From the NCBI GenBank assembly GCA_023664385.1, contig JAMPFU010000020.1:1-49302 (forward strand): 49,302 bases of DNA, read 5' to 3'. A program made the position numbers and the translations under genes. The notes under the pieces are model-generated. The model worked only from the letters and a program-made list of their open reading frames with translations. It was not told where the DNA came from and ran no database searches. How positions within the stretch are numbered: the first letter of the stretch is position 1; every line of letters begins with the position of its first letter. Positions 1 to 49,302 of this stretch are shown piece by piece. Source of the stretch: Clostridium sp. Its GTDB lineage: Bacteria; Bacillota; Clostridia; Lachnospirales; Lachnospiraceae.

Positions 1-47
1 TAAGTCCCAACTGGATGTTGGGTACTGAAACCCTGCACTTATATATT

Positions 48-68
48 AGGAGGAGAGATACGAGTTTG
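48..68 (+). promoter_or_regulatory. Ribosome site fixing a TTG start for the large helicase
   Basis: AGGAGGAGAG at 48-57 lies 8 nt before TTG at 66-68. The only upstream in-frame ATG (15) has no ribosome site and falls inside a 6-bp hairpin (6-11 with 17-22, CCCAAC/GTTGGG). The TTG is therefore the preferred start. A preceding gene may end at the TGA at 26-28, but too little of it is present to identify. Confidence 0.6.
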
Positions 69-3000
69 AAGAAATTAAATCCAATTGAAAGATCGCAATA
101 CATAAATGCTAGATACAAAGAATATTTGAAATCTTCGTTTGAATTTGGGAAAAGTGATCTTCAGAAATTGTTTATTGAAGAATTAGAAAAAGAGCAATTA
201 TTTAAAGGACCATATGTTGACCTGAGTTTTCCGTTTCAAAGGGGAAATAATTTGGATTCCTTGATTGAAGAAGGCGTAGTATGCACATCTTTTCGTAGGT
301 TAGAGGACATTGATTTTACAAGACCGTTGTATTCTCATCAAGAGGAAGCGATAAGACATATTGGCAGTGGAAGAAGTGCAATTATTACAACAGGTACAGG
401 TTCTGGAAAAACGGAAAGTTTCTTATATCCCATCTTAAATGAATTGTTATTTGATGTTGAAAATGGAAATACGGATGTGGGAGTCCGTGCAATTTTTCTT
501 TATCCCATGAATGCACTTGTCAATGACCAGATTGATCGTATTAGGAAAATACTAAATAATTGTCCGGATATTACATTTGGCTTTTTTACGGGTGAAACTC
601 CAGAGAAGGCTACAGTTAATACTAGAAAGAAGCTTGAAGAGGAAAATGATGTGACAATCCCTAATAATGAGCTTGTGTCTAGATCGGAAATCCGAGAAAA
701 TCCGCCACACCTTTTATTTACAAACTATTCAATGTTAGAGTATTTACTTATTAGACCAAATGATCATGCAATATTTGAAGAAAAAAGATTAAAAAACTGG
801 AAATATGTAGTTCTTGATGAGGCACATTCATATAATGGTTCTTTGGGAATTGAATTATCATTACTTTTGAGAAGACTTACTGGTTTGGCATCCAAAAAGC
901 CGAAATTCATTCTTACGAGTGCAACTTTAGGTAAACAAGGGAAGTCTGAAAATGATATTGTTAGATTTGCCAAAAGTCTTACATCGGCAGATTTTGATGT
1001 TGACGATATTATTTTTTCTAAACGAATACTTTTACAGAATCAGGCACAATATAGAGTGGCTGGTAAGGATTATTCGGCTATTAAAGGTGTAATAGATTCT
1101 TTGAAAGACGTAAAAACAATTGCGTCTAAATATTATGATGGTAGTGGGCAAAATATAAACACTGTATTATTTGAATTGTTATCAAGAGATATAAATGTAC
1201 ATGAATTAAGCAATATACTTAGGTCTGGAAGTAAGACTTTCCAAAATATTCATAATAAGTTATTTGAATATGTAACTCAAGATGAACTTATTGATTTAAT
1301 TGAACTAATTAATGCATCAGAGAAAGATGGCATCGGACTTTTTGATCTTAAATACCATTCATTTGTGCGTCCTTTATCTGGTGCATATATTACCTATGGT
1401 AAGAATCCTAAGCTTAGCCTTACAAAAACAAATGAAATAGATGGAATGAAAGCATTTGAGGTGGGTAATTGCAGGTATTGTAATTCACCGTATATTATTG
1501 GAAAAATCCAAAGAAAAGAAGACGATCAAAGGGAATATCTTTTTCAAAACAAGGAAATTGATATTTATGAAAATTATGGAAACGAAGAATTTGTAAAAAT
1601 TGATTTTTTTCTTTTGGAAAATTCAATCAATGAAGATGAGGTAAACAAAGATACGATTGAACCATATGAAGTGTGTGCTAAATGTGGTGAAATACATGCA
1701 ACAGAAAATTTAAATGCTAAGAAATGTAAATGTGGTGACCAGTATAGATTTACTGTCTATAAAGTGATTCAAGGAAAGGAAAAAAGGGAGGAAGCTATTT
1801 ATAATAATATTTCACAATGTCCGTGTTGTGGTCACAAAGGGAAATCAGGCATTGTTAAAGCTTTAAATATTGGAAAGGATGAAGGTACAGCACTTATTGC
1901 ACAGATGCTTTATGAAGCGATTGATGAAGGTGATCAGGAAGTAAAGAATGTAAAGAAATTATCATTAAAACCAGTTTCTGTAATGCAGAGACAACATAAA
2001 GAAGAAAAGATAAAGCAATATTTAGCGTTCTCTGATAGCAGACAACAAGCGAGTTTTGCGGCAGTGTTTTTTGATTCTAATCATGTGAGAATGCTTCGTA
2101 AACGTTTGATTTGGGAGATGGTAAAGGAGCATAACTATAAAGATTTAAGAATAGATGAACTGACTGCGTATTTGACAGATATTATTCGAACCAAAGATCT
2201 TTTTCGTAATGATATGAATGCACATAAGAATGCATGGGCAGCCGTTCTTGTTGACCTTTTGCGTGTGGATGGTGTTTATGATGGAGAGGGTCTTGGACTT
2301 TACTATTTTTATCTTGATGTGAGTGAAATTCTTAATGAATTTGATGATGAAGAGATAGAGGAAGCCTTTTTGGAACATAACTGTAAAATGAATAAGGAAG
2401 AATTAGATACACTTATGCAAATTGTATTTGGTGTGTTTAAAACAACCCCAGCTATTAGTTATGTTAAATCAACATTAACACCAGACGAGAAAAGAGATAT
2501 TTTAGAGTATAGACGGTTTAATAATTACGTTATGTTGAATTGTCCGAAAACAACCAAAGAAATTAGAAGTTTTTTGCCTGTAAAAGGGGAAGAGAATATG
2601 GTTGTAAGATTTGTAAAAAAAGTGTTTGGATGTAATTCTGAGGAAGCAAAGAGCGCATTAGAAATAGTGTTTGGTTTATTGGTTCAGGCTAGTGAAAATG
2701 GCGGTAGTGAAAAGCTTTTTATCAAGCATGAAAAGAAAGATGCTTACCAGATAGATGCAGGTAGATATGTTTTAAAGAATTATACAACCTCTCAGTTCTA
2801 TCAGTGTGATAAGTGTGGAAGACTAACGCCTTACAATCTTAGGGGGAAATGTACTCAGGATAAATGTTTTGGAATGTTAAATGTTGTAGATCCTGATAAA
2901 GCGTTAGTAAACAACTATTACCGCAAACAGTATAAAGAAAAGAAGATAGAAAGCATTGTTATAAAAGAACATACGGCACAGCTTGAGCGTAAACAGGCTA

Positions 3001-5183
3001 AGGAATATCAGACGGATTTTAAAAATAAAAAGATCAATATTTTGAGTTGTTCAACAACATTTGAAATGGGCATTGATATCGGTGGACTTGAGAATGTATT
3101 TATGCGTAATGTTCCGCCTACTCCAGCTAATTATGTACAGAGAGCGGGGCGTGCTGGACGAAGGAAAGATAGTGCAGCATATATACTGACATATTGTGGA
3201 ACAGGTTCACATGATTATACATATTTTTCGGAACCTGAAAAACTGATATCAGGGGTTATTAATCCTCCATATTTTAATGTGCTCAATAAAAAGATCATTG
3301 TAAGGCATTTGATGGCAACAAGTTTGGGATATTTTTTTAGAAAATATCCAGAGTATTTTGAGTCAATTGATGCTTTAATTATTAATGGTGGAGGTGTAGA
3401 AAAATTCAAACAATATATGGCGTCCCACCCGCAAGATTTAGACAATTATATCAATCGTAAAATTCTTCCTGAATCAGAGTATAGAGAGTATAGAGATTTT
3501 TGCTGGCTTGATGAAATGGGTGGGGATGATGATAAACTATCATATTTAACTAATACAATTCTTGAAATGCTGAAGGAATATGAAAGAGCAAAGCAGGAGG
3601 CAAAGAGTCAGGAAAAATTTGCTGATGCAGATTATTTTTCAAGGCAAATAAAAGCTATTCATAAGAAAAATGTAATAGAATATTTATCAAAGTATTGTGT
3701 TATTCCTAAATATGGATTTCCTGTTGATGTTGTAGATTTACAAATATATGATAATGGCGTTCCGGTAAATAAATATGATATGAGTAGGGATCTTAAGGTT
3801 GCAATTTCTGAATATGCACCAGATTCAGAGGTTATTGTTGATGGAAAAAAATACACATCAAAATATATTGCTTTGAAGAAGCAGGCTGAGTTCTCAAAGA
3901 ATTATTTTTGTACTTGTTCTACGTGCAAAAAGGTTAACGTATTTTTAAGCAGGAATGATAATAGAGCGTGTAGGTATTGCGGACGGTCAATTTCTACGGA
4001 AATCGCAGAATATTACATAGAACCTACAAATGGATTTAAAAGTGGAGAGACTAAGGAGAGTACTAGACTTAAACCGAAACGGTCATATTCTGGAGAAGTG
4101 TCTTATGTCGGTGGAGGTAAATTTGATGAAAAGCGTCTTGTTATTGGCAATGTATTAGGAATTGAAACCAGTAGTGAAGATGAGCTATTAGTTATGAATA
4201 AGTCTGGATTTTACATGTGTTCGGTATGTGGTTATAGCGACATTGCAAAAAAAGGACGAAACACACCACAAATATTAAAAAAACATAAAAATTTTAAGCA
4301 GTATACTTGTGATAATGACAAACTGGAATATTTACGCTTGGGTCATAAATTTCAGACGGATGTTGCTAGATTTACTATTCCAATATTAGATTCAGGAGAT
4401 AAAATTGGTTATCCTCAGGCACTTTCATTTTTGTATGCATTTTTAGAGGGTGTAAGCATTGCATTAGGTATTGAAAGAAATGATATTGATGGTGTATTGG
4501 AATTGAACTTGGAGTGGCAGAGTTATGATATTCTTTTGTATGATAATGTTCCGGGTGGTGCAGGTCATGTAAAAAGACTCCTTAGCAAAGAGGCAATTGT
4601 AAAATCCCTTAAGGCTGCTTTTGATAAAATAAGTGCAGAATGTTGTGACGAGAATACGTCATGTTATAATTGCTTGAGAAATTATTACAATCAGTCATAT
4701 CATAACAAACTGCAACGCAAGCTGGCAATAGATGTGGTTAAACGTTTATTATTTGGCATTGAAGGAGTTAGTGAAATATATCAGAATGAGCGATGGCATT
4801 GGAATGACAATGTAAAATCTTCAAAAAAGAAAATGAAACTACTTTTAGGTTCTGATGGTAGAAATCCAGGTAATGAAAGTGCCGAAGAAATATGGAATGA
4901 TTTGTTGGATGATTGCTTTGATGATAACGAAATAAAAATTATCACGAACATAAAGGAACATAGTCAAGAAACAATAGCGAGACCATTTTACAATAAATCG
5001 GTGAAAATAGAAGAAACCGGAGAAAAATTCACTGCAAATCTGATATGGGATGCAAAGCAGGTTATAGTATTTCTTAATGATGCGTATGATGATTATTTAA
5101 TTGCCAAGAAGACAGGTTGGGATGTGTATTGCACAAAAGAAAGATTTGACATTACAGATTTTTTGGAGAAAGTTGGTGAGTAG
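66..5183 (+). CDS. Giant DEAH-box helicase with zinc ribbons and DUF1998/MZB-like C-terminus
   Basis: This is a superfamily 2 helicase of about 1705 aa. The Walker A motif (TGSGKT) is near residue 112 and the DEAH box near residue 250. The second RecA-like domain carries STTFEMGIDIGG and QRAGRAGRR near residue 1025. At least six CxxC pairs are scattered along the chain (for example CRYC, CAKC, CPCC, CDKC, CSTC/CRYC, CSVC), indicating several zinc ribbons. A Cys cluster with CYNCLRN near residue 1530 resembles the DUF1998/MrfA zinc-binding tail. The length and order recall DruE of Druantia and other DUF1998 helicases of defence loci; that assignment is by resemblance only. It likely remodels or unwinds DNA with the nuclease-helicase that starts 4 nt after its stop. 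The gene is more AT-rich than the DNA downstream of 7 kb, which suggests transfer. Its 5' neighbours are cut off, so any further partner cannot be seen. Confidence 0.82.
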   Translation: MKKLNPIERSQYINARYKEYLKSSFEFGKSDLQKLFIEELEKEQLFKGPYVDLSFPFQRGNNLDSLIEEGVVCTSFRRLEDIDFTRPLYSHQEEAIRHIGSGRSAIITTGTGSGKTESFLYPILNELLFDVENGNTDVGVRAIFLYPMNALVNDQIDRIRKILNNCPDITFGFFTGETPEKATVNTRKKLEEENDVTIPNNELVSRSEIRENPPHLLFTNYSMLEYLLIRPNDHAIFEEKRLKNWKYVVLDEAHSYNGSLGIELSLLLRRLTGLASKKPKFILTSATLGKQGKSENDIVRFAKSLTSADFDVDDIIFSKRILLQNQAQYRVAGKDYSAIKGVIDSLKDVKTIASKYYDGSGQNINTVLFELLSRDINVHELSNILRSGSKTFQNIHNKLFEYVTQDELIDLIELINASEKDGIGLFDLKYHSFVRPLSGAYITYGKNPKLSLTKTNEIDGMKAFEVGNCRYCNSPYIIGKIQRKEDDQREYLFQNKEIDIYENYGNEEFVKIDFFLLENSINEDEVNKDTIEPYEVCAKCGEIHATENLNAKKCKCGDQYRFTVYKVIQGKEKREEAIYNNISQCPCCGHKGKSGIVKALNIGKDEGTALIAQMLYEAIDEGDQEVKNVKKLSLKPVSVMQRQHKEEKIKQYLAFSDSRQQASFAAVFFDSNHVRMLRKRLIWEMVKEHNYKDLRIDELTAYLTDIIRTKDLFRNDMNAHKNAWAAVLVDLLRVDGVYDGEGLGLYYFYLDVSEILNEFDDEEIEEAFLEHNCKMNKEELDTLMQIVFGVFKTTPAISYVKSTLTPDEKRDILEYRRFNNYVMLNCPKTTKEIRSFLPVKGEENMVVRFVKKVFGCNSEEAKSALEIVFGLLVQASENGGSEKLFIKHEKKDAYQIDAGRYVLKNYTTSQFYQCDKCGRLTPYNLRGKCTQDKCFGMLNVVDPDKALVNNYYRKQYKEKKIESIVIKEHTAQLERKQAKEYQTDFKNKKINILSCSTTFEMGIDIGGLENVFMRNVPPTPANYVQRAGRAGRRKDSAAYILTYCGTGSHDYTYFSEPEKLISGVINPPYFNVLNKKIIVRHLMATSLGYFFRKYPEYFESIDALIINGGGVEKFKQYMASHPQDLDNYINRKILPESEYREYRDFCWLDEMGGDDDKLSYLTNTILEMLKEYERAKQEAKSQEKFADADYFSRQIKAIHKKNVIEYLSKYCVIPKYGFPVDVVDLQIYDNGVPVNKYDMSRDLKVAISEYAPDSEVIVDGKKYTSKYIALKKQAEFSKNYFCTCSTCKKVNVFLSRNDNRACRYCGRSISTEIAEYYIEPTNGFKSGETKESTRLKPKRSYSGEVSYVGGGKFDEKRLVIGNVLGIETSSEDELLVMNKSGFYMCSVCGYSDIAKKGRNTPQILKKHKNFKQYTCDNDKLEYLRLGHKFQTDVARFTIPILDSGDKIGYPQALSFLYAFLEGVSIALGIERNDIDGVLELNLEWQSYDILLYDNVPGGAGHVKRLLSKEAIVKSLKAAFDKISAECCDENTSCYNCLRNYYNQSYHNKLQRKLAIDVVKRLLFGIEGVSEIYQNERWHWNDNVKSSKKKMKLLLGSDGRNPGNESAEEIWNDLLDDCFDDNEIKIITNIKEHSQETIARPFYNKSVKIEETGEKFTANLIWDAKQVIVFLNDAYDDYLIAKKTGWDVYCTKERFDITDFLEKVGE

Positions 5184-5187
5184 ATAT

Positions 5188-6903
5188 ATGGCAAAGATGA
5201 TACCAGATAACCCAAAGCAATTTAATCCGAAAAGTCAGGAAGGATTGATGTTTGACGAATTAAATAATCTGTCAGAAGATTATTATGTTTTTCACTCTTT
5301 TTCGATTGTAACGGTCAAGGGATCTGTTGTAAGAGAAAGTGAAACGGATTTTGTTATATTTCACCCTAAGAAAGGCATTCTTTGCATTGAAGCAAAAGCG
5401 GGACAAGTTGACTATATAAATGGATATTGGCAGTATGGAAACGGAATAAAAATGAGTCATGATGGACCGTTCAATCAAGCAAAGAATAATAAATGGAAAC
5501 TTAAGGATTATATGTTGGCTCATGGTTTGGAATATGAATACCAGCATTGTAAACTGCTTCATGCTGTTTGGTTTCCAGATGTACCGCTTAGCAAATTGGA
5601 AGGAAAGCAGTTGCCAGCTGAGGCAGATTTAAATATAATGCTCACGGCTGATTCGTTCGGTCATATTGAAGAATGCATTGATAAAATATTTAACTTGGAA
5701 GTCAAGGCGGGAATGGCAACTTGTCTTTCGGATAAAGAAGTAAAAAGAATATTAGAGCGTGTGTTGGCACCAAGTTTTAATTTGATTTCCTTGCAAGAGG
5801 TGGAAATTGAACGTACTAAAAATGTATTTAAAAGAATGTTAAAAGAACAGGTAGCATTATTAAACTATTTGGAAGAACAGAATAATGCGATTATCAATGG
5901 ACTTGCTGGAACTGGAAAAACCGTAATGGCTGTTGAAAAGGCACGTAGGCATTCAGAGAAAAATGAAGATGTGTTGTTTCTTTGTTACAATTTTTACTTA
6001 AAAGAGCACCTGAAAGAAGCATATTCATATCCGCATGTTTCATATTATACAATTGATGGTTTGGCATGTAAACTATGTGAGACAAAGAATCCAGATTATA
6101 AAATATTGCAAGAGAAGCTTGTAGAAATGTTTTGTGATGGAACTTTTCCTTATCAGCATGTGATTATTGATGAGGGACAGGATTTCGGGAAGTTTGAACT
6201 TGAAGAGGAAAAAATTATAGAACTTCTTAAAGCTAATGCTATAGATGATGAGAGTAGGAATGGAACTTTCTATTTATTTTATGATAAAAATCAGATGGTA
6301 CAATCAGATAATGCACCCAAATATATAAAGGATGCAGATTGTAAGCTGACATTATATAGGAACTGTAGAAATACTGAGAATATAGCACTTACATCTCTTC
6401 GCTTGTTAGGTTCTGATAAGGCACCGAAGTTGTTTTCGGATGCAGTTATGGGTGATTTGCCTGAAATTGGATTTTGTGTATCAAGGGAAGAAACAATTGC
6501 CTTGTTAAATATTGAGATTGATAAGTATTTAGATGCAGGTTACACGAATATTACAATACTTACTTGTAAGACCGAAGATATGAGTATTATTGCGGATTGT
6601 TGCAGTGATTCAAAGTACATATATAAGCGAGGTTATGTGAAATTCACTACATGTCGAAAGTTTAAAGGGCTTGAATCGGATGTAATTATAGTTGTCGATA
6701 TTGATAAGAGTACATTCGACAGTAAAGGGAAACAACTTATGTATGTTGGGTCTTCAAGAGCAAGATATAAGCTTAGTTGTATTGTTAATATGACTGAGAA
6801 TGATTGCCTTCAGTTTATGAAAGATAGAAATATTAAGTATAACCGAAATATATTGAAATCATTTGCAACAGCATTTAATGCGAAGGTATTACAGAATAAA
6901 TAG
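5188..6903 (+). CDS. NERD nuclease fused to a UvrD-like SF1 helicase
   Basis: The protein is 571 aa from ATG 5188, 4 nt after the helicase stop; the frame is open further upstream but only inside the helicase gene. Residues about 17-115 form a NERD domain, a PD-(D/E)XK-type nuclease fold, with candidate catalytic residues D54, E68 and K70 (ETDF and CIEAKAG). A superfamily 1 helicase follows: Walker A (GLAGTGKT) near residue 240, Walker B DEGQDF near 327, YRNCRN near residue 390, and VGSSRAR (motif VI) near 520. Such proteins can cut and translocate along DNA. Tight spacing implies co-transcription and translational coupling with the giant helicase. Together they look like a two-protein DNA-processing or phage-defence module. 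The low GC matches its partner and differs from later genes. Confidence 0.8.
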   Translation: MAKMIPDNPKQFNPKSQEGLMFDELNNLSEDYYVFHSFSIVTVKGSVVRESETDFVIFHPKKGILCIEAKAGQVDYINGYWQYGNGIKMSHDGPFNQAKNNKWKLKDYMLAHGLEYEYQHCKLLHAVWFPDVPLSKLEGKQLPAEADLNIMLTADSFGHIEECIDKIFNLEVKAGMATCLSDKEVKRILERVLAPSFNLISLQEVEIERTKNVFKRMLKEQVALLNYLEEQNNAIINGLAGTGKTVMAVEKARRHSEKNEDVLFLCYNFYLKEHLKEAYSYPHVSYYTIDGLACKLCETKNPDYKILQEKLVEMFCDGTFPYQHVIIDEGQDFGKFELEEEKIIELLKANAIDDESRNGTFYLFYDKNQMVQSDNAPKYIKDADCKLTLYRNCRNTENIALTSLRLLGSDKAPKLFSDAVMGDLPEIGFCVSREETIALLNIEIDKYLDAGYTNITILTCKTEDMSIIADCCSDSKYIYKRGYVKFTTCRKFKGLESDVIIVVDIDKSTFDSKGKQLMYVGSSRARYKLSCIVNMTENDCLQFMKDRNIKYNRNILKSFATAFNAKVLQNK

Positions 6904-6920
6904 AATTATAAAAAGAGCAT

Positions 6921-6950
6921 GGGCGAAATTTATTTAGCGCCCTAAAATTT
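6921..6950 (+). terminator. Weak hairpin after the helicase pair
   Basis: GGGCG at 6921-6925 can pair with CGCCC at 6938-6942, followed by TAAAATTT. The stem is only 5 bp and the T-run is poor. It is the only terminator-like structure between the AT-rich pair and the promoter at 6964. Confidence 0.25.
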
Positions 6951-6963
6951 ATCACCGAAACAA

Positions 6964-6992
6964 TTGAAAATATAACATGTATGAAATATAAT
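6964..6992 (+). promoter_or_regulatory. Sigma-A-type promoter for the aldo/keto reductase
   Basis: TTGAAA (6964-6969) and TATAAT (6987-6992) are separated by 17 nt, a near-consensus housekeeping promoter. Transcription would start near 7000, leaving a leader of about 120 nt before ATG 7124. Confidence 0.6.
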
Positions 6993-7123
6993 TTATTTGT
7001 ATTATTTGCCAAAAGCATATTTGGAATGGATGAACATTTACATAAAAGCTTCAAACAGCTCGGCAGATGCAAGAGAAAAAAGATTTGGGAATGGACAAAC
7101 ATTCATATGAAAGGGGTTTGATT

Positions 7124-8242
7124 ATGGGTTATTTAGGTGAGGAAATTAAAAAACTGGGGTTTGGCCTTATGAGGCTTCCACAGAAGGACGGTGTTACAGA
7201 TGTGGAACAGACGAAGGAAATGGTTGACATTTTCATGGATGCGGGCTTTACATATTTTGACACGGCATGGGCTTATGCAGGCAGTGAGGACGCCATAAGG
7301 CAGGCGCTTGTAGAACGGTACCCAAGGGACAGCTTTCAGCTTGCAACAAAGAATGCGGCATGGATTAACTGCAAGACAAGGGAGGAAGCCATTAGTCAGT
7401 TTGAAACATCCCTAAAGCAGACAGGAGCAGGTTATTTTGATTTTTATCTGCTTCATAATCTTGGCGAGGGCAGAACACATTATTTCGATGATTTTGATAT
7501 GTGGAGCTGGATTGCCAAAAAGAGGGAGGAAGGAAAAATTAAGCATATGGGCTTTTCCTTTCACGCAACACCAGAGGAATTGGATGAGATTTTAAGCAAC
7601 CACCCTGAAATGGAGTTTGTACAGCTTCAGATTAACTATGCAGATTGGGACAATCCGGCAATACAGTCCAGGGGGTGTTACGAGGTTGCAAGAAAGTATG
7701 GAAAGCCTGTCATTATTATGGAGCCTGTCAAGGGCGGCATGCTTGCAGCTCCACCTGAGACAGTAAGGACGCTTCTCAAGGAGGCTGAGCCTGAAAGCTC
7801 AATGGCTTCATGGGCAATACGGTTTGCTGCCGATTTAGATGGGGTAATAACGGTGCTTTCAGGAATGAGCAACGTGGAGCAGATGAAGGATAATGTTTCG
7901 TTTATGAAAGAGTTTACGCATCTTTCTGAGGAGCAAAGGACGGTTCTGAAATCGGCACAGGAGGAAATGAGCCGTATACCGCTGATTCCTTGTACAACAT
8001 GTAATTATTGTGCAAAGGTATGTCCGATGGAAATCGGCATATCAGGATCCTTTACAGCCATGAACATGCTGACGCTGTACAGTGACCTTGGCGCAGCGAA
8101 GCATCAGGAGGATTGGCTTGTAAGCGGACATGGCAGAAAGAAAGCGGCAGAATGTGTTAAATGTGGTAAGTGTGAGGAGGTATGTCCTCAGCATATTTTG
8201 ATTCGGGACGAGCTTGTAAATGTTGCGAAGGCGCTTGGATAG
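7124..8242 (+). CDS. Aldo/keto reductase with C-terminal ferredoxin domain
   Basis: The protein is 372 aa from ATG 7124, preceded by AAGGGG; the open frame extends to 7067 without a ribosome site. The N-terminal 270 residues show the aldo/keto reductase barrel: FGLMRLP, FDTAWAYAGSE (catalytic Asp and Tyr), ATKN (Lys) and YLLHNLG (His). The tail holds two 4Fe-4S motifs, C290xxC293xxC296xxxC300P and C344xxC347xxC350xxxC354P. Such fused enzymes are common in anaerobes and probably couple NAD(P)H-type chemistry to ferredoxin; the substrate is unknown. Its own promoter lies at 6964. The flavodoxin downstream could be a redox partner (inference). Confidence 0.88.
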   Translation: MGYLGEEIKKLGFGLMRLPQKDGVTDVEQTKEMVDIFMDAGFTYFDTAWAYAGSEDAIRQALVERYPRDSFQLATKNAAWINCKTREEAISQFETSLKQTGAGYFDFYLLHNLGEGRTHYFDDFDMWSWIAKKREEGKIKHMGFSFHATPEELDEILSNHPEMEFVQLQINYADWDNPAIQSRGCYEVARKYGKPVIIMEPVKGGMLAAPPETVRTLLKEAEPESSMASWAIRFAADLDGVITVLSGMSNVEQMKDNVSFMKEFTHLSEEQRTVLKSAQEEMSRIPLIPCTTCNYCAKVCPMEIGISGSFTAMNMLTLYSDLGAAKHQEDWLVSGHGRKKAAECVKCGKCEEVCPQHILIRDELVNVAKALG

Positions 8243-8314
8243 AAAAAAATAAAATAATATAGAATAAATGATAAAATAGAGTGAATATTTGATGATTTTT
8301 TTACATTTTAGCAG

Positions 8315-8320
8315 TATAAT
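8315..8320 (+). promoter_or_regulatory. Possible -10 element upstream of the flavodoxin
   Basis: A consensus TATAAT sits in the AT-rich gap about 50 nt before the flavodoxin start. No convincing -35 was found at 16-18 nt spacing, so this is only a candidate. Confidence 0.3.
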
Positions 8321-8371
8321 GTAAGCAAAAAAATATGAAACAGCTTTATGTTGAAAAGGAGGATGTGTGTT

Positions 8372-8827
8372 ATGGCAAAAACTTTAGTAGCTTATTTTAC
8401 TTATTCAGGCAATGCTAAGAAGGTAGCAGAAAGGGTGGCACAGCTTGCAGATGCCGACATGTTTGAAATTGTGGCGAAAAATCCTTACTCAAGTGATTAT
8501 CAGACATGTATAGAGGAGGCAAAGAAGGAGGTTGCTGCAAATGCCAGACCTGAAATTACTGACAAGGTTCAGGACATGGACAAGTATGATACCATAGTGG
8601 TTGGATTCCCGAATTGGTGCAGTACATGTCCGATGGTGGTACTCACATTTTTGGAGCAGTATGATTTAATGGGAAAGAAAGTGTATTCCTTTGTTACAAA
8701 CGGTGGCGGCGGATGTGGAAAGAGCACTGAGGATATTGCAAAAAGCGCCAAGGGTGCAGAGGTTACGGAAGGCATTAACGGTAATGACCTTTCTGACGAT
8801 GCAATTAAGCAGTGGCTTGGTCTGTAG
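8372..8827 (+). CDS. Flavodoxin
   Basis: This 151-aa protein starts at ATG 8372, 9 nt after AGGAGG (8357-8362). The N-terminal LVAYFTYSGNAKKVA is the FMN phosphate loop of flavodoxins, and FPNWCSTCPM plus VTNGGGGCGKS match the later FMN-contacting loops. Flavodoxins carry one or two electrons at low potential in the cytoplasm and can replace ferredoxin. The sequence has no membrane segment or fused domain. It lies about 130 nt after the ferredoxin-tailed aldo/keto reductase in the same direction, which suggests a shared redox role (inference). Confidence 0.88.
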   Translation: MAKTLVAYFTYSGNAKKVAERVAQLADADMFEIVAKNPYSSDYQTCIEEAKKEVAANARPEITDKVQDMDKYDTIVVGFPNWCSTCPMVVLTFLEQYDLMGKKVYSFVTNGGGGCGKSTEDIAKSAKGAEVTEGINGNDLSDDAIKQWLGL

Positions 8828-8902
8828 CTTTTATTTTTAGAGATAAATGAAATATGTAGTAATATGTGTTAAAAAGATTTACAGTTGGAGGAACGGAAAA
8901 AC

Positions 8903-9973
8903 ATGAGAAACTCAATTCTAATTGTGGATGATGACGAGCTTAATAGAGAATTGCTGAGTCAGATATTTGAGGATGAATATAAAATTTTGATGGCAGAGGA
9001 TGGTAAGCAGGCGATATTGCAGTTAGAAGAACATATGGAGGATATAGCAGTTGTTCTTTTGGATTTAATTATGCCTGTTTTAAATGGGTATCAGGTGCTC
9101 AAGGCTTTAAATTCAAGGAAGATATTGGATGATATTCCTGTGGTGCTTATTACTGCGGACAGTGATGAGCAGACGGAGCTTTCCTGCTATTCCCTCGGGG
9201 CATCGGCGGTTATAACCAAGCCCTTTGTGACACAGACCGTGAGAAAGAGGGTATATAATCTTATTGACCTACACAAAACTGCGGATGCGCTTGCAAAAAA
9301 GGTCGAACAGCAGAGAGAACGTTTGCATGAGCAGCGCCGTAAAATGGAGATATTTAATGAAAAGCTTGTTGACGTTGTAAGTAATATTGTTGAGTTCCGG
9401 GATTTGGAATCGGGCGCCCACGTAAAACGTGTGAAAGGACTTACAAGGATTATGGCTGAAACTTATATGAAGCTTTATCCGGAATCAGGACTGAATGATG
9501 ACAAAATAAATGTTATTGTCAGGGCTTCGGCACTCCATGATATCGGTAAAATTTCCATACCTGACAGCATACTGCTTAAGCCGGGCAGACTGACCGATGA
9601 GGAAAGGGAAATCATGATGAGCCACACCACAAAGGGCTGTGAGATTTTGAAGCTGATTGACGTGGTGCAGGATGATGAGCAGATGCAGGCATCATATGAC
9701 ATTTGCAGACACCACCATGAAAGACATGATGGCAAGGGTTATCCTGATGGGCTGAAGGGAGATGAAATTCCGCTTTCTGCACAGCTTGTTTCCATTGTTG
9801 ACGTATATGATGCGCTTGTCTGTGAAAGAGTTTACAAAAAGGCATTTGATAAGGAAACTGCTTACAATATGATACAAAATGGAGAGTGTGGCGTTTTTTC
9901 GCCAAAGCTGTTAAAATGCTTTGCGTATGCAAAAAAAGAGATGGAGGAATTTTCCGATAGTCAGAAGGACTAG
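8903..9973 (+). CDS. Response regulator with HD-GYP domain (cyclic-di-GMP phosphodiesterase)
   Basis: The protein is 356 aa from ATG 8903, with GGAGG at 8887-8891. The receiver domain occupies residues about 4-120, with acidic pocket DDDE near the start, phospho-acceptor D54 (LLDLIMP) and conserved Lys in TKPF. A coiled linker (KKVEQQRERLHEQ) leads to an HD-GYP domain from about residue 155: HD at H212-D213 (LHDIGK), HHERHDGKGYPDGL and a late VDVYDAL. The family hydrolyses cyclic-di-GMP under control of phosphorylation. No kinase is adjacent. The gene precedes iorA by 56 nt and could be co-transcribed with it, though a functional link is not evident. Confidence 0.92.
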   Translation: MRNSILIVDDDELNRELLSQIFEDEYKILMAEDGKQAILQLEEHMEDIAVVLLDLIMPVLNGYQVLKALNSRKILDDIPVVLITADSDEQTELSCYSLGASAVITKPFVTQTVRKRVYNLIDLHKTADALAKKVEQQRERLHEQRRKMEIFNEKLVDVVSNIVEFRDLESGAHVKRVKGLTRIMAETYMKLYPESGLNDDKINVIVRASALHDIGKISIPDSILLKPGRLTDEEREIMMSHTTKGCEILKLIDVVQDDEQMQASYDICRHHHERHDGKGYPDGLKGDEIPLSAQLVSIVDVYDALVCERVYKKAFDKETAYNMIQNGECGVFSPKLLKCFAYAKKEMEEFSDSQKD

Positions 9974-10029
9974 AAAATACTATAATAGGCTATAAGTTTA
10001 CATAATAACGTGAGAAAGGAAAATATAAA

Positions 10030-11769
10030 GTGGCAGATAAAAAGATTATGCTCGGCAATGAGGCGATTGCCAGAGGTGCTTACGAGGCAGGCGTTAAGGT
10101 TTCGGCGGCATATCCGGGCACACCAAGCACAGAGATAAGTGAAAATATAGTGAAATATCCGGAGATTTATGCAGAGTGGTCTCCAAACGAAAAGGTTGCC
10201 ATGGAGGTTGCAATTGGCGCATCCATAAGTGGAGTGCGTGCTATGGCATCTATGAAGCATGTAGGGGTAAACGTGGCAAGCGACCCGCTTTATACCATAT
10301 CCTATGGAGGAGTAAATGGTGGACTTGTCATAGTTGCAGCCGATGACCCGGGACTTTACAGCTCACAAAATGAGCAGGACAGCCGTGCAGTTGCAAGGGC
10401 GGCAATTGTTCCTGTGCTTGAACCCTCCGACAGTCAGGAGGCAAAGGACTTTACAAAATATGCATTTGAAATAAGCGAGAAATATGACATGCCTGTTATG
10501 GTAAGGACAACAACAAGGCTTTCCCATTCCCAAGGACCAGTTGAGCTTCTTGACAGGGCAGAGGTTCCTGATAAAACCTATGAGAGAAATCCTGCAAAAT
10601 TTGTAATGATGCCTGCAAATGCAAAGGGCAGACACGTATATGTTGAAAAACGTATGAAGCAGCTTGCAGAGGACGGCTGTACAATGCCTGTAAATAAGGT
10701 GTTTTATGGCGATACCTCCATCGGCTTTATAACAAGTGGAATACCGTATCAGTATGTAAAGGAGGTATTCCCTGAAGCTTCCGTTCTGAAGCTTGGAATG
10801 GTGCATCCGCTTCCGAAAAAGCTGATTGAGGAATTTGCATCAAAAGTGGATAAGCTTTACATATTTGAGGAGCTTGAGCCTGTCATTGAGGAGCAGGTGA
10901 AGTCGTGGGGCATAGAGGCATACGGTAAGGAAATTTTTACAATTCAGGGCGAGTACAGTGCAAATATGCTTAGAAAGGCACTGAAATCTGAGGATGTAGC
11001 GGCGAAGCCATACGATAATGTACCTGTAAGACCGCCGATTCTTTGTCCGGGCTGTCCTCACAGAAGCGTGTTTACAGTTCTGAATAAGCTGAAAATACAC
11101 GCTGCGGGAGATATCGGATGCTATACCCTTGGTGCAGTTGCGCCTCTGAATGTTATAGATACGACCGTTTGTATGGGAGCAAGTATTTCCACCCTCCACG
11201 GCATGGAAAAGGCAAAGGGCAAGGATTATATTAAAAATTGGGTTGCCGTTATCGGTGATTCTACATTTATGCACACAGGCATCAATTCCCTAATGAATAT
11301 GGTTTACAACCAAGGCACCGGAACGGTTATCATCCTTGACAATTCCACAACGGGAATGACGGGCCATCAGGACCATGCCGCTACAGGCAAGACCTTAAAG
11401 GGTGAGGTTGTGCCCGCGATTAACATTATGGGACTTTGTAAGTCGCTGGGGATAAAAAATGTAGTCGAGGTAAATGCATTTGACCTTGAAACGCTTGAAA
11501 AGGTTGTCAAGGAGGAGGTCGCAAGGGACGAGGTTTCGGTTATCATTACAAAATCTCCGTGTGTGCTTCTCAAGGGCAATGTATTTCCAAATGTTTGTAA
11601 GCCGATTCCTGAAAAATGTAAGAAATGTGGAATGTGCTTAAAGCCGGGCTGTCCTGCGCTTACAAAATTAGAGGACGGCACAATTGCAATCGATACAACT
11701 ATGTGTAACGGATGTGGACTTTGCAAATCACTTTGCAAATTTGACGCTATAGAAGCTTGTGAGAAATAG
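10030..11769 (+). CDS. iorA: Indolepyruvate:ferredoxin oxidoreductase, alpha subunit
   Basis: The 579-aa protein starts at GTG 10030 after a GAAAGGA site. It has the pyrimidine-binding half first (GNEAIARGAYEAGVKVSAAYPGTPSTEI), then the thiamine-diphosphate-binding half (CPGCPHR, GDIGCYTLG, GDSTFMHTGI), then a ferredoxin-like tail with two Cys clusters from about residue 530 (CKKCGMC and CNGCGLCKSLC). The enzyme oxidatively decarboxylates aryl-pyruvates from aromatic amino acids to aryl-acetyl-CoA, reducing ferredoxin; it is cytoplasmic and oxygen sensitive. Length and domain order are normal. The beta subunit gene follows 12 nt later. A phenylacetyl-CoA ligase gene, often nearby in other genomes, is absent here. 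Confidence 0.94.
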   Translation: MADKKIMLGNEAIARGAYEAGVKVSAAYPGTPSTEISENIVKYPEIYAEWSPNEKVAMEVAIGASISGVRAMASMKHVGVNVASDPLYTISYGGVNGGLVIVAADDPGLYSSQNEQDSRAVARAAIVPVLEPSDSQEAKDFTKYAFEISEKYDMPVMVRTTTRLSHSQGPVELLDRAEVPDKTYERNPAKFVMMPANAKGRHVYVEKRMKQLAEDGCTMPVNKVFYGDTSIGFITSGIPYQYVKEVFPEASVLKLGMVHPLPKKLIEEFASKVDKLYIFEELEPVIEEQVKSWGIEAYGKEIFTIQGEYSANMLRKALKSEDVAAKPYDNVPVRPPILCPGCPHRSVFTVLNKLKIHAAGDIGCYTLGAVAPLNVIDTTVCMGASISTLHGMEKAKGKDYIKNWVAVIGDSTFMHTGINSLMNMVYNQGTGTVIILDNSTTGMTGHQDHAATGKTLKGEVVPAINIMGLCKSLGIKNVVEVNAFDLETLEKVVKEEVARDEVSVIITKSPCVLLKGNVFPNVCKPIPEKCKKCGMCLKPGCPALTKLEDGTIAIDTTMCNGCGLCKSLCKFDAIEACEK

Positions 11770-11781
11770 GAGGGAGTATCA

Positions 11782-12354
11782 GTGGAAACTAAGAATATCA
11801 TGATTGTAGGTGTCGGTGGACAGGGTACTCTGCTTACAAGCCGCATACTTGGCGGAATAACGGTTGATGCAGGATATGACGTTAAGCTTTCTGAGGTTCA
11901 TGGCATGGCACAGAGAGGCGGAAGTGTTGTTACATTTGTAAGATATGGCGATATGGTTGCAGAGCCGATTGTTGAGGAGGGGCAGGCGGATGTGCTGATT
12001 GCCTTTGAGAGACTTGAGGCGATGCGGTATGCGCATTTTCTGAAGGAGGACGGCGTTATTGTTGTAAACGATTGGCGCATAGACCCTATAACCGTAGTTA
12101 CGGGTGCAGCAAAATATCCTGACAATATTATAGAGGAGCTGGGAAAAAAGCATAAGGTTTATTCCATAAATGCAATGGAGGAGGCAGAAAAGCTCGGCAA
12201 TGTGAAGGCATTTAATGTTATTGTTTTGGGACTTGCCGCAAGACATATGGACTTTTCCGAGGAGGCATGGCTCAAGGTAATAGAAAACACAGTGCCGCCA
12301 AAGACGATTGACATAAACAAAAAGGCTTTCCTTTGTGGATATAAGGGAGTGTAA
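11782..12354 (+). CDS. iorB: Indolepyruvate:ferredoxin oxidoreductase, beta subunit
   Basis: The 190-aa protein starts at GTG 11782 behind an AGGAGGGA site that overlaps the end of iorA. The N-terminal GVGGQGTLLTSRILGG and SEVHGMAQRGGSV are diagnostic of the gamma-type domain of 2-oxoacid:ferredoxin oxidoreductases, which binds CoA. It assembles with IorA. Length is typical. The gene is the last before the first large fold-back (12371-12532), which may help end or process the transcript. Confidence 0.93.
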   Translation: METKNIMIVGVGGQGTLLTSRILGGITVDAGYDVKLSEVHGMAQRGGSVVTFVRYGDMVAEPIVEEGQADVLIAFERLEAMRYAHFLKEDGVIVVNDWRIDPITVVTGAAKYPDNIIEELGKKHKVYSINAMEEAEKLGNVKAFNVIVLGLAARHMDFSEEAWLKVIENTVPPKTIDINKKAFLCGYKGV

Positions 12355-12370
12355 TTTCGGTTATACTATC

Positions 12371-12532
12371 AAGGAGATGCTGCTCTAAGAATATTCATAT
12401 CATAAATCAAAATCGTTTGAAGACGTCGGTACTTAGGTGACGTATTTTGGCACCTTAGTACCGTTACGTCGGAGACGAGCGAAAGCGTATTTTGTTATTA
12501 TGATATGAATATTCTTAGAGCGACATCTCCTT
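12371..12532. repeat. Fold-back element A (162 bp imperfect palindrome)
   Basis: The 35-nt arm at 12371-12405 is the reverse complement of 12498-12532 with only two mismatches (AAGGAGATGC at the left, its complement at the right). Inside is a second stem: GGTACTTAGGTG (12428-12439) against CACCTTAGTACC (12451-12462), one mismatch. The right half holds a 34-nt core, 12455-12488, beginning TTAGTACCGTTACGTCGG and ending GAGCGAAAGCGT, that is identical to 19087-19120 in element C. The element fills the gap between iorB and the amidohydrolase. It has no T-run, so it is not a standard terminator. It could be a small mobile repeat or a structured RNA. Confidence 0.85.
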
Positions 12533-12561
12533 AGAAAGATAATATTATGTGAGGTATGCAC

Positions 12562-13359
12562 ATGGTTATAGATTTTCACGCACATGTTTTTCCTGAGAAA
12601 ATGGTTGCCGGAGCAGTAAAGACCTTAGAGGAAAAATCAGGCGTTCCTGCGAAAACAAACGGATGTATAGACGGGCTGCTCGCCTCCATGGAACAGGCGG
12701 GAGTAAGCCGTTCCGTTGTGCTTCCGGTTGTTACGGCGCCGAAGCAGTTTTCGGGAATAAACAGATTTGCGGCATCGATTAATGAGGAATTTTCGGACCG
12801 TCTTACTTCCTTTGGCGGTATTCATCCCGATAGTGAAGATTATAAGGGACAGCTTAAATTTTTAAAGGAGGAAGGCTTTGTTGGCATTAAGCTTCACCCT
12901 GATTATCAGGGTGTTATGTTTAATGACATAAGATATAAGAGAATTGTGGACTATGCCTCTGAGCTTGACATGATTATTCAGGTTCATGCAGGCGTGGACA
13001 TCGGACTTCCCGACCCGGTTCACTGCACGCCTAAGATGGCGTTGGAGGTAATTTCAGAGACGGGAGCAAAAAAGCTTGTGCTTGCGCATTTTGGAGGCTG
13101 GAAGCTATGGGATGAGGTCGAGGAGCTTCTTGCAGGCAGGGACGTTTATTTTGACACTGCATTTATAGAGGGCTACATTGATAGAAGGCAGTTTGAGCGG
13201 ATTGTAAAAGCGCATGGAAACGATAAGGTGCTTTTTGCAACGGACAGCCCGTGGTCGGGGCAGAAGGAAACCATAGACTGGATAAATGCCTGTGACCTTG
13301 ACGATGAAACGAAAGAAAAAATATTTTACAAAAATGCAAGGAGGCTGCTTGGTATATAA
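12562..13359 (+). CDS. Amidohydrolase-family metal-dependent hydrolase
   Basis: The protein is 265 aa from ATG 12562, 7 nt after GAGG (12551-12554); an ATG at 12556 lies too close to that site. It reads as a TIM-barrel hydrolase of the amidohydrolase_2 (aminocarboxymuconate decarboxylase-like) group: DFHAHVFP metal motif at the N-terminus, GIKLHPDYQG, IQVHAGVD, LAHFGGWKLWDE and a C-terminal ATDSPW with the metal-binding Asp. Substrate cannot be told from sequence. It is separated from iorB by fold-back element A, so a link to aromatic catabolism is possible but unproven. A small terminator overlaps its stop codon. Confidence 0.85.
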   Translation: MVIDFHAHVFPEKMVAGAVKTLEEKSGVPAKTNGCIDGLLASMEQAGVSRSVVLPVVTAPKQFSGINRFAASINEEFSDRLTSFGGIHPDSEDYKGQLKFLKEEGFVGIKLHPDYQGVMFNDIRYKRIVDYASELDMIIQVHAGVDIGLPDPVHCTPKMALEVISETGAKKLVLAHFGGWKLWDEVEELLAGRDVYFDTAFIEGYIDRRQFERIVKAHGNDKVLFATDSPWSGQKETIDWINACDLDDETKEKIFYKNARRLLGI

Positions 13360-13369
13360 GCAGCTTTTG
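13344..13369 (+). terminator. Terminator overlapping the amidohydrolase stop
   Basis: GCTGCTT (13344-13350) pairs with AAGCAGC (13358-13364), loop 7 nt, followed by TTTTG. The right arm includes the stop codon. The stem is short but perfect. The next 230 nt to the symporter gene are AT-rich with no gene visible. Confidence 0.55.
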
Positions 13370-13598
13370 TAAAAAGGTATTGATTTTTTTGTAGAAATGT
13401 TATTTAATCGTATAAGCGGTAGTTATTATGTGTATTTATGTCCATATTGCTTTGATGCGTTAAAGCGTAACGGTGTAAAGCGTTAGAAATGTGACGATTT
13501 ATAGCATAAGGCTGTATTTAAGAGATAACTGATATATTGTAGCTTAAAAGCACCGCTGTGAAATACATAGCAGGGTTTCCTGCGGAAAGAGGAGAGAA

Positions 13599-15104
13599 AT
13601 GGTAGTAAAAGTAGCAATGTTGGTTGTTTTTTTCTCGGTAATGATTGCAGTAGGCATTTACTGTAGAAAACACGCAACAGATGTAAACGGTTTTGTTCTT
13701 GGAGGAAGAAGCGTAGGTCCATGGCTTACGGCATTTGCTTATGGAACATCATATTTTTCAGCCGTAATATTTGTCGGATATGCAGGGCAGTTTGGCTGGA
13801 AGTTCGGTATTGCCTCCACATGGATAGGAATAGGAAATGCATTTATAGGCTCGTTGCTTGCATGGGCTGTACTTGCAAGAAGAACGAGAACCATGACGCA
13901 GAAGCTTGACAGTAAAACAATGCCTGAGTTTTTTGGAACACGATTTGATTCCACAATGCTTAAGGTTGTCGCTTCAATTATCGTGTTTATTTTCCTTATT
14001 CCATATACTGCATCGCTGTACAATGGTCTTTCAAGACTTTTCGGTATGGCGTTCAATCTTGACTATACGGTATGTATCGTTGTAATGGCTGTTCTTACGG
14101 GAATATATGTTATCGCAGGCGGCTATATGGCAACTGCCATCAATGACTTTATTCAGGGACTAATTATGCTCATAGGAATTGTTGCTGTCATTGCATCTGT
14201 ACTTAGCTCAAACGGTGGTTTTATGGAATCGTTAAAGAGCCTTGCGCAGGTAGAGGACGCTGCCGTATCAGAAACACCGGGTGTATTTGCCTCTTTCTTT
14301 GGTCCTGACCCATTTAGCCTGCTTTGTGTCGTTATACTTACCTCGCTTGGTACATGGGGACTTCCTCAGATGGTGCAGAAATTTTACGCAATAAAGGATG
14401 AAAAGGCAGTAGAAAAGGGAACGGTTATTTCAACATTTTTTGCATTCGTTGTTGCGGGAGGCTGTTATTTCTTAGGTGGATTTGGACGTCTGTATGACAT
14501 AGATGTTGCTGCTGTTGGCTTTGATGCAATTATTCCTGCAATGGTAGAAAAGCTTTCGCCGTTTTTGATTGCCGTGGTAGTTGTGCTTGTGCTTTCAGCT
14601 TCCATGTCAACGCTTTCGTCACTTGTGCTTGCCTCAAGCTCAACGCTTACAATCGACCTTATCAAGGGAGCAATTATGAAAAACCTTGAGGAGAAAAAGC
14701 AGGTGCTTATTATGAGGGCATTTATTGTTGTGTTTATTGCCATATCAGCAATTATCGCAGTCATTCAGTACAAGAATAATGTTACGTTTATAGCGCAGCT
14801 TATGGGTGTTTCATGGGGCGCTCTTGCAGGAGCATTTCTTGCACCGTTCATTTACAGCTTATACTGGAAGGGTGTTACAAAGATTTCCGTTATCGTAAAC
14901 TTTATATTCGGTTCGGGAATTATGATTGCAAATATGCTGTTCAGGGAGTCATTCCCGACACTTCTCCAGTCGCCGATTAACTGTGGCGCATTTGCAATGG
15001 TTGCAGGACTTATTATTGTTCCTGTTATAAGTCTTATTACGCCAAAGCCGGATAAGGAAAAGGTTGCAGAAATGTTTAAGCCTTATGAGGCTTCAGAAAA
15101 TTAG
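13599..15104 (+). CDS. Sodium:solute symporter family transporter
   Basis: The 501-aa protein starts at ATG 13599 behind AAGAGGAGAG. It is strongly hydrophobic with about 13 predicted membrane segments. Family marks include the early VNGFVLGGRSVGPWLTAFAYGTSYFSA segment in the first helices and ASMSTLSSLVLASSSTLTIDL in the region that lines the Na+ site. Members (PutP, PanF and relatives) import amino acids, vitamins or sugars with Na+; the solute cannot be assigned. The gene stands alone, with about 240 nt upstream and the 578-bp fold-back B immediately downstream. Confidence 0.88.
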   Translation: MVVKVAMLVVFFSVMIAVGIYCRKHATDVNGFVLGGRSVGPWLTAFAYGTSYFSAVIFVGYAGQFGWKFGIASTWIGIGNAFIGSLLAWAVLARRTRTMTQKLDSKTMPEFFGTRFDSTMLKVVASIIVFIFLIPYTASLYNGLSRLFGMAFNLDYTVCIVVMAVLTGIYVIAGGYMATAINDFIQGLIMLIGIVAVIASVLSSNGGFMESLKSLAQVEDAAVSETPGVFASFFGPDPFSLLCVVILTSLGTWGLPQMVQKFYAIKDEKAVEKGTVISTFFAFVVAGGCYFLGGFGRLYDIDVAAVGFDAIIPAMVEKLSPFLIAVVVVLVLSASMSTLSSLVLASSSTLTIDLIKGAIMKNLEEKKQVLIMRAFIVVFIAISAIIAVIQYKNNVTFIAQLMGVSWGALAGAFLAPFIYSLYWKGVTKISVIVNFIFGSGIMIANMLFRESFPTLLQSPINCGAFAMVAGLIIVPVISLITPKPDKEKVAEMFKPYEASEN

Positions 15105-15125
15105 AATACAAGCAATTAAGGTTGC

Positions 15126-15703
15126 CACAGTAAGGATTTAAGGCACATATAAAATTACACAGACAAGCCTCTTATATTTTGTATTTTTATGGTTACCGGC
15201 TATCTTTAGCATATTGATATTTTGTCTTTTCTATTATGTGGGGCACGTACTGTTGTCTGAGTGCACAGCCTTATGCTGCCAAACGATATGTGTATTTTGA
15301 ATTGCAACTTTTTAAGACCGCAAGAATACCTCACATTTGAAATTTGCGATGTATGATTACATGCTGCTTAAGCGAAACTCGCTTCGCTCAGACAACGCTT
15401 CGCAGCATGTTCCATCGCAAATTATCAAATGTGGGTATTCTAAACGGTCTTGTTGACAAATTCAAAATACACATACCGTTGGCTGCATGGCTGTGTACGA
15501 GTTCAAGGGAGTGCCCCACAAGCCATAATAGAACGAAGTTCGAATATTAGCATGGTTCGCAGAACCATGCCGATAGAAAACGTAGTTTTCTATCAGAGAA
15601 AAGCAAAATATCTTAATATGCTTAGATAGCCAGGTTGTAAAAATACAAAATAAAAGAAGGCTTGTCATGGGTAAACAACTGTGTGCCTTAAATCCTTACT
15701 GTG
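15126..15703. repeat. Fold-back element B (578 bp nested imperfect palindrome)
   Basis: The outer arms 15126-15147 and 15682-15703 are perfect inverted repeats (CACAGTAAGGATTTAAGGCA and two more bases). Pairing continues inward almost all the way: ACAAGCCT...TATTTTGTATTTTTA, GGCTATCT...AGCATATT, ATATGTGTATTTTGAATT, and TTTGCGATG (15343-15351) with CATCGCAAA (15413-15421). The right arm has about 65 extra bases holding two private hairpins, GCATGGTTC/GAACCATGC (15550-15570) and GATAGAAAAC/GTTTTCTATC (15572-15594). The apical loop contains CATGCTGC/GCAGCATG (15360-15367, 15402-15409). It occupies nearly the whole gap between the symporter and a sensor kinase. No credible gene lies inside. Arms with side hairpins suggest a structured RNA or a decayed fold-back transposon. 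Confidence 0.88.
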
Positions 15704-15737
15704 ATAGCCCCTTTAATAATGTAGGAGAATTGTTATA

Positions 15738-16841
15738 GTGGAAGAAAATGGATATACGGGTCAGGAAACTGTCGTTGCATGGAAAAAATACGGTAATGTG
15801 TTTGTAAAAAAAGTGACGTGGCTGTTTGCCGCGTCCTTTGTGCTGTCATTTTTGGCGGCGGGCGTGGTTTACGTTATGACGAGGACCTTGGCTGCCGCAA
15901 TGGTAACGCTTGCGTCGGGGCTTGCTTTGTCATGTATCAGCATTTTTATATACAGGCTTTGCGACGATTACATATCCCGGATTATAGCGGATTTGTCTGA
16001 CCTTTTGGATGTGCTTATGAATTTGCAGGAGAAAAATGTTTTTGCTGAAAATGAGGACACGCTCTTGTCAAAGCTTCAGACGAAGGTAATCAAGCTTGTG
16101 AGGATTTTAAAAAGACAAAACGAGAGGTCCATATGGGAAAAGGAAAATATAAAGTCGCTTGTGTCTGACATTTCCCATCAGCTAAAAACACCTCTCGCAA
16201 ACCTTAAAATATATACGGGACTTTTGGAGGAGGGTGCCCTTGACGATGCAGGAAGAAAAGCCTGCATGGACACCCTGAATAAGACGGTGGATAAGCTTGT
16301 ATTTTTATCCGAAAGCATTATAAAAATATCAAGGCTTGAGGGTGGCATTATCAATCTCAATCTGTCATATGCGAGCCTGAATGAAACTGTGCTGATGGCA
16401 GTAAAGGACATATACGAAAAGGCGGCAAGGAAAAATGTGGAACTCATATACAAGGACGAGGCAAAGATAAGCATTTTGCATGACAGGAACTGGACGAGGG
16501 AAGTGGTGTTTAATCTTCTTGACAACGGAGTAAAGTATGCCAAAAAGGGCGGCTGCATAAAGCTTACGGTAAGGGAGTACGGCATGTTTGCCGCTGTGCT
16601 TGTCGAGGACGAAAACGGTGCCATAAGCGAGGAGGAGCAGGCAAAAATATTTACAAGATTTTACCGTGGCAAAAACGGCATAAATGAGGAGGGTCTGGGA
16701 CTTGGACTTTACCTTGCAAGGGAAATCACCATAAAGCAGGGCGGATATATGAACTTAAAAACAACGGACAGAGGAAATATATTTCAGCTTTATATCAGTA
16801 AGTCTGTGGAAAAAAATAAAAAAACTGACGTGGATATATAG
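15738..16841 (+). CDS. Membrane sensor histidine kinase (orphan)
   Basis: The 367-aa protein starts at GTG 15738, 9 nt after AGGAGA. Two adjacent membrane helices near residues 27-75 leave almost no extracellular loop. The HisKA box is SDISHQLKTPLANL with phospho-accepting H147; the ATPase domain has the N box (FNLLDNGVKYAKKGG), F box (IFTRFYRGK) and G2 box (GLGLGLYLA). The G1 box reads DENGAIS rather than the usual DxGxG, a possible weakening. The design resembles small intramembrane-sensing kinases of BceS type. No response regulator gene is beside it; fold-back B lies directly upstream and a second kinase directly downstream. Confidence 0.88.
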   Translation: MEENGYTGQETVVAWKKYGNVFVKKVTWLFAASFVLSFLAAGVVYVMTRTLAAAMVTLASGLALSCISIFIYRLCDDYISRIIADLSDLLDVLMNLQEKNVFAENEDTLLSKLQTKVIKLVRILKRQNERSIWEKENIKSLVSDISHQLKTPLANLKIYTGLLEEGALDDAGRKACMDTLNKTVDKLVFLSESIIKISRLEGGIINLNLSYASLNETVLMAVKDIYEKAARKNVELIYKDEAKISILHDRNWTREVVFNLLDNGVKYAKKGGCIKLTVREYGMFAAVLVEDENGAISEEEQAKIFTRFYRGKNGINEEGLGLGLYLAREITIKQGGYMNLKTTDRGNIFQLYISKSVEKNKKTDVDI

Positions 16842-16943
16842 AGGACACATCCCATTGCTACAATGAATACAGATGAGAAAAACGATGCTTTTGGAAATAT
16901 CCGTTTTGCTCATTACTGTGTAAAGATGGAAGGAGGTCTTTTT

Positions 16944-18821
16944 ATGAAATTTACAATTCTACCTGATATGGAAGCAAAAAAGGAAAATCGGCAGAGAAGA
17001 AAACGGATGAAAAGGGAAAGAGCGATTGTAAGAAATGACAGGCGTAGGCGTAAGGCACTTTCAAAACGTGACAGCTTTTGGAAACTATTTATAAAAAGGT
17101 GGGTCGTAATCGTGATGATTGGTGCTGTAATTTGTGCCATGGGAACGGTTATGGTGGAAAGAAACAGCTACATGGAGGTTAAAAGGGTATATGAAGCTTG
17201 GAAGCTTGGCATATACCATGATGCATTACTTGCCACGCTTGAGCTGGATTCCTATGGAGATATGTATACAGACGAAGAAAAACAGGCAATGTTTGCTGCA
17301 AGGGTAAGGGCAGCTATGCTTGTGCAAAATCATAGCAGTATGTATGATTTTTCGGCAACCATGTATGAGAGAGACTCTGATAAAGGAGTTGTAAATAAGG
17401 TGTGCGACTCGCAGGAGGGCATTGTTCTTCGTGTCAAGAAAGTTAATGATATGGAAATGCACGCAAATGTTTGGTACCCGACAGAAGAAATTATGTATTA
17501 TGAATGTCCAAATGAAGTATTTGGCGATATTGTTGACAGTATAAAGGATATTGGTGTATATGATAAAGACGGCTCATACTTAACCTTGGGGATACATGAC
17601 TGTTATATAAAAGGAACTGAGTTTAGACCAGGCATTATGACGATAACAGCAGTTGATGGGGACGGTTTGATAACAAACAGAAAAACCTATGACCTTACAC
17701 CCGAAAATACAGAGGGCTGGTTTCATATTGACAGTGATGAGGAGCAGGAAAAGCGATTTGCTGCGGCAGAAGGGGAAGCAGGAGCATATCCGTACTATGA
17801 TATGATACTTTATGTTGGTGGTACGAGAAAAGATAGTCCTGCATATGTGGAAACCAACACCATGGAGTATGGGGATAATGGCAATGGAGGAATGTATATA
17901 AGCTTTGGCACAAATCATGGCAGTATTGGAAGAAACGACCTTGAAAATTATAGGTCAGAATATGAGCTATACAGTGGATGGGAAGATATACCGCCTATAA
18001 AATGGAAAAGCATGGGGAAACTTTATACCATACAAACATATGGCTACTACGATTTTTACGAGTACCATATGGACGACTGCATCAAGGCATATTGCCTCGC
18101 TGCCATGCTTGCGACTATGCTTGCGCTTCTTATGGCAAGGGTCAGGTGGCTAAGGGTAAAAACCCAATATGAAATCGAGGATTACAGGAAAAGCTTGACG
18201 GATGCCATGGCGCATGATTTAAAAAGTCCTCTTATGGCACTTTCAGGATTTGCAGAAAATCTGAAGGATAACGTACACACGGAAAAACGGGGGTACTATG
18301 CAGGCGTCATTTCAGAAAACGTAGCTTATATGAATGGCATTATTGAGCATATTCTTGAGCTTTCCAAGACGGAAACAAACGACATGAAGCTGAAAAGGGA
18401 AAGCTTGAAGCTGCAGACATTATTTGACGAGGCAGTTTCCAAATATGAGGGACAGATAGATAAAAAGAGGCTCACGGTAGATATTGAGGGAGATTGCACC
18501 ATAAACGCAGACAGACAGCTTATGCTGCAGGCGGTAGACAATCTTATATCCAATGCAGTTAAATTTTGCAATGACGAGAGCATCATCAATATTGTATGTG
18601 GCAAAAATTACATGACAATAAGCAATCCCTACACTGCCAGTGAGGATGAGCCTGACGAGCTCGAATTGTTAAAGCCGTTTGTAAAGGGGTCGGCGAGCCG
18701 CAGCAACAAGTCGGGAAGCGGCGTGGGACTTACAATTGCAAAGAACATATTTGAGCTTCATGGATATAAGCTGACCTTAAAAAGAGCCGAAGATACATTT
18801 ACCGTCAAAGTCAGCTTTTAA
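16944..18821 (+). CDS. Membrane sensor histidine kinase with large extracytoplasmic domain
   Basis: The 625-aa protein starts at ATG 16944, 7 nt after AGGAGG (16931-16936); the frame opens upstream without a ribosome site. A very basic N-terminal 45 residues precede a first membrane helix (VVIVMIGAVICAMG). About 320 residues outside the cell follow, rich in Tyr, Asp and Gly and of no family I recognise. A second helix (AYCLAAMLATMLALLMA) leads to HisKA (AMAHDLKSPLMAL, H424), an N box (VDNLISNAVKFC) and G2 box (SGSGVGLTIAKN). It follows another kinase by 102 nt and ends at fold-back C. Neither kinase has a neighbouring regulator. Confidence 0.88.
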   Translation: MKFTILPDMEAKKENRQRRKRMKRERAIVRNDRRRRKALSKRDSFWKLFIKRWVVIVMIGAVICAMGTVMVERNSYMEVKRVYEAWKLGIYHDALLATLELDSYGDMYTDEEKQAMFAARVRAAMLVQNHSSMYDFSATMYERDSDKGVVNKVCDSQEGIVLRVKKVNDMEMHANVWYPTEEIMYYECPNEVFGDIVDSIKDIGVYDKDGSYLTLGIHDCYIKGTEFRPGIMTITAVDGDGLITNRKTYDLTPENTEGWFHIDSDEEQEKRFAAAEGEAGAYPYYDMILYVGGTRKDSPAYVETNTMEYGDNGNGGMYISFGTNHGSIGRNDLENYRSEYELYSGWEDIPPIKWKSMGKLYTIQTYGYYDFYEYHMDDCIKAYCLAAMLATMLALLMARVRWLRVKTQYEIEDYRKSLTDAMAHDLKSPLMALSGFAENLKDNVHTEKRGYYAGVISENVAYMNGIIEHILELSKTETNDMKLKRESLKLQTLFDEAVSKYEGQIDKKRLTVDIEGDCTINADRQLMLQAVDNLISNAVKFCNDESIINIVCGKNYMTISNPYTASEDEPDELELLKPFVKGSASRSNKSGSGVGLTIAKNIFELHGYKLTLKRAEDTFTVKVSF

Positions 18822-18828
18822 AGTAGCG

Positions 18829-19283
18829 GGCTGCCACACCTACGGACAACCCTGACAGTTGTATGTGCGTAAAACCCTTCGTACACGTTGGTACTCGAAT
18901 TGCCTTGTACGGATTAGATGATACAGTAACAAAAAACACGCTTTCGCTCATCTCCGACGTAACGGTACTAAGAGTTGGTGCATGAGAATGTTTATACGGG
19001 CAACCAAAACCGTTTGGAGACGTCGGTACTTAAATTGCCGGTCCCAGTTATTCCTTTTATATAAGGATAGCTTAGACCGGCAATTTTTAGTACCGTTACG
19101 TCGGAGACGAGCGAAAGCGTGTTTTGGTTGCCTGTATAAGACATTCCCTGCACCAACTCAAGTACCGACGTCTCCAAACGGTTTTTTGTTACTGTATATC
19201 TATCCGTACTGGCAATTCTTAGTACCAGTATGCCTAAGAATACGCACATACAACCGTCAGGGTTATCTGTAGGTGCGGCAGCC
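18829..19283. repeat. Fold-back element C (455 bp nested palindrome at convergent gene ends)
   Basis: The outer 43-nt arms, 18829-18871 and 19241-19283, match with four mismatches (GGCTGCC start, GTTGTATGTGCGTA end). The arms stay complementary to an apical hairpin, AAATTGCCGGTC (19032-19043) with GACCGGCAATTT (19075-19086). Two motifs occur in both orientations: GACGTCGGTACTTA (19019-19032; inverted near 19162) and TTAGTACCGTTACGTCGG... (19087-19120; inverted near 18938-18972). The element is thus a hairpin nested inside copies of itself. The 34-nt core 19087-19120 is identical to 12455-12488 in element A. It exactly fills the gap between the kinase stop and the end of the minus-strand gene. 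It may serve as a two-way terminator. Confidence 0.88.
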
Positions 19284-19286
19284 TCT

Positions 19287-20405
19287 TTAATGCTGGATTG
19301 TAATGCTGCCCATATCGCAGTCTATTTCAATCATTGTATTTCCACTGTCGTTATATGCTCTGCCCATGTTTGCACCGTTGATGGTTACGCTGCCCATGTC
19401 ACAGTCAAGGTCAAAGCCGCAGCGTGCGTTTCCTGTAAGCGAGATTGTGGCATTTCCCATGTCAAGGTCTGCTGTCAGCCTGTCTTCTATATGTGTATCA
19501 GACATATCAAGCCCGCCCATATCAAGACTTACATCAGCAGATGAAATATCGGTATTTAAAATGTCGATGCCGCCCATGTCAAGGTCAGCGTCAATTTGAC
19601 CTATCACACAGCCCGTTATATCCATGCTACCCATGTCAAGGTCAGCATCAATTTTGTTGATTGTACAGTCTGTTATACTTAAGCTGCCCATATCAAGGTC
19701 AATGTCCATATTGTTTATGGCTGCATCGGAAACCTCAATGCCGCCCATATCAAGCTTTGTCGTCAGGCTGTTTATGTCAGCACCCGCAGGGTAATAAATA
19801 TTGATATAGTCGTCAGGCTTATCGTTTATTCCAAAGCTTAACCGTACAAAGGTCCATGCGCTGTCATCAAATATCAATTTTTTGTTATGTATTTTATAAA
19901 GCGTACGCTTGCTGCTTGTTATGCTGTATTCAATATAGTAATCATCAGAAGGGATAAGATATACCGTGGCATATTGTGCGTCTATGTCTATATTGTCAAT
20001 TTCTTCTATTTTGGTCTTTGCAAGTGTAGTTACCTGCCCTGAGTCGCCGATAGCAAGACGGTTTGCGTTATCATCCCAATAAAGAACATGTCCCGAAAGT
20101 CCGAGCAAAGCAAAAAATCCCACAAAAACAACGATAAATAAAATTATAATAGTAAAAATAATTCTTCGTAAGGGATGCTTTTTCTTGCCCTTTTGTGGAG
20201 CAGGAGAGGATTTTTCACCCAGCTCCGTATCTATGATATTGCTTGCAAGATCCTTTGGAGTTCCAAGCTTTTCAATCAAATCCTCGCCGTTTGCCACAAG
20301 CTTTGCCGTATGGTCATTATAAAATTCAAGAATTTTCGTTTTGCGGTCCATAGGAAGGACTGCAAGGTAGCTGCCAAGCTCAGTTAAATATTTATCTCTG
20401 TTCAT
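19287..20405 (-). CDS. DUF1700/HAAS-type membrane protein with DUF4097-like repeat domain
   Basis: The 372-aa protein starts at 20405 behind GAGGGG. Residues 1-75 resemble the HAAS/DUF1700 helical domain (NRDKYLTELGSYLAVLP, YNDHTAKL). One membrane helix lies at about 84-106 (IIFTIIILFIVVFVGFFALLG). The rest is a DUF4097-like beta-solenoid built on a repeated xxDLDMGxxxI unit of about 20 residues, present at least six times. Such proteins are often encoded after a PadR regulator and respond to envelope stress; no PadR gene is adjacent here. A promoter with an operator-like palindrome lies upstream at 20491-20531. Function is unknown. Confidence 0.75.
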   Translation of the reverse strand: MNRDKYLTELGSYLAVLPMDRKTKILEFYNDHTAKLVANGEDLIEKLGTPKDLASNIIDTELGEKSSPAPQKGKKKHPLRRIIFTIIILFIVVFVGFFALLGLSGHVLYWDDNANRLAIGDSGQVTTLAKTKIEEIDNIDIDAQYATVYLIPSDDYYIEYSITSSKRTLYKIHNKKLIFDDSAWTFVRLSFGINDKPDDYINIYYPAGADINSLTTKLDMGGIEVSDAAINNMDIDLDMGSLSITDCTINKIDADLDMGSMDITGCVIGQIDADLDMGGIDILNTDISSADVSLDMGGLDMSDTHIEDRLTADLDMGNATISLTGNARCGFDLDCDMGSVTINGANMGRAYNDSGNTMIEIDCDMGSITIQH

Positions 20406-20490
20406 AAAATCGTTACCCCTCTAAATAGTTTTAAACACAGTCAATTGCAAAACACAGGTTTTAATAACAAATATTGCAATTAACTATGTC

Positions 20491-20531
20491 TTAACACTCA
20501 ATAGTGTAAACACAAATGATAAGGTTGTCAA
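20491..20531 (-). promoter_or_regulatory. Promoter with operator-like palindrome for the DUF4097-like gene
   Basis: On the minus strand TTGACA (20526-20531) and TACACT (20503-20508) are spaced 17 nt. The -10 overlaps an inverted repeat, TTAACACT (20491-20498), CAAT, AGTGTAAA (20503-20510). A repressor bound there would block the polymerase. The regulator is not identified. Confidence 0.55.
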
Positions 20532-20658
20532 ATTAATTTCTCAAAATATTGGTCTGCAAGCCGTAATAATATGCTTGCAACAGTAGCGGCTTTATAATAA
20601 AATGGATTGATGAAGAAAAGTTTAGATGTGGTGATGTTCAAAACAGGAGGATAAAAAT

Positions 20659-21372
20659 ATGGAAATGAAACAACTTGCAGATGAGCTTAGCCAAACCTCA
20701 TATCCGGGCAGGGGAATTGTCATAGGGAAAACGCCTGACGGAAAAAAGGCTGCCATAGCGTACTTTATCATGGGAAGAAGTGTCAACAGCAGAAACCGTA
20801 TATTTGTTGAGGACGGCGAGGGAATAAGAACGGAAGCCTTTGATCCATCCAAGCTTGAGGATCCAAGTCTTATCATATATGCACCGGTAAGGGTTTTAGG
20901 AAACAAGACAATCGTTACAAACGGAGATCAGACCGATACCATATATGAGCTTATGGATAAGCAGTTTACATTTGAGCAGGCACTCCGTACAAGAGAGTTT
21001 GAGCCTGACGCACCAAATTACACGCCTAGAATTTCAGGAATACTTCATTTTGACAATGGAAATTATAACTATGCAATGTCCATACTAAAGAGCAACAATG
21101 GAAATCCTGACGCCTGCAACCGATATACCTTTGCATATTCAAATCCTGCTGCGGGAGAGGGACATTTTATCCATACTTACATGGGAGACGGCAATCCCCT
21201 TCCAAGCTTTGAGGGCGAGCCTGTGCTTGTTGACATTCCAAATGACATAAACGAGTTTGCCGACATTGTGTGGAACAATTTGGATGAGGAAAACAAGGTG
21301 TCGCTGTTTGTCCGCTATATCAATATTGAGGACGGTACATACGAGAGCAAAATTATAAATAAAAATAAGTAG
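20659..21372 (+). CDS. IMP cyclohydrolase, PurO-like
   Basis: The 237-aa protein starts at ATG 20659, with AGGAGG just upstream. It reads as the archaeal-type IMP cyclohydrolase (PurO family), an Ntn-hydrolase-fold enzyme closing FAICAR to IMP, the last purine step: YPGRGIVIGKTPDGKKA, YFIMGRSVNSRNRIF and the middle PNYTPRISGIL segment. Most bacteria instead use the N-terminal domain of bifunctional PurH. The next gene encodes a separate AICAR transformylase, supporting the call. The two are 101 nt apart, and no clear terminator separates them. Confidence 0.82.
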   Translation: MEMKQLADELSQTSYPGRGIVIGKTPDGKKAAIAYFIMGRSVNSRNRIFVEDGEGIRTEAFDPSKLEDPSLIIYAPVRVLGNKTIVTNGDQTDTIYELMDKQFTFEQALRTREFEPDAPNYTPRISGILHFDNGNYNYAMSILKSNNGNPDACNRYTFAYSNPAAGEGHFIHTYMGDGNPLPSFEGEPVLVDIPNDINEFADIVWNNLDEENKVSLFVRYINIEDGTYESKIINKNK

Positions 21373-21473
21373 TTAGCTGTGAAGCTCCTTTTTTTCTAAC
21401 GTCCGTTGTACAACCATGTTTTGAAAATAAGTAGTTTCGCAAACGCCTAACCAAAAAAAGAGAGGAATTTATC

Positions 21474-22652
21474 ATGAACGAAATCGAATTAAAATACGGC
21501 TGCAACCCGAACCAAAAACCATCAAGAGTATACATGAAGGAGGGAGGCAATCTTCCGATAGAAATTTTAAACGGCAAGCCGGGCTACATAAACCTTTTGG
21601 ATGCATTTAACGGCTGGCAGCTTGTAAAGGAGCTGAAAAAGGCAACGGGACTTCCTGCGGCAACCTCCTTTAAGCACGTATCTCCCGCAGGGGCGGCAGT
21701 GGGACTTCCATTGAACGATGTGGAGAGAAAAATATATTGGGTTGACGACATGGGCGAGCTTACCCCACTTGCAAATGCGTATGCAAGGGCGAGAGGCGCA
21801 GACAGAATGTCGTCATTTGGAGATTTTATATCACTTTCCGATTGCTGCGACGTCGCAACTGCAAAGCTGATAAAGCGTGAGGTTTCAGATGGAATAATTG
21901 CGCCGGGATATGAGCCTGAGGCGCTGGAAATTCTTTCGGCAAAGAAAAAAGGAAACTACTGCGTAATAAAAATAGATGAAAATTATGTCCCTGCCGCGAT
22001 TGAGACAAAGGATGTGTTTGGGGTAACCTTTGAGCAGGGAAGAAATGAGCTTGTTATCGACGACGCTCTTTTTGCAAATATAGTTACCCAAAATAAAAAC
22101 ATGACGGAGCAGGCAAGGATAGACCTTGCCATAGCAATGATTACATTAAAGTACACGCAATCCAATTCCGTATGCTATGCAAAGGGAGGTCAGGCAATCG
22201 GCATCGGTGCAGGTCAGCAGTCGAGAATACACTGCACAAGACTTGCAGGTCAAAAAGCAGATAATTGGTTTTTGCGTCAGTCACCAAAGGTGCTTGCCCT
22301 TCCGTTTAAGGATAATATTGGACGTGCAGACAGGGATAATACGATAGACGTTTACATGAGCGACGATTACATGGACGTGCTTGCAGACGGCATATGGGAG
22401 AAATTTTTTACTGAAAAGCCTGAGGTATTTACAAGGGAGGAAAAACGTGCATGGCTTGACAAGATGCAGGACGTAGCCCTTGGCTCAGACGCATTTTTCC
22501 CATTTGGAGATAACATAGAAAGGGCAGCAAAAAGCGGCGTAAAATATATCGCCCAGCCGGGCGGCTCCATCCGTGACGATAACGTAATTGAAACCTGCGA
22601 CAGGTATGATATGGTAATGTGCTTTACGGGTATCAGGCTGTTCCACCATTAG
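21474..22652 (+). CDS. purH: AICAR formyltransferase (stand-alone)
   Basis: The 392-aa protein starts at ATG 21474 behind AGAGAGGA. It matches the transformylase half of PurH: LKYGCNPNQKPS, LNGKPGYINLLDAFNGWQLV, SFKHVSPAGAAVG (with the catalytic Lys-His pair), YTQSNSVCYAKGGQAIGIGAGQQSR and the C-terminal FFPFGDNIERAAKSGVKYIAQPGGS. It transfers formyl from 10-formyl-THF to AICAR, giving FAICAR for the PurO-like enzyme encoded just upstream. It lacks the MGS-like IMP cyclohydrolase domain, hence the short length against about 510 residues for bifunctional PurH. The symbol is used for the transformylase activity only. Confidence 0.9.
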   Translation: MNEIELKYGCNPNQKPSRVYMKEGGNLPIEILNGKPGYINLLDAFNGWQLVKELKKATGLPAATSFKHVSPAGAAVGLPLNDVERKIYWVDDMGELTPLANAYARARGADRMSSFGDFISLSDCCDVATAKLIKREVSDGIIAPGYEPEALEILSAKKKGNYCVIKIDENYVPAAIETKDVFGVTFEQGRNELVIDDALFANIVTQNKNMTEQARIDLAIAMITLKYTQSNSVCYAKGGQAIGIGAGQQSRIHCTRLAGQKADNWFLRQSPKVLALPFKDNIGRADRDNTIDVYMSDDYMDVLADGIWEKFFTEKPEVFTREEKRAWLDKMQDVALGSDAFFPFGDNIERAAKSGVKYIAQPGGSIRDDNVIETCDRYDMVMCFTGIRLFHH

Positions 22653-22716
22653 ACAATAGATTATGATATAAATAGCTTTGATGCAGCTGTTTCTTTGCGA
22701 AGGGGGAGGTTTGAAG

Positions 22717-23175
22717 GTGAAAAGGTTAGGGGCTTTTAGTATTTGTATGCTTCTATTAATGCTTGTGTTATGTGCATGTCAGGAAAAAGAACAGCAGGGT
22801 GCTTCGGATTCCTCGGACGCAGCTGTTTTGTCTGATTTGATATTGCTGCAAAACATTTTGCCGGGATTAGAAGACGTGGAAAAAACATGTTGGGTTGAAA
22901 AAACGATAGGCAATCCAAACGTAGTTGGACCGACTGATTATAGTGAAGTTGGTTACGCAAAATTGACAGACGCCAAGGCAAAAGAAATCCTGAATGCATA
23001 CACATGGACTGATGTATCTTTTGAGGCACAGGCAGAAGCTATTGATATATCTGAATTAAGCGAATCAAAATGGATGGTCTGCAAGGATTTTACAAATGAA
23101 GTGTTGGCAAATTCTTACATGGGAACGGTCTATTTCGACGGCTCTACGGTTTGGTTTGATGTAACAACGAAGTAG
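22717..23175 (+). CDS. Small lipoprotein of unknown function
   Basis: The best start is GTG 22717, 7 nt after GGGGGAGG (22702-22709), giving 152 aa. A basic start (MKRLG) and hydrophobic stretch end in LVLCAC, a plausible lipobox with the second Cys as the lipidated residue. The mature part, about 130 residues, has the order acidic linker, LLQNILPGLEDVEKTCWVE, then alternating strands ending in YFDGSTVWFDVTTK. I recognise no family. It probably sits on the outer face of the membrane. A terminator-like hairpin follows at 23272-23319. Confidence 0.7.
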   Translation: MKRLGAFSICMLLLMLVLCACQEKEQQGASDSSDAAVLSDLILLQNILPGLEDVEKTCWVEKTIGNPNVVGPTDYSEVGYAKLTDAKAKEILNAYTWTDVSFEAQAEAIDISELSESKWMVCKDFTNEVLANSYMGTVYFDGSTVWFDVTTK

Positions 23176-23271
23176 AAGTGTGTTGAAGACTGTCAGTATA
23201 GACAATATTAAAAAATCAATAACGCAACAGGACAGTTAAGGTTATTAAAATATCTGCCGATATAGCATATG

Positions 23272-23338
23272 AGGAAGTCTGTCATGCATTGGGAAACTTT
23301 CCAATCGGACAGACTTCTTTGGGTAAAAGGATTTGCCC
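23272..23338 (+). terminator. Stacked hairpins, possible terminator after the lipoprotein
   Basis: GAAGTCTGTC (23274-23283) pairs with GACAGACTTC (23308-23317), with inner ATTGG/CCAAT, followed by CTTTGGG. A second hairpin, GGGTAAA (23321-23327) with TTTGCCC (23332-23338), follows at once. A near-palindrome GGTGTATACATGCACC lies at 23351-23366. The T-run is poor, so this could instead be a leader structure of the next gene. No known riboswitch consensus was recognised. Confidence 0.4.
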
Positions 23339-23394
23339 GTAACTCGCGATGGTGTATACATGCACCGAATTATGGTTAGAAAGGATGCGATACC

Positions 23395-24564
23395 ATGATT
23401 ATTAATTCAAGCACTGTAGCTATGTCTTCCAATAGGAGCTACAGTAGTATCAGACAGGAGGAGCAGGTTTCTGTCCAGGAGAGAAACGGTACTGCTTCTG
23501 TCACGCTCAACATTTCCCAGGAATCCAAAAACATGATGGAGCAAATCAAGGCATACAAGGAACAGCAGAAGGAAAAAGAGCAGGAGAACCAAAAACGTCA
23601 GATTGACAATTTAAGGGACAGCGCCCGCAGGCATGTTGGTGGTGCAGACGGAAAAAATGGTCAGTTTGAGGTAAGGGAGGATCCTAAGCTTCAAATGCTC
23701 AGAACTCTTTTAGAATCCTTCAGGAAAGCCTTTGGACGTGGAAAATATGTCAAAAACAATAGCTTTGATTACCTTGAGAAAGCCCTTAGGGCATCATCAA
23801 GAACATTAGAGCTTCAGGGAAGCCTGACATTAAAGGGCAATGACGTGGTTGATATGGGAAGTGGAGCAGGCAGCCGTACAGTGAGCAATGTGAGTACGAT
23901 GACCCGTACAACAGTTACCTCAGGCTTTTTTGCTGAGACGGAGCATACCGCTTACGAGGCAAAGGGCGTTGCAAAAACTGCTGACGGAAGGGAAATCAGC
24001 TTTGGTGTAACCGTGGAGATGTCAAGGGGCTTTTGTGAACGCTATGAAACGCTTACACAGGAGACACTTACGCTTTGCGACCCGCTTGTCATCAATCTTG
24101 ACAGCAATACTGCAAGTGTATCAGACATGAAATTTCTGTTTGACCTGGACGCAGACGGAGAGGAAGAAGAAATGTCTTTTGCAGGAAAGGGAAGTGGATT
24201 TATTGCTTTGGACAAAAACGGCGATGGAAAGATAAACGATGGCTCCGAGCTGTTTGGTACAAAGAGCGGGGACGGCTTCGCTGACCTTGCCGCTTATGAT
24301 GAGGACGGCAACGGCTGGATTGATGAGGCAGACAGCATTTATAAGGATCTCAGGGTATGGACAAAGGACGAAAAGGGAAACGATATCCTGATAGACCTAA
24401 AATCGGCAGATGTAGGAGCGCTATATCTGGGAAATGCCTCCACAGAGTTTTCCTTGAATAATATGGAGACAAACAAGACGAACGCAGTTATCAGAAGCAC
24501 CGGCGTTTATCTAAAGGAAAGCGGCGGCATTGGCACGATGCAGCACGTTGATTTGGCTGTTTAA
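23395..24564 (+). CDS. EF-hand-like calcium-binding repeat protein
   Basis: The 389-aa protein starts at ATG 23395 after GAAAGGATG. It has no signal peptide. An N-terminal polar, Ser-rich part leads to a Lys/Glu/Gln-rich coiled coil (about 45-85, EQIKAYKEQQKEKEQEN). The C-terminal third has three acidic loops of calcium-binding type: DLDADGEEEE, DKNGDGKINDGSELFG (a near-perfect EF-hand loop) and DEDGNGWIDEADSIY. Similar proteins of unknown role occur in Clostridia and relatives. Stacked hairpins lie in the 5' leader (23321-23366). Location in the cell is uncertain; the function is not assigned. Confidence 0.72.
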   Translation: MIINSSTVAMSSNRSYSSIRQEEQVSVQERNGTASVTLNISQESKNMMEQIKAYKEQQKEKEQENQKRQIDNLRDSARRHVGGADGKNGQFEVREDPKLQMLRTLLESFRKAFGRGKYVKNNSFDYLEKALRASSRTLELQGSLTLKGNDVVDMGSGAGSRTVSNVSTMTRTTVTSGFFAETEHTAYEAKGVAKTADGREISFGVTVEMSRGFCERYETLTQETLTLCDPLVINLDSNTASVSDMKFLFDLDADGEEEEMSFAGKGSGFIALDKNGDGKINDGSELFGTKSGDGFADLAAYDEDGNGWIDEADSIYKDLRVWTKDEKGNDILIDLKSADVGALYLGNASTEFSLNNMETNKTNAVIRSTGVYLKESGGIGTMQHVDLAV

Positions 24565-24586
24565 CGAAGGGGGTTAAATCTAATCA

Positions 24587-25024
24587 ATGAAAAAAATATA
24601 TGAAGGATATCATTCAAATAAGATAGGTTTTTATGCAGCATTATGTATATATTCAGAAGTGATTTCTGTATTTTGTATTGGATTATTTTCTAGTGTGCTG
24701 GCAGCAGAAATCTCTGCTCCGGGTAGTCCTGAGCTTGTTACGGATTTATCAGTGTCAGGAAGTGCCATATTTATAAGCATAATGACTGTCGGAATAGTTC
24801 TGTTATTAACACCTGCGATTTGGTTGACTGTAAAAGCAGTAAGGGATAAGGTAAAAGCAGGACAAATATTTGCAATATGGGTATGTGTGACAGCTGCCTG
24901 TGCTTTGGGAGTTATATTGGATTTAAACGGCTGGAATCCAATGAGTAAGCTGTCGGATGTATTGATTAGTTTTTTAGATGGTAAATTTCATATATTTGTA
25001 ACCTCCTACAAGCCGCTTATGTAA
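24587..25024 (+). CDS. Small membrane protein, function unknown
   Basis: The 145-aa frame starts at ATG 24587, 22 nt after the EF-hand-like gene; a GGGGG run upstream is the only ribosome-site candidate and is rather distant. Three hydrophobic segments are clear, at about residues 13-40, 60-82 and 93-112. The C-terminus ends in a short polar stretch. No family was recognised. Position before a strong terminator (25075-25116) suggests it is the last gene of the unit beginning at 23395. Confidence 0.6.
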   Translation: MKKIYEGYHSNKIGFYAALCIYSEVISVFCIGLFSSVLAAEISAPGSPELVTDLSVSGSAIFISIMTVGIVLLLTPAIWLTVKAVRDKVKAGQIFAIWVCVTAACALGVILDLNGWNPMSKLSDVLISFLDGKFHIFVTSYKPLM

Positions 25025-25074
25025 TCTTGTAAAAAGACAATGGTTACATAAACAAGAAACAGCACATATGCATG

Positions 25075-25116
25075 GGCTGTCACATTATAAATATTTTTAA
25101 TGTGACAGCCTGTTTT
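25075..25116 (+). terminator. Strong intrinsic terminator
   Basis: GGCTGTCACATT (25075-25086) pairs perfectly with AATGTGACAGCC (25099-25110), loop 12 nt, then TGTTTT. It closes the unit upstream of nadA. Confidence 0.8.
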
Positions 25117-25155
25117 GTGTATAAATGTTCATCGTGACCTCATGCAATGTGTTGC

Positions 25156-25184
25156 TTGTTCCCGAAATAGATTTATGCTATTAT
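25156..25184 (+). promoter_or_regulatory. nadA promoter, extended -10
   Basis: TTGTTC (25156-25161) and TATTAT (25179-25184) are 17 nt apart, with TGC immediately before the -10. Transcription would start near 25191, before the palindrome at 25209. Confidence 0.6.
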
Positions 25185-25208
25185 GAAAAAAATAATTATG
25201 AAGAATAT

Positions 25209-25225
25209 ATACTGTCTGACAGTAT
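25209..25225. promoter_or_regulatory. Operator-like palindrome upstream of nadA
   Basis: ATACTGTC-T-GACAGTAT is a perfect 17-bp palindrome about 20 nt after the predicted start of transcription. The position suits a roadblock repressor. NAD synthesis genes of Firmicutes are often controlled by NiaR; whether this is a NiaR site is inference. Confidence 0.55.
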
Positions 25226-25264
25226 GACGCCGATTGGTATTTACCGGTTGGAAGGAGAGAAAAA

Positions 25265-26179
25265 ATGAAATTATCTGAGATGCAGGATGAAATTATACGA
25301 ATGAAAAAGGAGCAGGACGTGTGTATTCTCGCCCATGCTTACCAAAGCCACGACATATGGGAGGTGGCAGACTATATAGGCGATTCCTATGGTCTTGCAA
25401 AGGAAGCCATGCATGCACCGCAGAACACTGTCATTATGTGCGGCGTAAGGTTTATGGCAGAAACCGTAAAGCTGTTGTCCCCTGATAAAAGGGTGCTGCT
25501 TCCGAAGCCAAATGCAGGATGTCCGATGGCAGAGCAGTTTACAGTGGAGGACGTTGAAGCACTGAAAAAGGAAAATCCCGGCTACAGCGTGGTGGCGTAC
25601 ATTAATACAACTGCCGCCCTTAAAACGGTATGCGACGTCTGTGTAACATCGGCATCGGCAGTTACTATAGTAAAGAACATGAATACCGATAAAATCATAT
25701 TTATCCCCGACATTAACTTGGGAGGCTGGGTAAAAAAGCAGTTTCCAAATAAGGATATAAAGCTTTTCAACGGCGGCTGCCCTGCACATGGGATGGTTAC
25801 AGGAGAGGAAGCATTCACTGTAAAGCAAGCACACCCTGACGCACTTTTGCTTGTGCATCCTGAATGTAACAGCGAAGTAACGGCGCTTGCTGATTATGTG
25901 GGAAGCACAACAGGAATCATGGACTATGTGGAAAAGAGCGATGCGAAGGAATTTATCATAGGAACCGAAAACAGCATAGTTTCCCATCTTCAGCTTGCAC
26001 ACCCGGATAAGCGTTTTTATGAGCTGTCCAAAGGGCTGATATGCGGGGACATGAAGCTTACCACAATCGGCGATATATATGGCTGTCTGAAAGGTATGGC
26101 AGGCGAGGAAATTGTTATGGACGGCGATACGATGAAAAAGGCAAGGCACTGTATAGATGAAATGTTAAAACTTGGTTAA
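25265..26179 (+). CDS. nadA: Quinolinate synthase
   Basis: The 304-aa protein starts at ATG 25265 behind GGAAGGAGAG. It is the short form of NadA, which condenses iminoaspartate with dihydroxyacetone phosphate to quinolinate for NAD synthesis, using one 4Fe-4S cluster. Expected cluster ligands are Cys86 (NAGCPMAEQ), Cys172 (NGGCPAHG) and Cys260 (LICGDMK), with the usual spacing of about 86-88. AHAYQ near the start and VHPECNSEV are also typical. nadB and nadC, often next to it, are absent here, so they must lie elsewhere or quinolinate has another source. A promoter and palindromic operator precede it. Confidence 0.95.
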   Translation: MKLSEMQDEIIRMKKEQDVCILAHAYQSHDIWEVADYIGDSYGLAKEAMHAPQNTVIMCGVRFMAETVKLLSPDKRVLLPKPNAGCPMAEQFTVEDVEALKKENPGYSVVAYINTTAALKTVCDVCVTSASAVTIVKNMNTDKIIFIPDINLGGWVKKQFPNKDIKLFNGGCPAHGMVTGEEAFTVKQAHPDALLLVHPECNSEVTALADYVGSTTGIMDYVEKSDAKEFIIGTENSIVSHLQLAHPDKRFYELSKGLICGDMKLTTIGDIYGCLKGMAGEEIVMDGDTMKKARHCIDEMLKLG

Positions 26180-26197
26180 TTTTACTTGAATATTATG

Positions 26198-26226
26198 TTG
26201 AAAAAAATGTAAACAAAGAGTAAGAT
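26198..26226 (+). promoter_or_regulatory. Promoter for the trkA operon
   Basis: TTGAAA (26198-26203) and TAAGAT (26221-26226) are spaced 17 nt. The leader of about 115 nt contains a possible hairpin with CAACAG/CTGTTG ends near 26253-26279. Confidence 0.5.
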
Positions 26227-26348
26227 ATATTTCATTAGAAAATTGTCAAAGGTCAACAGGCTGTGTCAGCCCGTCTGTTGTAAACAAATTTGGAATGGCT
26301 GATATTTAAGCAGGGTTGTGTCAACGTTCAAAGGTAGGAGATATAAAA

Positions 26349-27737
26349 ATGAAAAGTCCATTTTCAAGGAAAAACAGAGGTCTTAACATCGTTATTGTAG
26401 GTTGCGGCAAGGTTGGAATTACGCTTGTGGAAAAGCTTAGTCAGGAAAACCATGACATTACGATAATTGATCAGGATTCCGAGGTGGTTTCCAAGGTTGC
26501 GGGAACCTATGACGTAATGGGAGTGACAGGCAGTGGTTCAAGCTACAATGTGCAGCTTGAGGCAGGGGTTGACAATGCAGATTTGATTATTGCGGTAACG
26601 GCATCGGATGAGCTTAATCTTTTGTGCTGCACCATTGCGAAAAAATTAAATGACTGTACTGCCATTGCCCGTGTTAGAAAGCCTGATTATACGGACGAGC
26701 TTAGTTATTTGAGGGAGAAGCTTGGAATTTCCCTTATCATCAATCCCGAGCTTGAAACGGCAAAGGAAATGGCGAGACTGTTAAGGCTTCCGATGGCGCT
26801 TGACATTAACTCCTTTGTAAAAGGACAGGCGGAGCTTGTCAAATTCCGTATTCCTGATACAAGCGCACTGAATGATAGAAAGATAGCCAATATCAACAAG
26901 GATTTTAACAGTGATATACTCATATGCGGCGTTGAGCGTGAGGGAGATTTGATTATTCCTGACGGTTCTTATACCCTGAAGGAACGTGATGTTGTTACAT
27001 TTCTTGCCACGCCAAAGCACACGCATACATTTTTCAGGCAGATTGGAGTTGACACGCATCAGGTAAGGTCATGCATGATTATAGGCGGAGGAAAAACTTC
27101 CTACTATCTTGCAAAGCAGCTTACGGAAATGAATACGGACGTTAAGATTATCGAGATTAACCAAAAAAGATGTGAGGAGCTTTCCGTACTGCTTCCTAAG
27201 GCGCTCGTTATTTACGGAGACGGCGGAGATGAGAAGCTGTTAAAGGAGGAGGGCATAGACAAGATGGGTGCCTTTATCCCCCTTACGGGACTTGATGAGG
27301 AAAATATACTGCTCACGCTTTTTGCACAAAAAATTTCTGATACAAAGGTTATCACAAAAATAAACCGGACAACCTTTAATGATGTCATTGATAATTTGGA
27401 TATGGGAAGCGTCATGTACCCGAGATACATGACATCTGAAACAATACTCGGCTATGTACGTGCCATGCAAAATTCCATTGGAAGCAATGTGGAAACCCTG
27501 TATAATTTATTTGATAACAGGGCGGAAGCACTTGAATTTAATGTTGAGGCAAGCTCACCGGTTGTCGGCATACCGATTATGGAGCTTCCCCTTAAAAATG
27601 AGCTTCTGCTGGCGGCTTTAAGCCGTGACGGAAAGGTAATCATTCCCCGTGGTAATGACATTATACAGGGAGGAGACAAGGTGATTGTCGTTACAAAGCA
27701 TACAGGCTTTAATGACGTTTCCGATATATTGAGGTAG
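26349..27737 (+). CDS. trkA: Trk potassium uptake regulatory protein TrkA
   Basis: The 462-aa protein starts at ATG 26349, 8 nt after GGAG; the frame reaches 26316 without a ribosome site. It has two RCK units. The first starts NIVIVGCGKVGITLVEKLS with the acidic end of the second strand in IIDQD; the second begins SCMIIGGGKTSYYLAKQL. Each is followed by an RCK_C-like domain (for example LKERDVVTFLATP). TrkA binds NAD(H) or nucleotides on the cytoplasmic side and gates the TrkH channel, whose gene starts 5 nt after the stop. Length and layout are normal for two-domain TrkA. Confidence 0.92.
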   Translation: MKSPFSRKNRGLNIVIVGCGKVGITLVEKLSQENHDITIIDQDSEVVSKVAGTYDVMGVTGSGSSYNVQLEAGVDNADLIIAVTASDELNLLCCTIAKKLNDCTAIARVRKPDYTDELSYLREKLGISLIINPELETAKEMARLLRLPMALDINSFVKGQAELVKFRIPDTSALNDRKIANINKDFNSDILICGVEREGDLIIPDGSYTLKERDVVTFLATPKHTHTFFRQIGVDTHQVRSCMIIGGGKTSYYLAKQLTEMNTDVKIIEINQKRCEELSVLLPKALVIYGDGGDEKLLKEEGIDKMGAFIPLTGLDEENILLTLFAQKISDTKVITKINRTTFNDVIDNLDMGSVMYPRYMTSETILGYVRAMQNSIGSNVETLYNLFDNRAEALEFNVEASSPVVGIPIMELPLKNELLLAALSRDGKVIIPRGNDIIQGGDKVIVVTKHTGFNDVSDILR

Positions 27738-27742
27738 GAGAA

Positions 27743-29191
27743 ATGAATTACGGTGTTGTTGTATATATTATAGGATGGTTAATGAATTTTGAGGCGGCAT
27801 TTATGACGATGCCATGTCTCGTTGCACTGCTCAAAGGGGAAAAGGAAGGTCTTGCGTTTTTGTGGGTGCTGCTCGGCTGTGCCCTGGTTGGCTCATTGCT
27901 TGTGCATAAGAAGCCGAAGGATATGACCTTCTACGTGAAGGAGGGCTTTGTGACGGTGGCGTTAAGCTGGATTATTATGTCAGTGATAGGCTGTCTGCCA
28001 TTTGTTTTAAATGGAGATATTCCCGATTTTGTAGATGCGCTTTTTGAGACAATATCAGGTTTTACAACAACAGGAGCCAGCATATTAAATAATATAGAGG
28101 CGCTTTCCATGTGCAGTCTCTTTTGGAGAAGCTTTACGCATTGGATCGGAGGAATGGGAGTTCTCGTATTCATACTTGCGATACTGCCTATGGCTGGCGG
28201 CTCAAATATGAACCTCATGAAAGCAGAAAGCCCGGGACCATCTGTGGGAAAGCTTGTGCCAAAGGTAAGACAGACGGCAATCTATTTATACGGCATATAC
28301 ATAGCGCTTACGATACTGGAAATCATTTTCCTGCTGTTCGGGAAAATGGGAATATTTGAATCGGTAACAACAGCCATGTCAACGGCAGGTACGGGAGGCT
28401 TTGCCATAAGAAATAACAGCCTTATCAGTGCCAGCCCTTATATACAGTGGGTTGTTACCATATTTATGATATTGTTCGGCGTTAATTTCGGAGTCTATTT
28501 CCTGCTCATTACAAAAAGATTTGGTTATGCAATCAGGCATGAAGAGGCAAGAACCTACCTGTTGATTATATTTACGTCAGTTATCATTATTTTTATCAAC
28601 GTGAAGGATTTATGGAAATCAGCGGCAGATGCCATAAGGCACGTGACGTTTCAGGTTGCCTCCATTATCACTACCACAGGCTTTTGTACTGCCGATTTTG
28701 ATTTGTGGCCCCAGACATCACAGATTTTGCTGATTTTGTTAATGTTTATCGGTGCATGTGCAGGAAGCACAGGCGGCGGCATAAAGGTTTCCCGTATCAT
28801 GATTCTCGTAAAGACGGTGGCAAAGGAAATAACCTCCTATGTTCATCCGAGAAGCGTCAAAAAGGTAAAGATGGAGGGGAAGGTTGTAGAGCATGAGGTA
28901 TTAAGGGCAACAAACGTATATTTCATAACATTTACCATCCTGTTTGCCCTGTCAGTTTTCCTTTTATCCTTTGATAACAAAAGCCTCGTGACGAATTTTA
29001 CGGCTGTTGTCGCAACGATAAATAATGTGGGACCCGGACTGGAGGGTGTCGGACCCGTCCGTAATTTTGCAGAATTTACGGATTTTTCAAAGGTAGTTTT
29101 AATGTTTGACATGCTGGCAGGAAGGCTTGAGCTGTTTCCGCTGCTGTTACTGTTTTCGCCATCGGTGTGGAAAAGAACAAAAAAAGTATAG
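27743..29191 (+). CDS. trkH: Trk potassium uptake membrane protein TrkH
   Basis: The 482-aa protein starts at ATG 27743 behind TAGGAGA, coupled to trkA. It is a polytopic K+ transporter of the SKT superfamily with four pore-loop repeats; filter-type segments include SGFTTTGAS, STAGTGGFAIRNN, ITTTGFCTADF and INNVGPGLEGVGP. WIGGMGVLVF and CAGSTGGGIKVSR are family signatures. It imports potassium under control of TrkA. A glycosyltransferase gene follows by 18 nt in the same direction, an uncommon partner. Confidence 0.92.
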   Translation: MNYGVVVYIIGWLMNFEAAFMTMPCLVALLKGEKEGLAFLWVLLGCALVGSLLVHKKPKDMTFYVKEGFVTVALSWIIMSVIGCLPFVLNGDIPDFVDALFETISGFTTTGASILNNIEALSMCSLFWRSFTHWIGGMGVLVFILAILPMAGGSNMNLMKAESPGPSVGKLVPKVRQTAIYLYGIYIALTILEIIFLLFGKMGIFESVTTAMSTAGTGGFAIRNNSLISASPYIQWVVTIFMILFGVNFGVYFLLITKRFGYAIRHEEARTYLLIIFTSVIIIFINVKDLWKSAADAIRHVTFQVASIITTTGFCTADFDLWPQTSQILLILLMFIGACAGSTGGGIKVSRIMILVKTVAKEITSYVHPRSVKKVKMEGKVVEHEVLRATNVYFITFTILFALSVFLLSFDNKSLVTNFTAVVATINNVGPGLEGVGPVRNFAEFTDFSKVVLMFDMLAGRLELFPLLLLFSPSVWKRTKKV

Positions 29192-29209
29192 AAAAATGGA
29201 GGGCTGTGT

Positions 29210-31069
29210 ATGGGCGGTCCGGGGGATGTAATAAAAAAAGGTTGGGATTACCTCAAAAATAACGGCATGAATGGTGTCATGTCCCAGGTCAGATACAAAT
29301 TATCAGGACCGGGTCCTGCATATAACGGCTGGTATAAGGAGGTACATGAGGGTGACGAGGAAGCGTTTGCCCTCCAAAGAAAGGCGCACTTCAGATACGA
29401 GCCGGTTATCAGTATCATTGTGCCTGTTTATTTGACGCCTGAATTTTATCTTCGGTCAATGATTGCGTCCGTTCAGGCGCAGACCTACAAAAATTGGCAG
29501 CTTTGCTTAGTGGACGGAAGCCAGGGGGAAAGCATCCATGATAATGGGGGAAATAAGCTTTCTGCTTACGATAGGATGCATGGCTTAGAAACAGAAAAAA
29601 TTGTCAGACAGTATATGCTGGAGGATGATAGAATTTCCTATCAGCTTCTTCAGGAAAATAAAGGCATTTCCGAAAATGCAAACACAGCCATTGCCATGTC
29701 GACAGGCGATTATATTGCTGTGCTTGCACATGACGATATTCTCACAGAGGACGCTCTTTACTATGTAGTGGAGGCGTTAAATGAATATAAATATGAGCTT
29801 ATTTATTCGGATGAGGATAAAATGTCAGAGGACGGCTCCAAATATTCTCAGCCGGCATTCAAGCCGGATTTCAGCATAGATTTACTCAGAAGCTACAACT
29901 ACATATCCCACCTGCTTGTTGTGGAAAGAAATCTTGCAATGGAATGTGGAGGCTTCCGTTCGGAATTTGACGAGGCATGGAGCTATGATTTTATACTCAG
30001 GTGCTGTGAAAAAACACAGGAAATAAAGCATATCCCAAGGGTATTGTATCATAAGAGGATAACAGGAAAGAGTGCAGATAATGCTGCCAAGCAGGAGCTT
30101 GAAAAGGAGGCAGGGAAAAGTGCGCTTGCCTCCCACATAGCAAGATGCAAGCTCTATGCTACGGTAACGCTTCCAAATGTGAAGGAGCCATACAAGGTTG
30201 TATACGAAACACCGGGAAATCCGTTTCTGTCAATTATCATTCCGGGAAATAAAAATACTGCACTGCTGGAAAAATGTATCAGACCATTATTTGAGTATGC
30301 ACGCTACAGCAACTTTGAAATTATCATTGTCGACTATGACGGCGAGGATGAAAAAATGCTGAAATTCTATCAGCGTATGGAGCGGCAGCGAAAAAACATA
30401 ACGGTCGTGCTTGATAAAAAATCAAACACGCCGGGGAAGCTGAGAAATTTTGGGGCAAGCCATGCAAAAGGCGATTATCTTCTATTTCTCGACAGCAATA
30501 CAGAGCTGATTGAGCCTGCATCAATCGGAGAGATGCTTGGAATCTGTATGCGTCAGGAGGTTGGCGTTGTAAGCGGCATTACCTACAATGAAAACAATAT
30601 GATTAACAGTGCGGGAATCATAGTGGGACTGAACGGCTCCTACGATTATATTTATCGTGGAATGAGAAAAGGCGAGCCGGGGTATCTGATGAATAATCTC
30701 GCAAATAGAAATTGCAGTGCCGTAAGCTCAAGATGTATGCTTGTAAAAGCAGGGCTGTTTAATATACTAAAGGGCTTTTCCTCGGACTATATGTCAAGGC
30801 TTGCAGATATTGATTTTTGTCTTCGTGTACGGGAGATGAATTATATCATCGTATGTGCTGCAAGGGCGGCATGGCAGGTGCATCCCGACCCTGTCAGTCT
30901 TACGTCCGAGCTTGCGCATATGCCGAAGGAGCGTATGCAGGGACATTTTCGGGGAGAGGAAAATATATTCCGAAACCTATGGAGCTACATCATGGAAAAC
31001 GGCGACCCATATTACAATATAAACTTTACAAGGGAGGGCAGTCCGTTCACCTTACAAAAACCATCTTAA
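29210..31069 (+). CDS. Family 2 glycosyltransferase, two catalytic-type domains
   Basis: The 619-aa protein starts at ATG 29210 with GGAGGG upstream. The first GT2-type (GT-A fold) domain, about residues 65-290, shows ISIIVPVYLTPEFYLRSMIASVQAQTY, VLAHDDI (DxD-like metal site) and YSDEDKM. A second unit from about residue 340 begins LSIIIPGNKNTALLEKCI and has LFLDSNTEL where a DxD is expected, so it may be less active. Such two-domain enzymes build cell-surface polysaccharides such as rhamnose-rich glycans; the sugar is unknown. There are no membrane helices. It follows trkH closely and converges on the AAA+ gene with a 7-nt gap. Confidence 0.85.
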   Translation: MGGPGDVIKKGWDYLKNNGMNGVMSQVRYKLSGPGPAYNGWYKEVHEGDEEAFALQRKAHFRYEPVISIIVPVYLTPEFYLRSMIASVQAQTYKNWQLCLVDGSQGESIHDNGGNKLSAYDRMHGLETEKIVRQYMLEDDRISYQLLQENKGISENANTAIAMSTGDYIAVLAHDDILTEDALYYVVEALNEYKYELIYSDEDKMSEDGSKYSQPAFKPDFSIDLLRSYNYISHLLVVERNLAMECGGFRSEFDEAWSYDFILRCCEKTQEIKHIPRVLYHKRITGKSADNAAKQELEKEAGKSALASHIARCKLYATVTLPNVKEPYKVVYETPGNPFLSIIIPGNKNTALLEKCIRPLFEYARYSNFEIIIVDYDGEDEKMLKFYQRMERQRKNITVVLDKKSNTPGKLRNFGASHAKGDYLLFLDSNTELIEPASIGEMLGICMRQEVGVVSGITYNENNMINSAGIIVGLNGSYDYIYRGMRKGEPGYLMNNLANRNCSAVSSRCMLVKAGLFNILKGFSSDYMSRLADIDFCLRVREMNYIIVCAARAAWQVHPDPVSLTSELAHMPKERMQGHFRGEENIFRNLWSYIMENGDPYYNINFTREGSPFTLQKPS

Positions 31070-31076
31070 AGCAAAG

Positions 31077-32525
31077 CTATTCAGCAAGATCCGTCTTTGT
31101 AAGCGTGCGAAGCTGCTTGTCCGATATATTTTTTATATCTACCACACGGGAAGCTTGACGGGCAATGGCTCTTTCAATATAATTCCTGACCTCTCTTGCA
31201 TTTGCAAAATTCTCGTCATTAGAATTTGCCCGTTCGGTAAGATACTGCTTCACATAATTTTTGCCTGCCTCATTTGGAAGGTAATCCTGCTTTTCACACA
31301 TGGACATAAATATTTCAAATAGCTGGTCGCCAGTGTAATCATCAAATAAAATATATTTGTTAAAACGGGACTTTAATCCCGGATTGGATTCTACAAACTC
31401 CTCCATCGGCTTCGTGTAGCCTGCAACAATGACGATAAGGTCATCACGGTTATCTTCCATAAGCTTTAAGAGCGTGTCTACTGCCTCCTGTCCGAAATCC
31501 TTGCCGTCCTTTCCGGCAGTAAGCGTGTATGCCTCGTCTATAAAAAGCACGCCGCCAAGAGCGCTTTCAACAACCTCCTTTGTCTTTGTGGCAGTTTGTC
31601 CTACATACCCCTCCACAAGACCTGAACGGTCAACCTCCACAAGCTGTCCTGTTCTTGAAATGCCAAGGCACTTGTATATTTTGGCAAGCAGTCTTGCGAC
31701 TGTGGTTTTTCCTGTGCCCGGGTTGCCCGAAAATACCATGTGAAGCGATATGGATGGCTGCTTCATGTCCCGTTCCTCACGGAGCTTTTTCACCTTGAGG
31801 AGATTGATAAGGCTTTTAATGTCCTTTTTCACGCCGTCAAGTCCCGTAAGCTCGTTTAATTCATTCATCAAATCATCAAGCTTCAGCTCGCCCTCAGGAA
31901 TTTCCTCCTGATTCAGCTTGCCCTTCATGGCTTCCAGCTCGGCATTGACGGACGGCTTGGAGGTGGAAGCGTTATTTTTAGCTGTTGGGGCGTCCTTGCT
32001 GACAGGCTTTACAGGCGGTCTTTGCCCCGGCTCATAAAGCTTATGCTTTCTCAAAAATTTCTCGATTACAAGGCAGTAATCGGTAAGCTTTGCAAGCTCA
32101 TCTTCATTTGTCCTTGCATCACAGGCGATAAATTCCTGACCGAGACGCTCGTAAATAGTAAGCAAAAATCTGGATTTTGACCAGCCCTTTGTGGTATAGG
32201 CAGTTTTTCCCGACAAATCTGCATTTGCAAAATATGTAAAGGAACGTGGAACCTTGGTTGGAAATTCCTTTGCGGTTGTCCGTTCATATTTGAATGTCAT
32301 AAGCTTATTGGCACTGAAATACATATTTAGGTACTGTTGGATAAATGAAATTTCTGCTGACAGGGATTTTCCGTTATTGTTTATCAGGTAGGCGAGAAAT
32401 TGCAGCAGGTCGAATTTAATCATTTCCTGCATGCTGATGCTGCCGTCAGGTCCAAGTCCCTGCTGTGTAATGATTTCACCATATATATACAGATTGTTAA
32501 TATCCTTTTTAAGCTCGTAATTCAT
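31077..32525 (-). CDS. AAA+ ATPase of the CbxX/CfxQ/SpoVK family
   Basis: The 482-aa protein starts at 32525 behind GAGGAGG. The first 180 residues are of unknown type, followed by a linker with many Lys, Pro and Ala. The AAA+ domain starts near residue 220 (LDGVKKDIKSLI), with Walker A FSGNPGTGKTTVARLLAKIY near 267, VGQTATKT pore region, Walker B LFIDEAYTL, sensor IVIVAGY and the arginine-finger region NPGLKSRF. Relatives are SpoVK, CbbX and EccA, hexameric remodelling ATPases. The partner it acts on is unknown. Its leader carries a promoter (32677-32706) and two inverted repeats. Confidence 0.85.
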   Translation of the reverse strand: MNYELKKDINNLYIYGEIITQQGLGPDGSISMQEMIKFDLLQFLAYLINNNGKSLSAEISFIQQYLNMYFSANKLMTFKYERTTAKEFPTKVPRSFTYFANADLSGKTAYTTKGWSKSRFLLTIYERLGQEFIACDARTNEDELAKLTDYCLVIEKFLRKHKLYEPGQRPPVKPVSKDAPTAKNNASTSKPSVNAELEAMKGKLNQEEIPEGELKLDDLMNELNELTGLDGVKKDIKSLINLLKVKKLREERDMKQPSISLHMVFSGNPGTGKTTVARLLAKIYKCLGISRTGQLVEVDRSGLVEGYVGQTATKTKEVVESALGGVLFIDEAYTLTAGKDGKDFGQEAVDTLLKLMEDNRDDLIVIVAGYTKPMEEFVESNPGLKSRFNKYILFDDYTGDQLFEIFMSMCEKQDYLPNEAGKNYVKQYLTERANSNDENFANAREVRNYIERAIARQASRVVDIKNISDKQLRTLTKTDLAE

Positions 32526-32557
32526 TTAAGAAATCCTCCTCGTGTTTTTCACAAATG

Positions 32558-32621
32558 TAATGTGGCTGACGCACTAAAAAATATAGTATGAAATAAATTT
32601 TTTAATGCAACAACCACATTA
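32558..32621 (-). repeat. Long AT-rich inverted repeat in the leader of the AAA+ gene
   Basis: TAATGTGG (32558-32565) pairs with CCACATTA (32614-32621); after a 5-nt internal loop a second stem joins GCACTAAAAAAT with ATTTTTTAATGC, leaving a loop of about 14 nt. A second -10-like ATTATA (minus strand TATAAT, 32618-32623) overlaps its base. A separate hairpin, CGTCAATC/GATTGACG, lies at 32630-32648. The structure would sit in the 5' leader and may attenuate expression. Confidence 0.5.
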
Positions 32622-32676
32622 TACCATATCGTCAATCGAAGATTGACGATGCGCTATTTGCGATGTTCTTACGCAT

Positions 32677-32706
32677 ATTATACCATCTGTGAATAATGGT
32701 CGTAAA
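32677..32706 (-). promoter_or_regulatory. Promoter for the AAA+ gene
   Basis: On the minus strand TTTACG (32701-32706) and TATAAT (32677-32682) are 18 nt apart, with TGG before the -10. A near copy of the -10 region (ATGGTATAAT) recurs at 32618-32627 without a good -35. Confidence 0.45.
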
Positions 32707-32740
32707 GTGCGAATTGTAACACGATAAGCAAGGCATTGGA

Positions 32741-33595
32741 TTAATTTTTTTCAATTAGGTTTTTCTTCCTTATAATCAAATATCCTGCCACAACCAAAAC
32801 AACACACAAAGCACACAGATAAATTATCCCGTGCGACCAATTGAGAATGTAATGGGGCGGCACCGAGCTGTCATAATATAGTTCATAATATCTGAGTACC
32901 ATCGCATATTCGTAAGGGTTAATTCCAGTGGCATAATATTCTCCGCATACTATGAGCAGCAGTGATACAGCTATTGACCCGACGCTTCCGGCAAAAAGTG
33001 AAATCACCAGCATAAGCAATGAACTTGTTATGCCGACAAGCAGTGGCATGACTATGGCAAGAATCCATAGCTGTTCCGATGACGTTTGTGCAAGAAAAGG
33101 AAATTTGATAGGAAAAAGATATCTGCTTTGCATATGTAGTTCCCCTGTTTTCAGCCATATGTAGGACGCAAAGGTAAGCCACACAAGTCCAAAAAATATT
33201 AGATTTAAACATACACACCATAGGCATTTTGAAAACCACCATTTTTTTCGGTCGCCGCTTTTCACGATAAGCATGCCGCCGAATTCCCGCAGGCTTTCTT
33301 CGGCATAGCTGCCGGTTGCAAACATAAGAAGCGTAAAAAGAAAAATCCAGTAATACTCCGGTTCAAAGATAATAAGGCTGCCGGGCGAATTAACATAGGG
33401 TTCCCTTCCATAAAACATTCTAACGCCATATTCAAGTAAGGCTGATTTTTCACCAAGCGCTTCCTCCGTGTGAGAAAATTCCTTGCCCGCGGCAATACAG
33501 AAAAAAGCGGCAAACAAAATAACAATAAGATATCTTTTCCAATATTTTATTATGCCCTGGTCAAAATCATATTTTAAAAACTTAAATAATTTCAT
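32741..33595 (-). CDS. ABC-2 type transporter permease (second)
   Basis: The chosen start is ATG 33595, 9 nt after GGGGGA, giving 284 aa; it overlaps the end of the ATPase gene by 14 nt. About six hydrophobic segments are visible, with a large extracytoplasmic loop after the first (about residues 35-75). The pattern is that of ABC-2 permeases used for antibiotic, bacteriocin or lipid export and immunity. It is the last gene of the operon that begins with the secreted-protein cassette. No clear terminator follows; the next 215 nt hold the AAA+ gene promoter and leader. Confidence 0.75.
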   Translation of the reverse strand: MKLFKFLKYDFDQGIIKYWKRYLIVILFAAFFCIAAGKEFSHTEEALGEKSALLEYGVRMFYGREPYVNSPGSLIIFEPEYYWIFLFTLLMFATGSYAEESLREFGGMLIVKSGDRKKWWFSKCLWCVCLNLIFFGLVWLTFASYIWLKTGELHMQSRYLFPIKFPFLAQTSSEQLWILAIVMPLLVGITSSLLMLVISLFAGSVGSIAVSLLLIVCGEYYATGINPYEYAMVLRYYELYYDSSVPPHYILNWSHGIIYLCALCVVLVVAGYLIIRKKNLIEKN

Positions 33596-34232
33596 TTGCA
33601 CGTTCCCCCGTTATTTTTCCGTCTGCCATATCGATGATTTTGTCGGCAAGCAGCCGCATCTCGTCCCAATCATGGCATGCCACAATGATTATCCTGTCTT
33701 CATCAATCAGTCCCCGTATCACAGTCCTTATTTCCTTCACGCCCTCCTCGTCGATTGCATTTATAGGCTCGTCCAAAAGAATGATTTTAGGCGAGCCCAT
33801 AATCGCCGCTGCAATTCCAAGCCGCTGTTTCATTCCGAGGGAATATTTATAAAATTTGCGCTTGTCGTCAGGGATAAGCCCGACCAGACTGATGCACTCC
33901 CTTATTTCCTCGTCCTTGATTCCACCTGCAATGTCTGCCAGTATCTTTAAATTCTCGAAGCCGGTATACTCTGGGAGAAATACCGGGTTTTCAATGAGCA
34001 TGCCTATGCTTGGCGGAAATGACAGGTCCTTCCCTAAAATTTTACCGTCTATGGACACGCTGCCCTTTTCAGGGTAAATAAGCCCGGCAATCGTGCGCAT
34101 AAGCATTGTTTTTCCACATCCGTTTTTACCGCGGAAGCCATATACGTACCCGCCCTCAAAGGATATGGATATGTCATCAAGCACTTTATTTTTCTTTATT
34201 ATTTTTGTCATATTTTTTATCTCTATCTTCAT
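33582..34232 (-). CDS. ABC transporter ATP-binding protein
   Basis: The 216-aa protein starts at 34232 with GGAGGG upstream. It has Walker A GKNGCGKT near residue 37, signature YSLGMKQRLGIAAA, Walker B IILLDEP and switch His in VACHDWDE. Relatives drive export and self-protection transporters for peptides. It lies between the two permease genes, so the complex is probably one ATPase dimer with two different membrane subunits. The short length, without an extra C-terminal domain, is common for this group. Confidence 0.9.
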   Translation of the reverse strand: MKIEIKNMTKIIKKNKVLDDISISFEGGYVYGFRGKNGCGKTMLMRTIAGLIYPEKGSVSIDGKILGKDLSFPPSIGMLIENPVFLPEYTGFENLKILADIAGGIKDEEIRECISLVGLIPDDKRKFYKYSLGMKQRLGIAAAIMGSPKIILLDEPINAIDEEGVKEIRTVIRGLIDEDRIIIVACHDWDEMRLLADKIIDMADGKITGERANEII

Positions 34233-34243
34233 ATTGCCCTCCT

Positions 34244-35128
34244 TTATTCCAAAACGTCATATTTTCTGTTATTCAGCCAATATATGCCTATGCAGGTTAA
34301 AAGCATTCCGGCGGCAACCGTAGCTACGGTTGCGAGTCCGAACTGAAAGCCAAATCCCTGCTGGGGATTTATAAGATTTCCCGCAACATAGTCGTGTATG
34401 CCAAAAAAAGCAAAGGATATTACCTTTGTAAATGCGGTATTTAAAATAAACGGAAACACAACCGCAAGAAAGCCGTTTGCACACCAGCCGGATATGGCAA
34501 GCGCCATGCAGGCAAAAAGTCCTCCGTACACAAAGTCAATTCCCGTATAGGCAAGGGCATACAGCACAGGCTTTTCGTAAAATAAATCCACCCATAAATT
34601 AGCCGGATTTATGTTGGATTGGAGCGACATGGGGTCAATACTGACGGCAGGGAAAAAGCATGCAGCCACAATAAGCCCAAACAAAAGTGGAACAGCTACG
34701 GTTATTCCGCCCGATATAAAAACTGCCGCAAATTTTGACGTAAAATAATCTTGTCTTCTGCATTTGGCAAGAATCTGTTTTGCATATCCCGAGTTAAGCT
34801 CATAGTGCAGGGAATACCCATACGGTGCGGCCGCCAAAAGAGGAAAAAGCAGAAAAAAAACAGTATTGTACGGAGAATATAGCTCATAGCCAAGCCAACC
34901 CTGTAGTATCGACGCCTCAAACCATTCATGATGCTGTATAAAAACACTGTCGGCTCTTTCAAGTATGTCAAGCCGCAGCTTTTCATTTGGAATGTACATA
35001 TTTTTATATGCCCATGCAACTGTAAGCACTGCAAGAATACATCCAAATAAAATAAAAAAATGAAAGGATTTTTTATGCAGCATTTTTTTCAATTCCGTTT
35101 TAAGTAAAATCATTTTTTTTTCATTCAT
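34244..35128 (-). CDS. ABC-2 type transporter permease (first)
   Basis: The 294-aa protein starts at ATG 35128, overlapping the previous stop by 4 nt (translational coupling). It shows a basic amphipathic start (LLKTELKKMLHKKSFHF) and about six membrane segments, with an extracellular region around residues 45-80. It pairs with the ATPase at 33582 and the second permease at 32741. The layout resembles LanEFG-like immunity or export transporters (inference). Confidence 0.75.
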   Translation of the reverse strand: MNEKKMILLKTELKKMLHKKSFHFFILFGCILAVLTVAWAYKNMYIPNEKLRLDILERADSVFIQHHEWFEASILQGWLGYELYSPYNTVFFLLFPLLAAAPYGYSLHYELNSGYAKQILAKCRRQDYFTSKFAAVFISGGITVAVPLLFGLIVAACFFPAVSIDPMSLQSNINPANLWVDLFYEKPVLYALAYTGIDFVYGGLFACMALAISGWCANGFLAVVFPFILNTAFTKVISFAFFGIHDYVAGNLINPQQGFGFQFGLATVATVAAGMLLTCIGIYWLNNRKYDVLE

Positions 35129-35679
35129 TCGTCTATCACCTCATAATCGGAGACGATAAGCTCCTTTCTTTCCGGATAGGTTCCAAACACAATCCTAAAT
35201 TCCATATGTTCCACGTCGTTGTTCCACCTTTCAGCATCACTTGTGTATATATTAAACGGTATGGTATAAACATGGGTTGCCTTAACGGTTTCTGCATCAT
35301 TCATATCGCTCATGAAAAATGGGTCGCTTCCCTCTATACTGTACGGATATGTAATATATAATTGCGATTGCAGATGCGTTTCCTCCTCATTATACCGGGG
35401 ACTCATTTCATATTTTAGGTTCACAAGCAGCAATTTATAGTCATTACCGTTAGGCATATTGCCATAATCGCTGTACTGTGGGTATTGTTCAAAAAAATCA
35501 TTGTAATCCCACATGGCAGCGCTTTCAACACTGTACTCGACATACCCGAATTCTATTTTTTCTCCCTGTGCCGCTTCAATAAGAACCGGCTTGTGCCTGT
35601 TGGCGTTTACATAATATATTCTTGCAGAAATTCCAAGGGCAAGAATAACAATTAAGGCTGCCGTTATTAATTTCTTCAT
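35125..35679 (-). CDS. Membrane-anchored protein of unknown function in the ABC operon
   Basis: The start ATG 35679 follows GGGAGGG and lies 2 nt after the preceding stop, giving 184 aa. One N-terminal hydrophobic segment (LITAALIVILALGISA) acts as anchor or signal; no lipobox Cys is present. The exported part has an EYSVESAAMWDYNDFF segment and a strand-rich C-terminal half (HMEFRIVFGTYPERKELIVSDYEVID). Its overall plan resembles the 261-aa proteins encoded upstream, but the sequence differs. It may belong to a small Lachnospiraceae DUF family; this was not checked. Gene order suggests it helps handle the secreted product or senses it. Confidence 0.65.
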   Translation of the reverse strand: MKKLITAALIVILALGISARIYYVNANRHKPVLIEAAQGEKIEFGYVEYSVESAAMWDYNDFFEQYPQYSDYGNMPNGNDYKLLLVNLKYEMSPRYNEEETHLQSQLYITYPYSIEGSDPFFMSDMNDAETVKATHVYTIPFNIYTSDAERWNNDVEHMEFRIVFGTYPERKELIVSDYEVIDE

Positions 35680-35681
35680 AA

Positions 35682-36467
35682 TTATCCCTCCCAGCTCGTT
35701 ACGTTGCACTTAAAGAAAATGTTGTCTGTGTCCTTTGTGATGTCGTTGTTTCCGCCGTATCCTACGGCACCCTCCTTATAAAATGAAACATAAAGCTGGG
35801 GATTGGAAATATCCTCTATTTTCATATTCTCGATACTCTCTTTGGATATGCCATAAACTGCAAGTATCGTGATTGTTTCCCCTGCATCAATTGTAAGCTG
35901 CATGCCCTCCTGTATCTCAAACTCATTCTCGTTGGCAATACACATAATATCTGCTATGTATTTTTTTTGTTCTCCGTCACATATTACAATCTGTAATTCT
36001 GCCGGAAGATACTCCATCTGCTCATCCAGACAGTTTTTCACATCAATGGGGATTACGACAAAATATCCGTGGTATGCAGCATCGTCTGCCAAAATTTCAC
36101 ACGGCACGTTTTCGGCTTCCCGGTAAAAGTCAGCCTCTCCAAACTTAAACGCATAGCCGCCTATGTCGATAAAATCATTACTTTCAAGCACATTTCCCTT
36201 GGCAGCCACCAAATCCGTCTGTACCTTAAGCATATACTCCCAGTTTGGACGCCCCCGGACAACCTTTCCTTCTGCTTTTTCCGAAGCTTCTTCGGCAGAG
36301 GTATTTACCATTTCGCCTGTGTCAGCTTCATCAGTACCCATTCCATTGCTGTCGACTTCTTCGGTTGATGCAGTATCTTGATGTCTTAATTTACCCACAA
36401 TAAAAACAACAGACAGGCATAGGACGAGGCTGAGCAGAATTACATATTTTTTCTTCCTGTTATTCAT
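35682..36467 (-). CDS. Membrane-anchored 261-aa protein, copy 1
   Basis: The 261-aa protein starts at 36467. A positively charged start (MNNRKKKY) and helix (VILLSLVLCLSVVFIVG) anchor it, with the rest outside. A Thr/Glu/Ser-rich linker (about 30-70) precedes a globular part with FIDIGGYAFKFGEADFYRE, VVIPIDVKNCLDEQMEY and a C-terminal strand-rich segment. It is one of three near-identical copies (others 37342-38130 and 39227-40012). The last 90 residues are identical among all three; the middle of this copy differs. It follows the secreted 159-aa gene copy 1 and precedes the ABC genes, so an accessory role in export, immunity or signalling is likely (inference). Confidence 0.68.
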   Translation of the reverse strand: MNNRKKKYVILLSLVLCLSVVFIVGKLRHQDTASTEEVDSNGMGTDEADTGEMVNTSAEEASEKAEGKVVRGRPNWEYMLKVQTDLVAAKGNVLESNDFIDIGGYAFKFGEADFYREAENVPCEILADDAAYHGYFVVIPIDVKNCLDEQMEYLPAELQIVICDGEQKKYIADIMCIANENEFEIQEGMQLTIDAGETITILAVYGISKESIENMKIEDISNPQLYVSFYKEGAVGYGGNNDITKDTDNIFFKCNVTSWEG

Positions 36468-36500
36468 AATCTGTACTCTCCTATCAAATATATGGGTTAT

Positions 36501-36533
36501 CAGACGATTGCGAAAATGCTTCGCAATCGTCTG
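36501..36533 (-). other. Perfect stem-loop between secreted-protein and anchored-protein genes, copy 1
   Basis: A 14-bp perfect stem, CAGACGATTGCGAA (36501-36514) with its complement at 36520-36533, and a 5-nt loop. On the coding (minus) strand it is followed by ATAACCC, not a T-run. It probably slows decay or partly stops transcription, giving more of the small secreted protein than of the downstream products. The same stem recurs at 38164-38196. Confidence 0.7.
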
Positions 36534-36545
36534 ACAAGGTTTTTG

Positions 36546-37025
36546 TTATGGCAATACTGTTATGTCGCTGCCGGTATATGCGCTGTCAGGACTCCACCTG
36601 CCTCGTAGCCTGCCGTAACCGCTTTTTGCCCTGAAACCAAGACTTTCACGGGCATACCCACGCTCCTTTGTATAGTTGGATATGTGGTATTTTCCCAGTT
36701 TGTTTATTGTATAATAGCCTCCCGTGGTTGCAGTGTTTGTCCTTACATCACTGCTGGAAGATGAACCGTAAGGTGCCACATATAAGTTGTGTAATGACGA
36801 TGCCATATATGTAATATTGCAGTAGCTTTTTGAGTAGTCTTCTTTATTACGGAATCCCGTATATATCGGTGATGAGCTGTCCGTCTGTACACTAAACCCA
36901 AACGCGGTATCACCTGTATTTGCCGCATTAACGTACATTGCTGCACCTGAGAAAATAATCATAATAAGAATAGCAGTTACAACAAGCATAATTTTGTTCA
37001 TAAGGGTAGATTCTTTTTTAATCAT
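36546..37025 (-). CDS. Secreted 159-aa protein, copy 1 (bacteriocin-like candidate)
   Basis: The 159-aa precursor starts at 37025, 6 nt after GGAGGAG. A signal peptide (KIMLVVTAILIMIIFSGAAMYVNAA) is followed by a probable cleavage near Asn-Ala-Ala and a mature part of about 125 residues. That part is rich in Ser, Tyr and Gly with one Cys, ending in GYGRLRGRWSPDSAYTG. The plan (signal, small polar domain, late Gly-Trp-Ser-Pro-Asp motif, neighbouring ABC exporter) recalls secreted DUF2712 or lactococcin-972-like proteins; I cannot confirm membership. Copy 2 (38209-38688) is nearly the same, with changes concentrated in the first half of the mature protein. Confidence 0.65.
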   Translation of the reverse strand: MIKKESTLMNKIMLVVTAILIMIIFSGAAMYVNAANTGDTAFGFSVQTDSSSPIYTGFRNKEDYSKSYCNITYMASSLHNLYVAPYGSSSSSDVRTNTATTGGYYTINKLGKYHISNYTKERGYARESLGFRAKSGYGRLRGRWSPDSAYTGSDITVLP

Positions 37026-37085
37026 ATAATACTCCTCCTTTTTTGTAGGTTATTTGACACTGTTTTTTCATTATTTGTATCTTGG

Positions 37086-37213
37086 AAAACTTTTCAACCT
37101 ATGCCTTCCCTCCTTTCTAATATTTACAATACAATTTTACTTTGAATAGCCAATATTTTTTGCATGAACGACACGTTTTTTGCATGAACGACACGTTTTG
37201 AAATAAAAACTTT
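37086..37213. repeat. 120-bp indel bounded by 8-bp direct repeats
   Basis: AAAACTTT occurs at 37086-37093 and 37206-37213. In the paralogous leader of copy 2 only one AAAACTTT remains (38749-38756) and flanking bases join directly, so 120 bp are present here and absent there. The extra DNA holds the two 20-bp tandem repeats (37161-37200) and, on the minus strand, an AT-rich promoter-like stretch and AAAGGAGGG. The rest of the 316-nt gap 37026-37341 is cassette leader with no gene. Confidence 0.7.
37161..37200 (-). promoter_or_regulatory. Two tandem 20-bp direct repeats, regulator-site candidate
   Basis: TGCATGAACGACACGTTTTT (37161-37180) is repeated at 37181-37200 with one change at the last base. 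On the coding strand each reads CGTGTCGTTCATGCA. Two helical turns apart, with a CGTTCAT core, they resemble paired LytTR-type sites (usually 21 bp apart), about 140-180 nt before the secreted-protein start. The same repeats occur inverted at 49271-49302. Confidence 0.55.
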
Positions 37214-37341
37214 GTAAGCTTCGACACTCCCCCTTTTCTTTTGGTACTATCACATTACATGACGTGTAATAATTATAGGTTTTTTCTCAAATTTTTCGGA
37301 TTTGTGTTTAAAAGGTAAAAAAACGTACATGAACCTTCCTG

Positions 37342-38130
37342 TTATCCCTCCCAGCTCGTTACGTTGCACTTAAAGAAAATGTTGTCTGTGTCCTTTGTGA
37401 TGTCGTTGTTTCCGCCGTATCCTACGGCACCCTCCTTATAAAATGAAACATAAAGCTGGGGATTGGAAATATCCTCTATTTTCATATTCTCGATACTCTC
37501 TTTGGATATGCCATAAACTGCAAGTATCGTGATTGTTTCCCCTGCATCAATTGTAAGCTGCATGCCCTCCTGTATCTCAAACTCATTCTCGTTTGCAATA
37601 CATTTGATTTCCCCGTAATATTTTTTTTGTTCTCCGTCACATACTACAATCTGTAATTCTGCCGGGTAATACTCCATCTGCTCATCTAGGCAGTTTTTCA
37701 CATCAATGGGAATTACGACAAAATATCCGCAGTATGCAGCACGGTCTGTCGGAATTTCATACGGCACGTTTTCGACTTCCCGGTAAAAATCAGCCTCTCC
37801 AAACTTAAACGCAAAGCCGCCTATGTCGATAAAATCATCACCTTCAAGCACATTTCCCTTGGCAGCCACCAAATCCGTCTGTACCTTAATCATATACTCC
37901 CAGTCCGGTCGTCCCATGTCAACCTTTCCTTCCACTTTTTCCGAAGCTTCTTCGGCAGAGGTATTTACCATTTCATCTATATTACCTTCTTCAGCACCTA
38001 TTCCACTGCTGTCGGCGGTTTCTTCGGTTGATGCAGTATCTTGATGTCTTAATTTACCCACAATAAAAACAACAGACAGGCATAGGACGAGGCTGAGCAG
38101 AATTACATATTTTTTCTTCCTGTTATTCAT
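37342..38130 (-). CDS. Membrane-anchored 262-aa protein, copy 2
   Basis: This 262-aa paralogue of copy 1 (35682-36467) has the same N-terminal anchor and C-terminal half. Its linker differs (TADSSGIGAEEGNIDEM) and the middle has GGFAFKFGE, VPYEIPTDRAAYCGY and YYGEIKCIANE. From about residue 90 onward its protein equals copy 3 (39227-40012). It ends with the same TTATCCCTCCCAGCTCG tail as the others. Downstream is not the 184-aa gene but a second secreted-protein gene, so this copy is an extra cassette unit. Function unknown, presumably that of copy 1. Confidence 0.68.
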   Translation of the reverse strand: MNNRKKKYVILLSLVLCLSVVFIVGKLRHQDTASTEETADSSGIGAEEGNIDEMVNTSAEEASEKVEGKVDMGRPDWEYMIKVQTDLVAAKGNVLEGDDFIDIGGFAFKFGEADFYREVENVPYEIPTDRAAYCGYFVVIPIDVKNCLDEQMEYYPAELQIVVCDGEQKKYYGEIKCIANENEFEIQEGMQLTIDAGETITILAVYGISKESIENMKIEDISNPQLYVSFYKEGAVGYGGNNDITKDTDNIFFKCNVTSWEG

Positions 38131-38163
38131 AATCTGTACTCTCCTATCAAATATATGGGTTAT

Positions 38164-38196
38164 CAGACGATTGCGAAAATGCTTCGCAATCGTCTG
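38164..38196 (-). other. Perfect stem-loop between cassette genes, copy 2
   Basis: The stem 38164-38177 with 38183-38196 is identical to that at 36501-36533, as is the surrounding spacer between the two cassette genes. Conservation of the spacer supports either very recent duplication or gene conversion. Confidence 0.7.
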
Positions 38197-38208
38197 ACAA
38201 GGTTTTTG

Positions 38209-38688
38209 TTATGGCAATACTGTTATGTCGCTGCCGGTATATGCGCTGTCAGGACTCCACCTGCCTCGTAGCCTGCCGTAACCGCTTTTTGCCCTGAAAC
38301 CAAGACTTTCACGGGCATACCCACGCTCCTTTGTATAGTTGGATATGTGGTATTTTCCCAGTTTGTTTATTGTATAATAGCCTCCCGTGGTTGCAGTGTT
38401 CGTCCTTACATCACTGCCGGAAGATGAACCGTAAGGCGCCGCATATAAGCTGTTTAATGACGGTGCCATATATGTAATGTTGCAGTAGCTTTTTGAGTAG
38501 TCCTCTTTATCACGGATTCCCGTATATATCGGTGATGAGCTGTCCGTCTGTACACTAAACTCAAATATTGTATCTTCTGTATCAGCCGCATTAACGTACA
38601 TCACTGCACCTGAGAAAATAATCATAATAAGAATAGCAGTTACAATAAGCATAATTTTATTCATAAGGGTAGATTCTTTTTTAATCAT
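38209..38688 (-). CDS. Secreted 159-aa protein, copy 2 (bacteriocin-like candidate)
   Basis: This paralogue of 36546-37025 has the same length, signal peptide type and ribosome site. The final part, from SDVRTNTATTGG to the end, is identical. Differences cluster between residues 33 and 95: NAADTEDTIFEF against NAANTGDTAFGF, GIRDKED against GFRNKED, APSLNSLYAAPYGSSSGS against ASSLHNLYVAPYGSSSSS. Its leader lacks the 120-bp insert with tandem repeats found before copy 1, so the two may be expressed differently. It probably shares the downstream ABC exporter. Confidence 0.65.
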   Translation of the reverse strand: MIKKESTLMNKIMLIVTAILIMIIFSGAVMYVNAADTEDTIFEFSVQTDSSSPIYTGIRDKEDYSKSYCNITYMAPSLNSLYAAPYGSSSGSDVRTNTATTGGYYTINKLGKYHISNYTKERGYARESLGFRAKSGYGRLRGRWSPDSAYTGSDITVLP

Positions 38689-39226
38689 ATAATACTCCTC
38701 CTTTTTTGTAGGTTATTTGACACTGTTTTTTCATTATTTGTATCTTGGAAAACTTTGTAAGCTTCGACATTCCTCCTTTTCCTTTTTGTACTATCACATA
38801 TATGACGTGTAATAATTATAGCTTTTTTTCCTCAAATTTTTCGGATTTGTGTTTAAAAGGTAAAAAAACGTACATGAAATGCATTTTAAACATCAAAATC
38901 AGCACAATGCGGATAGAGCAGGCTGCTATATGCGTACCCATCCTTTGTATATTTTGGTGCTTGAATTACCTTCCGATTTATTCCTAATTTATAACTGATT
39001 GATTCGTTTTACAATATGTCTGGCACACTTGGTCTGCTTTTAGGCATAATTAGATGATATTGGCAAGGATATCTCTGTAACGAATGCCTGTTCACGTTCA
39101 AAACAACGGTAGCCCCCCTTTTCTTTTGGTACTATCACATTACATGACGTGTAATAATTATAGGTTTTTTCTCAAATTTTTCGGATTTGTGTTTAAAAGG
39201 TAAAAAAACGTACATGAACCTTCCTG
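38689..39226. other. 538-nt spacer with cassette leader fragments and a possible gene remnant
   Basis: Both ends are cassette leader: the stretch with TGACGTGTAATAATTATAG and CTCAAATTTTTCGGATTTGT occurs here twice (about 38790-38875 and 39127-39215) and once at about 37240-37330. Between 38879 and 39115 is unique sequence. On the minus strand 39047 to 38886 reads as a short frame broken by a stop at 39009-39011 (tail ...KYTKDGYAYSSLLYPHC). It may be the remains of a lost gene; I do not recognise it. Confidence 0.35.
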
Positions 39227-40012
39227 TTATCCCTCCCAGCTCGTTACGTTGCACTTAAAGAAAATGTTGTCTGTGTCCTTTGTGATGTCGTTGTTTCCGC
39301 CGTATCCTACGGCACCCTCCTTATAAAATGAAACATAAAGCTGGGGATTGGAAATATCCTCTATTTTCATATTCTCGATACTCTCTTTGGATATGCCATA
39401 AACTGCAAGTATCGTGATTGTTTCCCCTGCATCAATTGTAAGCTGCATGCCCTCCTGTATCTCAAACTCATTCTCGTTTGCAATACATTTGATTTCCCCG
39501 TAATATTTTTTTTGTTCTCCGTCACATACTACAATCTGTAATTCTGCCGGGTAATACTCCATCTGCTCATCTAGGCAGTTTTTCACATCAATGGGAATTA
39601 CGACAAAATATCCGCAGTATGCAGCACGGTCTGTCGGAATTTCATACGGCACGTTTTCGACTTCCCGGTAAAAATCAGCCTCTCCAAACTTAAACGCAAA
39701 GCCGCCTATGTCGATAAAATCATCACCTTCAAGCACATTTCCCTTGGCAGCCACCAAATCCGTCTGTACCTTAATCCTATACTCCCAGTCCGGACGCCCC
39801 CTGACAACCTTTCCTTCTACTTTTTCCGAAGCTTCTTCGGCAGAGGTATTTACCATTTCGCCTGTGTCAGCTTCATCAGTACCCATTCCATTGCTGTCGA
39901 CTTCTTCGGTTGATGCAGTATCTTGATGTCTTAATTTACCCACAATAAAAACAACAGACAGGCATAGGACGAGGCTGAGCAGAATTACATATTTTTTCTT
40001 CCTGTTATTCAT
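39227..40012 (-). CDS. Membrane-anchored 261-aa protein, copy 3 (mosaic)
   Basis: The 261-aa protein starts at 40012 behind AAAGGAGGG, with a different upstream region from the other copies. Its first 75 residues follow copy 1 (VDSNGMGTDEADTGEMVNT, VVRGRP), while the remainder equals copy 2 (GFAFKFGE, VPYEIPTDRAAYCGY). The join lies near the GRPDWEY segment. This is a recombinant of the other two, or the parent from which each took a part. It has no secreted 159-aa gene in front of it. It is the most upstream gene of the minus-strand array. Confidence 0.68.
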   Translation of the reverse strand: MNNRKKKYVILLSLVLCLSVVFIVGKLRHQDTASTEEVDSNGMGTDEADTGEMVNTSAEEASEKVEGKVVRGRPDWEYRIKVQTDLVAAKGNVLEGDDFIDIGGFAFKFGEADFYREVENVPYEIPTDRAAYCGYFVVIPIDVKNCLDEQMEYYPAELQIVVCDGEQKKYYGEIKCIANENEFEIQEGMQLTIDAGETITILAVYGISKESIENMKIEDISNPQLYVSFYKEGAVGYGGNNDITKDTDNIFFKCNVTSWEG

Positions 40013-40160
40013 AAGCTGTACCCTCCTTTTTCCTTTTGCTACAATTTTAATGAAAATTTATTTGTAACTAAAGTTTTTATTATTGCTTATCTATTTATTA
40101 AGAAGTCCTTAATTTTCCTTTTAAGGGTAAAATGATATAAAAATTAGGATGCCGACCTCT

Positions 40161-40236
40161 ATTGAATAAATATGCGATTTAGGTTATACTTGTAGAAGTC
40201 CCTTGTGGCTGAAAGGAGATTTGGCTGTAAATGAAA
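40161..40236 (+). repeat. 76-bp direct repeat, copy 1: duplicated hisA promoter and leader
   Basis: Identical over 76 bp to 41150-41225. It contains a full promoter, TTGAAT (40162-40167) and TATACT (40185-40190) spaced 17 nt, the ribosome site AAAGGAGA and a start codon ATGAAA (40231-40236). Here that ATG opens only a 31-codon frame out of phase with the nuclease gene. Confidence 0.9.
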
Positions 40237-40249
40237 GTGGCAAAGGAAG

Positions 40250-41065
40250 GTGACATTTTTGGATATAATAGAGCAGACACACCGGCAGGATTTAGAGCGT
40301 CTGAAAGCATTTCGCTATATGGATGACGATTTTATGACAGCCTGCCTAAAAGATAACTTTGAGGGTGTGAAACTGATATTACAGATTGTCTTAGGAAAAA
40401 AGGACATAAAAATCAAATCTGTTCGGACGCAGGAGGTATTGAAGAACTTGTGGGGACGTTCCGCTACGTTGGACGTTCATGCAGTTGATGGCGATAAAAA
40501 GGAATTTGACGTGGAAATTCAGCGTCAGGACGCAGGAGCAGGGGCAAAAAGGGCAAGGCACAACAGCAGCCTTTTGGACGCACATATATTAAAGAGTGGC
40601 GAAGAAACGGAGGACATTCCCGACAGCTATGTTATTTTCATTACTGAAAATGATGTGATGAAAGGAAATCAGCCGATATATTCGGTAGAGAGATATGTCA
40701 CAATCGGGGAAGAAAAAGTATTGTTTGGTGACGGTTCGCATATCCTATATGTGAATGGAAAATACAGGGGCGATGATGAAATCGGTAAACTGATGCACGA
40801 CTTCTCATGCACCGAACCCGATGATATGAATTTTGAGGAGCTTGCAGGGAGAGCGAGGTACTTCAAGAAAGACGAGAAAGGAGTAAAAGCCATGTGTAAG
40901 ATTATGGAGGATATGAGGAATGAAAAAGCGAAAGAAGTCAGAATAGATAATGCTCTTTGCATGATTAAAGACGGAGAACTGTCATTAGAAAAAATTGCAT
41001 TATATTCTGGGTTGTCGCTTGAAGAAGTTAAAGAGCTGGAAAGTCAGATAATGCAGTTGGCGTAA
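40250..41065 (+). CDS. Rpn/PD-(D/E)XK nuclease family transposase-like protein
   Basis: The 271-aa frame opens at GTG 40250; TTG 40259 has better spacing (8 nt) from GGAAGG (40245-40250) and may be the true start. It resembles the PD-(D/E)XK nuclease family transposase/Rpn group: an N-terminal helical region with DDDFMTACLKDN, core TLDVHAVDGDKKEFDVEIQRQD (candidate Asp and E-x-Q), RARHNSSLLDAHILKSGE, then YVIFITENDVM and a C-terminal helical part. Members cut DNA and promote recombination. It stands between two exact copies of the hisA leader and has its own terminator, so it is probably an inserted cassette driven by the hisA promoter copy. Confidence 0.82.
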   Translation: MTFLDIIEQTHRQDLERLKAFRYMDDDFMTACLKDNFEGVKLILQIVLGKKDIKIKSVRTQEVLKNLWGRSATLDVHAVDGDKKEFDVEIQRQDAGAGAKRARHNSSLLDAHILKSGEETEDIPDSYVIFITENDVMKGNQPIYSVERYVTIGEEKVLFGDGSHILYVNGKYRGDDEIGKLMHDFSCTEPDDMNFEELAGRARYFKKDEKGVKAMCKIMEDMRNEKAKEVRIDNALCMIKDGELSLEKIALYSGLSLEEVKELESQIMQLA

Positions 41066-41095
41066 TCAATCAAAACGAAATACAGTAACAGTGTT

Positions 41096-41133
41096 AGGAC
41101 ACATAGAAAATGAAAAATCTATGTGTCCTTTTC
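41096..41133 (+). terminator. Intrinsic terminator of the nuclease gene
   Basis: AGGACACATAGA (41096-41107) pairs perfectly with TCTATGTGTCCT (41118-41129), loop 10 nt, followed by TTTCT. It isolates the nuclease from the second hisA promoter. Confidence 0.8.
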
Positions 41134-41149
41134 TAATAATAAAAAGTTA

Positions 41150-41225
41150 ATTGAATAAATATGCGATTTAGGTTATACTTGTAGAAGTCCCTTGTGGCTG
41201 AAAGGAGATTTGGCTGTAAATGAAA
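41150..41225 (+). repeat. 76-bp direct repeat, copy 2: working hisA promoter and leader
   Basis: Same 76 bp as 40161-40236. TTGAAT (41151-41156) and TATACT (41174-41179) form the hisA promoter, with AAAGGAGA and the hisA ATG at 41220. The repeat ends inside codon 2 of hisA. Confidence 0.9.
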
Positions 41226-42002
41226 TTCAGACCTTGCATAGATATTCATAACGGCTCTGTGAAACAGATTGTCGGGGGAAGCCTCAAGGATGATAGGGAT
41301 AGCGCCGAGGAAAACTATGTTTCGGAATTAGGGGCTGATTTTTACGCTGATATGTACAAAAAAAATGGCATCAGCGGCGGTCACATTATTATTCTGAACC
41401 ATAAGGACAGCAGGTTTTATGAGGCTGATATAGAGCAGGCAAAAAAAGCACTTAGGGCTTACCCAAGGGGGTTTCAGATTGGGGGCGGCATAAATGCAGA
41501 AAATGCCGAAGGCTTCCTTGATATGGGGGCATCCCATGTCATAGTAACCTCCTATGTGTTTCAGGATGGAAGGATTCACTTTGAAAACCTTGAAGGGCTT
41601 GTAAGGGCAGTCGGCAGGGAACGACTTGTACTGGATCTGAGCTGTAGAAAAAGGGATGGAAGCTATTACATAGTGACCAACAGGTGGCAGAGCTTTACGG
41701 AGACAGTGGTAGATAATCATACCCTTGACATGCTCTCGGAGTTTTGTGATGAATACCTGATACATGCGGTTGACGTTGAGGGGAAAGCATCAGGCATAGA
41801 AAAGGAGCTTGCGGCGTGCTTGGGAGAATGGGGCAAAAAGCCTATTACCTATGCAGGGGGAGTTGGTTCCTTTGAAGATTTGGACTGCTTAAAACGACTT
41901 GGACAGGGAAGGCTTGACGTAACAATAGGAAGTGCACTTGACATATTTGGCGGCAGTATGCCGTACAAGGATGTTTTAGATTTTTTCAAAAAAGAAAATT
42001 AA
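41220..42002 (+). CDS. hisA: Phosphoribosylformimino-AICAR ribotide isomerase, eukaryotic type
   Basis: The 260-aa protein starts at ATG 41220. It catalyses the fourth step of histidine synthesis (ProFAR to PRFAR) on a beta/alpha barrel. The sequence follows yeast and plant HIS6 rather than standard bacterial HisA: FRPCIDIHNGSVKQIVGG, GFQIGGGINAENA, VIVTSYVF, LDLSCRKRDG, EFLIHAVDVEG-type segment (YLIHAVDVEGKASGIE), TYAGGV and TIGSALDIFGG. The catalytic Asp near residue 8 is in place. It is apart from other his genes, next to a cellulase gene 18 nt downstream, and its leader is duplicated around a nuclease cassette. Confidence 0.9.
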   Translation: MKFRPCIDIHNGSVKQIVGGSLKDDRDSAEENYVSELGADFYADMYKKNGISGGHIIILNHKDSRFYEADIEQAKKALRAYPRGFQIGGGINAENAEGFLDMGASHVIVTSYVFQDGRIHFENLEGLVRAVGRERLVLDLSCRKRDGSYYIVTNRWQSFTETVVDNHTLDMLSEFCDEYLIHAVDVEGKASGIEKELAACLGEWGKKPITYAGGVGSFEDLDCLKRLGQGRLDVTIGSALDIFGGSMPYKDVLDFFKKEN

Positions 42003-42020
42003 GGAGAGGAGTTTAAACAT

Positions 42021-44321
42021 ATGAGACGATTTAAGAAAACGCTTGCAGTTATTACTGCATTTGCCATGACGCTTGCGTTTGCGGGATGCGAAAAGAACAC
42101 AGGAAATGACACGCAAACGGAAGCGGGTGCCACATCGGGAGATGCGGAGCAGGTAAGCACGCAGGCACCTTTGGAGGATGACGGTAACTGGCCTACTACA
42201 GAGGCGGAGGTTGCAGAGAGCGACAAGTTTGTCATTGTGGAGGGTGCTGACATTATTGGTATCAATTTTGATGACAATGACCTTCACGGATTTTTGACAT
42301 ACACCAATGGAGGTAAGTACACACTTTCCGCAGTTGACGGTGAGATGGTGGCAGCAATAGATCGTCAGGGTGCTGTGGAGCATGGATGCCAGCTCTATTT
42401 CGATGGTTTTACAGTGGCAAAAGGCTGTGAGTATACCTTATCCTTTGACGCTTATTCCACTGTTGACAGAACCGTGGAGTGGCGTGTACAGATAAACGGT
42501 GGTGACTATCACGCATATTCAAGTGAAAAGGTAGCGCTTACATCTGAAAAACAGACGATTACAAAAACCTTTGTTATGGAAGAAAGTTCAGACCCGGCGC
42601 CGAGATTTGTGATAAATATGGGCGGCTTTGAGGGTGACGGAGATTTAGAAGCCCATGAGATACATTTCGACAATATATCACTCATAGTAAGTGACAGCTC
42701 AAACTCTGAGGTGATAAGCGGTGTGCCGACTCCTAATAAAGTAAAGGTAAATCAGATTGGATATAAGCCTGATGATGTAAAAACAGTTCTTACTACCTCC
42801 TCGGATGACGAGAAATTTAAAATCGTTGATGCCAAAACAGAGGAAACCGTTTACATTGGACAGTACGGTGAATTAGGATATGACGGAGCCTTAGGCGACA
42901 ATACTAAGCTTGGAGATTTTTCGGATTTCAAGACTCCGGGAAGGTATAAAATACTTTCAAGTCCTTCGGGATATTCCTATGAATTTTCCATAGGTGATAA
43001 TTTGTATGATGACGTCTATAAGGACGTTGTGCTTATGCTGTATAACCAAAGATGTGGAAGCGTGCTTGACGTGAGTATATCAGGAGATTTCGCCCATGAC
43101 GCCTGTCATACGGGTGAGGCAGTTATCTATGGCAGTGAGGGAAGCGGTACGGTAGATGTGTCAGGCGGATGGCATGATGCAGGCGATTATGGAAGATACG
43201 TTGTCCCTGGTGCAAAGACGGTTCAGGATTTGTTCCTTGCATATGAGGACTATAATCAGACTGCTGATGATATAGGAATTGCTGAAAGTGGAAACGGAGT
43301 TCCTGATTTGCTGGATGAAGCAAAATATGAGCTTGACTGGATGCTCAAGATGCAGGACGAGGCAACAGGAGGCGTGTACCATAAGGTAACGGCACTTGTG
43401 TTCCCTGAAACTGTGCTTGCCGTTGACGAGACGGATCAGATGGTGCTTGCACCGATTTCCTATACGGCTACGGCAGATTTTGCCGCTGTTATGGCAAAGG
43501 CTTCCGTTTTATATAAAGATATAGACGCTGAATTTGCAGGTAAGTGTCTTGAGGCGGCCAAGAAAGCGTTTGCGTTTCTTGAGGCAAATGAAACGATGAT
43601 GGGATATAGAAATCCATCCGATATTGTAACGGGAGAATATGGGGATAATCTGCTGGATGATGAGCTGCTTTGGGCTGCGTCTGAGCTTTACATAGCTACA
43701 GGTGACAAGCAGTATGAAGCTGTCATAAAGGAGAGTATGGATGCATTTTACAGCAGAGGCTTAGGATGGGCTGGTATAGGAACCTATGCCGTTTACGACC
43801 TTGCAAAGGCTGAAAATATAGATGCTCAGATAAAGCAGACTGCAAAGGATGAGGTTATTTATCAGGCGGATGAGCTTGTAAGGAAATGTGAGAAAAGCAG
43901 CCTGTTTATGGCACTCGGAGATACTTATCCTTGGGGCAGCAACATGACTGTTGCCAACAATGGAATGATACTGCTTATGGCAGCAAACCTTACAGGTGAT
44001 GGCAGCTATCAGGAATATGCACAAAGACATAGGGATTACATTTTTGGCGTTAATGGAACAGCATATTGTTATGTAACGGGATATGGCACCCTGTCGCCTG
44101 ACAGCACGCACCACAGACCGTCACAGGCGCTTGAAAAAACAATGCCGGGTATGCTTGTAGGCGGACCTGACAATAATCTTGAGGATCCTTATGCTACCGC
44201 AGTGCTTTATGGTCAGCCGGGGGCATGTGCATATGTGGATAATTCACAGAGCTTCTCATGTAATGAGGTAACAATATATTGGAATTCTCCACTGATATAT
44301 CTCTTGACCGGACTAAAATAA
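42021..44321 (+). CDS. GH9 cellulase lipoprotein with CBM and Ig-like domains
   Basis: The 766-aa protein starts at ATG 42021 after GGAGAGGAG. A signal peptide ends in LAFAGC with lipidated Cys23. A Thr/Glu-rich linker leads to a carbohydrate-binding module of CBM4/9 type (about 65-225), an Ig-like CelD_N domain (KVNQIGYKPDDVK, about 240-325) and a GH9 catalytic domain (about 335-765). The nucleophile motif is GGWHDAGDYGRYV with D386 and D389; HHRPSQAL and the general acid E749 in NEVTIYWNSPL complete the site. It should cut beta-1,4-glucans while tethered to the cell surface. No dockerin is present. It lies in an unusual unit with hisA and a GtrA-YfhO gene. Confidence 0.92.
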   Translation: MRRFKKTLAVITAFAMTLAFAGCEKNTGNDTQTEAGATSGDAEQVSTQAPLEDDGNWPTTEAEVAESDKFVIVEGADIIGINFDDNDLHGFLTYTNGGKYTLSAVDGEMVAAIDRQGAVEHGCQLYFDGFTVAKGCEYTLSFDAYSTVDRTVEWRVQINGGDYHAYSSEKVALTSEKQTITKTFVMEESSDPAPRFVINMGGFEGDGDLEAHEIHFDNISLIVSDSSNSEVISGVPTPNKVKVNQIGYKPDDVKTVLTTSSDDEKFKIVDAKTEETVYIGQYGELGYDGALGDNTKLGDFSDFKTPGRYKILSSPSGYSYEFSIGDNLYDDVYKDVVLMLYNQRCGSVLDVSISGDFAHDACHTGEAVIYGSEGSGTVDVSGGWHDAGDYGRYVVPGAKTVQDLFLAYEDYNQTADDIGIAESGNGVPDLLDEAKYELDWMLKMQDEATGGVYHKVTALVFPETVLAVDETDQMVLAPISYTATADFAAVMAKASVLYKDIDAEFAGKCLEAAKKAFAFLEANETMMGYRNPSDIVTGEYGDNLLDDELLWAASELYIATGDKQYEAVIKESMDAFYSRGLGWAGIGTYAVYDLAKAENIDAQIKQTAKDEVIYQADELVRKCEKSSLFMALGDTYPWGSNMTVANNGMILLMAANLTGDGSYQEYAQRHRDYIFGVNGTAYCYVTGYGTLSPDSTHHRPSQALEKTMPGMLVGGPDNNLEDPYATAVLYGQPGACAYVDNSQSFSCNEVTIYWNSPLIYLLTGLK

Positions 44322-44336
44322 CACTTGGAGAAAAAA

Positions 44337-47300
44337 ATGCTTGAATTTATAAAAAATTGCCTTTTAAATGATAAGCTTAGGTATCTTATCGCAGGCGGAT
44401 GTACGACGCTTGTAAATTTAATAAGCTTCTTTCTGCTCAGGGTATTTACTGATATAGAAAGAAATATATGCAATGTTATAGCCATATGTATGGCTATAAC
44501 ATTTGCCTATTTTGCTAACAGATTTTTTGTGTTTCGCAGCAGGACGAAAGGAATATGGGGCATACTGCGTGAGGCAGTAAGCTTTGTAGCACTCCGGATG
44601 GTGTCCATGGCTGTGGAGATTTTAGGGTTTGCAATTTTATGTGACAGCTTTCGGCTGCATGAGCTTGTATCTAAAATTTTTGTGCAGGTTATCGTTCTTG
44701 TTTTAAATTATATATTCAGTAAATTTTTTGTATTTAAAAAGACCAAGAGAACCGTAAAGGAATTTTTTGCAGACAACTTCTGCTATATTCTATCGGGCGG
44801 GATTGTTTTCTGTGTCATGCTTGTAGTTGTTATAGCGCAAAAAATAGCACCCTTCGGAAACCGGTCGCTGTCCATCGTTGACAGCCTGCATCAGTACCTG
44901 CCCTACTTTTCGGAATACAGGGACAAGCTGCTGCACGAGGGAAGTCTTTTTTATACATGGAATGTTGCCATGGGCGCAAATTTTATGTCCCTCAGCTCCT
45001 ATTACCTTGCAAGTCCCTTTAACCTGATTTTCCTGCTTTTTGGAAAAGAGGGAATGGCTGCCGGCTATACGGTTATAGCAATTGCAAAAATCGTTTTATG
45101 TGCCGTTGCCATGACGCATTTTCTAAGCTATAAGGACGGGATAAAATCAAGAGGCATACACACAATTGCAATTTCCGTTGCATATGCGCTCTCCAATTAT
45201 GTGGTAGGGTATTACTGGAATGTGATGTGGCTTGACTGTATTTTCATATTTCCGCTTATTATGCTGGGCTTTATACGGCTTATGGAGCAGGGCGACCCGA
45301 AAATGTATGCCTTGTCATTATTTTATGCACTGTATTGTAATTATTATATAGGCTTTATCATCTGCATCTTTTTGGTGATATGGTTCTTTGCATATAACCA
45401 TAAGAAAATTAAGAAATTTTTTGTGGATGGTCTTAAATTTGCGTTATACTCACTGATTGCAGGGGGCATGGCGGCGTTTATGCTCGTGCCGGCATACAAG
45501 GGGATTATGCTTACCGCATCGGCAGGGAAAGAATTGCCAAAGTGGGAGCTTTACGGCAGTTGGTTTGCGCTTTTAAAGCAGCACCTTTTTATGACGATGC
45601 CGATTACAAATCAGACCTTTGACGGAGGCGTAAATTTATACTGTGGAATGTTGGCTGTGGTTACGCTTTTCATGTATGTGCTGTCACGAAAAATAAAGCT
45701 TGCTGATAAAATAAGGAACGTGGCAGTGCTTACACTGCTTATGGTAAGCTTTAACTCGGTGCCGTTAAATTTCATATGGCATGGCTTCCATGACCAGTAT
45801 GGGATTCCAAACAGATTTTCATTTTTATATATCTTTGTAATTTTGGTTATGGCATATGATGTGCTGAAGCGCACAAAGGCGATAAAGGTTTTTCAGGTTG
45901 TATTGTCGGGTATGCTTGCGGCAGGCTTTGTCATCTTATGTAATTACAAGGTTGGCGTTTCAACAAAAATATTCGTAACATCCCTGATTGCAGTTGTAAT
46001 ATATTCCGTGGTGTGCCTGCTTCGGGCTGCGAATGTGTATAAGGGAAGAATGTTCCATGTTATTGTAACAGGCATCTTGATGGTGGAGCTCTGCGTTAAT
46101 TCAATTATGGGATTTTTTGACAACGGTTATGCCGATTATGAGGGGAAATACAGCACGACATCTGCCGTGGAGGCGGCAAACAGAAGGATAGATGAGCTTG
46201 AGGAAGAACAGGACGCAGGCTTTTACAGGCGTGAGCTTATGGATTCCACCGTGCTTGATGAGGCATCATGGCATAATATGAAGTCAATCAGCGTATTTTG
46301 CTCCACTGTGCTTGGAGAGATGACGACGCTCATGGGAAGGCTCGGCTTTTACACAGGGGCAAATGAATTTCTATATATGGGAGCAACGCCGTTTACCAAT
46401 TCCATATTTAATGTAAAATATTTGCTGCATCGGGAGGGAGACTTAAATAATTTTGATTTTGACTATGTAGATACCGTAAGTACCGTGGGAATTTATGAAA
46501 ATCCTTATCCGCTTTCAATTGGATTTGCGGTAGATGACAGTGTGAAAAATTGGAGCAGGAATAATTCGCTTCCGATTAATAACCAAAATTCTCTTGCAAA
46601 TGCGATGACAGGCTACGAAGGATTTTTTGACAGCGTGGTTCCTGATTTTGTTGTAAGCAGTGATACATGCGACATCAGCGTAAATGGAAATGTAATCACC
46701 TATACGCCTGAACAATCAGGAAAAAATGGGTTTATGGTTTCGTTTTTTATTGAAAAGGATGGTGACTATTATATAAATTGCAGGGGAAATTATGTAACAA
46801 AAATCCGTTTCTATATCAACGGCGAGGAGTATGCATACGACAGATACCAGATACAGCTATTCCATTTGGGAACGCTGTCGGAGGGAGATTATATTTCCGT
46901 GGAATATTGCTTTGACAGTGTCAAGGCAGAAGAAAATACAGCTTCCATTTATATGGGGGATTTTGACAGGGAAGCTTACGAAAGGGTTTATCATGCCCTG
47001 GCTGAACATATGCTTTCCGTGACCTCATTTGAGGACGGTTATGTAAAGGGAACCATAACTATGCCGGAAAACAAAACCTTGTTTACCTCCATACCGTATG
47101 ACGAGGGCTGGAGCGTGTATGTAGATGGAGCGCAGGCAGAGTATTACGCCTTGGGTGGTGCCTTAATCGGCATTGACCTATCCCCGGGGGAGCATGAAAT
47201 AGAGATGATATATACACCGCAGGGGCTTTATATCGGCATATACATTTCCCTGTGGTCATGGATTTTGCTTGTTGCCATTGTGATTGCAAAGCAGAAAAAG

Positions 47301-47381
47301 AAAAAAATGAAGGAAGATAAAAAAGAAGAAAAAACAGATGAAATTAACATGAATGACATTGACCGAAGCTTAAATCTATAG
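44337..47381 (+). CDS. GtrA-YfhO fusion membrane protein
   Basis: The start ATG 44337 lies 6 nt after GGAG and 15 nt after the cellulase stop, giving 1014 aa. Residues 1-130 form a GtrA-like four-helix domain (RYLIAGGCTTLVNLISFFLL, ANRFFVFRSR), linked to flipping of lipid-bound sugars. The rest is a YfhO-type domain: HQYLPYFSEYRDKLLHEGS, about ten more helices, a soluble extracytoplasmic part (about 600-960), a last helix near 970-990 and a Lys/Glu-rich tail. YfhO proteins resemble GT-C glycosyltransferases acting on teichoic acid or surface glycans. The fusion suggests one protein that both supplies and uses a lipid-linked sugar (inference). Confidence 0.82.
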   Translation: MLEFIKNCLLNDKLRYLIAGGCTTLVNLISFFLLRVFTDIERNICNVIAICMAITFAYFANRFFVFRSRTKGIWGILREAVSFVALRMVSMAVEILGFAILCDSFRLHELVSKIFVQVIVLVLNYIFSKFFVFKKTKRTVKEFFADNFCYILSGGIVFCVMLVVVIAQKIAPFGNRSLSIVDSLHQYLPYFSEYRDKLLHEGSLFYTWNVAMGANFMSLSSYYLASPFNLIFLLFGKEGMAAGYTVIAIAKIVLCAVAMTHFLSYKDGIKSRGIHTIAISVAYALSNYVVGYYWNVMWLDCIFIFPLIMLGFIRLMEQGDPKMYALSLFYALYCNYYIGFIICIFLVIWFFAYNHKKIKKFFVDGLKFALYSLIAGGMAAFMLVPAYKGIMLTASAGKELPKWELYGSWFALLKQHLFMTMPITNQTFDGGVNLYCGMLAVVTLFMYVLSRKIKLADKIRNVAVLTLLMVSFNSVPLNFIWHGFHDQYGIPNRFSFLYIFVILVMAYDVLKRTKAIKVFQVVLSGMLAAGFVILCNYKVGVSTKIFVTSLIAVVIYSVVCLLRAANVYKGRMFHVIVTGILMVELCVNSIMGFFDNGYADYEGKYSTTSAVEAANRRIDELEEEQDAGFYRRELMDSTVLDEASWHNMKSISVFCSTVLGEMTTLMGRLGFYTGANEFLYMGATPFTNSIFNVKYLLHREGDLNNFDFDYVDTVSTVGIYENPYPLSIGFAVDDSVKNWSRNNSLPINNQNSLANAMTGYEGFFDSVVPDFVVSSDTCDISVNGNVITYTPEQSGKNGFMVSFFIEKDGDYYINCRGNYVTKIRFYINGEEYAYDRYQIQLFHLGTLSEGDYISVEYCFDSVKAEENTASIYMGDFDREAYERVYHALAEHMLSVTSFEDGYVKGTITMPENKTLFTSIPYDEGWSVYVDGAQAEYYALGGALIGIDLSPGEHEIEMIYTPQGLYIGIYISLWSWILLVAIVIAKQKKKKMKEDKKEEKTDEINMNDIDRSLNL

Positions 47382-47446
47382 TAAAATATTTAGTATGTAT
47401 CTGGTTTGTTAGGACAAAAATTTATGGAATAGGGGTGTATGAATCG

Positions 47447-49210
47447 ATGGAAAAATTAAAGAAAATGGGCTGGCAGAAGCTTCTCATTATCTCTGCGGTT
47501 ATAGAGGTGGTGCTGGGAGTTGTTTTTGGGGCAATATTTAAGGCGCTGCTTGCAGGGATTATTACGGGCGTGCTTGCTGCCGGAATAACATCGTTTGTCG
47601 TATTTGTGCTGTGCGGCGACGAGGTACAGGGACACTCAAAAAGCGACAAATACAAAAAGCTGTTTATGAACCTGCCTATCGGTTTTGCACAGGCTAAGAT
47701 TATTACAGATTCCGTTGGCAACACAAGTGGATTTTGCATACAGGACGCAAATGAAAAATTCGGAAACTACTTTAACCTTGACCAGTCAGATTATGAAGGA
47801 AAAATACTTGGAGAGAGCAAGATAGACGTATTGCAGGATATCAATGCATGGTTTATGGCATATAACACTTCGGGCACCAAGCAGGGCGATTTCATGGATG
47901 TTGAGATTACCATGGAGAAGCTTGGCAAGGTGTTTAACACCCTTATGTACAAATCAGAAAATGACTACATAAACATGGTTGTCATTGATGTCACCCAGCA
48001 AAAAGAGGTTGAGAATAAGCTTTCCTTGGCGATTGAGGATGCAAATGCAGCCTATAAGACGCAGGCTGAGTTCCTCGCAAACATGAGCCACGAAATTAGA
48101 ACCCCTATCAATGGTATTCTCGGTATGCTCCAGCTTACACTTATGGCAGAGGATTTGCAGGCAGATTACAGGGATAATCTTCTCACTGCAAAGAATTGTG
48201 CAGATACGCTTCTCAGGCTTATCAATGACATACTTGATATCAGCAAGCTTGAAGCAGGCAAATACAACCTGAAGGAAGAAATATTTGATATAAAGAGCGC
48301 CATAGAGGAAACTGTGGCTGCACAGGTTCCGATTGCTACAAATAAGGGACTTGCACTTGACTGTGCATTTGGAAATAACATTCCGAAGCTTGTTAAGGGC
48401 GACGGACAGAGAATACAGCAGATACTCAACTGTCTCCTCTCAAATGCCTTGAAGTTTACGCCTGAGGGCAGTGTGAGGGTTAAGATTGCGGCAATCGACA
48501 CAGGCACGGATTCCATCAATATAAGAATTGCAGTAGCTGACTCAGGTATCGGCATATCCGAAAAGAATATGGATAAGCTTTTCATAAGGTTTTCACAGGT
48601 AGATGCCTCCGATACCAGAAAGTTTGGCGGCTCGGGTCTTGGGCTTGTTATCTCTAAGCAGATATGTGAGCTTATGGGCGGTACAATTACTGTACAGAGT
48701 AAGGAGGGCATCGGTTCAACCTTTATTGCCGAAATCCCGCTCAAGGTTGTAAAGGCTGCTGAGGTTGAGGCAGAGAAAGACGAAGGAAAGAAGGACGATG
48801 CAGCGCTATTCTCTATCAACGCACACAGTAAAGCGAGAATCCTTGTTGCAGAGGATGAGCCGGTTAATCAGCAGGTTATCGGAAAGCTTCTCGGTATGGC
48901 AGGCTTCTCCTACGACATAGCAGAAAATGGCGAGAAAGCCATAGAGCTGTTCAAGCAGAAGGAATATGACGCAGCACTCTTTGACGTGCAGATGCCGGTT
49001 ATGGACGGCATAACCGCAACACAGGAGATAAGGGAGATAGAACGCAAGGAGCATAAAAAGAGACTTCCTATCATAGCTGTAACAGCGAGAGCTATGTTTG
49101 GCGATAAGGAGCGTATTCTTGAGAATAAGCTTGATGATTATATCGCAAAGCCGTACAACCTAAATACAGTTGTTGAAACCTTGAATAAGTACATAGATAA
49201 GAAGGATTAG
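47447..49210 (+). CDS. Hybrid sensor histidine kinase/response regulator
   Basis: The chosen start is ATG 47447 (587 aa), 11 nt after AGGGG; GTG 47435 is possible. Two close membrane helices (about 10-60) are followed by a PAS-like region (about 65-185), a short coiled coil, HisKA (FLANMSHEIRTPINGILG, H215), HATPase (N box LLSNALKFTPEG, G1 DSGIGIS, G2 GGSGLGLVIS) and a receiver domain with acidic AEDEP, phospho-acceptor D513 (LFDVQMPVMDG), and KPY near the end. Phosphate would pass from His to the receiver Asp. No output domain or HPt is present, so a separate partner is needed. It ends 16 nt before a strong terminator. Confidence 0.92.
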   Translation: MEKLKKMGWQKLLIISAVIEVVLGVVFGAIFKALLAGIITGVLAAGITSFVVFVLCGDEVQGHSKSDKYKKLFMNLPIGFAQAKIITDSVGNTSGFCIQDANEKFGNYFNLDQSDYEGKILGESKIDVLQDINAWFMAYNTSGTKQGDFMDVEITMEKLGKVFNTLMYKSENDYINMVVIDVTQQKEVENKLSLAIEDANAAYKTQAEFLANMSHEIRTPINGILGMLQLTLMAEDLQADYRDNLLTAKNCADTLLRLINDILDISKLEAGKYNLKEEIFDIKSAIEETVAAQVPIATNKGLALDCAFGNNIPKLVKGDGQRIQQILNCLLSNALKFTPEGSVRVKIAAIDTGTDSINIRIAVADSGIGISEKNMDKLFIRFSQVDASDTRKFGGSGLGLVISKQICELMGGTITVQSKEGIGSTFIAEIPLKVVKAAEVEAEKDEGKKDDAALFSINAHSKARILVAEDEPVNQQVIGKLLGMAGFSYDIAENGEKAIELFKQKEYDAALFDVQMPVMDGITATQEIREIERKEHKKRLPIIAVTARAMFGDKERILENKLDDYIAKPYNLNTVVETLNKYIDKKD

Positions 49211-49225
49211 AAATACACATAAGAG

Positions 49226-49260
49226 TGTCCCTAGAGCAAGTGGTCTCTAGGGACATTTTT
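49226..49260 (+). terminator. Strong terminator of the hybrid kinase gene
   Basis: TGTCCCTAGAG (49226-49236) pairs perfectly with CTCTAGGGACA (49245-49255), loop 8 nt, followed by TTTTT. Confidence 0.85.
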
Positions 49261-49270
49261 ATTATAAAAC

Positions 49271-49302
49271 GTGTCGTTCGTGCAAAAAATGTGTCGTTTA
49301 TG
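49271..49302 (+). repeat. Tandem 20-bp repeats, second locus (inverted, cut by window end)
   Basis: GTGTCGTTCGTGCAAAAAAT (49271-49290) is followed by GTGTCGTTTATG, again with a 20-bp period. On the other strand this matches the repeats at 37161-37200 with a few changes. The gene it may control lies beyond the window. Confidence 0.6.

What the first reader, a model, noticed from the sequence alone, without database searches (positions are those of the whole stretch)
12371..19283. Three giant nested fold-backs within 7 kb, two sharing an identical 34-nt core
Elements of 162, 578 and 455 bp each fold back on themselves nearly end to end and fill intergenic gaps. 12455-12488 equals 19087-19120 base for base, so A and C are one family. 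They hold no credible gene. This is far larger than REP or ordinary terminators and may be a family of non-autonomous mobile elements or long structured RNAs.
Basis: partly seen in the sequence, partly recalled or inferred. Interest (0 to 1): 0.85.

Follow-up and report, generated by a model that had tools for sequence, protein, structure and literature searches.

The report
Nested mobile DNA hairpins in bacteria
The three giant fold-backs are copies of mobile DNA hairpins, one of them stacked like a Russian doll, and two are built around a small folded core that recurs in many related bacteria and fits no family in the RNA library searched.

Summary
A (12371-12532), B (15121-15706) and C (18829-19283) are long palindromes far beyond chance and multi-copy in the genome. 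A and C share a ~90-nt core (M). B lacks M but its copies end in GGGGCTGTCRCAGTAAG, nearly the terminal repeat of a complete IS1182-family element in an IMG/VR contig. I read all three as non-autonomous (MITE-like) palindromes.

C has two clear nested M layers and a degenerate third. At one orthologous locus one species has two layers, another three; the extra layer sits where the inner tip hairpin was. This fits published hairpin-targeting by IS1272 (IS1182 family).

M is a three-way junction with a GNRA-type mini-hairpin and strong covariation (18 of 22 pairs with double changes). It matches in 149 of 397 genomes of the family, 131 of 334 genera, and no Rfam family. Its flanking arms pair with each other in 28 of 28 loci, yet mostly differ between loci.

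Not shown: a working transposase in these genomes, any transcript, or M's function.

The parts
12371..12532 (.). Element A: 162-bp palindrome filling most of the gap between a pyruvate:ferredoxin oxidoreductase subunit gene and an amidohydrolase gene
   Evidence: multi-copy relatives
12371..12405 (.). A, left arm (ends look like a decayed AAGGGGCTGTCGCACTAAG-type end)
   Evidence: comparison (L176) by eye
12498..12532 (.). A, right arm
12407..12492 (+). Core module M in A (three-way junction, GAAA mini-hairpin on the 3' side)
   Evidence: (98.3 bits; this copy is in the model)
12455..12488 (+). The 34-nt identical core = 3' half of M
15121..15706 (.). Element B: ~586-bp palindrome with GTTGCCACAGTAAG / CTTACTGTGATAGC ends (class-1 type)
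15534..15596 (.). Extra stretch in this B copy (small hairpins); absent or shorter in the 7 other copies aligned; limits approximate
18829..19283 (.). Element C: 455-bp layered palindrome between convergent genes; class-1-like ends GGCTGCCACACC
18880..18904 (+). Degenerate outermost M layer, 5' part
   Evidence: read by eye by analogy; not found by the scan
18933..18972 (-). Second M layer (inverted), its 3' half
19004..19124 (+). Innermost M layer with its AAATTGCCGG tip hairpin
   Evidence: (75.6 bits)
19087..19120 (+). Second copy of the 34-nt core
19159..19185 (-). Second M layer (inverted), its 5' half
19211..19232 (+). Degenerate outermost M layer, 3' part
   Evidence: 19220, 3 mismatches in 13

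Best explanation
A, B and C are non-autonomous, palindromic transposable elements (MITE-like) with IS1182-type terminal repeats. Shown: they are repeated, present or absent between relatives at the same locus, and C-type copies are built in nested layers. Inferred: they are moved in trans by an IS1182-family transposase that, like IS1272, inserts into DNA hairpins (often terminators) and deletes part of the hairpin. Because each insertion delivers a new hairpin, the next one can land in its tip, so symmetrical stacks such as C grow from the centre. A and C carry a conserved three-way-junction module M that is selected as a fold (shown by covariation). I think M is most likely the element's own mobility determinant or preferred landing hairpin, acting as single-stranded DNA or as RNA (inferred).
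For: Multi-copy in the own genome and in relatives. Empty or different occupancy at orthologous sites. A site: G021, G035, G036 have 47 nt and no palindrome by eye; G004 and G020 have another M element there. B site: short hairpins in G020 and G035, a different M hairpin in G003; C site: nothing palindromic by eye in G021. The class-1 end matches the end of a complete IS1182-family element, L200; an A-type copy, L176, has GGGGCTGTCGCACTAAG letter for letter (L200 has one G more). A second M-bearing end class resembles the ends of an IS1182-like relic, L098 (weak, 9 shared letters). Two versus three nested layers at one locus, L198 against L163. Covariation in M. IS1272 and TnSha1 insert into hairpins and terminators with deletion of stem-loop sequence and no target duplication (PMC4923244; PMC5678879).
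Against: No IS1182 transposase above the curated cut-off in 37 genus genomes, only weak or partial matches in 6; DDE_Tnp_1 in 1 of 6 element-rich genomes, the relic. So the mobiliser is absent, lost or of another family. The only complete IS1182 element with these ends lies in a viral contig of unknown host. The L163/L198 difference could also be loss of a layer. Within single genomes the arms next to M partly change base by base with pairing kept (G325), which fits compensatory or templated change as well as re-insertion. M's orientation to genes is about random (22 sense, 29 antisense). Target-site duplications were not tested formally.
Confidence: 0.6

Rival explanations
1. M is a structured RNA of the bacteria (or a selfish RNA-based element): a transcribed three-way junction with a GNRA tetraloop, whose stem arms only need to pair. 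The palindromic shells are its stem plus hitchhiking transposon ends.
For: 22-pair structure with 94.2% of cells paired and covariation 0.491 against 0.183 shuffled. One junction pair takes all four Watson-Crick forms in 32 of 32 sequences. Tetraloop GNRA with a complementary stem in 31 of 32 aligned sequences (the exception L231 has AAAA) and, read by eye, GNRA in 36 of 36 further copies (its script mis-parsed 2). Arms free in sequence but paired in 28 of 28 loci.
Against: No strand preference relative to genes. M occurs in both orientations inside one element. High copy number and nesting fit a transposon better. In the genus alignment one copy has AAAA (L062) and three have a broken or wobble mini-stem (L176, L189, L191). 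No transcript data.
Confidence: 0.25
2. They are simply large transcription terminators at gene ends.
For: M copies lie between convergent genes in 23 of 82 placeable cases against 53 of 383 background gene pairs (copies are not independent). A-rich flanks outside many B ends. At the B site two relatives have short hairpins, terminator-like by eye.
Against: High similarity between unlinked copies (92-97% for many of the longest matches), absence at orthologous sites and nested internal modules are not explained by termination alone. They may still terminate transcription as a side effect.
Confidence: 0.08
3. REP/BIME-type elements moved by a RAYT or other Y1 (HUH) transposase.
For: Palindromic, intergenic, multi-copy.
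Against: Y1_Tnp matches in 0 of 6 element-rich genomes, while 5 of 14 control genomes ring. Elements are about 140-590 bp, not 20-40.
Confidence: 0.03
4. Assembly artefact of short-read metagenome bins.
For: Many contigs of the own genome end inside B; all 59 stretches found in genome contigs are titled MAG.
Against: Arms are imperfect complements, copies lie in different flanks, the same elements occur in several separate assemblies, and M matches in genomes listed with one contig (G226, G267, G317, G426).
Confidence: 0.02

Closest known systems
IS1182-family insertion sequences (IS1272 / TnSha1)
   Same: Terminal repeat matches that of an IS1182-family element (L200). Reported to insert into hairpins and terminators, deleting stem-loop sequence, without target duplication (PMC4923244, PMC5678879; passages read).
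   Different: Here the elements have no gene, are palindromic over nearly their whole length, some stack inside one another, and no intact transposase was found in the genus.
Bacterial MITEs; BOX/RUP/SPRITE of Streptococcus pneumoniae
   Same: Short, gene-free, repeated, intergenic. BOX, RUP and SPRITE also insert into one another (PMC10969869, passages read).
   Different: Concentric symmetrical nesting and a conserved three-way-junction core found across many genera.
REP/BIME and CGTC-tagged palindromic repeats
   Same: High-copy intergenic palindromes; CGTC repeats also lack a known dedicated transposase (PMC3733652, passages read).
   Different: REPs are 20-40 bp with a GTAG or CGTC tag; M is ~90 nt with a junction and a second hairpin; no Y1 transposase in the 6 genomes tested. 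The held text of that paper has no word beginning Firmicutes or Clostridi.

Membership tests
MITE (non-autonomous IS derivative) | Short, no gene, many copies at unrelated sites | tested here: met
MITE (non-autonomous IS derivative) | Terminal inverted repeats shared with an autonomous IS | tested here: met
   class-1 ends against L200; the IS lies in an IMG/VR contig, not in the host genome
MITE (non-autonomous IS derivative) | Occupied and empty orthologous sites | tested here: met
   A site, C site, L102 site
MITE (non-autonomous IS derivative) | Target-site duplication | tested here: inconclusive
   flanks listed show no obvious duplication by eye; no formal test
IS1182/IS1272-type hairpin-targeting element | IS1182-type terminal repeat | tested here: met
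IS1182/IS1272-type hairpin-targeting element | Transposase available in the same genome | tested here: not met
   0 of 37 genus genomes above cut-off; weak or partial matches in 6
IS1182/IS1272-type hairpin-targeting element | Insertion into a hairpin with loss of the stem-loop | tested here: inconclusive
   L163 against L198 fits tip replacement but direction is not proven; one clean pair only
REP/RAYT system | Y1 transposase (PF01797) in the genome | tested here: not met
   0 of 6 genomes
REP/RAYT system | 20-40 bp unit | tested here: not met
   core alone is ~85-95 nt
Known structured RNA family (Rfam 15) | Match at or above gathering score | tested here: not met
   window; 12300-19350 at E <= 5: 4 weak hits, all far below gathering scores; 20 of the 29 family-level loci: 1 sub-threshold hit, outside M
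Structured RNA (generic) | Covariation supporting one fold | tested here: met
   cannot separate RNA from single-stranded DNA
Structured RNA (generic) | Transcription | not testable with these tools
   no RNA-seq on hand

The most novel reading that the evidence does not exclude
M is a new kind of mobile genetic unit: a ~90-nt three-way-junction nucleic acid with a GNRA loop that spreads through Lachnospiraceae as the tip of hypervariable hairpins, uses its own tip as a landing pad, and so builds concentric hairpin stacks. It may act through RNA.
Probability: 0.35. Interest if true: 0.87.

Novelty: new variant of a known kind. Interest (0 to 1): 0.72.

Why it matters
A conserved folded module matching in about 38% of the family's genomes sampled (149 of 397), with no match in the Rfam release searched, is a large unannotated feature of a major bacterial family. 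Its nested copies record successive events at one spot, which makes hairpin-targeted transposition testable by sequence alone. B copies also coincide with many contig ends in the own assembly. If M acts as RNA, it would be a new widespread structured RNA.

Tried and rejected
Autonomous partner: PF13751 in the own genome (0 matches), PF05598 (2 matches, both partial genes), the L097 protein stretch across 37 genus genomes (own copy plus 2 partial hits in G010), NF033551 across 37 (none above cut-off), PF01797 in 6 (0), PF01609 in 6 (only the own relic). Searching IS1182-like loci (L130, L132-L137, L139) for flanking inverted repeats gave nothing convincing. M left-half pattern in IMG/VR: 0 stretches. 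M 3'-half pattern in IMG/VR: 1 stretch, L199, without a palindrome; I treat it as chance. A looser class-1 pattern gave 20 IMG/VR stretches, of which I examined only L200. I looked for split M halves flanking a gene in the loci held then: unpaired 3' halves appeared in L156, L244 and L255 (L255 overlaps L244); I read L156 and L244 and saw no transposase between halves by eye. 'Each copy inserted into an unrelated hairpin' as the only cause of arm variation: (G325) shows partly gradual, pairing-preserving change, so I do not claim it.

The first ORF-orientation count had a faulty ORF caller and is discarded; one search replaces it. In one search I read L245 at the wrong offset and noted it as a false positive (note); one search shows a proper M hairpin there. 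One search used 28 of the 29 family-level loci L222-L250 (L245 left out). A2 used 27 of those 29 (L244 and L245 left out) plus 5 others. A1 used 35 of 41 short-tip copies. The GNRA script missed several A1 rows by its position limits, so for A1 I rely on reading.

Literature: 10 searches. None of the listed papers was, by title and abstract start, on nested palindromic elements or such a module in Lachnospiraceae; lists were cut (for example 12 of 487) and most subscription journals are not in that library. I saw passages of PMC5678879, PMC4923244, PMC3733652 and PMC10969869; all others only as listings with abstract starts.
Full report
Observation. The three fold-backs are real and much longer than chance allows. 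A is 12371-12532, B 15121-15706, C 18829-19283. A lies between a pyruvate:ferredoxin oxidoreductase subunit gene and an amidohydrolase gene. B lies between a sodium:solute symporter gene and a histidine kinase gene. C lies between a histidine kinase gene and a convergent DUF4097 gene.

Which bacteria. The genomes of the genome search are unnamed. G004, G003 and G035 share contig lengths with records JAAVIA, DKZK (UBA7076) and CAMWGV, titled Lachnospiraceae, so I take family f1 to be Lachnospiraceae. Other records with the core are titled Clostridium, Bacteroides, Bacillota or Lachnospiraceae; all are MAGs.

Copies. In the own genome (3.17 Mb, 80 contigs) A gives 46 match segments, B 117 and C 39. 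I group the B segments into about 40 places, of which about 30 touch a contig end. B has matches in 8 of 37 genus genomes including the own one (6 of 18 among the more complete ones) and many segments in G000, G004, G020 and G021. A-like elements and the inner ~260 bp of C are multi-copy in G003, G004 and G035. In three such copies from G004 and G035 the inner part has different arms between it and the ends (L115, L126, L127).

Same locus in relatives. A site: G021, G035 and G036 have 47 nt and no palindrome by eye; G004 and G020 have a different M-bearing palindrome with AATTGCGAAAC-type ends; for G003 only the 3' flank was recovered. B site: G020 has a short hairpin GGGGCTGCCGC..GCGGCAGCCCC, G035 an unrelated hairpin, G003 another M hairpin; in G004, G021 and G036 the sequence after the gene is unrelated. 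C site: G020 has C, G004 a cousin with other arms, G021 nothing palindromic by eye, and for G003 only the 3' flank was found, next to another gene.

Ends. Most B copies end in GGGGCTGTCRCAGTAAG or close variants. The A-type copy L176 ends in AAGGGGCTGTCGCACTAAG on both sides; other A copies have decayed forms. C copies end in GGGCTGYCRCAC or close variants. One IMG/VR contig, L200, begins with a 2-kb element with ends GGGGGCTGTCGCACTAAG .. AGTGCGACAGCCCC. Its 576-aa frame scores 328.5 bits for NF033551, IS1182 family, cut-off 270. A second end class, with GAGCAAAAC, occurs in some M elements and flanks an IS1182-like relic in the own genome (L098); this link is weak. No IS1182 gene above cut-off was found in 37 genus genomes, no Y1 transposase in 6, and DDE_Tnp_1 only in the relic. 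Mobilisation by an IS1182 enzyme is therefore inferred from ends and from published behaviour of IS1272 and TnSha1 (PMC5678879; PMC4923244), not shown.

Nesting. In C the half-modules run 3'(-), 5'(+), 3'(+), 5'(-), followed by a degenerate 3'(+) of an outer layer whose 5' part I see only by eye. At one orthologous locus, L198 (G004) has the order 5+ 3- 5- 3+ (two layers) and L163 (G003) 5+ 3- 5+ 3+ 5- 3+ (three layers). The extra unit, arms included, stands where the AAATTGCCGG tip hairpin of the second layer stands in L198. Insertion with tip replacement is the simpler reading; loss of a layer is not excluded. At the B site G003 shows another nested case, read by eye: an arm pair and a truncated core inside an M tip.

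The core M. Thirty-five copies (A1) gave a model of 88 positions. It matches 149 of 397 family genomes at E <= 1e-4, 131 of 334 genera. The E-values are rough, at most 11 candidates were scored per genome, and one genome per species is held. I looked at 29 of these loci, the ones handed out (L222-L250): 28 and L245; each shows M with arms that pair (scores). In the cross-genus alignment A2 (32 sequences) a 22-pair three-way junction has 94.2% of cells paired, 18 pairs with double changes and covariation 0.491; shuffles average 0.183 and slid versions reach at most 0.127. I chose the pairs on this same alignment, so the counts lean towards the structure. The mini-hairpin loop fits GNRA in 31 of 32, in 36 of 36 further copies by eye and in 34 of 35 copies of A1 by eye. 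Rfam has no such family.

The arms. In 28 loci the two arms just outside the matched stretch align with each other (mean score 17.3, minimum 9.5). Arms of different loci do so less (mean 5.8, 95th percentile 8.0, maximum 16.5). Left arms of different loci score above 15 in 1 of 378 pairs (the next is 14.5), with a mean of 5.9. In 36 further copies from six genomes the arm score is 10 or more each time; within G325 and G102 M is 90-98% identical while the outer arm segment differs in most pairs and still pairs with its partner. In G325 parts of that change look gradual, so pairing-preserving change, by selection or by templated correction, is a serious alternative to repeated insertion into different hairpins.

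Context. Of 97 M instances, 7 lie inside a frame of 90 aa or more and 15 could not be placed between two frames. Of 82 placed, 51 are co-directional, 23 convergent and 8 divergent; background pairs are 287, 53 and 43. Among the 51, M is sense in 22 and antisense in 29. Frames were called by a simple script and copies of one family are not independent. The lack of strand preference speaks against a simple sense-strand RNA role, while the GNRA loop speaks for RNA; both stand.

Judgement. Mobile, non-autonomous palindromes, some nested: strongly supported. IS1182-type mobilisation and hairpin-tip insertion: likely. The role of M: open, and the most interesting part.

Noticed in passing
window 35682-40012: Minus-strand ORFs of 261, 159, 262, 159 and 261 aa in a row suggest a tandem gene duplication; inverted repeats at 36500-36534 and 38163-38197 lie in the two short gaps.
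   Followed up: no
window 15104-15738: The genes on either side of B are about 8.7 kb apart in G004 and 9.8 kb apart in G003, so B sits at a rearrangement junction in the own genome.
   Followed up: partly
window 15534-15596: This B copy carries about 60 extra nt made of small hairpins that the 7 other copies aligned lack or have shorter.
   Followed up: no
own genome, contigs with B: About 30 of about 40 B places touch a contig end (my count), so B may be a main cause of assembly breaks.
   Followed up: no
window 19305-19754: The DUF4097 gene carries repeats with 57-nt spacing.
   Followed up: no
L231 65-163: Sub-threshold match to RF01699 Clostridiales-1 RNA (33.7 bits, gathering 48), outside M.
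   Followed up: no
L166 around 5256 (minus strand): An M copy in bin RUG14549 with a tandem-like duplication in its tip.
   Followed up: no
L200 2055-3137: A minus-strand frame that looks by eye like a tyrosine integrase lies next to the IS1182-family element in an IMG/VR contig.
   Followed up: no
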